Assembly (NCBI GenBank): GCA_011049425.1
Contig: DSBM01000134.1
Span: 1 to 36,068 of the forward strand
DNA from: Candidatus Aminicenantes bacterium
GTDB lineage: Bacteria > Acidobacteriota > Aminicenantia > UBA2199
Direction: 5' to 3'
Length of the DNA stretch: 36,068 nt
Within the stretch, counting starts at the first letter, position 1; each line of letters starts with the position of its first letter. This document shows positions 1-36,068 of this stretch, piece after piece. Made by a program: the position numbers and the translations under genes. The notes under the pieces were generated by a model. The model saw only the letters and a program-made list of their open reading frames with translations. It did not search any database and was not told the DNA's origin.

Positions 1-467
1 CACGCATCCAGCTCTGGCCACCGGATCAGCCATTTCTGCCGCGCCTGGGACCGGAACCGCTGAATTCAATAACGGTTCGAGAAGTATTGGACGCGCTGGT
101 TTCACAACGCCCCATCAAGGCCGTTCTCCTGGACCAGCATGTCCTGGCCGGGATCGGAAACATATACGCGGACGAATCCCTGTTCCAGGCCCGCGTCCAC
201 CCCCTCACTCCCGCGCGCGCCCTCACCCCACAACAGAAATTTCGCCTGGCGGCAGCCGTTCCCTGCGTCCTTGAAGCCGCCATCCTCGGCCTGGGCACCA
301 CCCTGAATGACTTTCGCGACCCCAATCACCGCCCCGGTGAATTCCAGCACCAATTGCAGGCCTACCAGCGCACCGGGCAACCATGTTTTGAATGCGGTAC
401 ACCCATTGCCCGCATCGTGGTCGGCCGGCGCGGCACTCATTTTTGTCCGAAATGCCAAAAAAGTTGA
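1..467 (+). CDS. mutM: Formamidopyrimidine-DNA glycosylase (MutM/Fpg), C-terminal part
   Basis: Base-excision repair enzyme that removes oxidised purines such as 8-oxoguanine and nicks the abasic site. Only the C-terminal ~154 residues are in the window; the reading frame is open from base 3 and the catalytic N-terminal proline lies upstream. Visible family marks are LGPEPL, the helix-two-turn-helix stretch IKAVLLDQHVLAGIGNIYADE, and a C-terminal zinc finger with two CxxC pairs (CFECG and CPKCQ). The last codons and the TGA stop fall in an A-rich AAGTTGAAGAG run that belongs to a dispersed repeat seen elsewhere in the window. Nei is the close alternative, but LGPEPL and the finger spacing favour Fpg. 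Confidence 0.93.
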   Translation, partial: RIQLWPPDQPFLPRLGPEPLNSITVREVLDALVSQRPIKAVLLDQHVLAGIGNIYADESLFQARVHPLTPARALTPQQKFRLAAAVPCVLEAAILGLGTTLNDFRDPNHRPGEFQHQLQAYQRTGQPCFECGTPIARIVVGRRGTHFCPKCQKS

Positions 468-660
468 AGAGGGAAGAAGAAGGGGCGACCGGCCGGTCGC
501 CCTGAAGTTGGGAAGTTGGAGAGTTGAAAGCAGGGGATCTCCCGAGAGTATCAGTAGGAGGATTGCAGAAGTTTTGTTGGGTTTTTACTTTACACTTTCG
601 ACTTTTCACTCTTGTGCCCTCTGGGCATTTCACTCGCTGATCCCCCTTGCTCCCGTGTTT
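468..660. repeat. Intergenic repeat island 1 (AGTTG runs, hairpin, GTGCCCTCTGGG module)
   Basis: The gap after mutM is built of modules found again elsewhere. It starts with a purine-rich AGTTGAAGAG run, then a perfect 20-bp palindrome at 483-502 (GGGCGACCGG and its complement), then AGTTGGAGAGTTGAAAG at about 513-530. A GAGAGTATCAGTAGGAGGATT segment at about 543-563 resembles 26352-26375. The module at 602-634 centred on GTGCCCTCTGGGCATTTCAC matches 11791-11811 at 19 of 21 positions. The hairpin has no T-run after it, so it does not look like an intrinsic terminator. Confidence 0.75.
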
Positions 661-675
661 CTGACCGGGTACAAT
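647..675 (+). promoter_or_regulatory. Putative promoter with -10 next to the start codon (682 gene)
   Basis: TTGCTC (647-652), a 17-nt spacer and TACAAT (670-675) precede the ATG at 682 by only 6 nt. The expected transcription start coincides with the start codon and no Shine-Dalgarno is present, so the mRNA may be leaderless. The -35 match is weak (3 of 6). Confidence 0.45.
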
Positions 676-681
676 GAGAAC

Positions 682-1545
682 ATGAAACCACCCATCGCAT
701 TGCTGGGGACAGGGCTGCTGGGTGCCGCAACGGCCGAGCGGCTGTTGGATAAAGAATACCCCCTCACGGTATTCAACCGCAGCGAGGAAAAGACCCGCGG
801 CCTGCGGCGCAAATCCGCAAAAATCGCGCCCTCGGCCGAAGCCGCCGTCACGGCTTCTCACCGGGTTATCCTCATGCTCACGGATTTTGCCGCCATTACC
901 GAGGTGCTGGACGAAATGCCCCCGGACGCGATTAGGGGAAGAGCCATCATCCAGATGGGAACCATTTCTCCGGCCCAGAGCCGGTCTCTGGCTGAACGCA
1001 TCGGCGCATCGGGCGGGGAATACCTGGAGGCGCCGGTCCTGGGCAGCCGCCCGGAAGCCCGCAAGGGTCGTCTCCAGATCCTGGTCGGCGCCACACCTGA
1101 ACAACTGGAACGTCACCGCGAGCTTTTTCAGGATTTGGGAAGGTCAATCACCCATTTCGGCGAAGCGGGTAAAGCGGCGGCGGCCAAGTTAGCCCTCAAC
1201 CAGCTTATTGCTTCCCTGACCGCGGCTTTCGCACTCAGCCTCGGTTATGTTCAAAAAGAGGATATTCCTGTGGACGCTTTCATGGATATCCTGCGCGAAA
1301 GCGCCCTGTTTGCTCCCACATTTGATAAGAAACTGAAGCGCATGCGTGAACGGGACTTCTCCAACCCCAATTTTCCCCTTCGGCACCTGCGCAAGGACTT
1401 GCGCCTGATCATGAGCGAGATGAAACAGAGCGGTCTGGAGGTCCCTTTCCTGGAAGGGCTTGACCGCCTGGTCTCTGACGGCCTCAACCAGGGCCTGGGC
1501 AACCAGGACTATTCAGCCCTGTACAATACCATCCACTCAGAATAG
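682..1545 (+). CDS. NAD(P)-dependent beta-hydroxyacid dehydrogenase family (3-hydroxyisobutyrate dehydrogenase/GLYR1-like)
   Basis: A 287-residue cytoplasmic oxidoreductase of the 6-phosphogluconate/3-hydroxyisobutyrate dehydrogenase superfamily. The N-terminus carries the dinucleotide-binding GTGLLG motif (residues 9-14) in a Rossmann fold, followed by FNRSEEK, where a serine/arginine-type loop is compatible with NADP(H). The all-alpha C-terminal half has the expected catalytic Lys169 and Asn173 in GEAGKAAAAKLALNQL. Length is typical. The frame is open far upstream, but homology begins at the ATG at 682. There is no clear ribosome-binding site; a -10-like TACAAT sits 6 nt upstream. The substrate (glyoxylate, succinic semialdehyde or hydroxyisobutyrate) cannot be told from sequence alone. 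Confidence 0.88.
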   Translation: MKPPIALLGTGLLGAATAERLLDKEYPLTVFNRSEEKTRGLRRKSAKIAPSAEAAVTASHRVILMLTDFAAITEVLDEMPPDAIRGRAIIQMGTISPAQSRSLAERIGASGGEYLEAPVLGSRPEARKGRLQILVGATPEQLERHRELFQDLGRSITHFGEAGKAAAAKLALNQLIASLTAAFALSLGYVQKEDIPVDAFMDILRESALFAPTFDKKLKRMRERDFSNPNFPLRHLRKDLRLIMSEMKQSGLEVPFLEGLDRLVSDGLNQGLGNQDYSALYNTIHSE

Positions 1546-1651
1546 TTTTCCAGCCTGAAATCTTATCTGCATTCTCTTCTAAGCATTCTTCCTTCCTTTT
1601 CACCCCCGGCGTATGGCACGGAATCGACTGGGAATCCGGATTGCCTTGTAC

Positions 1652-1657
1652 TATAAT
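1652..1657 (+). promoter_or_regulatory. -10 element before the GT2 gene
   Basis: A perfect TATAAT lies 7 nt before the ATG at 1665 and overlaps the upstream ATG at 1656. No convincing -35 is visible. If used, transcription would start at about 1664-1665, giving a leaderless message starting at the second ATG. Confidence 0.4.
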
Positions 1658-1664
1658 GGCCTCA

Positions 1665-2534
1665 ATGGCTGAATCAAGTGGTGTTTCCTTTGTCATCCCC
1701 TGTTTCAACGAAGCCGGCGCCATTGAAAAGACCATACGCGAGTTGCGGGATGTCCTGTTAAACACCCGATCCACCTTTGAGATCCTGGTGGTGGATGATG
1801 GTTCAACGGATGGGACCACGGAAATTCTTGGCAACCTGCGGCTGGACCATGTCACAGTCTTATCCCATGAATCCAACCGGGGATACGGCGCCGCCATCAA
1901 GACGGGAATCCGAAGCAGTCAGCACGAAATCGTGGGTATCATGGACGCGGACGGAACCTACCCCACGGACAGAATTCCCGAACTGCTCGAACACATACCG
2001 GCACATGACATGGTTACGGGAATCAGGACCGGGGATGTACGCGCCGTGCCCCTGCTGCGACGGCCGGCCAAGTGGTTTCTCAACCGTTTCGCGTCCTACC
2101 TGGTCAAAAAGAAAATTCGTGACGTCAACTCCGGCCTGCGGGTGTTTCGCAAGCAAGTGGTCACCCGCTCCTGGAACATCTTTCCCGACGGCTTTTCGTT
2201 TACCACCACCATCACCCTGCTCTGCGCCCTGGAGAACCTGCGCGTTCTTACCGTTCCCGTCAATTACCTCAAACGCAGGGGCCGCTCAAAGATCCACCCC
2301 TTGAAAGACACCTACAACTTTTTTCTGCTCCTCATGCGCATCACCATGCTATTCAACCCGTTGCGCATCTTTATGCCTGTCTCCCTCACCACCTTTTTTC
2401 TCTGCCTGGCATCGATTGTGCGGGACATCACCCTGCTGAACCTGACCGAAACCACGGTATTGTTGTTTTTGTTTTCCGTGATCTTTTTGATGATCGGCCT
2501 GCTGGCGGACCTGATCAACAGGCGCATCCGCTAG
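1665..2534 (+). CDS. GT2-family glycosyltransferase (dolichyl/polyprenyl-phosphate sugar synthase type)
   Basis: Transfers a sugar from a nucleotide sugar to a polyprenyl-phosphate carrier on the cytoplasmic face (family knowledge of the DPM1/ArnC/GtrB group). Visible marks are the SFVIPCFNE start, VVDDGSTDGT with the nucleotide-binding DD, and MDADGTYP (DxD-like metal site). RDVNSGLRVFRK follows, then FSFTTTITLL and two hydrophobic segments near the C-terminus (about residues 228-280). In-frame starts exist at TTG 1641, ATG 1656 and ATG 1665; 1665 is chosen because a TATAAT covers the others. The next gene, GtrA-like, starts 14 nt after the stop, the usual partner of GtrB-type enzymes. The donor sugar is unknown. 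Confidence 0.88.
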   Translation: MAESSGVSFVIPCFNEAGAIEKTIRELRDVLLNTRSTFEILVVDDGSTDGTTEILGNLRLDHVTVLSHESNRGYGAAIKTGIRSSQHEIVGIMDADGTYPTDRIPELLEHIPAHDMVTGIRTGDVRAVPLLRRPAKWFLNRFASYLVKKKIRDVNSGLRVFRKQVVTRSWNIFPDGFSFTTTITLLCALENLRVLTVPVNYLKRRGRSKIHPLKDTYNFFLLLMRITMLFNPLRIFMPVSLTTFFLCLASIVRDITLLNLTETTVLLFLFSVIFLMIGLLADLINRRIR

Positions 2535-2548
2535 GAACGAGCCAAACC

Positions 2549-2983
2549 ATGGACACGGGAACCGGGTTTAAAAAATGGCGGCGGCACCGGTTTGCGCGCT
2601 ACACACTGCTGGGCGGCGGCTCGCTCTTGTTCACCCTGTTTTTCACCTGGTTGCTGACGGAAAAAATCGGCCTGTTCTACCTCTGGAGTTACGTTGTTGT
2701 CCTGGCAACGGTGGTCATCGTCAATTTCGTCGCGGCATCCAACTACGTGTTCAACACCAGGGGCCACCAGGGCCGCCGGTTTTTCTTTTACCTGGTCAGC
2801 CTGGTACTGCTCTACTTTGCCGACGTGCTGACGGTACGCATCCTGACCTCAACCCTGGGCCTGCATTACCTTGTCTCCGCGTTCGCCTCAAGGGTGTGTT
2901 TCTTTGTGATCAAGTATTTTTATTACCAGCGCATCCTGTTCAACACGGACTCGTTTCTCTACCCCGAAAAAGCCGATGGTTGA
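2549..2983 (+). CDS. GtrA-like membrane protein (polyprenyl-phosphate-sugar flippase candidate)
   Basis: A 144-residue protein with four predicted membrane segments, matching the GtrA family in length and in motifs such as RYTLLGGGS at the first helix and NFVAASNYVFN at the end of the second. GtrA proteins are thought to move polyprenyl-phosphate-linked sugars across the inner membrane. An AGGA lies upstream of the ATG. The gene sits between the GT2 enzyme that would make the lipid-linked sugar and a polytopic glycosyltransferase that could use it, and overlaps the latter by 8 nt. Basic residues before helix 1 suggest a cytoplasmic N-terminus. Confidence 0.8.
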   Translation: MDTGTGFKKWRRHRFARYTLLGGGSLLFTLFFTWLLTEKIGLFYLWSYVVVLATVVIVNFVAASNYVFNTRGHQGRRFFFYLVSLVLLYFADVLTVRILTSTLGLHYLVSAFASRVCFFVIKYFYYQRILFNTDSFLYPEKADG

Positions 2984-4823
2984 ATTCCTGCTTTCCGCTT
3001 TCTGGGTCGTTCTGACCGTAACCGCCGCCGTTGGCTATGCATCCGTTTTCTTTAAACGCCACGGCATCGGCGCTTTGGAATTTGCAATCATCTCCTCGGC
3101 CCTGGGCCTGGGCACGATTGCCCTGCTTACCCTGGGGGCCGCGGCCTTGCGCCTGCTGAGTCCGGTTGCGTTCGCGATTGTGTTGAGTCTGGGGAACCTG
3201 TTGTTCTTTTTCGCCGCGAAATCCCTGCACTTTCTTCGACGCCCCCTTCCCGGGTTTCACCCGGGGCTCCTGCTGCTCCCCTTTTTTGCCGCAAGCCTGT
3301 TTTACTGCTTTTTTCCTCCCACTTTTTATGACTCCATGATGTACCACCTGGCCGTTCCCAACCTCTACCTCATGAAAGGCGGGCTCGTTCCCTGGGTAAC
3401 GAATTTCAACGCCAGCCTGCCCCTGAACGGAGAAATGCTGTCGCTCTTCTCGCTGCTGGGCGGCGGGCTCTACATGCCCAAACTGATTTCACTGGCGGCG
3501 GGCGTGCTGATCGCGCTGCTCTTGATCAGCTGGTGCAAGAAATCGTTTTCCCGAAAAAACGCTTTTCTTTCCGCCCTGGCTTTTGTTTCCATCCCCCAGG
3601 TCGGGTTCCTCATGGCCTCATCCAAACCGGACATGGTGGGAATGCTTTTTTTGCTGGCTGGCTGCCGCCTGTACTTTCTTTACGCGGAAAACTCAAAAAA
3701 GCCTTCGCACCTCCTGCTCTCGGGCGTACTCTGCGGCCTGGCCGCGGGAACCAAGTACATTTTTGCTTTTTACCTGGCGGCTTTCTTTCTGGCCCTCCTG
3801 GGACTCGGCAAAGATTCTTTCGCCAACCGCTTGCGTGCCGTGGTGGTGATGGGAATCATGACCTTCCTCTTAATGACGCCGTGGTTTGTCAAAAACCTTG
3901 TCCACATGGGCAACCCGGTTTACCCCTACCTGAACAACGTTTTTCAGAACAAAAACTGGACCGGCGACCAGTCGCGACTGTTCGCCACCGTGATCAGCCG
4001 GGGCAAAAACAAGCCCATAAGCGAATATCTCTGTTTTCCTTTCAGAGTCTTTTTTCACCCTTACAGTTACGGCATGACCGCGGTGTGGGGCTTGATGTTT
4101 CTTTTTCTCCTGCCGCTGGCTTTTTTCCAGAACCGCAACCGCACCGGGCGGATCCTGCTGGTAACGGGTGGCCTGGCCTACCTTTTTTTGCTCTTTTTCG
4201 CCATGGTGCCACGCTATTTTCTGCCGGTTTTCCTGCTTTTGGCCCTGCCGGTTGCGCGGGGAGCGGATACAATCCAGAACAGATTGCCCTTGATCCGGCG
4301 CCTCTTCACCCCGCTGGTTATCCTGACCGCGCTCTACAACCTGGTGTTTACCGTATCACTACAGGACCGCCATTTCCGGGCCATCCCCTTTGTCCGCTCC
4401 GCGCTGGCCGGAGAGTTTAAGGGAAAGAAAGTCAACTACCTCTACGCCCTGCCCTATTTCGCAGGCGTGGAGTACATGAACCGCAACCTGGAAGATACCG
4501 ACAAGGTGCTGTTTCTGGGCGAAGAGCGCACGTTCTACTTGGAAAAGGACTTTCTCGCCTGTTCTTTTGCCGACCGCCATCCCCTGCTCGATATTCTCCG
4601 AAAGAGCACGGATTTCAATGATTTCTTTCGGGGCGTGCGCTCCCTGGGCGTTACCCACATCTTTTTCACCGAATCCGGCCTTGAACGCATGGGAAAGTTG
4701 TCTCGGCTCTATAGCCTGGACAATCAAAACCAACGCAAACTGCGCAGTTATCTGGGCCGATACCCGGTATTGTACCGGGATGTGCGCTATACCTTGTACA
4801 AAGTGAGGCGAGATGGATACTGA
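2976..4823 (+). CDS. Polytopic membrane glycosyltransferase, GT39/ArnT-like
   Basis: A 615-residue membrane protein with about ten or more hydrophobic helices in the first 480 residues and a soluble C-terminal periplasmic-type tail of about 130 residues. After the third helix the loop FYDSMMYHLAVPNLYLMKGG resembles the acidic first external loop of the GT-C fold (PMT/ArnT/DUF2029-like), where an Asp activates the acceptor. By context it would take a polyprenyl-phosphate sugar supplied by the GT2 and GtrA-like proteins and transfer it to an envelope acceptor. It overlaps the gene before it by 8 nt and the one after by 11 nt, implying translational coupling. Specific acceptor unknown. Confidence 0.72.
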   Translation: MVEFLLSAFWVVLTVTAAVGYASVFFKRHGIGALEFAIISSALGLGTIALLTLGAAALRLLSPVAFAIVLSLGNLLFFFAAKSLHFLRRPLPGFHPGLLLLPFFAASLFYCFFPPTFYDSMMYHLAVPNLYLMKGGLVPWVTNFNASLPLNGEMLSLFSLLGGGLYMPKLISLAAGVLIALLLISWCKKSFSRKNAFLSALAFVSIPQVGFLMASSKPDMVGMLFLLAGCRLYFLYAENSKKPSHLLLSGVLCGLAAGTKYIFAFYLAAFFLALLGLGKDSFANRLRAVVVMGIMTFLLMTPWFVKNLVHMGNPVYPYLNNVFQNKNWTGDQSRLFATVISRGKNKPISEYLCFPFRVFFHPYSYGMTAVWGLMFLFLLPLAFFQNRNRTGRILLVTGGLAYLFLLFFAMVPRYFLPVFLLLALPVARGADTIQNRLPLIRRLFTPLVILTALYNLVFTVSLQDRHFRAIPFVRSALAGEFKGKKVNYLYALPYFAGVEYMNRNLEDTDKVLFLGEERTFYLEKDFLACSFADRHPLLDILRKSTDFNDFFRGVRSLGVTHIFFTESGLERMGKLSRLYSLDNQNQRKLRSYLGRYPVLYRDVRYTLYKVRRDGY

Positions 4824-5577
4824 TAAGCGGAACGCCGCGCTGGATCGCGAGCATTTCGACCGCATCGCCGCCGAATACGAGCGCAAGGATCTTTCGCCCG
4901 GGGCTTCCCGGGCGCGAAAACTAAGGCTGACCCAGACCCTGCGCAAAGTTCCCTTGTCCACGCGGCCACACCTGTTGGAAGTGGGGTGCGGAGCAGGGTA
5001 CGCGAGCGCTTACCTGCATGGCCGGTACGCATCCTACACGGGCATCGACCATTCCGGCAAACTGGTGGATATCGCGCGCGCGCGTCACCGGGGGACCGGA
5101 ATGCAATTCGTTCAAGCGGATTTGATGAAATTCGATCCCGAAGAATCGTTTGACCTGGTGCTCATGATCGGTGTGCTTCATCACCTGGAAGAGATTCCGG
5201 CCGCGGTACGCAAAGTCCGTACCTTGTTGAAGCCGGGGGGTTACTTCGTGGTCAACGAACCCCAGCCCGCCAACCTGCTGATCTCTTTGCTGCGCCGCAT
5301 CCGCAAGCGGGTGGACGCATCCTATTCCGCCCAACAACGTGAATTGGGTCGAAAAGAGATCGAGTCCTTTTTTGCCCAGGCCGGATTCAGGGCAATCCGA
5401 TCCTTTGCCCAGGGTTTTCTGTCCACTCCCTTTGCCGAAGTTCCCCTGGAACCCGGATTTCTCTTCCGCCCCATTATCACCGCCACATGTCTTGTGGACC
5501 GGGCTTTGGAAAAAGCCACCGGCAATTTGTTCGCGCCCCTGGCGTGGAACACGATTGTCATCGCCCGGAAGCCGTGA
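4813..5577 (+). CDS. Class I SAM-dependent methyltransferase
   Basis: A 254-residue cytoplasmic methyltransferase. Motif I is LLEVGCGAGYAS (SAM-binding glycine loop), the acidic ribose ligand is in YTGIDHS, and the post-motif region is FDLVLMIGVLHHLEEIP followed by LLKPGGYFVVNEP, all typical of the Methyltransf_11/UbiE-like group. The start lies inside the end of the upstream glycosyltransferase (11-nt overlap) with a GAGGCGAG ribosome site. As last gene of the GT2-GtrA-GT39-like operon it may methylate a sugar or a lipid carrier; that is inferred from position only. It converges on the lipocalin gene, with a 68-nt gap. Confidence 0.85.
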   Translation: MDTDKRNAALDREHFDRIAAEYERKDLSPGASRARKLRLTQTLRKVPLSTRPHLLEVGCGAGYASAYLHGRYASYTGIDHSGKLVDIARARHRGTGMQFVQADLMKFDPEESFDLVLMIGVLHHLEEIPAAVRKVRTLLKPGGYFVVNEPQPANLLISLLRRIRKRVDASYSAQQRELGRKEIESFFAQAGFRAIRSFAQGFLSTPFAEVPLEPGFLFRPIITATCLVDRALEKATGNLFAPLAWNTIVIARKP

Positions 5578-5645
5578 GCTCCATCTTTTCAAACTATCCG
5601 ATCAGACTGAAAATGCGACTGCCATAGCAAAGGAGCAACTGCTCA

Positions 5646-6212
5646 CTATTGCGTCCCGGAATGAGCGGTGGGGACGAAGTTGTCAGGGTTGTAGCCGCGA
5701 TCGCGTAGGGTTGAACGCGCGGCCTCCCACTGTTCAGGGGTTAATTGCAGTTGCCGCGCCAGGATCCAACCGTATTTGCGCTTGGATTCATTGACCAGGG
5801 CCCATTCATAGTCCGGGTCCAGCCCGATCACCCAGTAGTCGCCCCAGAACAGGCGGATGCCCAGCAGGCTGACGAAACTCACTTTCAATTTGGCGTTGGT
5901 AGCCGTGTCGACCACTTTGGCCAGCCCCTTGGAGACCGATTCATCGCCATCGGCCTCAACGCAGCGGTTAACCACGGTTACACGCCCGTCCGGCCGCAGG
6001 CTGTAGGTGGCCGAGGTGTCACGGTCGCATTTGCGCTGGAAGCGATTGGGGATTTTGGCAATCTCGTACCAGCGGCCCTTGTAGCGCTCCAGGTCCACAC
6101 GATCCACGGTTTCGAGGGGTTTGTTTGAGTCCGCCGGCAACGGCGTCGAAAAACACAAGCCCAGGGCCATCAAAGTGATAACTGCCCAGGAAAAGGGTTG
6201 AACGGGTCCCAT
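5646..6212 (-). CDS. blc: Lipocalin family protein (Blc-like), secreted
   Basis: A 188-residue protein resembling bacterial lipocalin Blc, a beta-barrel that binds fatty acids or lysophospholipids in the envelope. A signal sequence of about 27 residues (hydrophobic core WAVITLMALGLCF) is followed by the lipocalin hallmark YKGRWYEIAKIPNRFQ, ATYSLRPDGRVTVVNRC, DYWVIGLDPDYEWALV and the RQLQL strand. The Cys in LGLC is a poor lipobox, so it may be periplasmic rather than lipid-anchored. The start has GGAGG four nt from the ATG and a TATAAT at 6234-6239 upstream on this strand. It stands alone rather than in the CotH operon that ends 95 nt upstream. Confidence 0.9.
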   Translation of the reverse strand: MGPVQPFSWAVITLMALGLCFSTPLPADSNKPLETVDRVDLERYKGRWYEIAKIPNRFQRKCDRDTSATYSLRPDGRVTVVNRCVEADGDESVSKGLAKVVDTATNAKLKVSFVSLLGIRLFWGDYWVIGLDPDYEWALVNESKRKYGWILARQLQLTPEQWEAARSTLRDRGYNPDNFVPTAHSGTQ

Positions 6213-6233
6213 GCATCCTCCGGTTTCTCCATG

Positions 6234-6239
6234 ATTATA
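6234..6239 (-). promoter_or_regulatory. -10 element for the lipocalin gene
   Basis: A perfect TATAAT on the minus strand lies about 20 nt upstream of the lipocalin ATG, ahead of the GGAGG ribosome site. The -35 region is not recognisable. Confidence 0.4.
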
Positions 6240-6307
6240 TCGTATTCACGCATCAGCGGCCAGTCCAGCCGGTTTGTGCGGGGTTGGCCATGGATGCCTC
6301 TGGATGA

Positions 6308-8008
6308 TCAGGATTCGGGGGCAAGGATCGGCTCAATCACGGTTTCAGATTCAACGGCAAAGCGCAACTGCGGTTGCGCCACTTTTTTTCCGTTTACCAG
6401 CCAATAGGCGATGCCGATATCCGCTGAATCCGCCAGCCCCACAGTGATGGTTTGGCCCTTAAAATACCAACCCTCGTAATCCCCCCGCTCCGGGTAACCG
6501 TCCACCTTTAATTTAATCTTCCTGTCCCCGGCTATGCGGCAAGATAAAATGGCTTCCAGGTTAAAATATTCCATTATCTGTTTGCGGATAAAATCGGGCC
6601 GGTAACGGCAGAAACGGCCCATTTCATCGATGGATTCCAGATTTTTGCGGTCAAGGGCCTGGAGCAGGCTGCGGTAGTAAGCCACCCGCGACAAAAGGAA
6701 ATCTCGGGTGATGCGATGATTCATTAAATCCGTCGTCAGGCGCACAAACTCGTTGCGAAATGGCGGACTCTCATGAATCAGGCGGCGGAGCAACACGCTG
6801 CGCACGTCAGTCGCCCTGGGATTGACGGCGGACTCAAAAGGGTGTTTTTCCCAGATATGTTCCGGAATGGTTTTGGTTCGAAAATCGTAGTGAAACCAGA
6901 AGCTGCGATCCATATCCCAGTTGATCCAGAACCAGCGCCCATCAGGGTCTTTCAGATCCAGGGCCGCCACGCCCTGGATATTATCGTCAGTTCCGCAAAA
7001 AACGAAGGAAAACTTGTTTCTAGACAAATTGTCCAAGTCCACCCGTTGCGCCGCCGCTTCCCTGGTCATGCGAACATCCGGATTCTCAACCCAACGTTTC
7101 AGTTCGGCATAATGCTTGATTGATTCGGGGTTTGATGAGCCACGATAAGAGAAGAACAAAAAATCATTGTGCTTGAAATGCGATTGCCATTGCCTGCGGC
7201 CCAGGTGCTCGGACAAAAAATGTATGCCTTCCAGTTCACCGTTGAACAGCAGTAAAGCGGGTTTGATATCCGGGGTTTTGCAGCCCATACGACGGGCGAT
7301 ATCAAAGGCCAGGCATGTTGTAAACGGCTTTTCCCGGGGCCAGTCCAGGTGCACAACCAGGCGTTTCAACGGATCGGTTTCAAGGCTGAAAATGCCGGGA
7401 GCAAACCGGTTGGCACCGTATTCCTTGCGGAAATAGAGGCGATAGCTGGTCCTGTTCTTTATCGTCCGGCTCGACCCACCATGAAGGCGCAGGCCCGCTG
7501 CCGATGCAAACAGCAGTTTGCCGTCTTCGTAATAGGACACATAGGCCAGGCGCTCCCATTCGCGCCCCCGGTAGCGGGGAAATTTCAATAGCCCGGTCTC
7601 AGGGTCGTTCAATTCCTTTTCATCAATAACGATCGAAATCAGGGGCCAGCCTGGTTTGAAATCCGTTTTGTCGACCACCCGGCTGCTGGGCAGGTCCGCA
7701 AAGCCCCCGGGATTCACCTGGAATGCATAGTCGCCTACCTGGCGCTTTTTGCTGAACAGGATCGCGTCTTTCGGGTTTTCCCGGTGTGACTTGTGTTCAG
7801 CCCGCCGGTTTTCGGCTGCAACCGCCTTGACCACGCCCATCTGCTTGACGATCTTTCCGAACGTTCCGTAATCCAGAATGGCCGTGGGCACGGACTGGCT
7901 CTGCAAGGCTTGTTTGGCGGGCGCAAACCAACCCGACTTTTCAACAAAGTAGCCCCCCAGGGCAACTGTTGCCGGGATCAGGAGCAGTGGAAGAATCGCG
8001 CGCCTCAT
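6308..8008 (-). CDS. CotH-like kinase family protein
   Basis: A 566-residue protein with an N-terminal signal anchor (residues 4-20) and an exported body. LRLHGGSSRTIKNRTSYRLYF matches the CotH nucleotide-binding motif, and WFWINWDMDRSFWFHYD matches the acidic metal-site motif; CotH proteins are atypical secreted kinases. A beta-rich C-terminal domain with EGWYFKGQTITVGL and YWLVNGKKV resembles Ig-like/chitobiase-type appendices of CotH proteins. It is the last gene of a three-gene minus-strand operon, 18 nt after the DUF4956 gene. Its proximity to a polyphosphate-polymerase-like protein suggests a joint function, but the substrate is unknown. Confidence 0.8.
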   Translation of the reverse strand: MRRAILPLLLIPATVALGGYFVEKSGWFAPAKQALQSQSVPTAILDYGTFGKIVKQMGVVKAVAAENRRAEHKSHRENPKDAILFSKKRQVGDYAFQVNPGGFADLPSSRVVDKTDFKPGWPLISIVIDEKELNDPETGLLKFPRYRGREWERLAYVSYYEDGKLLFASAAGLRLHGGSSRTIKNRTSYRLYFRKEYGANRFAPGIFSLETDPLKRLVVHLDWPREKPFTTCLAFDIARRMGCKTPDIKPALLLFNGELEGIHFLSEHLGRRQWQSHFKHNDFLFFSYRGSSNPESIKHYAELKRWVENPDVRMTREAAAQRVDLDNLSRNKFSFVFCGTDDNIQGVAALDLKDPDGRWFWINWDMDRSFWFHYDFRTKTIPEHIWEKHPFESAVNPRATDVRSVLLRRLIHESPPFRNEFVRLTTDLMNHRITRDFLLSRVAYYRSLLQALDRKNLESIDEMGRFCRYRPDFIRKQIMEYFNLEAILSCRIAGDRKIKLKVDGYPERGDYEGWYFKGQTITVGLADSADIGIAYWLVNGKKVAQPQLRFAVESETVIEPILAPES

Positions 8009-8026
8009 TTGCCTAAATGCAGTAAA

Positions 8027-8737
8027 TCAGACATCTCCCGAGCGATTGAAAAACAAGTTGGAGCGGATTCCGGGTACCAGGCTGCGCAATTCACGCTGAA
8101 TGTCGATCAGGGCGTTTTTTTCACGCTGAATGAAGCTGTAGGCCATCACCGATTCGTCAGCGTTTTCACTGATGCTGTCGAACCGCCCCTTGGGGAGCCG
8201 TTTTTCCAGCAGGTCGACCAGGTCCGCCGATACCCGATAGTAATCTTCTGCCGCGAGCGTAACGATAATCATGCCATCGTTTTTGCCGCGCATCAGCATC
8301 CCGCCGGAAGCGCGCTGGATCAACAACGCCGCCACGGTGACCAACAGAAAGATGCCGAGGAAAAGCAGGTTAAAAGTGGCAATCGAGATTGAACTGGCAA
8401 TGACCAGCATAATGAAGCCGATCTCTTCCGGTTCCTTGATGGGCGTACGGAAACGCACGATGGAAAGCGCACCCAGCAATCCCAACGACAAGGGCAAGGA
8501 AAACTGGATGCAGATGAATATGGCCGTGACTGAAATACCGAGCAAGACAAATGAGCGGTGAACCTCACTGCCTGTCGCCCGGGTCTTGTAGAACCGGGCA
8601 TAGAGGTATGAGATGAAGAATGAACTGGCCAGGGAAAGCAGCATCACGAACAGGAAGGGGAAAAACCCGATGTCGCTTAACTTCTGGTTGCTCAGGTTGC
8701 CGATGGCGCTGATCCATTCCTTGATATTTGTTTCCAT
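8027..8737 (-). CDS. DUF4956 membrane protein
   Basis: A 236-residue inner-membrane protein with about four helices in residues 24-155 and a cytoplasmic C-terminal alpha/beta region of about 80 residues. The block GLLGALSIVRFRTPIKEPEEIGFIM is the signature I associate with DUF4956, whose genes often neighbour VTC-domain polyphosphate polymerases and CotH-like proteins. An AAGGAG lies 9 nt upstream of the ATG. Gaps of 24 nt to the VTC gene and 18 nt to the CotH gene indicate one transcript. Biochemical role unknown; a membrane partner or channel for the polymerase is an inference. Confidence 0.83.
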   Translation of the reverse strand: METNIKEWISAIGNLSNQKLSDIGFFPFLFVMLLSLASSFFISYLYARFYKTRATGSEVHRSFVLLGISVTAIFICIQFSLPLSLGLLGALSIVRFRTPIKEPEEIGFIMLVIASSISIATFNLLFLGIFLLVTVAALLIQRASGGMLMRGKNDGMIIVTLAAEDYYRVSADLVDLLEKRLPKGRFDSISENADESVMAYSFIQREKNALIDIQRELRSLVPGIRSNLFFNRSGDV

Positions 8738-8761
8738 GGCAGGATTCTCCTTGTCAGTTGA

Positions 8762-9478
8762 CTAAAAATCCGTCCGCATGATTTTCTGATAACCCATACT
8801 GTATTTGGAAAACGATTGTTTGCGACAACCCAGGGCGGTCAACTGGTGCAGGGGTTCGGGAAGGCGGCTGTTACCGCCCTTGGTTTCAAACACCGCGCTG
8901 TTCAGATTGGCGGAGTTGAAGCGCGGCACCATCGCCGGGTTCACCCGCGGCACGTGAATGTCGTAGTCAATGCTCAGGCGCAGGCCGGAAACCGGATCCA
9001 CGAAACGCCTGCGTTTGTAACTGATTTGAAAGACCGGAAAGAGCGGACCTTGCAGAAACACTTCACCAAGCTTGAGCAGGTCGGGCAATGCCATGAGTTT
9101 GGGATCATTGAGTTCGGTTTCACACAACCATGCCCCGGAATGGGGGGTCTTGACCCGTATTTTGCGGCGGATTCCCCCAGTTTTATATTTGACTTCCATA
9201 AAAGAGGCGTCCAGGGGCTCTTTTGTGTTTATATCCTGGTACCAACGGACCCTGACCTTGGTTTTCATATAATCGCTGTTGATCTTTTCCCCCAGGAAAC
9301 GCCAATCGCGGGAATCGTAGTAAATACTGGCCACGATGCCGGCGGGAAATTCCCGGTCCGGCCAGCAACGACCCTGAAGCCACGCCACGACTTTATGGGC
9401 CACGCTGTTGTGAATGACATACTTACCTTCGTGAACCCTGGGTAACGGGGAATCGCATTGTCTTTCAAGGCTGATCAT
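8762..9478 (-). CDS. VTC-domain protein (polyphosphate polymerase domain)
   Basis: A 238-residue protein of the VTC/CYTH-type tunnel-fold family. Marks are KYVI near the N-terminus, SIYYDSRDWRFLGEKI, the basic strand KTKVRVRWYQ and the acidic/basic strand SFMEVKYKTGGIRRKIRVK; these Lys/Arg/Glu residues line the tunnel that binds nucleotide and polyphosphate in yeast Vtc4. It has no SPX domain and no membrane segment of its own. It is first in an operon with DUF4956 and CotH-like genes, and a strong promoter (TTGACT, 16 nt, TATAAT) lies upstream. The expected reaction is ATP gamma-phosphate polymerisation; activity is inferred from family. Confidence 0.82.
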   Translation of the reverse strand: MISLERQCDSPLPRVHEGKYVIHNSVAHKVVAWLQGRCWPDREFPAGIVASIYYDSRDWRFLGEKINSDYMKTKVRVRWYQDINTKEPLDASFMEVKYKTGGIRRKIRVKTPHSGAWLCETELNDPKLMALPDLLKLGEVFLQGPLFPVFQISYKRRRFVDPVSGLRLSIDYDIHVPRVNPAMVPRFNSANLNSAVFETKGGNSRLPEPLHQLTALGCRKQSFSKYSMGYQKIMRTDF

Positions 9479-9510
9479 CTGATTTTGTGTATCCTGAAAG
9501 CAGTGGCACC

Positions 9511-9538
9511 ATTATATCACCAACCGCATCACAGTCAA
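9511..9538 (-). promoter_or_regulatory. Promoter of the VTC/DUF4956/CotH operon
   Basis: On the minus strand TTGACT (9538-9533) and TATAAT (9516-9511) are 16 nt apart, and a TG one base before the TATAAT gives an extended -10. The 5' leader to the ATG at 9478 would be about 25 nt. Confidence 0.65.
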
Positions 9539-9601
9539 AAAGGCCCGTTCTCGCCCGCAAGTGATCCCACCCGTGGGCTGGCTTCGTGGTTTGGCTCATG
9601 A

Positions 9602-9607
9602 TATGAT
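9602..9607 (+). promoter_or_regulatory. -10-like element 6 nt before the 9614 methyltransferase
   Basis: TATGAT ends 6 nt before the ATG at 9614 with no ribosome-binding site between, so a leaderless transcript is possible. No good -35 is visible. Confidence 0.35.
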
Positions 9608-9613
9608 TGCGCC

Positions 9614-10189
9614 ATGGTTCATGGCTTTGATGTGTCCCGCCGGGACCGGCTCCACTCCCCCAGACGCCATGGGATTCTGCCCCCGCTGGACACCCTGAAA
9701 AAACTCGGCCTGAAAGCCGGTGACCACATGGCGGACATCGGTTGCGGAACAGGCTTCTTTGCCATTCCGGCAGCGACGATTGTCGGGCCGACCGGTCGTG
9801 TTATAGGCATCGACCCTTCTTTGGAGATGCGGCAAGATCTTGAAATGCGTGCACGGGAAGCCGGTGTGCGGGTTCACGTGCTTGAGGGACGGGCGAAAGA
9901 TCTTCCCCTGGAGAGTGAAAGCGTAACCTTTGCCCTGATGGTAAACGTGCTTCACGAAGTGGAATCCCCTGAGCGAGCGCTGAAAGAGATGTTCCGCATT
10001 CTTTCACCCGGGGGCATGGCCGCAATTGTGGAATGGCGCGTGGGCGCCAATTCCGGCGGGCCTCCGCCCCAGCACCGTTTGCCGGTTCCCCGCATCCGTT
10101 CTCTTCTGGAAAAAACCGGTTTCGGTTCTTTGCGTGAGGTTGACGCGGGAAACGCCCATGTGGGTGTCACCGCGTTGCGAAAACCCTGA
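9614..10189 (+). CDS. Class I SAM-dependent methyltransferase (UbiE/Methyltransf_11 type)
   Basis: A 191-residue methyltransferase. MADIGCGTGFFAIPAA is motif I, VIGIDPSLEM supplies the acidic ribose ligand, and FALMVNVLHEVESPERAL plus ILSPGGMAAIVEW form the post-I and motif III regions. The start region RLHSPRRHGILPPLDTLKKLGLKAG resembles small UbiE-like methyltransferases found across anaerobes. There is no ribosome-binding site; a TATGAT is 6 nt upstream of the ATG. It lies divergent from the VTC operon and converges on the hydrolase gene with 9 nt between stops. Substrate unknown (quinone-like, metalloid or small molecule are possible). Confidence 0.87.
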   Translation: MVHGFDVSRRDRLHSPRRHGILPPLDTLKKLGLKAGDHMADIGCGTGFFAIPAATIVGPTGRVIGIDPSLEMRQDLEMRAREAGVRVHVLEGRAKDLPLESESVTFALMVNVLHEVESPERALKEMFRILSPGGMAAIVEWRVGANSGGPPPQHRLPVPRIRSLLEKTGFGSLREVDAGNAHVGVTALRKP

Positions 10190-10198
10190 ACTCCCGGT

Positions 10199-11281
10199 TT
10201 AATCTCCTGCGTCCTCTGCGCAGCACAGGGTGTCAGGAAATCCCGCCAGTTTGTCCAGCATCTCGCGGGGCGTATCTTTCAGAAAAGATGTTTCCTTAAA
10301 AGCCTTCTCGATTAACGCTTGATTGTCCGCGCTTGAGAAGGTTTTGAAAGAGGACGTTACATCACCTTGCGTTGGCGTGGCCATGTCCAAAAAATACACC
10401 TCTCCCGCACATTCGTATTCAAAGGCGTCCATCCGCACCACTCGCGGGCTCGGATGGGCCCTGGTAAGGAAATGAATCCGTTTGCCACCCGGTTCGTAGA
10501 CCACGCGAAACACCGTACGCTTCATCGCCACCTCGTCCAGCACACCAAAGGCGTAGGCAACCGCGCCAAGACCTTCGCCTTCACTCCATTCACTCACCCC
10601 ACGGGCGGCGCGTACGAACCGTTTCAGTGACAAATCCGCGTGGCTGAAGGCCGACGCTTCCTCTCCTGATCCCAGCATATTCAACAATGCCAGGGAATGG
10701 CGATAAGTGGAATTGGCCAGAACGGTTACCGGTAGTTCAGCGCCTGTATATACTCGCGCTTCCCCCTCCAGGAACTCCACCACCGCTGCGTTCCCGGACG
10801 CGTCGGCTACCAGGAAATGGAGGGGCTGAGCAAAATATTGAGAGATGCGGAAACGATCGATACCGGCCACCACAGCCGCCACGGAATCCGCCGTATCCAG
10901 CTGGAACTGGATCCATTGCAAAGTGTGGAGTTGCGGCCGATCATCAAAGTGTGGATACTCCGTGGCATTCAGCCACATGCACTCCACCACCAGGGAGGCC
11001 TCGTTCATGCCCCCCAGCGGGAATTCGCGGCCATACTGGTTAAAGGTAACGCTGCCATATCGAGAGACCCAACGGGCGGCATTCTCGGTCACGAAACCAC
11101 GTTTGGCCACACCGCGGTGATTCACCATCACCACGGCGTGGGCCACATCCCAATCGTAATTGCGCCCGAACACCCAATGGCCATCCGCCCGAAAGCAGAA
11201 TGAGGTGCAGGACTCCAGGAAATGGGACGAACACGCCGCCAGGATCAACACCAACATCACAAACCATCTTGTTCTTTGCAT
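10199..11281 (-). CDS. Choloylglycine hydrolase-like Ntn-hydrolase (linear amide C-N hydrolase), exported
   Basis: A 360-residue protein of the N-terminal-nucleophile cholylglycine/penicillin-V acylase family, which hydrolyses linear amides. The probable nucleophile is Cys25, followed by TSFCFRADGHWVFGRNYDW, the family's opening beta-hairpin. NEASLVVECMWL and the later WIQFQLDTADSV also fit. The first 17 residues form a signal sequence ending in LAAC, a good lipobox at Cys17, eight residues before Cys25. The start at 11281 is chosen for AGGAG nine nt upstream; the frame remains open to 11323. Bacterial members act on bile salts, penicillin V or acyl-homoserine lactones; the substrate here is unknown. 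Confidence 0.8.
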   Translation of the reverse strand: MQRTRWFVMLVLILAACSSHFLESCTSFCFRADGHWVFGRNYDWDVAHAVVMVNHRGVAKRGFVTENAARWVSRYGSVTFNQYGREFPLGGMNEASLVVECMWLNATEYPHFDDRPQLHTLQWIQFQLDTADSVAAVVAGIDRFRISQYFAQPLHFLVADASGNAAVVEFLEGEARVYTGAELPVTVLANSTYRHSLALLNMLGSGEEASAFSHADLSLKRFVRAARGVSEWSEGEGLGAVAYAFGVLDEVAMKRTVFRVVYEPGGKRIHFLTRAHPSPRVVRMDAFEYECAGEVYFLDMATPTQGDVTSSFKTFSSADNQALIEKAFKETSFLKDTPREMLDKLAGFPDTLCCAEDAGD

Positions 11282-11324
11282 CACATACTCCTGTATTGGA
11301 CGACACAGCCTCACGGGTCGCACA

Positions 11325-11648
11325 CTAATGCCGGCCGGATTTCAGCTCAGCCAGGATTTGGGCCGCGGATTCCCGGTAGGTGTTGGCCCGACCCAGAACC
11401 ATGACCCGCTTTGGGGTTTGCGGCAGGTCCAACCTGAAGGGACCAACCCATTGGTCTTTTTGCCGGGAAGAGCGAAAGTCGGCGGGCAATTCATCTTCGA
11501 ACACCACCCAGGCTTCACTGGCGCGTATGCGCTCCAGTACGGCCTCGGGCCGGCGCGCAGCTACCCGCCAGAACCGCGCCATGGGATTGCGCATCATGAA
11601 CCACAGGTTAATACCTACAGCCAAGCCAATCAGGATCACCCATTCCAT
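11325..11648 (-). CDS. Small membrane-anchored protein of unknown function
   Basis: A 107-residue protein with one N-terminal membrane helix (residues 3-19, VILIGLAVGINLWFMM), then a basic RFWRVAARRPEAVLERI stretch and a short soluble domain ending near the C-terminus. I recognise no family. It lies 43 nt upstream of the hydrolase gene on the same strand and may be co-transcribed. The frame is open to 11810 but those codons run through repeat DNA, so the ATG at 11648 is preferred. No ribosome site is seen; TTGTCA, 18 nt, CATACT lie upstream with the -10 seven nt from the ATG. Confidence 0.6.
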   Translation of the reverse strand: MEWVILIGLAVGINLWFMMRNPMARFWRVAARRPEAVLERIRASEAWVVFEDELPADFRSSRQKDQWVGPFRLDLPQTPKRVMVLGRANTYRESAAQILAELKSGRH

Positions 11649-11655
11649 AGTCTGA

Positions 11656-11685
11656 AGTATGCCATAAAACCGAGGGAGTTGACAA
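11656..11685 (-). promoter_or_regulatory. Putative promoter of the small membrane protein
   Basis: On the minus strand TTGTCA (11685-11680), an 18-nt spacer and CATACT (11661-11656) stand 7 nt before the ATG at 11648, consistent with a leaderless transcript. Confidence 0.4.
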
Positions 11686-11689
11686 GAAA

Positions 11690-11830
11690 GAGGAAGTTGG
11701 GGAGTTGAGAAGTTGGGGAGTTCGGTAGAAAATAGCAGGTGACAATCGTACGGGCGGTTCGCGAACCGCCCCTTTTCACTTTTCGCTCGTGTGCACTCTG
11801 GGTATTTCACTTTTCACTTAAAATTGTGCC
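11690..11830. repeat. Intergenic repeat island 2
   Basis: Same module order as the island after mutM: AGTTGGGGAGTTGAGAAGTTGGGG at about 11695-11720, then a perfect 20-bp palindrome at 11752-11771 (GGGCGGTTCG and its complement) preceded by GTAC, then the CTTTTCACT/GTGCACTCTGGGTATTTCAC module at 11772-11811. The hairpin is followed by CCTTTTCACTTTTC rather than a clean T-run, so terminator function is doubtful. Confidence 0.75.
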
Positions 11831-11844
11831 TTCTGCACTTGTTT

Positions 11845-11873
11845 TTGTCTTATTGTTAATAACTTGGTATAAT
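11845..11873 (+). promoter_or_regulatory. Promoter of the GNAT/racemase pair
   Basis: TTGTCT (11845-11850), a 17-nt spacer and a perfect TATAAT (11868-11873) lie about 48 nt upstream of the GNAT start codon at 11921. Confidence 0.65.
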
Positions 11874-11920
11874 AAAAGTGTTGAGGGGGCTGGAAAAATG
11901 AATTTTTCGTGGGAAAGCAG

Positions 11921-12370
11921 ATGTTAAAATTTAAAAAAATCAATAAAGAAAAAGATTTCGCCCCGGAATTGACCCGAGAGGAATTTGTGGAGTTTCTGTA
12001 CAAACACCTGGACCGCTTCGGTGACTCCCGGGAAGCCATTCAGAAATCCCTGCGTTATGCCTTTTCCGACCAGGAAGGCAAAGGGGGATTTCTTTTGGCC
12101 GCCTGGGAGGGAGACGAACTGGTGGGTGAACTGGTGATGATCGATACCGGCATGGGCGGCTACATCCCGGAACATTTCCTGGTATACGTGGCGGTTGACC
12201 CGCGCTTCCGTGGACGGGGCTACGGCCGCCAGATCATTGAAAAATCGCTGGAAACCTCTGAAGGCGACATTGCGCTGCACGTTGAATACGACAACCCCGC
12301 CAAACGCCTGTACGAGCGCATCGGCTTTTCAACCAAATACGCTGAAATGCGCTATCGCAAAGAGGACTGA
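11921..12370 (+). CDS. GNAT-family N-acetyltransferase
   Basis: A 149-residue acetyltransferase. The acetyl-CoA binding motif A is visible as VYVAVDPRFRGRGYGRQIIEKSL (R/QxxGxG/A in RGRGYG), followed by IALHVEYDNPAKRLYERIGF, the usual motif B with Asn and Tyr. The ATG at 11921 has GGGAAAG upstream; a GTG at 11909 is a less likely start. A good promoter lies at 11845-11873. The TGA stop is followed at once, in the same frame, by the TTG start of the racemase gene, so the two are certainly co-transcribed. The acceptor amine is unknown; an amino acid or its derivative would fit the partner. Confidence 0.85.
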   Translation: MLKFKKINKEKDFAPELTREEFVEFLYKHLDRFGDSREAIQKSLRYAFSDQEGKGGFLLAAWEGDELVGELVMIDTGMGGYIPEHFLVYVAVDPRFRGRGYGRQIIEKSLETSEGDIALHVEYDNPAKRLYERIGFSTKYAEMRYRKED

Positions 12371-13465
12371 TTGGCCACCCTGACCGTCCACACCGGGCGC
12401 ATCATCGACAACATTACCCGCCTGGAATCCTACCTCTCCCGCCAGGGGGTCCAGTGGACCCTTGTCACCAAGATGCTGTGCGGGTACCGGCCCATACTGG
12501 AAAAGGTGTTGGCCGCGCCGGTCATCCGCCGTCTCCACTCCATTGCGGATTCACGCATATCCAACCTCAAGATGATCAAGTCCCTGCATCCGGACCTGGT
12601 CACCATGTACATCAAACCCCCGGCGCTGGAGCAGGTGGCTAATGTAATTCGTTACGCCGACATCTCCCTCAACACCACTCTGCGTACCCTGGAAGCCCTG
12701 AACGACGAAGCCCGGCGCCAGGAGCGGACCCACCGCGTGATCGTGATGATCGAGTTGGGGGAATTGCGCGAGGGCATCAACCGCGAGAATGTACTGCAGT
12801 TCTACGAACGCACCTTCAACCTCAGCCACATTCAGGTCAGCGGCATCGGCACCAATTTGGGTTGCATGTACGGGGTGGAACCGACCTATGACAAACTGAT
12901 CCAGCTTTCGTTGTTCAAGCAGTTGATTGAGAACAAGTTCCAGCAGAAGTTGGAGCTCCTCTCCGGCGGCAGTTCCATCACCCTGCCCATTCTGCCCCGC
13001 AAAAAAGTCCCTCGCGATGTTAACCACTTCCGCATCGGAGAAACCGCCTTCCTGGGGCGGGAGCTGGACTCGGGAAAACGTTTCCAGAACCTCTCCACTG
13101 CGGCTTTTGACTTCAGCGGCGAGATCATCGAACTCAAAACCAAAGACTCCAGCCCCGACGGCATCCTGAGCGAGGCTGCGGTGGGCCAGGTGGCGGACGA
13201 GCCTACGGAAACCGCCGCGGACGCGCCCGCGCGCCGCGCGGAACGCTGTATCCTGGATTTCGGGGAACTGGACGTGGATGTGCACGGTCTCAAGCCCAAG
13301 GACCCGGGCGTCCGCTTTGTCGGCACCACCTCGGACATGACGGTATACGAGATCACCAAGGAAAAACACCAGTACCGCGTGGGCCGGCGCCTGCACTTCG
13401 AACCCAACTACATCGCCATCGCGCGCCTGATGAACTCGCGCTATATGACAAAGACGGTTGTGTAA
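12371..13465 (+). CDS. PLP-dependent alanine/ornithine racemase-like enzyme
   Basis: A 364-residue protein of the alanine-racemase-type fold III PLP enzymes. Lys34 in WTLVTKMLCGY is the expected Schiff-base lysine, and SGGSSITLPIL plus NHFRIGETAFLGREL match the phosphate-binding region and conserved block of the alanine/ornithine racemase group. The only usable start is TTG at 12371, just after the upstream TGA and six nt from AGAGG; the first in-frame ATG lies after Lys34. An Ala/Glu-rich insertion of about 30 residues (about 265-292) looks like a surface loop. It probably interconverts an amino acid's stereoisomers; substrate unproven. Confidence 0.8.
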   Translation: MATLTVHTGRIIDNITRLESYLSRQGVQWTLVTKMLCGYRPILEKVLAAPVIRRLHSIADSRISNLKMIKSLHPDLVTMYIKPPALEQVANVIRYADISLNTTLRTLEALNDEARRQERTHRVIVMIELGELREGINRENVLQFYERTFNLSHIQVSGIGTNLGCMYGVEPTYDKLIQLSLFKQLIENKFQQKLELLSGGSSITLPILPRKKVPRDVNHFRIGETAFLGRELDSGKRFQNLSTAAFDFSGEIIELKTKDSSPDGILSEAAVGQVADEPTETAADAPARRAERCILDFGELDVDVHGLKPKDPGVRFVGTTSDMTVYEITKEKHQYRVGRRLHFEPNYIAIARLMNSRYMTKTVV

Positions 13466-13491
13466 ATAAAGTTGGAGAGTTGGAGGGGGGG
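13466..13491. repeat. AGTTGGAG purine-rich repeat after the racemase stop
   Basis: AAAGTTGGAGAGTTGGAGGGG begins 4 nt after the racemase stop and fills the gap to the convergent hicA frame. It is the same purine-rich module that follows mutM and ends the 29677-32901 gene. Confidence 0.6.
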
Positions 13492-13707
13492 TTAGAGATG
13501 GCTCTGCAGGTCAGCAACCGTCAGCTCGCAATCCCGCAGGATACGTGATAACAAACCTTTTCCGATTGTTTCGCCCCGATGAACCGGCACTACCGTGCAA
13601 CGTCCATCCACATGACGCAGGAATTGATGGCTGCCCCGGGTACGGATCACAACGAATCCAAATTTTTTCAGCAGAGAAATCAGTTTTGTGCCGGTAAGTG
13701 CCCACTT
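13492..13707 (-). pseudogene. hicA: HicA-type toxin frame lacking a start codon
   Basis: Right after the HicB stop, in the same frame, 71 codons read as a full HicA mRNA interferase: LTGTKLISLLKKFGFVVIR, then TRGSHQFLRH with the catalytic His, VVPVHRGETIGKGLL and SRILRDCELTVADL. There is no ATG, GTG or TTG before the conserved LTG. The first codons after TAA are AAG TGG GCA CTT. A GTG at 13705-13703 is one base out of frame; removing one G of the GGG run at 13703-13701 would give GTG GCA CTT ACC, a normal HicA start. So this is a start-proximal frameshift, a rare start codon or a base error. Confidence 0.7.
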
Positions 13708-13911
13708 TTAGACGGAAACGCGTTGAACGCCCACGAATTCCCTATGGATGGGTTCTTCAACTTCCAGGCACATGGCGATTGCTTCACGAATTCGATCCAC
13801 CAACAGGTCCAACGATCCAGCCTGGGTATGGCATCCCCGCAGTTCCGGAACGGATCCCACGTAAACACCGTCCTCATCCCGTTCAATTACTACGCTGAAT
13901 TCCCGTTTCAT
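13708..13911 (-). CDS. hicB: HicB-family antitoxin
   Basis: A 67-residue HicB-like protein with the degenerate RNase-H-type fold: MKREFSVVIERDEDGVYVGSVPELRGCHTQAGS, then a helix DLLVDRIREAIAMCLEV and the C-terminal EFVGVQRVSV. It neutralises HicA and often represses its own operon. The ATG at 13911 has a strong GGAGGTGGT site; a short upstream extension to 13926 lacks one. Gene order is antitoxin then toxin. It appears complete, unlike its partner. Confidence 0.85.
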   Translation of the reverse strand: MKREFSVVIERDEDGVYVGSVPELRGCHTQAGSLDLLVDRIREAIAMCLEVEEPIHREFVGVQRVSV

Positions 13912-14086
13912 TTGACCACCTCCCACGGGATAACACTCTCCCGCAAGTCAGATCATTAATCACATTCTGGCATAGAATAACCCGCGGTACAACCAGGCCC
14001 AGGCGAATTGCCTGCTTTCTCCTATCCCCTTCGGTATCTGTAGGGCGCTCCGGCCTGTCCTGACACCTTTTTTTAAATCCGAAGCA

Positions 14087-14140
14087 CGAAATTCGAAATC
14101 CCAAACAAATTCAAATGATCCAAATCCCAATGTTCCAAAC
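14087..14140. repeat. GAAGCACGAAATTCGAAATC-type intergenic repeat
   Basis: An AT-rich segment of short related words (AAATTCGAAATC, AAATTCAAATGATC, AAATCCCAATG) in otherwise GC-rich DNA. It occurs once in this window; assignment to a dispersed family rests on recollection. Confidence 0.45.
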
Positions 14141-14270
14141 AAAAGCATAAAGCATTAAAACAAACTCATCTGAATCTCAGTTGTTTTTCCCTGCTTTTTT
14201 ATTCCTTCTCCTTTATTCCTTATTCAGCGCCCTCAGGGTTTGCCTCCTGTCACCTGTCTCCTCTCTGTGT

Positions 14271-14299
14271 TTGCATTCATCCGGCCGAGGGAGTATAAT
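14271..14299 (+). promoter_or_regulatory. Promoter of the sufC-sufB pair
   Basis: TTGCAT (14271-14276), a 17-nt spacer and a perfect TATAAT (14294-14299) lie about 43 nt upstream of the predicted leader's ribosome site AGAGGA and the ATG at 14350. I see no clear iron-responsive operator. Confidence 0.7.
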
Positions 14300-14349
14300 T
14301 TATTGTTAGGTTTGAACTTCATAGTCAGGAATAAACAAAAGAGGAAATC

Positions 14350-15090
14350 ATGCCACACAATCTTCTGGAGATAGACAACCTCACCCTGAAGTTGGATGAC
14401 AAGACCATTCTGGACGGCCTGACATTGGATATCTGGGAACACCATACCCACGCCATCATGGGCATCAACGGCGCGGGGAAATCCACCCTGGCCAACACCA
14501 TCATGGGTCTGAACGGCTACGGGGAGTTCAGCGGGGAGATCCGTTTCCTGGGTAAATCCCTGAAGGGTTTGGGGATCGACGAACGCGCCCGCCTGGGTAT
14601 TACCCTCTCCTGGCAGGAGCCCGCCCGCTTTGAAGGCCTCAAGGTGCGCGATTTTATTCGTTCTTCCGCCAGGGACAAGAGCGATGCCGCCGTTCAGGCT
14701 GCACTTACAACCGTGGGGATCAACCCCGATCGTTACCTGGAGCGGGCCGTGGACCGCACCCTCAGCGGCGGCGAACGCAAAAAAGTGGAACTGGCTTCGA
14801 TCCTGGCCATGAAACCGCGCCTGGCCCTGCTGGATGAGCCCGATTCGGGCATCGACATCGAGTCGATTGAGCGCATCTTTAACGTGGTGCGCCTTTTGCG
14901 CGAGGAGGGCACCACCGTGGTGTTCATTACCCACAGCATGGCGGTGTTGCAGCAGGCAGAGCATGCTTTTCTGCTCTGCCACGGCCGCCTGGTGGACCAG
15001 GGCAATGTGAAAAAAATCAGCCGCTACTTCGAGGGCGAATGCATGCCCTGCGATGTCCGTGACCCGGAAAAGAAGGAGAAAGCAATATGA
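14350..15090 (+). CDS. sufC: Fe-S cluster assembly ATPase SufC
   Basis: A 246-residue ABC-type ATPase that powers Fe-S cluster assembly on SufB/SufD and does no membrane transport. Walker A is GINGAGKST (about residue 38), the signature is LSGGERKK, Walker B is LALLDEPDSGID with catalytic Glu and the SufC-type DSGID in the D-loop region, and the switch His is in VVFITHS. AGAGGA precedes the ATG and a good promoter lies upstream. It overlaps the SufB/D gene by 4 nt (ATGA), implying coupled translation. The pair stands alone, without SufS, SufU, SufE or a second SufB/D paralogue nearby. Confidence 0.95.
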   Translation: MPHNLLEIDNLTLKLDDKTILDGLTLDIWEHHTHAIMGINGAGKSTLANTIMGLNGYGEFSGEIRFLGKSLKGLGIDERARLGITLSWQEPARFEGLKVRDFIRSSARDKSDAAVQAALTTVGINPDRYLERAVDRTLSGGERKKVELASILAMKPRLALLDEPDSGIDIESIERIFNVVRLLREEGTTVVFITHSMAVLQQAEHAFLLCHGRLVDQGNVKKISRYFEGECMPCDVRDPEKKEKAI

Positions 15091-16022
15091 GCCCGCAACA
15101 GGCCCTGGAGGAGATCGCCCGCCAATCCGAATTGGATCCCCACGCCATGAACGATCCGGATGTGGCCCGCCTGATCATCAACGAAAACAAGGTGCTGGCG
15201 GAAAACACCGTACCCGGTCTGGAAGTGGACGTCATGGAGCTGGAACACGGCGTAGACGTGAAAATGGTGCTGGCCCCGGATACGGTGCTCCACAAGCCCG
15301 TCCACCTCTGCTTCGGAGTGATCCCGGAAAAAGGCATCCAGCACATTATCATGAACGTCCACATCGGCGCCCGCTCCCGCATCCGCCTCAATGCCCATTG
15401 CACCTTCCCCTTTGCCACCGATGTGCAACACATCATGGACGCAAAAATCCATCTGGAAGAAGGCGCGGATTACACCTATTTTGAGCGCCACGTGCATTCG
15501 GAATCGGGAGGTATCACCGTGGTTCCCAAAGCCGAGGTGTTCGTGGGCAAAGACGCCCGCTTCAAGACCGAGTTCGAACTGATCCGCGGCCGCGTGGGCA
15601 AGATGGACATCCGCTACACCACCCACGGCGCGGCCGGATCCCTGGTGGACATGACCGCCCGCGTTAACGGCAAAGGCGACGACCACCTCAAGCTGGCTGA
15701 GATTTCCTTCCTGGAAGGCGAAGAATCCCGCAGCGTGCTCACCTCCAAGGTGGCGGTCCGCGATGACGCCGTGGCCGAGGTGTTCAACCAGATCACGGCG
15801 ACCGGCGACAACGCCCGTGGTCACGTGGACTGCAAAGAGATCGTGTTGGACCGCGGCCGCGCCCGCGCCACACCCATCGTGGACGTACGCAACCCCAGCG
15901 CCCACGTCACCCACGAGGCGGCGGTCGGCAGCGTGGACAAAAAGCAGCTCGAGACCCTGATGTCGCGGGGATTGGATGAAGACGCGGCCTCCGAACTGAT
16001 CATCCAGGGGCTGCTGAGTTAA
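15087..16022 (+). CDS. sufB: SufB/SufD-family Fe-S scaffold (single short paralogue, SmsB-like)
   Basis: A 311-residue SufBD-domain protein, much shorter than SufB (about 470) or typical SufD (about 400). The body is the right-handed parallel beta-helix core, and the C-terminal signature is clear: HVDCKEIVLDRGRARATP, then NPSAHVTHEAAVGSVDKKQLETLMSRGLDEDAA. It carries the conserved Cys (in HVDC) and the His/Glu of THEA that bind clusters in SufB/SufD. With SufC it forms a two-gene unit like the SUF-like minimal system (SmsCB) described in archaea and deep bacterial lineages. One protein probably forms the homodimeric scaffold. SufB versus SufD naming is arbitrary. Confidence 0.88.
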   Translation: MSPQQALEEIARQSELDPHAMNDPDVARLIINENKVLAENTVPGLEVDVMELEHGVDVKMVLAPDTVLHKPVHLCFGVIPEKGIQHIIMNVHIGARSRIRLNAHCTFPFATDVQHIMDAKIHLEEGADYTYFERHVHSESGGITVVPKAEVFVGKDARFKTEFELIRGRVGKMDIRYTTHGAAGSLVDMTARVNGKGDDHLKLAEISFLEGEESRSVLTSKVAVRDDAVAEVFNQITATGDNARGHVDCKEIVLDRGRARATPIVDVRNPSAHVTHEAAVGSVDKKQLETLMSRGLDEDAASELIIQGLLS

Positions 16023-16054
16023 CAGGGCAGAAGGTGCGGCGGAATTTTTCCCGG

Positions 16055-16273
16055 CTATTTATTTTCTCCAGGCTCTTGCCGCTCTGGAAAAAAAAACACT
16101 TCTTCAATGGGCAATCCAAAGAAACTGGCAATGTCATGAGCCAGGCGCAATGAGGGGTTGTACTTTCCTTTCTCTAAAAAGACGATGGTCTCGCGCCGTA
16201 CACCGACTTTCCGGGCCAATTCCAGCTGGGAAAGTCCGTGGCGCGCGCGCAATTCCCGGATACGGTTAGTCAT
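16055..16273 (-). CDS. XRE-family HTH transcriptional regulator
   Basis: A 72-residue Cro/CI-type helix-turn-helix protein: [47 protein letters not shown] is a complete HTH_3 domain, with little beyond it except a short acidic/aromatic tail (IEEVFFFPE). It overlaps the preceding membrane-protein gene by 8 nt. Small XRE regulators paired with DUF2178 membrane proteins are a common bacterial arrangement. It probably represses its own promoter at 16694-16710. It converges with sufB at its 3' side. Confidence 0.88.
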
Positions 16274-16664
16274 GTTTCATGGCGAATGCGCGCACACCGA
16301 TCCAACAGAACAGGAAAATCACGGCCATGCCCAGGATACCGGCCCCGATCAGGCTGTTGACGGACATACTGATGCGGTCACTCAGCAACAAAACCAACAG
16401 CCACATGTAAATAGAAATGTAGTAAGAAAGAGAGGCCGCCCGGTTCAGCACGTTTTTCGACAGTTCATCTTCAGGCGGTTCTTTTCGACGCAGACTCCGG
16501 GCCCTGCCAATACCGATGAACAGGCCGAAACCAACCATCAACACCACTCCGGCCACCATCAGGGCCTCCTGGATGTTACCGGAAACCTCACCCTCAAGCG
16601 CCCATAAAACCAGCCCAGCCAGTACCAATGCACTGATAACCAAAGAAACAATGGTTTTTTTCAC
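16266..16664 (-). CDS. DUF2178-like four-helix membrane protein
   Basis: A 132-residue membrane protein with four hydrophobic helices (about residues 5-25, 33-52, 78-98, 103-125). A cytoplasmic loop between helices 2 and 3 reads [25 protein letters not shown], the charged EDE...KAA-type motif typical of DUF2178 proteins encoded with XRE regulators. The start is GTG with GGAGG four nt upstream. It is first in the two-gene unit. Function unknown; proteins of this pair type are often thought to sense the membrane state, which is inference. Confidence 0.75.
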
Positions 16665-16693
16665 GTTGCCTCCGCAAACCCCAATGTTATGTA

Positions 16694-16711
16694 ATTATAA
16701 CAAAGTGTTAG
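16694..16711 (-). promoter_or_regulatory. Extended -10 promoter overlapped by an inverted repeat (XRE operon)
   Basis: On the minus strand TGTTATAAT gives an extended -10 (TATAAT at 16699-16694). TAACA-AAG-TGTTA (16698-16710) is an inverted repeat that overlaps it, a plausible operator for the encoded XRE repressor. No good -35 is visible, as is usual for extended -10 promoters. Confidence 0.5.
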
Positions 16712-16783
16712 AAATATACTACATATTTTTCTATTTTTTTTTCAGCCCGCAGCGGATCGAACCCGTACAGCCGGCGGTGAAAC

Positions 16784-16812
16784 TTGACACCGATTTCATA
16801 AGTTCCTATGAT
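16784..16812 (+). promoter_or_regulatory. Promoter of the 16872 membrane protein
   Basis: A perfect TTGACA (16784-16789), a 17-nt spacer and TATGAT (16807-16812), about 60 nt upstream of the ATG at 16872. Confidence 0.65.
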
Positions 16813-16871
16813 CGGCCCGGACGCAAATTCCAATAGCAAAAAAGCTTGTGACTTCCTGCGGAGAAAATGAC

Positions 16872-17810
16872 ATGGAAAAAACGATTTCCTGGGAGAGCCG
16901 GGTCGGGCTTTTAACAAATCCGCTGGTTTTAAAGCAAACGGCCCTGACCGTCATCGGCGCCGGCCTGATCATGGCTTTTCTTCTGAGTTTCATTATGGCC
17001 GTGACCGGTGAATTCTCAAGCATCCTTCCCTTGCTGGGAGCGAGCGTACTCGTTGCCGCGGGGTTGGGGTTATTGGCCGCGTTTATCATGCTGGTGTTTA
17101 TGGGCAACCGGGTGCGAGTCCGCTTCACCGTGAGCAAAGACGGTATACTTTGGCAGACCGTTGACAAGCGGGTCCTGGGGACCAACCGCCTGGCGGTTAT
17201 CGCCGGCGTTCTGGGCGGAAGCATGCAAACCGCCGGAGCCGGCGCCCTAGCCACGTCACGGGAAAAAGAGTTTGTCGCCTGGAACGAAATCGCCACCATG
17301 GAAACCAACCCCAAGCACCTGCAGATTGTGCTGCGGAACAGCTGGCGCCCGGTGATGATGGTGGTCTGTCTCCCGGAAAACTTTCAAATGGTTGTGGATT
17401 ACGCAACCCAGAGGATCCACCCAGCCACGGCGGAGGACGGGGCGCCGCGCAAAGCCGTCGTCAAACCCATTGGCCGGGCCCTCCTGAGGAGCCTGGCGGT
17501 GAGCCTGACTTCCGCTCCGGTTTTTATGTTGAACAGTTCGTGGATCGAACTGGATCCGTTTTTTCCGCTGCTGATGTTTTGCTTCGCCCTGGCAACCGTC
17601 TGGTTGATCCCTTTCTTCGGATGGGTTGTGCTCGGGGCGGGTGCGATCGTCGCGGCTCAGGTGCTGAGCGGAGGGATTTTCTGGTTCAGCGTCCTGGACG
17701 GCGGTGAGCAAGCCGTTTATGTGCTGGCCTGGGCCGGTTTGGTATGGCTGGCCTGGTTCTCCATAGGAGCGCTGCGGGGAAGATTTCCGCCACCCTTACT
17801 GGAGAAATAA
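16872..17810 (+). CDS. Integral membrane protein of unknown function
   Basis: A 312-residue membrane protein. Two helices near the N-terminus (about residues 24-47 and 54-80) are followed by a soluble domain (about 85-190) with VRFTVSKDGILWQTVDKR and EFVAWNEIATMETNPKHLQIVLRN, which reads like a small PH-like beta domain. At least three more helices follow (about 200-300). I recognise no named family. The ATG at 16872 has GGAG eight nt upstream and a near-consensus promoter; an in-frame GTG at 16848 is less likely. It is divergent from the XRE/DUF2178 unit. Confidence 0.7.
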   Translation: MEKTISWESRVGLLTNPLVLKQTALTVIGAGLIMAFLLSFIMAVTGEFSSILPLLGASVLVAAGLGLLAAFIMLVFMGNRVRVRFTVSKDGILWQTVDKRVLGTNRLAVIAGVLGGSMQTAGAGALATSREKEFVAWNEIATMETNPKHLQIVLRNSWRPVMMVVCLPENFQMVVDYATQRIHPATAEDGAPRKAVVKPIGRALLRSLAVSLTSAPVFMLNSSWIELDPFFPLLMFCFALATVWLIPFFGWVVLGAGAIVAAQVLSGGIFWFSVLDGGEQAVYVLAWAGLVWLAWFSIGALRGRFPPPLLEK

Positions 17811-17956
17811 TCATACCGAACCAACTGGACAAAAAGAGATGGTGGCACTGGATTTTCGGTGTGATCCAACGCGCGGCCGCGTGCAATGATGCTCATGTCT
17901 TTGACGTTCCTGCTAAAGACAGGTTGTGTCACGACTGGCATTGGGGGAGGCTTCCC

Positions 17957-20887
17957 ATGTGTTGTAAAAACAGAATAATCCGCGGTGTTTTACCTATTTT
18001 TGCGGTTGGTCTGTGCTTGTTGTTGTTTGGCGTCTCTTGCACCGAGAAATCACCCCGGGAGAAGGCCCAGGCAACCGTTGAATCACGGTTCACTGAGAAG
18101 AGTGAAGCGAAAGCGACCGCTTACCAACTGGCCCCCCTGGTAAGGGAAGTCCTCAAGGCTGTGGACAATGAACAGAAAGTCGCCATTGAGGCGAAAGTTG
18201 CGGTTGTGATTCCGCCAAAAGGACTTCAAAAAGAACAGAAACTGACCATATCGGAAGTTGTCAATCCGCCGCCGGTTTCCGCCAACACCCGCAGAATAGG
18301 CGTTTACAGCATAAAGTTTGATGACCCCCTGGATATTCCCGATGGTTTTGTCCTGGAGTTCAACTGCGATCTCTCAGGGAGGGAAAAAGAGATTTCCGAC
18401 GGCAATTTTTTCGAGGTTGAGTTTTTCGATGAGTCAACCAAAATGTGGTTGCCGGTTCCTGCGGACTACGATGAAGCCGGTAAGGTTCTGAGGGCGGATG
18501 TTACCCGCAACGGCCTCTGGCAAGTGGTTATGGTCCAGAGTTTTTTCGGGAACCACCGGGTTCTTGTGACCGATAACTTTGTTATATTTTTCAATCTAAA
18601 CGAATTTTACCCTGAAGACTTTAATCGGCTGCATCAGTTGAAAGCCAGGCAGAAACGGATTCTGGAGCTTAACCGGCTGAATACTGAGCTGGAAAAAGCC
18701 CGGCGGGATGATCCATCCAGGATTCCTTCCCTGAAGAAGGCTGTTCAGAACTTAAAAGAGGCCATCGCCAAGGAACCTTTCACAGATGGCGATAGAAACG
18801 AAATCACCCAATTGGAAAAAAAGTTGGCGGACATGCCGACTTCATTCCATAATCTTCCCGAAGATATTTACAACAGGTATGACGCTCCCAGGTATATTGT
18901 GGAGTTGGCTTATCACGGAGAAAACGCCTGGGAAAAATACAAAAAAGCGTTTGGTAAAGAGCCTTACCAAAAGAACCTCAATGTAACGACCAAATATCAT
19001 CACAGCAAGGCGCTTGTAAAAACCAGAAAGGACATATCCACGTGGGAGTCTTATTCCGGCGCAACTTATGGTGTCGAGGTGTCGGACAAATTTCCCATCT
19101 ACGTCCAGTCAAAAATTCAAGACCCCAAATACTATGCGCGATCCGGTTCCATTTACATCGGCATCATGCCGGCAATGCACGACTATTATATCAGCCACGA
19201 ACTTTTTCACGCGGTTCAGAACAAGGATTACTGGATGGGTATGAAGCAATCGGGTTTCGGCAAGATCTCAGATTGGGTGAGATTTACCCGCAATAACAAC
19301 TGGTGGCTTGAATCTACCGCGGAGTATGCCGCCAGAAAAACAGTTCTCAACAAACAGTATCCCACGTTATACAAACTCAACGCCGCTTACTTTCCCGAGG
19401 ATTTCTTTTCCAGTTCTATTGACCATTCCTATAAGAATGCCTGGTTCTGGAATTACCTGGTCGAAAACAGAAGAATCTCCTTTGCGGATATGTACAAAAC
19501 AGTTGCTGAAGCTTCCACAACCCAGGGGTTGCAAACCGTTTTGGAAAAAACTTTAAAGTCAAAAAGCGGCAGTACGCTTACTCACCTATACCGTGACTTT
19601 GTCGGTCATGCCCTGTTTGACGGTACGAACCCTTTCCAGGGTAAACTTCCCGTTGAACCATTGCCTTTGGACAGGAAGCAAAGAATCGTGAAGTTTTCCC
19701 TCCCTCAGGGACTGGTTGCCCAGGTTCAGGGACTTCTGCCCGAAGATCCCGGAAGGGGACGGTCTTTCGAAGTAAATTTTCATACCACTTACAACACTTC
19801 TTACCATCAGATGGGCAGGATGAAACCCTGGTGGGTGGATGTTTACCTGCTTAAACAGAACGACCGTAAGAACAAGGTTGAGTATGTGGGAGGATGGAGC
19901 CTGGAATTGTTTCTGAGTAATCCTGCAAACAAGACCTTTGAGAAGACGTATCCGGTCCACATGGGGCCTGGAGATGGCTTGTATGCAGTAGCTACTGGGC
20001 ATTTGGATAGTGGAAGCACCTTTACTGTGCATGTAAAGGAGATAGATGAGGACAAGGCTTCCGGTTATTGGAAATTAGTTAAAGTAGAAAATGCAGGTGT
20101 CAAAGCCACTGACCGGGGGAGAGAAGGTGGAAAATATATAAAAACCGTTACTCGCAGCGGTCACATCGAGGCAAGAGGACGAATAATGAAGGGGAGAGAC
20201 AGGGATCAACTGGAGGCGCTGACCCTCAGCCTGAAATGGGCTCCGCCGCCTGCAGCGGCAACCCCCGGCGATCAATGGGACGGTCGGTACAAGGCCGAAG
20301 TACTCGAAGATATTCATCAGGACACCAGCACCGGTGAAATCAGGGGGAAAAACACGGGTTATTATTCTGTAAAATGTGAATTCGGGGCGGCACGTACCGA
20401 AAAGCCGTTGATCCCCGACAGGCTCCCGATTCTTCATCCCGCGGTTCACATGATAAGAGGCGAGATGGATCCCAGATTGCAGGAGGGTTCTGTTTATACC
20501 TTCTACGACAGGTCATCAGATTATAAATACCTTTGCTTGTATGTCAGGGGGGGGCTGAGTACTCCCATGGGCACTGCCTTTGATGCCTATTTTTACTTTT
20601 ACGAATGGACTCCGGGCAAACCTCCCGCTGGAAATGCCGGCAAAACAACAGACCCAGCGGCAACCCCTGCGGCATCTCCGGCATCCTCGCCGCAAGATCG
20701 CGGGGATGACTACCTGAAGAGGTTGTCTGCGGCTAAAACTCGATATGAAGCGGCTTACTCCCGGTACACGACTTTAACCACCACCGGTGGACCGGGAAAC
20801 GTTCAGGAAGCATTGGACGAATACCGGGAGGCTCACAGGGCCTTGAAAGAACTGGAGGCGGAAAGAGGCGGCGCGGGAAAAAAATGA
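17957..20887 (+). CDS. Large lipoprotein with gluzincin-type HExxH metallopeptidase motif
   Basis: A 976-residue exported protein. A signal peptide (about 26 residues, VLPIFAVGLCLLLFGVSC) ends in a lipobox-like GVSC. The next 200 residues look like beta-sandwich repeats. A Lys/Glu-rich coiled segment follows (about 220-295). The motif SHELFHAVQ (His414, Glu415, His418) with WWLESTAEYAA 34 residues later (Glu452) is the gluzincin zinc site. The C-terminal third is beta-rich, then a Pro/Ala/Ser linker and a short helical tail. GGAGG lies seven nt before the ATG at 17957. AT-rich codons (AAA, AAT, TTT) are more frequent than in neighbours, suggesting transfer. Specificity unknown. Confidence 0.72.
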   Translation: MCCKNRIIRGVLPIFAVGLCLLLFGVSCTEKSPREKAQATVESRFTEKSEAKATAYQLAPLVREVLKAVDNEQKVAIEAKVAVVIPPKGLQKEQKLTISEVVNPPPVSANTRRIGVYSIKFDDPLDIPDGFVLEFNCDLSGREKEISDGNFFEVEFFDESTKMWLPVPADYDEAGKVLRADVTRNGLWQVVMVQSFFGNHRVLVTDNFVIFFNLNEFYPEDFNRLHQLKARQKRILELNRLNTELEKARRDDPSRIPSLKKAVQNLKEAIAKEPFTDGDRNEITQLEKKLADMPTSFHNLPEDIYNRYDAPRYIVELAYHGENAWEKYKKAFGKEPYQKNLNVTTKYHHSKALVKTRKDISTWESYSGATYGVEVSDKFPIYVQSKIQDPKYYARSGSIYIGIMPAMHDYYISHELFHAVQNKDYWMGMKQSGFGKISDWVRFTRNNNWWLESTAEYAARKTVLNKQYPTLYKLNAAYFPEDFFSSSIDHSYKNAWFWNYLVENRRISFADMYKTVAEASTTQGLQTVLEKTLKSKSGSTLTHLYRDFVGHALFDGTNPFQGKLPVEPLPLDRKQRIVKFSLPQGLVAQVQGLLPEDPGRGRSFEVNFHTTYNTSYHQMGRMKPWWVDVYLLKQNDRKNKVEYVGGWSLELFLSNPANKTFEKTYPVHMGPGDGLYAVATGHLDSGSTFTVHVKEIDEDKASGYWKLVKVENAGVKATDRGREGGKYIKTVTRSGHIEARGRIMKGRDRDQLEALTLSLKWAPPPAAATPGDQWDGRYKAEVLEDIHQDTSTGEIRGKNTGYYSVKCEFGAARTEKPLIPDRLPILHPAVHMIRGEMDPRLQEGSVYTFYDRSSDYKYLCLYVRGGLSTPMGTAFDAYFYFYEWTPGKPPAGNAGKTTDPAATPAASPASSPQDRGDDYLKRLSAAKTRYEAAYSRYTTLTTTGGPGNVQEALDEYREAHRALKELEAERGGAGKK

Positions 20888-20989
20888 ATCTGCGCATAAA
20901 GCGGGAGGCATACGACTTTCCCCTGCCTCCAAGCGCCGTTCATTTCGGTATTTGCAAAAGTCAGAAAGACTTTAGACATCGCCTTGTGT

Positions 20990-21057
20990 TTCGCCACCAG
21001 CCTCTGGCCAATCGCCTATTGCCTTTTGCCCCTCGCCACTTGCCATTCTCCCCATTT
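20990..21057. repeat. GCC-rich pyrimidine repeat, copy 1
   Basis: Short degenerate units of about seven bases (CTCTGGCC, AATCGCC, TATTGCC, TTTTGCC, CCTCGCC, ACTTGCC) run between the lipoprotein gene and the epimerase gene. The same type of run occurs at about 22521-22572, 26470-26512 and 33010-33052. Confidence 0.65.
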
Positions 21058-21083
21058 ACTATTTTTTCGAAAAATTCGATAAT
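21055..21083 (+). promoter_or_regulatory. Putative leaderless promoter of the epimerase gene
   Basis: TTTACT (21055-21060), a 17-nt spacer and GATAAT (21078-21083) end 6 nt before the ATG at 21090, with no ribosome-binding site. Transcription would start at the ATG. Confidence 0.45.
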
Positions 21084-21089
21084 ATTCCC

Positions 21090-22010
21090 ATGGCGGAACC
21101 CGCAGCCCTGCCTTCCCCGGTGATGATTATCGGCGTAAGTGGTTTCCTGGGACGGCACCTGGCGGCTTTCCTGGCCGGCCGCGGAGTGGAGGTGCTGGGC
21201 ACCACCCGCTCAGAGGATCTTGATGAACTTCCCGAAGGGGTCAGCCGACTCCATACCTGGAACGGCCGCGACGAAGCCGAACTGGCGCCGCTGCTGAAAG
21301 GGGTGGCAGGGGTGGTCAACTTCGCCGGCTCGCCGTTGAAAACCGTACCCTGGACTCCGGCTTTTCGCCGCCGGTTGCGGGACAGCCGCATCCGCAGCAC
21401 CGCGGCCCTGATGGCGGCCCTTTCGGGAGGGCGCAAAACCGTACGCGTGCTCCAGGGGTCAGCCGTGGGAATCTACGGCGACACGAAAAACCGCTGGGTG
21501 GATGAGGATTCTCCATCCGGGCGGGGTTTTCTGGCCGGGCTGGTGAGCGATTGGGAAACAGCGGCGCGGGAATTGCGACCGAAACGGGTATCCCTGGCCC
21601 TGTTGCGCACGGGCGTGGTGTTGTCCCCGGACGGCGGTTTCCTGAAGCGCTTGCATGCAGTCCAGAGCCTGGGTGTAACTCCCCTGCCCGGAGGCGGACG
21701 CCAATGGCTGGCCTGGATCCACTTGAGCGACTACCTGGAAGCTCTGGCCTTCCTGCTGGCCGATACGGAAATCACCGGCCCGGTGAACCTGTGCGCGCCG
21801 TTTCCGCAGCATTTCTCCGTTCTGGCCGCGGCGGCAAGCCGGGGCAAAATCAAGCGCCTGCCGCTGTACATTCCCGCGGGCCCGGTGCGCTGCGTGCTGG
21901 GCGCCGCCGCGGAACCGCTGCTGGAAGGTCAGCGCGCCCGGTCCAAGCGCCTGAAAGCCGCCGGGTTCCGCTTTGCCTACCCCAAAATAAAGGCGGGCAC
22001 GAAATTCTGA
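21090..22010 (+). CDS. TIGR01777-family epimerase/NAD-dependent SDR (YfcH-like)
   Basis: A 306-residue extended short-chain dehydrogenase/reductase of the TIGR01777 (YfcH/SulA-like) group. The N-terminal VMIIGVSGFLGRHLAAFL contains the GxxGFxG dinucleotide motif. VVNFAGSPL, SRIRSTAALMAAL, GSAVGIYGD and LRTGVVLSPDGG follow, then the diagnostic QWLAWIHLSDYLEAL and GPVNLCAP blocks. Length is typical. The true substrate of the family is not established. It ends 75 nt before the convergent ribosome hibernation factor gene. Confidence 0.9.
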   Translation: MAEPAALPSPVMIIGVSGFLGRHLAAFLAGRGVEVLGTTRSEDLDELPEGVSRLHTWNGRDEAELAPLLKGVAGVVNFAGSPLKTVPWTPAFRRRLRDSRIRSTAALMAALSGGRKTVRVLQGSAVGIYGDTKNRWVDEDSPSGRGFLAGLVSDWETAARELRPKRVSLALLRTGVVLSPDGGFLKRLHAVQSLGVTPLPGGGRQWLAWIHLSDYLEALAFLLADTEITGPVNLCAPFPQHFSVLAAAASRGKIKRLPLYIPAGPVRCVLGAAAEPLLEGQRARSKRLKAAGFRFAYPKIKAGTKF

Positions 22011-22085
22011 CCGCCTGCGAAACTATAAGAGGCTGCAAGCCCCGGAAAAACCTTTCTTAATCGTGGTCCAGCTTTCGCCTCTTTT

Positions 22086-22403
22086 TCAGTGATCGGCACG
22101 GCGCGCGAAAATGCCGTCAAGCACACGCTTCATCTTGTCAACCGCCCCGTCAACGGCCTGTTCAATGGTGGCTGCGTGATGGCTGACCGAGGTTGACTGG
22201 AGCCCGGCGGGGCGCGCTTCCAGCAGGCAGCGCATATCATTGCCGCCGCCTTTCTTGGCGCTGTTCTCATCACTGAGATGAACCTCGATACGGGTGACCT
22301 GGCCGATGAAACGCTTTAAGCCTTTCTTTACCACGGCTTCTACTTTGACGGACAATTCCGTTCCGCCCGTGATGTTGCGATCGGTGTTGACCTGAACATG
22401 CAT
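22086..22403 (-). CDS. hpf: Ribosome hibernation-promoting factor, HPF/RaiA family (short form)
   Basis: A 105-residue protein of the HPF/YfiA family, which binds the 30S decoding region and silences ribosomes in starvation. MHVQVNTDRNITGGTELSVKVEAVVKK begins the beta-alpha-beta fold; RIEVHLSDENSAKK and the C-terminal helix ATIEQAVDGAVDKMKRVLDGIF fit a proteobacterial-type subgroup of short HPF-like proteins. It lacks the C-terminal dimerisation domain of long HPF. AAGGAGG lies eight nt before the ATG. A TATACT at 22443-22438 and a palindrome ATGTTAACAT at 22424-22433 lie upstream and may regulate it. Confidence 0.88.
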   Translation of the reverse strand: MHVQVNTDRNITGGTELSVKVEAVVKKGLKRFIGQVTRIEVHLSDENSAKKGGGNDMRCLLEARPAGLQSTSVSHHAATIEQAVDGAVDKMKRVLDGIFARRADH

Positions 22404-22729
22404 GCGACTCGCCTCCTTTTCTCATGTTAACATAAGTAGTATAAAGTTGAAGAGTTTGAAAAAATGGTAGGGGCGAAAAATCTTTCGCTCTTACGTCCGA
22501 AACAAATGGTTTTCCTTGCTCCTGTCACCTTGCCTTCGCCCATCGCCCCTTGCCTCTCGCCACTGGCCATTCACATTCATTCAACCGGAAAACGTCTGCC
22601 TTTCATCACAGCGCCCGAAGCTTTCCTCATCACGAGTTTGAGTTGGGGGTTTGGGAAAAAGTTGTTGCTTTTTATGGAGCGAATTGCTAAGATTCGATCC
22701 CGAAGGGAACCGATTGAAAACGGGGCGAA
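22404..22729. repeat. Intergenic repeat island 3 (326 nt, no gene)
   Basis: The divergent gap between hpf and the kinase contains the repeat modules: AAAGTTGAAGAGTTTGAAAA (about 22443-22462), a GTAGGGGCGAAA hairpin whose stem GCGAAA/TTTCGC is at 22473-22488 with an AATC loop, and a GCC-rich pyrimidine run at 22521-22572 (CCTTGCC, TTCGCC, ATCGCC, CTCGCC, CTGGCC). The final 150 nt hold the putative kinase promoter. I see no coding sequence. Confidence 0.7.
22665..22693 (+). promoter_or_regulatory. Putative promoter of the Ser/Thr kinase
   Basis: TTGCTT (22665-22670), a 17-nt spacer and TAAGAT (22688-22693), with TG one base before the -10 (extended -10). The leader to ATG 22730 would be about 30 nt. 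Confidence 0.45.
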
Positions 22730-25582
22730 ATGGCTGGAAACGACAGTAGACCCACCCACCTGGGCGGAAAGAAGTTTGATCGGGTCGAGATGGGCCCGCT
22801 GGAACTTGTCTACTTCAACCTGGTCAAGTTAAAGCCGGGCACAATCATCAACGGCCGCTACCGCATAAAAAGGCTGATCGGCAAAGGCGGGTTCGGCATC
22901 ATTTTCGAGGCACTTGACATCACCCTGGGCACAAGTATGGCGGTTAAGTTCCTCAATCCCGAGTTGACGAAGGAAGACAGGAAATTTCTGCGCGTCACGC
23001 GCGAGATCAATATCGCGCGCAAGATCAGCGACGAACGCATTATCAAGGTGTTTTCACTGGAAAGTTGGCGCGGAATCCATTTCCTGGTCATGGAACTCGC
23101 CTCCGGACGCAGCCTGAAGTCGCTCCTGGAAGATAAATGTCCCTTGACCTGGGCGGAATTCAAGGACATATTTATCAACATCCTGGAAGCGGTGGCCGTG
23201 TTGCACTGCAACGGTATCGTTCATAGGGACCTGAAGCCGGCCAATATCCTGATCGATGAAAACAAGCGCATCAAGATCCTCGATTTTGGTTTGGCCAAAG
23301 AGGTCATGGACATGGAAAAGACCTCAACTGTCGGCGAAATCGTAGGATCGCCCTATTACATGTCACCTGAACAAATCCGCGGGAACGCCATCGGGTACGC
23401 CTCGGATGTGTACCAGCTGGGATTGATCCTCTGCCGCGTACTGACAAACCGTCATCCCTTCGAAAGCTCAAGCACCATGGAAATGATTTCCAAGCAACTC
23501 GCCAAAAAGCCGGATCCGCCGCAAGTGGATAAGGGCAGCTTGCCGCCTTTCCTCTATATCGGGATTGAGAAAGCCCTGGAAAAGGCCCCGGAGCGACGCT
23601 TCCGTGACGCCGGCACCATGGCCGATTTCTTTCGCAAGCAAAAGGTCTCCCGGTTACGCCGCGGGCTGCTGACCCTGAACCGCAGGCCGCTGAAAGCGGG
23701 CCTGATCGGCATGATTCTAAGCGCTACTATTTTTTTTGGTTTTCAGGCAACTTTCGGCTCCCAAAAGATCCACAGGTTCATTTCCCGGGAAGGTGTTCTT
23801 CAGGCCCGCAACCGCCTGGGCATCCAACTATGGAAAAAAGATTTTTCCCCGTTCCACGTCTTTGCCGCTTATTCCACCAAGCTCTCGGCGCCCCTACTAC
23901 TGGGAACGGGCAGTTCCCCCGAAATTCCCTTCCTTGACCTGGGAGATGATCCGGTTACGATTGCCCTCCTGGCTCCACCCCTGGAAAAGCCTTTTCCGGT
24001 TGAGATGTCCATTGCGGATGACACCCTCATGTGCCGACTGGCCATCGTGTCATCCACCGGCAAACTGTTAAAAAAGGAACCCCTGTCCGGCCACTATGAC
24101 GCATACGATTACGTTCAGATCACCAGGCCCCATGCTTTCCAAAATCACGGCTTGAACGCCAGCGGGGAAACCTGCGTTTCTTTCACCCTGCAGCAGTATC
24201 AGGGCATGCATCCTTCTGCCCTGATATACATGGAGGGCCTCGAAAAATACGTGTACACCCATCCGGGGAGATTCACAGCCGCCCTGCTGGAACGAAACGA
24301 TGAAAAAGTGTCTTTTATGTTGGTCGGAATCAACAACCTGATCGCCCACAGTCAATTTATATCTGAATTTGTGTTTGACAAATCCACAACCAGCACACGT
24401 CTGCTCAAGGGCATTCCCAGCATGGCTTCTGGTCAACGTAACAATGTCCCTGATGAAGACCGGCTCTTTTTCCTGCCATTTCGGGCACGAATACTGAAAA
24501 ACCGCTGGCGTGAAGAGGGGCGCGCCCGCTTTACCGAACAAGCCAACGGAGATTTACTCGATTTCGACCGCGACGGGCGCCTGACCATGCAGTCCACAAG
24601 GGGGAGCACGGTTTATTCCGATCGGCTTGATACGCTGCGCCGGCTCTATACGCTTGTGAATATGAGCTTTCAGGAAAAGCTAGTAAAACACAATCCACGG
24701 AATGCGCTGGCCTTGATCAATCAAGCCGGCTCTTTCTCTATCGAAAACCCCTTCCTGCGCTCAATTGTCCTCTACTTGAAAGGCGACCTGGAGATCGCAC
24801 TCGGGCGCTATGGGGATGGAGAAAAGACCCTGCAGCAAGCGTTGTCGATTTATCCCGGTAACAAGGATGCCTGTGAGAGGCTCTGTGAAATGGAAATGCT
24901 CCGGGGTGACACGCCGGCCGCCCTCACCCGCCTGACCGACAGCCGCTCAGACAGCACACAGTTCTGGGGTTTTGCCGTTTTTGGTGTGAACTTGTTTAAA
25001 GGCTATCTGTTTCTGCACACAGGCCTGTTCAACCAAGCCGAAGCCGAGTTTAACCGTATCGGGAATAGAGTAGAGGACATTGCTCAATTCTGCCTGGCAA
25101 CCAAAGCCTTTTTCGGAGGTGATTACGAAATAGCACAAACCCGCCTGCTTGAGTTGGAGCAAATGGCCCTTGACGCTGTTGACGTGCGCGAGCTGCGATT
25201 GCTATTGGGCCGCACCTTGTTGCTGAACTCCGGAAACAGGGAAAAAGCGCGATTTTTATTTAATGACATCTCTTACAACTCGCTGGATTTCGGTCACTTG
25301 GCTGAAGTTTCATCCTGCTATCTCCTGGCACGTGCCGGCCGGACAGCCGAAGCGGCGCAATCCGCCCAAACGGCTTTTGAACGTCTGAGAGAGAAGGCAC
25401 GCGGTGATTTCATAACCCGGCTGTGGTTATTCTACGATGCATACGTGTACGGCCTTGTCATGGAGATGGCCGGAGACAGCGAACAGGCGGAACGCGGTTT
25501 CAGGGAATGCATCGCGGCCAATCCGCACACGGAATTGGCCGCGAAGGCAAGGAAATGGTTGAGCAAAAAGCAAAGATCATAA
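22730..25582 (+). CDS. Hanks-type Ser/Thr protein kinase with transmembrane helix and TPR-like C-terminus
   Basis: A 950-residue receptor-like kinase. The kinase domain (about 44-310) has the glycine loop IGKGGFGIIF, Lys73 in AVKF, catalytic HRDLKPAN (Asp167), metal-binding DFG (Asp185) and YMSPEQ, so it should be active. A single membrane helix (about 323-341, LIGMILSATIFFGF) leads to an extracytoplasmic half. That half has a beta-rich region (about 350-630) and a helical repeat region (about 640-945) with TPR-like pieces such as GDLEIALGRYGDGEKTLQQALSIYPGN and AERGFRECIAANPHTELA. The start could also be ATG 22790. It ends 41 nt before convergent radC. Confidence 0.9.
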   Translation: MAGNDSRPTHLGGKKFDRVEMGPLELVYFNLVKLKPGTIINGRYRIKRLIGKGGFGIIFEALDITLGTSMAVKFLNPELTKEDRKFLRVTREINIARKISDERIIKVFSLESWRGIHFLVMELASGRSLKSLLEDKCPLTWAEFKDIFINILEAVAVLHCNGIVHRDLKPANILIDENKRIKILDFGLAKEVMDMEKTSTVGEIVGSPYYMSPEQIRGNAIGYASDVYQLGLILCRVLTNRHPFESSSTMEMISKQLAKKPDPPQVDKGSLPPFLYIGIEKALEKAPERRFRDAGTMADFFRKQKVSRLRRGLLTLNRRPLKAGLIGMILSATIFFGFQATFGSQKIHRFISREGVLQARNRLGIQLWKKDFSPFHVFAAYSTKLSAPLLLGTGSSPEIPFLDLGDDPVTIALLAPPLEKPFPVEMSIADDTLMCRLAIVSSTGKLLKKEPLSGHYDAYDYVQITRPHAFQNHGLNASGETCVSFTLQQYQGMHPSALIYMEGLEKYVYTHPGRFTAALLERNDEKVSFMLVGINNLIAHSQFISEFVFDKSTTSTRLLKGIPSMASGQRNNVPDEDRLFFLPFRARILKNRWREEGRARFTEQANGDLLDFDRDGRLTMQSTRGSTVYSDRLDTLRRLYTLVNMSFQEKLVKHNPRNALALINQAGSFSIENPFLRSIVLYLKGDLEIALGRYGDGEKTLQQALSIYPGNKDACERLCEMEMLRGDTPAALTRLTDSRSDSTQFWGFAVFGVNLFKGYLFLHTGLFNQAEAEFNRIGNRVEDIAQFCLATKAFFGGDYEIAQTRLLELEQMALDAVDVRELRLLLGRTLLLNSGNREKARFLFNDISYNSLDFGHLAEVSSCYLLARAGRTAEAAQSAQTAFERLREKARGDFITRLWLFYDAYVYGLVMEMAGDSEQAERGFRECIAANPHTELAAKARKWLSKKQRS

Positions 25583-25623
25583 CCGACAGCAACCGGACAC
25601 CCTTTTTTCGCTTCTGATTTTGT

Positions 25624-26283
25624 TTACATCCCGTGGGTCTCGATACGGCTCCAGTTTCCCCGGCCGACGATGATGTGATCCAATACGGGGATACCCAGCA
25701 GGCGCCCCGCCCGCACCAGGCGACGCGTGGTTTCCAGGTCTTCCGGGCTGGGGATGACTTTGCCGGAGGGATGATTGTGAACCAGCACAACCGCGGCGGC
25801 ACGGTCGGATATGGCTCCGCAGAAAACTTCTCTGGGATGGACCAGAGACTGGTTGAGGGTGCCTACAAAAACAGTGCGGCGGCGCACCAGGTGGTGGGCG
25901 CCGTCGAGGGTGATGACCAAAAAATGTTCCTGGGTTTTCTCCTGGATGTCCACCACCAGGGGCAAAACATCTTCGGGACGGTGAACGCCACGGCCGCGGC
26001 GATCGTTGAAGCGCCGGGCCAGTTCCAGGGTCGCGGCCACAGCAGCGGCCCGGGCCGGCCCCATGCCGCTGATGGTCTCTAATTGCGCCATGGTGACGTT
26101 TCCGTCCTCGCGGCGCACCAGGTTCAACACTTCATCCGCCAGGGCATACACATGCCGTTTCTGCGTGCCGCTGCGCAGGATCAAAGCCACCAGCTCGCGG
26201 TCGGACAGCGCCGGCGGGCCCTTTTGCGCCAGTTTCTCCCGCGGGCGGTCGTACACGTATTGTTCCGCGATCTTCAAGGTCAT
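25624..26283 (-). CDS. radC: RadC-family JAB/MPN domain protein
   Basis: A 219-residue RadC (UPF0758) protein, N-terminal helix-hairpin-helix region (LSDRELVALILRSGT, LETISGMGPARAAAV) plus C-terminal JAMM-type domain. The metal motif is complete: Glu in PREVF, VLVHNHPSG for the two His, and SPED for the Asp. RadC's DNA-repair role is disputed; the family is often linked to recombination or DNA processing. Length is normal. The ATG at 26283 has no obvious ribosome-binding site. It converges on the kinase gene. Confidence 0.93.
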   Translation of the reverse strand: MTLKIAEQYVYDRPREKLAQKGPPALSDRELVALILRSGTQKRHVYALADEVLNLVRREDGNVTMAQLETISGMGPARAAAVAATLELARRFNDRRGRGVHRPEDVLPLVVDIQEKTQEHFLVITLDGAHHLVRRRTVFVGTLNQSLVHPREVFCGAISDRAAAVVLVHNHPSGKVIPSPEDLETTRRLVRAGRLLGIPVLDHIIVGRGNWSRIETHGM

Positions 26284-26595
26284 GCAAACAAACCAGCAAA
26301 ACCGATGCCATTAACCTTATCAGTATTTGTAGAAGGTAGAACGTAGAAGACCTCGGGAGTATTTGCAGGAAGATTCCGGAAGTATCTGTAGGCTTTTTTG
26401 GAGTGCCTCCCTCACACCTCGTTTTCCTTCACCCGTGGTACGGGCGGTTCACGAACCGCCCCGTTCTGACCTCTTTCCCGCCTCTGGCCCCTAGCCACTG
26501 GCCACTCGCCTTCCCCCGGTTGACTCTCCTCTCCCCCTGGCATACAATTATTTATGCCGGGGTAACGCGAAAACCGCCCCCCCTTGGAGCCCGAC
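26284..26595. repeat. Intergenic repeat island 4 (312 nt, no gene)
   Basis: The divergent gap between radC and gdhA holds GTAGAAGGTAGAACGTAGAAG (about 26329), then CTCGGGAGTATTTGCAGGAAG at about 26352-26372 (like 540-563). A hairpin follows at 26442-26461 (GGGCGGTTC and its complement, 2-nt loop, preceded by GTAC), and then a GCC-rich pyrimidine run at 26470-26512. The gdhA promoter at 26520-26548 directly follows the last repeat. No coding sequence is seen. Confidence 0.7.
26520..26548 (+). promoter_or_regulatory. Promoter of gdhA and probably the PEP-synthase-like genes
   Basis: TTGACT (26520-26525), a 17-nt spacer and TACAAT (26543-26548), each 5 of 6 to consensus, about 48 nt upstream of the gdhA ATG. 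Confidence 0.7.
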
Positions 26596-27876
<1,281 letters not shown>

Positions 27877-27913
27877 TCCCCGGCCGGGTAAATGCGATAA
27901 AAACGTGTTTTAA

Positions 27914-27927
27914 CCCCGTTGACGGGG
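27914..27927 (+). other. Short hairpin between gdhA and the next gene
   Basis: CCCCGT-TG-ACGGGG is a six-bp stem with a 2-nt loop, 20 nt upstream of the next start codon, without a following T-run. It could modulate expression between the two genes or be chance. Confidence 0.3.
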
Positions 27928-27946
27928 GAGCCTCAAGGGGTATAGG

Positions 27947-29680
27947 ATGACGGATCGAATAACCACGGTGTCGCCCTTCCGCCGCCAGGATGACCCACGC
28001 CCGCCAATCACACGTATAGGGACGGGGAGTCTTGGCGGCAAGGCATCCGGCCTGACGGCACTCCGGCAGGATCTGGAGCAGCGCTTCGGCAATGCCGATT
28101 ACCGGGGTTTCCTGGTGGACATTCCCCCCTTTACCGTCATTGCCACGGATTTCTTTGACCGTTTCATGAAACAGAACGACCTGGCCACTGTGGTGGAAAC
28201 GGAGCCGCCCGACGACCGCATCGCCCACCACTTCATGCGTGGTGAACTTCCGGTTGACCTTACCGGTGATTTGCACCATTTAATCGCACGTACGCGTCAT
28301 CCCCTGGCGGTGCGTTCTTCAGGTATGTTGGAAGATGCCGCCGATTCACCTTTTGCCGGGATCTACGCCACCAAGATGATTCCCAACAACCAGCCGGACA
28401 CGGACGCCCGCTTCCGCAGCCTGGTGGAAGCCATCAAGTTCGTTTACGCCTCTACGTTCTTTTCCGCGGCCCGCGCTTACCGCGAAGCGGTGGGTTTCAG
28501 CCCCTGGGACGAAAAAATGGCCGTCATGATCCAGGACGTGGCCGGCCGGGAGCGCAACAAGCGCCACTACCCGATTATTTCCGGAGTGGCCCGATCCTTC
28601 AACTTCTATCCCCAGGGAGCGGCCAAACCCGAAGAAGGGGTAGTAGACCTGGCCCTGGGGTTAGGCAAAAGCATTGTGGATGGCGGACAAACCTGGAGCT
28701 ACTCCCCCGCCCACCCACGCGCCGTTCCGCCTTTCGGATCCACATCAGACTGGCTCAAGCAGACCCAGCGCAAATTCTGGGCCGTCAACATGGTCCGGCC
28801 CAAAAAAGTCAACCCCCTGGAAGAAACGGAATTCCTCATCCACCTGGAACTTGAAGAAGCCGATTACGACAACACCCTGAAAAGGGTGGCTTCCACCTAC
28901 GACGCCGCATCGGACCGCATCCAACCCGGCGTGGCCGTACAGGGCCCACGCATCATCTCCTTCGCGCCCATACTCCAGGTGGGGCTGATGCCCCTGAACG
29001 ACCTGTTGCGGGAACTGCTCAAATTGGGCGAGGAAGCCGCCGGATCTCCCGTTGAAATGGAGTTCGCCCTGGACTGGAAAAACAACAGCAAAGATCCCGC
29101 GGTTTTTTCGGTGTTGCAGATCCGCCCCCTTGCCTTGTCAGCCGAAGAGGTCGAAATCACCCGGGCGGAGTTCAACGCCCCCAATCGCTTGCTGGCCACA
29201 GCCGGCGCTCTCGGCAACGGGGTGATAAAGGGCATTCGCGACATCGTCTATTTACCGCGTGAAAGTTTCGATTTCAAATATTCCCAAAAGATCGCCCGGG
29301 AGTTGGCGGACCTCAACCGCGTCCTGTTGCAACAGCAACGCCCCTTTCTGCTTATGGGTTTCGGCCGTTGGGGATCATCGGACCCCTGGTTGGGGGTTCC
29401 GGTCAACTGGGGCCGGATTTCCGGAGCCCGCGCCATGGTTGAATCCACCCCGGCGGGAGGGCATGTTGATTTGAGTCAGGGATCTCACTTTTTTCACAAC
29501 CTAACCAACCTCAAGATTCCGTTTTTCTCAATCCGCTACGGTCGTGACTTCCTCGACTGGGAATGGTTGGACAAACAGGAAGCGGAAACAGAAACGCGGC
29601 ATATCCGCCACCTTCACCTGGATAGCCCTTTAACAATCAAGGTGGACGGGCGGTCTCGCCAAGGAGTCATACTGCGATGA
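27947..29680 (+). CDS. PEP synthase/pyruvate phosphate dikinase N-terminal (ATP-binding) domain protein
   Basis: A 577-residue protein whose core is the PEP/pyruvate-binding ATP-grasp domain: SLGGKASGLTAL (about residue 28) and PLAVRSSGMLEDAADSPFAGIYATK (about 119) match the PpsA/PPDK N-terminus. No swivelling phosphohistidine domain and no PEP-binding TIM barrel follow. Instead, the last 110 residues hold LLMGFGRWGSSDPWLGVPVNWG and DLSQGSHFFHNLTNL, a module shared with the next gene. So it cannot be a complete PEP synthase. It overlaps the next gene by 4 nt (ATGA). A role as a regulatory phosphotransferase or sensor is inference; this family is seen in other phyla but is uncharacterised. Confidence 0.78.
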   Translation: MTDRITTVSPFRRQDDPRPPITRIGTGSLGGKASGLTALRQDLEQRFGNADYRGFLVDIPPFTVIATDFFDRFMKQNDLATVVETEPPDDRIAHHFMRGELPVDLTGDLHHLIARTRHPLAVRSSGMLEDAADSPFAGIYATKMIPNNQPDTDARFRSLVEAIKFVYASTFFSAARAYREAVGFSPWDEKMAVMIQDVAGRERNKRHYPIISGVARSFNFYPQGAAKPEEGVVDLALGLGKSIVDGGQTWSYSPAHPRAVPPFGSTSDWLKQTQRKFWAVNMVRPKKVNPLEETEFLIHLELEEADYDNTLKRVASTYDAASDRIQPGVAVQGPRIISFAPILQVGLMPLNDLLRELLKLGEEAAGSPVEMEFALDWKNNSKDPAVFSVLQIRPLALSAEEVEITRAEFNAPNRLLATAGALGNGVIKGIRDIVYLPRESFDFKYSQKIARELADLNRVLLQQQRPFLLMGFGRWGSSDPWLGVPVNWGRISGARAMVESTPAGGHVDLSQGSHFFHNLTNLKIPFFSIRYGRDFLDWEWLDKQEAETETRHIRHLHLDSPLTIKVDGRSRQGVILR

Positions 29681-32600
29681 ATGACGGCAAACCCATGGAC
29701 GGCCTGATGCGGGACCTGCAGGAACGCGCCAAGGAACTCAATTGCCTGTACATGGTTGAAGAGGTTCTCAGCGAAACCCGGGATGACCTGGACGCCATGT
29801 TCCGCGGCCTGTTGCACGTCATCCCCGACGGCTGGCAATTCCCCGAACTCTGCCAGGTCAAACTGGAATACCAGGAGCAATCCTGGTTTACCCGGGACTA
29901 CGAAGATACGCCGTGGCAACAGACCGTCGACATCGTGGTTCAGGAAAAGCCCGTCGGCCGCATCACCGTGTCTTACCGAGAAGAGGTTCCGGCTTCCAAA
30001 GACGGGATATTCCTCAAAGAAGAGACCCGCTTGATCAACTCCATAGCCGAACGCATCGGCCACACGGTGCTGCACCGGGAGCTCAAAGAGGTTTACCAGG
30101 AATGGCGACAGGCCGGCAACATGATCAACCACCGCCAGGACCAGTGGGAAGTCATCGTGGACCTGCTGCAGAAAACCGACAAAAAGCTTTTTATCTACCT
30201 CTCCCACAAGATGCTCCACTACCTGTGCTGGAACGGGGTGGAAAGCGCGAAAACCCTGTTGCAGAGTTTCAGCGGACGCGGGCAACTCAACGAGAAAGAG
30301 TTGCTGGAAGACGACAACCGTCCCCAGGCCAAGCAGACTATGGACAACCTCTACCTGATCGGGCGCCAGGTCTTTCACATCGCCGCGCGCAACCTCAAGT
30401 CAGACGTCATCCTCTCTCATGTGCAGAAATGGATCCAGGAAGACAAATCCCGGTTCCTGGTACGGGCTATCGACGACCCCAGCTCGTCACTGCCCGAAAT
30501 CATCGACTCCATCACCCGCTACCGTTTCATGCACGCCGAGGGCATCACGCTGTCGCCCTCGATTGAGAAAGGCCTGAAGGTCTCGCTGGTTCGACGCTTC
30601 TTTTCCGACCAGTTGGAGTTCATCAACGTGGCCAAGGAACACATCGATGTGGAGGACTACTACGACCTGATCCCCCACGTCATCTTCCCCCAGGGCAGCC
30701 ACGGCAAACTGGGGGGGAAAAGCGCCGGCCTCTTCCTGGCGGACCGTATCCTGTGCAAAAGCCCGGAATTCGAGACCCTCTTCCCCAACCTGAAAGTACC
30801 CAAGACCTGGTATATCTCCTCAGACGGATTGATCACCTTCCTGTATTACAACAATCTGGAAGAGGTAATCGAACAGAAATACAAGAACGTGGATGAAATC
30901 ACCCTGGAATACCCCAACATTATCCAGATATTCAAGAATTCCCATTTTCCGCCGGAGATCATCCGCGGACTCTCGATGGCCCTGGATGACCTGGGAGAAA
31001 CCCCCATCATCGTACGCAGTTCGAGCCTGCTGGAAGACCGTTTGGGTGCCGCGTTTTCCGGTAAGTACAAGAGCCTGTTCCTGGCCAACCGCGGTTCCAA
31101 GACGGAACGCCTGGACGCCCTGAAAGACGCCATCGCGGAGATCTACGCCTCGACATTCTCCCCCGATCCCATTGAATATCGCACCGAGCGGGGCCTGCTG
31201 GATTTCTTTGAAGAAATGGGCATCATGATCCAGGAAGTGGTTGGGCACAAAGTCGGTGACTTCTTTTTGCCCACTTTCGCCGGCGTGGCTTTCAGTCACA
31301 ACGAGTTCCGCTGGTCGGCACGCATTGAACGCGAAGACGGATTGATCCGCATGGTACCCGGACTTGGCACTCGCGCGGTGGACCGGGTGGCTGATGATTA
31401 TCCCTGCCTGATCGCCCCGGGGAAACCCGACCTGCGGGTGAATGTAACACCGGAAGAGGTCCAGCGCTACTCCCCACGATACGTGGACTTGATCAACCTG
31501 AAAACCAACTCTTTCCAAACCATGGAGATCCGGGAACTGTTGCGGCTTCACGGAGATGACATCAACGGCATCCACCGCGTGGTATCCATCAAGGATGGAG
31601 ATATGATTACTCCCCCCACATCGATAATGAACATCGATTTCGAAAACCACGAACTGGTGGCCAACTTTGAGGGTTTGATTCAGCGTACGCCGTTTATCAG
31701 CCGCATGCGCAACCTGCTGAACCTGTTAAAGCAAAAAATCGGCTGCCCGGTGGATGTGGAATTCGCCCATGACGGCACCCACCTCTACTTGCTGCAGTGC
31801 CGGCCGCAGAGCTATTCCCGCGATATTCAGCCCAGCCCCATTCCCAAGGACATCCCCATCCAGGACACGGTGTTTACGGCCAACCGCTATATCTCCAACG
31901 GCAGTATTCCGGATATCACCCACGTTGTGTACGTGGACCCGGACGGGTACAACAACCTTTCTTCGCACCAGGAGTTGAAACGGGTCGGAACCGTTGTCGG
32001 CCGCCTGAATAAACTTCTTCCCAAACGCCAGTTCATTTTGATGGGACCGGGGCGTTGGGGCAGCCGCGGTGACATCAAGCTGGGTGTCAGCGTCACCTAT
32101 TCAGAAATCAACAACACCGCGGCCCTGGTGGAAGTGGCCAAGAAAAAAGGCAATTACACCCCGGACCTGTCATTCGGCACCCACTTTTTCCAGGACTTGG
32201 TCGAGGCGTCCATCCGTTACCTGCCCCTTTATCCCGACGACCCCGACGCGGTGTTCAACGAACGCTTCTTTACATCTCAACCCAATATCCTCAAAGAAAT
32301 GCTGCCGGAATTCGCTCCCCTGGAAAACGCGGTCCGGGTTATCGACATCCCCTCCGGCAACCGCGGCCGCATTCTGAAGATACTCATGAACGCGGATTTG
32401 AACCGTTGCGTGGCCATGCTGGCAGACCCCGGAGTCATGGTCTCCGAGGTTCAGCAACAGGAACCGGCAACCACGACAGGGGGCCGCCATGAAGAGTACT
32501 GGCGCTGGCGCTTGCACATGGCCGAACAAATCGCAGGCAAACTGGACGGGAAGCGCTTCGGGGTGCGTAACATCTACCTGTTCGGCAGTACCAAGAACGG

Positions 32601-32901
32601 CACCGCCGGACCGGGCAGCGACATCGATCTGCTTGTTCATTTTAGCGGCACAAAGAAACAGCGCGAGGAACTTGTGCTCTGGCTGGACGGCTGGAGCCGC
32701 GCCTTGGGCGAGATCAACCACCTGCGCACCGGCTACCCGGCAGAAGGCCTGCTGGACATCCACTTTGTGACCGACAAGGACATCGAAAACCGCACCAGTT
32801 ATGCGGTCAAGATCGGCGCGGTCACCGATGCCGCCCGGCCGCTGGAAATGAAAACAAAAAAAGTTGAAGAGTTGAAAAGGGAAGAAGTTGAAAAAAGGTG
32901 A
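29677..32901 (+). CDS. Fusion: sensory GAF-like domain, PEP-synthase ATP-binding domain and nucleotidyltransferase
   Basis: A 1074-residue protein. Residues 1-135 (LQERAKELNCLYMVEEVL, LLHVIPDGWQFPELCQVKLEY, FLKEETRLINSIAERIG) look like the GAF-like sensor found before many histidine kinases. After a helical region, LGGKSAGL (about 343) and IIVRSSSLLEDRLGAAFSGKY (about 446) mark the PpsA-like ATP-grasp. LMGPGRWGSRGDIKLGVSV (about 788) and FGTHFFQDL match the shared C-terminal module. Residues 965-1050 are a pol-beta-type nucleotidyltransferase, LFGSTKNGTAGPGSDIDLLVHF. No phosphohistidine domain is seen. The final 14 codons (KKVEELKREEVEKR) are repeat-derived. Function unproven. Confidence 0.75.
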   Translation: MNDGKPMDGLMRDLQERAKELNCLYMVEEVLSETRDDLDAMFRGLLHVIPDGWQFPELCQVKLEYQEQSWFTRDYEDTPWQQTVDIVVQEKPVGRITVSYREEVPASKDGIFLKEETRLINSIAERIGHTVLHRELKEVYQEWRQAGNMINHRQDQWEVIVDLLQKTDKKLFIYLSHKMLHYLCWNGVESAKTLLQSFSGRGQLNEKELLEDDNRPQAKQTMDNLYLIGRQVFHIAARNLKSDVILSHVQKWIQEDKSRFLVRAIDDPSSSLPEIIDSITRYRFMHAEGITLSPSIEKGLKVSLVRRFFSDQLEFINVAKEHIDVEDYYDLIPHVIFPQGSHGKLGGKSAGLFLADRILCKSPEFETLFPNLKVPKTWYISSDGLITFLYYNNLEEVIEQKYKNVDEITLEYPNIIQIFKNSHFPPEIIRGLSMALDDLGETPIIVRSSSLLEDRLGAAFSGKYKSLFLANRGSKTERLDALKDAIAEIYASTFSPDPIEYRTERGLLDFFEEMGIMIQEVVGHKVGDFFLPTFAGVAFSHNEFRWSARIEREDGLIRMVPGLGTRAVDRVADDYPCLIAPGKPDLRVNVTPEEVQRYSPRYVDLINLKTNSFQTMEIRELLRLHGDDINGIHRVVSIKDGDMITPPTSIMNIDFENHELVANFEGLIQRTPFISRMRNLLNLLKQKIGCPVDVEFAHDGTHLYLLQCRPQSYSRDIQPSPIPKDIPIQDTVFTANRYISNGSIPDITHVVYVDPDGYNNLSSHQELKRVGTVVGRLNKLLPKRQFILMGPGRWGSRGDIKLGVSVTYSEINNTAALVEVAKKKGNYTPDLSFGTHFFQDLVEASIRYLPLYPDDPDAVFNERFFTSQPNILKEMLPEFAPLENAVRVIDIPSGNRGRILKILMNADLNRCVAMLADPGVMVSEVQQQEPATTTGGRHEEYWRWRLHMAEQIAGKLDGKRFGVRNIYLFGSTKNGTAGPGSDIDLLVHFSGTKKQREELVLWLDGWSRALGEINHLRTGYPAEGLLDIHFVTDKDIENRTSYAVKIGAVTDAARPLEMKTKKVEELKREEVEKR

Positions 32902-33052
32902 CAGGTGATAGGAAGGCAGTTGTAGGGGCGGGTTTCAAACCCGCCCGGATTAAAATCGGCGTACGGGCGACCAACCGGTCGCCCGTACTTGGAAAGAAGG
33001 AGACAGTCCCCCGGCCAATCGCCTCTCACTACCGGCCACTCGCCCGGTTCGG
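32860..33052. repeat. Intergenic repeat island 5, overlapping the 3' end of a gene
   Basis: An AAAGTTGAAGAGTTGAAAAGG purine run codes for the last residues of the 29677-32901 protein. A hairpin GGGCGGGTTT-C-AAACCCGCCC follows at 32926-32946, then a second hairpin with 12-bp arms at 32961-32988 (GTACGGGCGACC, loop AACC), and a GCC-rich pyrimidine run at 33010-33052. The island lies between convergent genes, but neither hairpin has a T-run. Confidence 0.75.
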
Positions 33053-33062
33053 GAGAAGCACT

Positions 33063-36000
33063 CTATTTCGTCCGTATCTTTTCTGTAAAGTACCGTTCGG
33101 CGGCGATGGCTTCGGGAGCCTCTGCAACCGTGGTTTCTTTCGGCTCCACGCAGGCGAAGCGGAAGGTTTTGCCGTTCAGGGGGCCCTGTTCCAGCAATAA
33201 GGCCCCGCGAAAGTCGCTGTTTCGCTCAGCAGCCAGCAGGGGATGCTCACCGCGCATTTCCGCCGCCAAATCTTCCACACCGGTAAATTCAAAACCTTTG
33301 CCCATGCGCGCTCCCAGGCGGGCGATGATATGCCAATTCTGCTGTTTTGCATCAATGGGGACAATGGGCGCAAGGTTCAGGCTCACCCCGTCACAGCGGG
33401 TCATGGTGCCCTCTGTTTCGGCGAAGGAAACCGCGGGCAGCACCACGTCGGCACGCTCCATGGTTTTGGTCCAGCTTCGATCCATGGCAACCACAAACTC
33501 CGGTTGATCACCGCCCTCTTTGAGGATTCCGGCTCCCACCGGGTCTTCACCCAGCACAATCAAGGCCTTGATGACGCCGTTCTCCAGGTCGGTTTTCAGA
33601 TCAACATCTGATTTCGTGTTTTTGAATCCGGGCAGATGATCCGGGGTGATACCCAGTTCGCGGACGCCGGCGGCGTTGGCATGGTGATCCAACAGGATCC
33701 AGCCATTGCCGTCGAGACTGCTCCCGACAAGAAGGGTGTCCACCATGGCCGGCAGGGCGGCGTCATGGCCGCCGTCAGCCAGTGGAGGAACGATCCAAGT
33801 GGTTTCTATATCGGGATCAGCGAAAGTGTCTAGCCATTTCTCCAGGGTTTCGGCCGCAATGCCCGTCTCTTTGATTACCCTCTCTTCTGAAAATCCAGTG
33901 GCATGGGAACGCAAATCCTGTCCGTTTTTTACCCGGATCTCCACTTTGTCTGGATCGATTTTGCCGGCTTTAATCCACTGGTGCACCAGGACATAGAACA
34001 GGGAAGAAGCGGTTCCCGGCCGGGGGGTCAGCCAAAGGTCGGATAGGGCGGCCATGCGCTCATTGGTTTCACCCAAGACCACCACCCGGGCACCGCGTTT
34101 GCGGGCGCGGCGGATCAGGTATTCCACCACCAGGCTTTCCTCACCCATGGCACCGGGGAGCACACCGATAACTTTGGCCGTTTCCAGGTCGTTCAGGTTG
34201 GCCGTGGACAGGGTGGCCCCCAACTGCGAATTCAATCCGGACACGGCCCGGCCTGAATTCAGGTAAGAGAAGCTGCCCAAACGAGAAGTGCCGATGGCCT
34301 GGCGGGCCATTTTCTGGGCCAGGTACAGGGCCTCGTTGCTCCAGCGCGGCGAAACGAACACACCCACAGCTTCCGGTCCGTGTTTTTCAACCACTTTGGA
34401 AAGGCCGGTCTGGACCTTTTCCAGGACCACGTCCCAATCCGCCGCTTCGTGTCCATCTGCGTTGCGCAGATGAGGCCGCGAAACGGGCTTATTGTCCACC
34501 AGGTAGCGATGACCGAAACGGCCCCTGGCGCAGAGAATGCCGTGGTTGGGCCCCTGTTGCACATCTTCGGTGGTATTGGCCACGTGGAAATGGTCTGAAG
34601 CCAGGATTTTGAAATTTACCGCGCATCCCAGGGAACAGAATTGACACACCGAAGGCATGTTTTCTTTGGCCAGGGTACCCAGTATTTTGTGGGGGAAGTG
34701 TTCGGAAAGGGCGCCGGTGGGACAGGTGTCCACACAGTTGCCACAGGCCACGCAAGGCGTTTCGACCAGCGGTTTCTCAAGCGCCGGCCGCACCACGGAT
34801 CGAAAGCCGCGGTGGACGAATCCCAGGGCCGCCACACCCAATTCATCGGTGCACATGCGTACGCAACGCCCGCAACTGATGCACTTGTTGGGGTCATTGA
34901 TCACCAAGGGGTGGCTGCAATCCACGTGGTACTCTTGCGTTTCCCCGCGGAAAGGCGTGAGATCCACCTCGAATTCATCGGCATAATGCCGCAATTGACA
35001 ATCAAAGTACTCAACACAGCCGCATTCAAGGCAACGCTTTGTTTCAGTCTGCACCTGTTCGCTGACGTAGCCGCCTTCCACTTCGCAAAAATTTTTGATG
35101 CGTTCTTTGGCCGGCAGTTCCGGCAGGTGCTGCCTGGGTAGATCAACAGCCACGTCCTCCAGTTCCGCCCGCGCGACATCGTGAAAAACGTGTTTGAAAC
35201 TGTTAAAGTGGAAATCGGCCCCTTCCGCGCTGCCGGTACGCAATTTGCTGTCAATGGCCAGGGCGGCGCGTTTACCCTGGGCAATGGCACCGATGGCGGT
35301 CCAGGCACCTGTTACCACGTCGCCTCCGGCGAATACGCCCGGGATCGATGTCTCCAGGGTTTTTTCATCTGCGCGGACAGTGCCCCACTTTTCCAGTTCG
35401 CAGCCGTTTTCGCCCTGGTTGAATGCGGTGTCCACCTGCTGTCCAATGGCGCCGATCAGGGTGCCGCATTCCAAGACAAACTCGGAACCAGGGATGGGCA
35501 CAGGCCGGGGACGACCGCCGCCCCCCACTTCCTGGAGCGACATCTTTAAGCATTCCACGCCCTTGAGGCGACCGTTTTCGCGCACAATGGATTTGGGGTT
35601 GGTCAGAAAATGAAACTCCACTCCCTCACTGCGGGCGGCTTCGACTTCTTCTTCGTGCGCCGGCATTTCGCGGATGCTGCGGCGGTAAACAATGACCACT
35701 TTTTCAGCGCCGCAACGCAATGCCGTGCGTGCGGCATCGATGGCGGTATTGCCACCGCCCACCACGGCCACGGTGCCGTTAAATTCCGGTGGCCCTTCAA
35801 TTTGAACCTTCCTTAAAAATTCGATCCCTTTCAATACGCCTTCGGTGTCATCTTCGTGTTCCAGGCGCATGGTCGAGGCGCGGTGGGCGCCCACACCCAA
35901 AAAGACCGCGTCATATTTGCCTTTCAAACCGGCAATGGTGATGTCGCGGCCCAGTTCTATTCCCAGCTTCACCTCAACACCCAGACCGGTGATCCAGGCG

Positions 36001-36068
36001 ATCTCCTCGTCCATAATCGCCTTGGGCAGGCGGTACTCCGGGATACCGTAGCGCATCATGCCGCCCAG
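33063..36068 (-). CDS. GltD-like flavin/ferredoxin/NuoG-FdhA-like fusion oxidoreductase (5' end outside window)
   Basis: At least 1001 residues; the start lies beyond the right edge. Order: FAD/NAD(P)H domain of GltD type (VAVVGGGNTAIDAARTAL, VIVYRRSIREMPAHEEEV, IPGVFAGGDVVTGAWTAIGAI); a RCLECGCVEYFDCQLR motif; two ferredoxin clusters (CISCGRCVRMC and CVACGNCVDTCP); then a molybdopterin-oxidoreductase domain with a CxxCxxxC...C cluster (CQFCSLGC, ILCARGRFG). Where formate dehydrogenase has Cys or Sec (before xxPSVAGL), this protein reads YLNSGRAVSGL, with Asn. The C-terminal dinucleotide-binding domain is also missing. It is therefore closer to a NuoG-like electron-transfer protein than to an active formate dehydrogenase. 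Confidence 0.83.
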   Translation of the reverse strand: MGGMMRYGIPEYRLPKAIMDEEIAWITGLGVEVKLGIELGRDITIAGLKGKYDAVFLGVGAHRASTMRLEHEDDTEGVLKGIEFLRKVQIEGPPEFNGTVAVVGGGNTAIDAARTALRCGAEKVVIVYRRSIREMPAHEEEVEAARSEGVEFHFLTNPKSIVRENGRLKGVECLKMSLQEVGGGGRPRPVPIPGSEFVLECGTLIGAIGQQVDTAFNQGENGCELEKWGTVRADEKTLETSIPGVFAGGDVVTGAWTAIGAIAQGKRAALAIDSKLRTGSAEGADFHFNSFKHVFHDVARAELEDVAVDLPRQHLPELPAKERIKNFCEVEGGYVSEQVQTETKRCLECGCVEYFDCQLRHYADEFEVDLTPFRGETQEYHVDCSHPLVINDPNKCISCGRCVRMCTDELGVAALGFVHRGFRSVVRPALEKPLVETPCVACGNCVDTCPTGALSEHFPHKILGTLAKENMPSVCQFCSLGCAVNFKILASDHFHVANTTEDVQQGPNHGILCARGRFGHRYLVDNKPVSRPHLRNADGHEAADWDVVLEKVQTGLSKVVEKHGPEAVGVFVSPRWSNEALYLAQKMARQAIGTSRLGSFSYLNSGRAVSGLNSQLGATLSTANLNDLETAKVIGVLPGAMGEESLVVEYLIRRARKRGARVVVLGETNERMAALSDLWLTPRPGTASSLFYVLVHQWIKAGKIDPDKVEIRVKNGQDLRSHATGFSEERVIKETGIAAETLEKWLDTFADPDIETTWIVPPLADGGHDAALPAMVDTLLVGSSLDGNGWILLDHHANAAGVRELGITPDHLPGFKNTKSDVDLKTDLENGVIKALIVLGEDPVGAGILKEGGDQPEFVVAMDRSWTKTMERADVVLPAVSFAETEGTMTRCDGVSLNLAPIVPIDAKQQNWHIIARLGARMGKGFEFTGVEDLAAEMRGEHPLLAAERNSDFRGALLLEQGPLNGKTFRFACVEPKETTVAEAPEAIAAERYFTEKIRTK

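Follow-up and report, generated by a model that had tools for sequence, protein, structure and literature searches.

VadK (Rv1127c) of M. tuberculosis is a truncated PPDK histidine kinase, made of an ATP-grasp and a His domain, which phosphorylates itself and binds to enzymes in the pathway that it tunes (PMC13400623). Rifampin phosphotransferase (RPH), in which K22 is essential (PMC4844700), and the two-component dikinase HpeHI combine such an ATP-grasp with a canonical swivel domain and an acceptor domain for a small molecule (PMC4844700, PMC12167813). EI-Ntr (PtsP), a phosphotransfer enzyme linked to nitrogen status, has a GAF domain at its front end, and this domain binds glutamine (PMC4848567); transfer of nucleotides to proteins by a nucleotidyltransferase (NTase) fold is known from GlnE/GlnD and from MntA of the HEPN/MNT system, in which a GSX10DXD motif does the AMPylation (PMC7641770). 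Mammalian glutamate dehydrogenase (GDH) is AMPylated by SelO and is then less active (PMC12375108). Little is known of how most bacterial phyla regulate GDH, a meeting point of carbon and nitrogen metabolism.

Here we analysed a stretch of 36,068 nucleotides from Candidatus Aminicenantes bacterium (assembly GCA_011049425.1, contig DSBM01000134.1; hereafter the window) in which a GDH gene is followed, after a gap of 70 bp, by two genes, G1 and G2 (Table 1). VadK is the closest concept to this pair, HpeHI and RPH have the closest ATP-grasp structures, EI-Ntr has the closest logic and MntA the closest NTase; none of the five has the architecture of G1/G2. Like VadK, G1 and G2 have a PPDK-type ATP-grasp followed by a small C-terminal domain, with no PEP barrel, and VadK acts as a regulator linked to a metabolic pathway, a role proposed below for the present genes as well. 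Unlike in G1/G2, the His domain of VadK is recognisable by comparison with PPDK, and no GRWGS module, GAF, NTase, metallophosphoesterase or GDH link is described for it (PMC13400623). HpeHI also divides its work over two genes, but the swivel and acceptor domains that it shares with RPH were not recognised by sequence in G1/G2. EI-Ntr, in contrast to G2, uses PEP, has no NTase and carries canonical PF00391 and PEP barrel domains, neither of which Pfam detects in G1/G2. The NTase at the end of G2 has the GSX10DXD motif of MntA but, unlike MntA and GlnE/GlnD, is joined to a GAF-like/ATP-grasp protein encoded in a GDH operon, and no HEPN partner was seen. A search of the literature, subscription papers aside, found no description of this architecture or gene set, nor a known family with the three-part make-up that a sequence-only reading of this DNA had pointed out.

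Table 1. Features of the GDH-G1-G2 locus, in window coordinates.
Feature	Position	Strand	Length	Basis or remark
GDH, ELFV family	26584..27876	+	430 aa	PF00208/PF02812
G1: ATP-grasp + GRWGS/SHFF module	27947..29680	+	577 aa	
G1 PPDK_N ATP-grasp, aa 28-401	28028..29149	+		PF01326, residue conservation
G1 C-terminal module, aa 410-577, candidate diverged phosphohistidine swivel domain	29174..29677	+		AF2 secondary structure; hhalign negative
Codon of invariant H514, candidate phosphorylation site, helix N-terminus	29486..29488	+		helix 514-521
G1 stop/G2 start overlap, ATGA	29677..29680	+	4 nt	
G2: GAF-like + helical + ATP-grasp + module + nucleotidyltransferase	29677..32901	+	1074 aa	
G2 GAF-like sensor, aa 6-148	29692..30120	+		Foldseek to GAF structures
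G2 all-helical region, aa 149-335	30121..30681	+		AF2 secondary structure
G2 PPDK_N ATP-grasp, aa 344-723	30706..31845	+		PF01326, residue conservation
G2 copy of GRWGS/THFF module, aa 728-920	31858..32436	+		hhalign to G1 module
Codon of invariant H836	32182..32184	+		helix 836-843
G2 nucleotidyltransferase domain, aa 941-1058, GSX10DXD + D1027	32497..32850	+		PF01909, Foldseek, motif

The overlap of the two reading frames was as first read, and an overlap of -4 or -8 recurs in many relatives. Both proteins contain the ATP-grasp motifs previously noted (SLGGKASGL and VRSSGMLED in G1; KLGGKSAGL and VRSSSLLED in G2), and Pfam detected PF01326 in G1 (7e-39) and G2 (2e-56) and, beyond this, only NTase families in the G2 tail (PF01909, 3e-10, above cut-off, and PF18765). 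Residues K32, R123, E370, E372, Q391 and R393 of G1 and K348, R447, D693, E695, Q707 and R709 of G2 align on the known ATP-site residues of PPS/PPDK; all six are invariant, in 49/49 G1 and in 76/76 G2 sequences. A PPDK_N ATP-grasp with the catalytic K, R, D/E-x-E and Q-x-R is thus present in each protein. AF2 models had a pLDDT of 87.4 and a pTM of 0.88 for G1, and 83.5 and 0.67 for G2. In Foldseek, G1 and G2 were closest to RPH, PPS and PPDK, the best structural matches of the ATP-grasp being RPH and HpeHI, and a sequence search of the PDB gave no match with G1 and PEP-synthase-type entries only with G2. As the ATP site is invariant, a wholly catalytic-dead scaffold is unlikely. PEP synthase and PPDK share PF01326 and all six catalytic residues with G1/G2 (with one conservative D-to-E change in G1), but the identity in Foldseek alignments is only ~10-17%. 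Moreover, at a limit of E=10, PF00391 was found neither in any of the 49 G1 proteins nor in the window's G2, and the PEP/pyruvate barrel PF02896 was absent from G1/G2, so the pair, judged by its domain content, is not a PEP synthase. In the rest of the window's genome PF00391 is confined to two proteins, one PPDK-like (C89) and one of ~597 aa that is PTS enzyme I-like (C63).

The sequence-only reading had assigned to both proteins a common C-terminal module that replaces the phosphohistidine domain. That the module is common was borne out (GFGRWGSSDPWLGV...GSHFF in G1, GPGRWGSRGDIKLGV...GTHFF in G2; the two profiles match each other in hhalign with an E of 8e-22), and H514 is kept in 49/49 G1 and H836 in 76/76 G2 proteins. 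The stated lack of a phosphohistidine domain and a PEP barrel also agrees with the profile searches above. Its standing as a replacement is doubtful, as the module, with its invariant [ST]H at the start of a helix, may be a strongly diverged swivel domain. In the AF2 model of G1, the ATP-grasp is followed by two long strands, a long helix, the strand LLMGF and then GRWGS, the strand ARAMVE, the loop SQGSH, a helix from H514, a strand and a final VDGR hairpin. The order in swivel domains is an SPGxaxG pair, an ILV strand, an IVT strand, GGxTSH, a helix, a strand and a DGxxG hairpin. The predicted helix/strand order and the position of the module agree with this, with the invariant His at the helix start. 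In PPDK and PPS the His domain directly follows the ATP-grasp, and in RPH it lies at the far end. Foldseek alignments extended over ~550-750 columns to most PPDK entries and over 586 columns for G1 to PPS, versus only ~400-470 to RPH; the exceptions were G2 against PPS, which ends at 399, and one PPDK mutant entry with 466 columns. These figures, being alignment lengths and not residue ranges, support the swivel identity indirectly.

Homology to phosphohistidine domains was not obtained by hhalign. Module profiles of 38-105 sequences, compared with phosphohistidine profiles from PPDK, PPS, EI and other loci, gave P=0.077 for the full family, no better than unrelated segments (0.016-0.018), and P 0.006 with the G1-type-only set; neither value was taken to support homology. 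In full-length hhalign, 'GALGNGVIKGIRDIV' aligned with the beginning of the PPS swivel domain, after which the register was lost, and the GRWGS signature was not seen in the aligned His domains. Taking the predicted structure together with these comparisons, we lean towards the module being a swivel domain.

The GAF-like sensor proposed for the front of G2 found agreement in structure, with Foldseek matches to the GAF structures 4g3k and 8jrc (NifA), and also to 3p01, at a probability of 1.00 and an E of ~0.03-0.1, but not in Pfam, where no GAF profile matched G2. At the other end, the pol-beta NTase with an intact motif was confirmed by its Pfam families and by GS-X10-D-I-D, which is intact in ~72/76 G2 relatives, the third Asp, D1027, being kept in all 76. 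The best Foldseek matches of this domain were MntA/MNT antitoxin structures (~18% identity), and it is very likely active.

A scan of genome contigs yielded at least 580 confirmed relatives, the best 80 loci of which were analysed. These 80 are 52-62% identical, apart from one at 95%, and as labelled they come from Aminicenantes, Acidobacteria, Zixibacteria, Spirochaetes, Bacteroidetes, Melioribacter/Ignavibacteria, Calditrichota, Planctomycetes, Verrucomicrobia/Lentisphaerae/Kiritimatiellae, Gemmatimonadetes, Eisenbacteria, Krumholzibacteria, Cloacimonadota, Fermentibacteria, Myxococcales and others. Such full-length identity across many phyla, together with invariant catalytic residues, argues that the architecture is not a chance assembly. 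Of the same best 80 of at least 580, 65 loci have at least 1.5 kb of upstream sequence, and in 61 of these it contains GDH on the same strand; these GDHs are mostly 64-76% identical to that of the window. Full-length G1 was called in 50 of the best 80 loci, and is fused, broken or cut in four more (L027, L042, L065 and L085), one of which, L027, is a natural in-frame G1-G2 fusion in a single reading frame of 1627 aa; in many other loci G2 comes straight after GDH. G1, the NTase or the GAF is absent from some relatives, in which the pair of ATP-grasp and module persists, so not every step of the mechanism proposed below would be needed everywhere.

A second sample consisted of 198 evenly drawn Acidobacteriota genomes, and the co-occurrence statistics refer to Acidobacteriota only. 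G2-like proteins were present in 45 of them, and in 30 fetched G2 loci GDH or G1 was just upstream in nearly all where the sequence reaches. The GDH clade, with membership set at E<=1e-130, occurred in 37 genomes, 36 of which had G2 (Fisher 7e-30), and 35 of 42 GDH copies were within 6 kb of G2. The P values of co-occurrence ignore phylogeny. The sequence-only reading, which had called for a neighbourhood survey, interpreted the pair, next to GDH, as serving signalling or regulation. This is strongly supported by gene order, by co-occurrence and by the shuffling of sensor domains (GAF-like in G2, receiver in the paralogue G3 described below), and we consider a functional link of G1/G2 to GDH highly probable. 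Among Acidobacteriota loci, L143-L153 contain G2 variants beside GDH in which no NTase was detected, L149 also being without the GAF region, and L146/L147 have a second GDH, 31% identical, on the other side of G2. The window's genome has a second GDH of the same clade (G000:C70:269-1540, 65% identity), not seen beside G2 and with a contig end nearby. Y287 and Y413 of GDH were considered as acceptor tyrosines and set aside; they are kept in the linked GDHs but also in an unlinked copy of the same clade.

Clustering the neighbours of G2 revealed a calcineurin-like metallophosphoesterase (MPE) of ~287 aa (PF00149; for example L054:7513-8376), which adjoins G2, usually convergently, in 32 of 57 loci with room for it among the best 80 of at least 580 relatives. 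It was found in 17 of the 198 Acidobacteriota genomes, all 17 carrying G2, and in 0/153 genomes without G2 (Fisher 7e-13; 1e-7 at genus level), and in five genomes it is directly downstream of G2 on the same strand. These P values take each genome as independent, and those at genus level are still below 1e-6. It was present in 14 of 19 genomes with an NTase-bearing G2 versus 3 of 26 without a detected NTase; the remaining 5 of the 19 lacked it. No MPE is near the window's G1/G2, the copy in that genome being on another contig (G000:C116:27886-28722), and a sequence search gave no solved structure for it. G3 (L007:7215-10205, 996 aa), a paralogue of G1 that opens with response-regulator receiver sequence, likewise has PF01326 and the shared module; in 7 of the 17 MPE genomes it stands in tandem with MPE. 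In L007 it sits between lexA/dinB-like genes and an EF-P-like gene, named by reading their translations. The MPE, the G3 paralogue and the frequent absence of G1 are all new with respect to the sequence-only reading.

From these data we tentatively propose, at somewhat short of even chances, that GDH, G1 and G2, with MPE and G3 nearby or elsewhere, form a GDH-dedicated signal-transduction module that works as a relay. G2, through its GAF-like domain, and G3, through its receiver domain, would read a metabolic cue and thereby gate the PPDK-type ATP-grasp domains. These would spend ATP on phosphorylating H514 of G1 and H836 of G2, the invariant His residues in the neighbouring swivel-like modules, and the state of the relay would in turn control the MntA-type NTase at the end of G2, which would attach a nucleotide to GDH or to a partner within the module and so change GDH activity, and MPE might remove the modification. 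AMPylation or phosphorylation of a partner, as suggested earlier, is plausible, as nearly all relatives keep their NTase and ATP-grasp sites intact. GDH itself may well be the modified protein, although we would put this slightly below an even bet, and the genes could also be neighbours because they are co-regulated, with something other than GDH as the target. That the set amounts to a widespread counterpart of GlnE/GlnD/PII controlling GDH instead of glutamine synthetase, with a phosphohistidine relay, a new swivel lineage, nucleotidylation and an MPE eraser, is rather doubtful. If the proposal is true, this four- to five-gene set would be a common GDH control device across Aminicenantes, Acidobacteriota, Bacteroidota, Spirochaetes, Zixibacteria, Planctomycetes and others, it would add to the few cases of a PPDK-type enzyme turned regulator, and it would make reversible modification of GDH directly testable.

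The main rival to the relay, in our view unlikely, is that G1/G2 are a small-molecule set, in which a metabolite linked to glutamate or 2-oxoglutarate receives a phosphate from the dikinase and a nucleotide from the NTase, yielding a messenger or cofactor that MPE processes or degrades. In its favour, MPE tracks the NTase, and metallophosphoesterases are known to cleave small phosphodiesters. Small molecules are also the substrates of the majority of the characterised PPDK_N enzymes that have an acceptor domain, such as PEP synthase, rifampin phosphotransferase and HpeHI (PMC4844700, PMC12167813). However, no acceptor-binding domain, be it a PEP barrel or a RIF-binding domain, is recognisable in G1/G2, the receiver and GAF-like domains on the paralogues point to signalling, and, G1/G2/G3, GDH and MPE aside, each neighbour family turns up in at most 8 of the best 80 of at least 580 loci. 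A different reading would have the module not be a swivel domain and its His not be phosphorylated. G1/G2 would then bind GDH, either as allosteric scaffolds that bind ATP or as direct protein kinases, and the NTase would be the only catalytic part. The lack of sequence support for a His domain in the module, its GRWGS signature and the persistence of the ATP-grasp and module pair where the NTase, GAF or G1 is missing all speak for this reading; against these stand the PPDK/PPS-type ATP-site residues, invariant in both proteins, which is unusual for pseudoenzymes, the [ST]H at the helix start within a swivel-like helix/strand order, and the longer Foldseek alignments to PPDK and PPS than to RPH. 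We regard this reading as improbable.

Two further explanations were considered. High identity across phyla makes horizontal spread possible and operons can travel together, so GDH and G1/G2 could form a frozen operon with no functional tie, but they also co-occur on different contigs (G066, G175 and G163, some of which contig breaks could explain), and in L037 GDH lies beside G2 on the opposite strand, which leaves the frozen operon very unlikely. The resemblance of the G2 tail to MntA/MNT antitoxins and weak PADLOC matches to the candidates PDC-S09 and PDC-S10 would suit an MNT-type toxin-antitoxin or defence element that joined the GDH operon; we find this extremely improbable, as no small HEPN-toxin-like partner recurs beside G2 (neighbours of at least 100 aa, best 80 of at least 580 loci), a scan of viral contigs found no relatives, and toxin-antitoxin modules do not typically stay linked to a housekeeping enzyme from phylum to phylum. 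A viral origin was likewise rejected. The two records labelled bacteriophage, L174 and L175 (MT835811, MT835667), with 27-28% matches, encode complete or near-complete G3-like bacterial proteins with a receiver-type front and are probably gut bacterial contigs.

Other genes of the window include a Ser/Thr protein kinase with TPR repeats (22730-25582) upstream of the cluster, with an upstream counterpart in the close relative L015 (76% identity), and a protein of 1047 aa with no significant Pfam match (17744-20887). Downstream, a fusion of pyridine-nucleotide-disulphide oxidoreductase, ferredoxin and molybdopterin oxidoreductase domains (33063-36068) runs off the window end.
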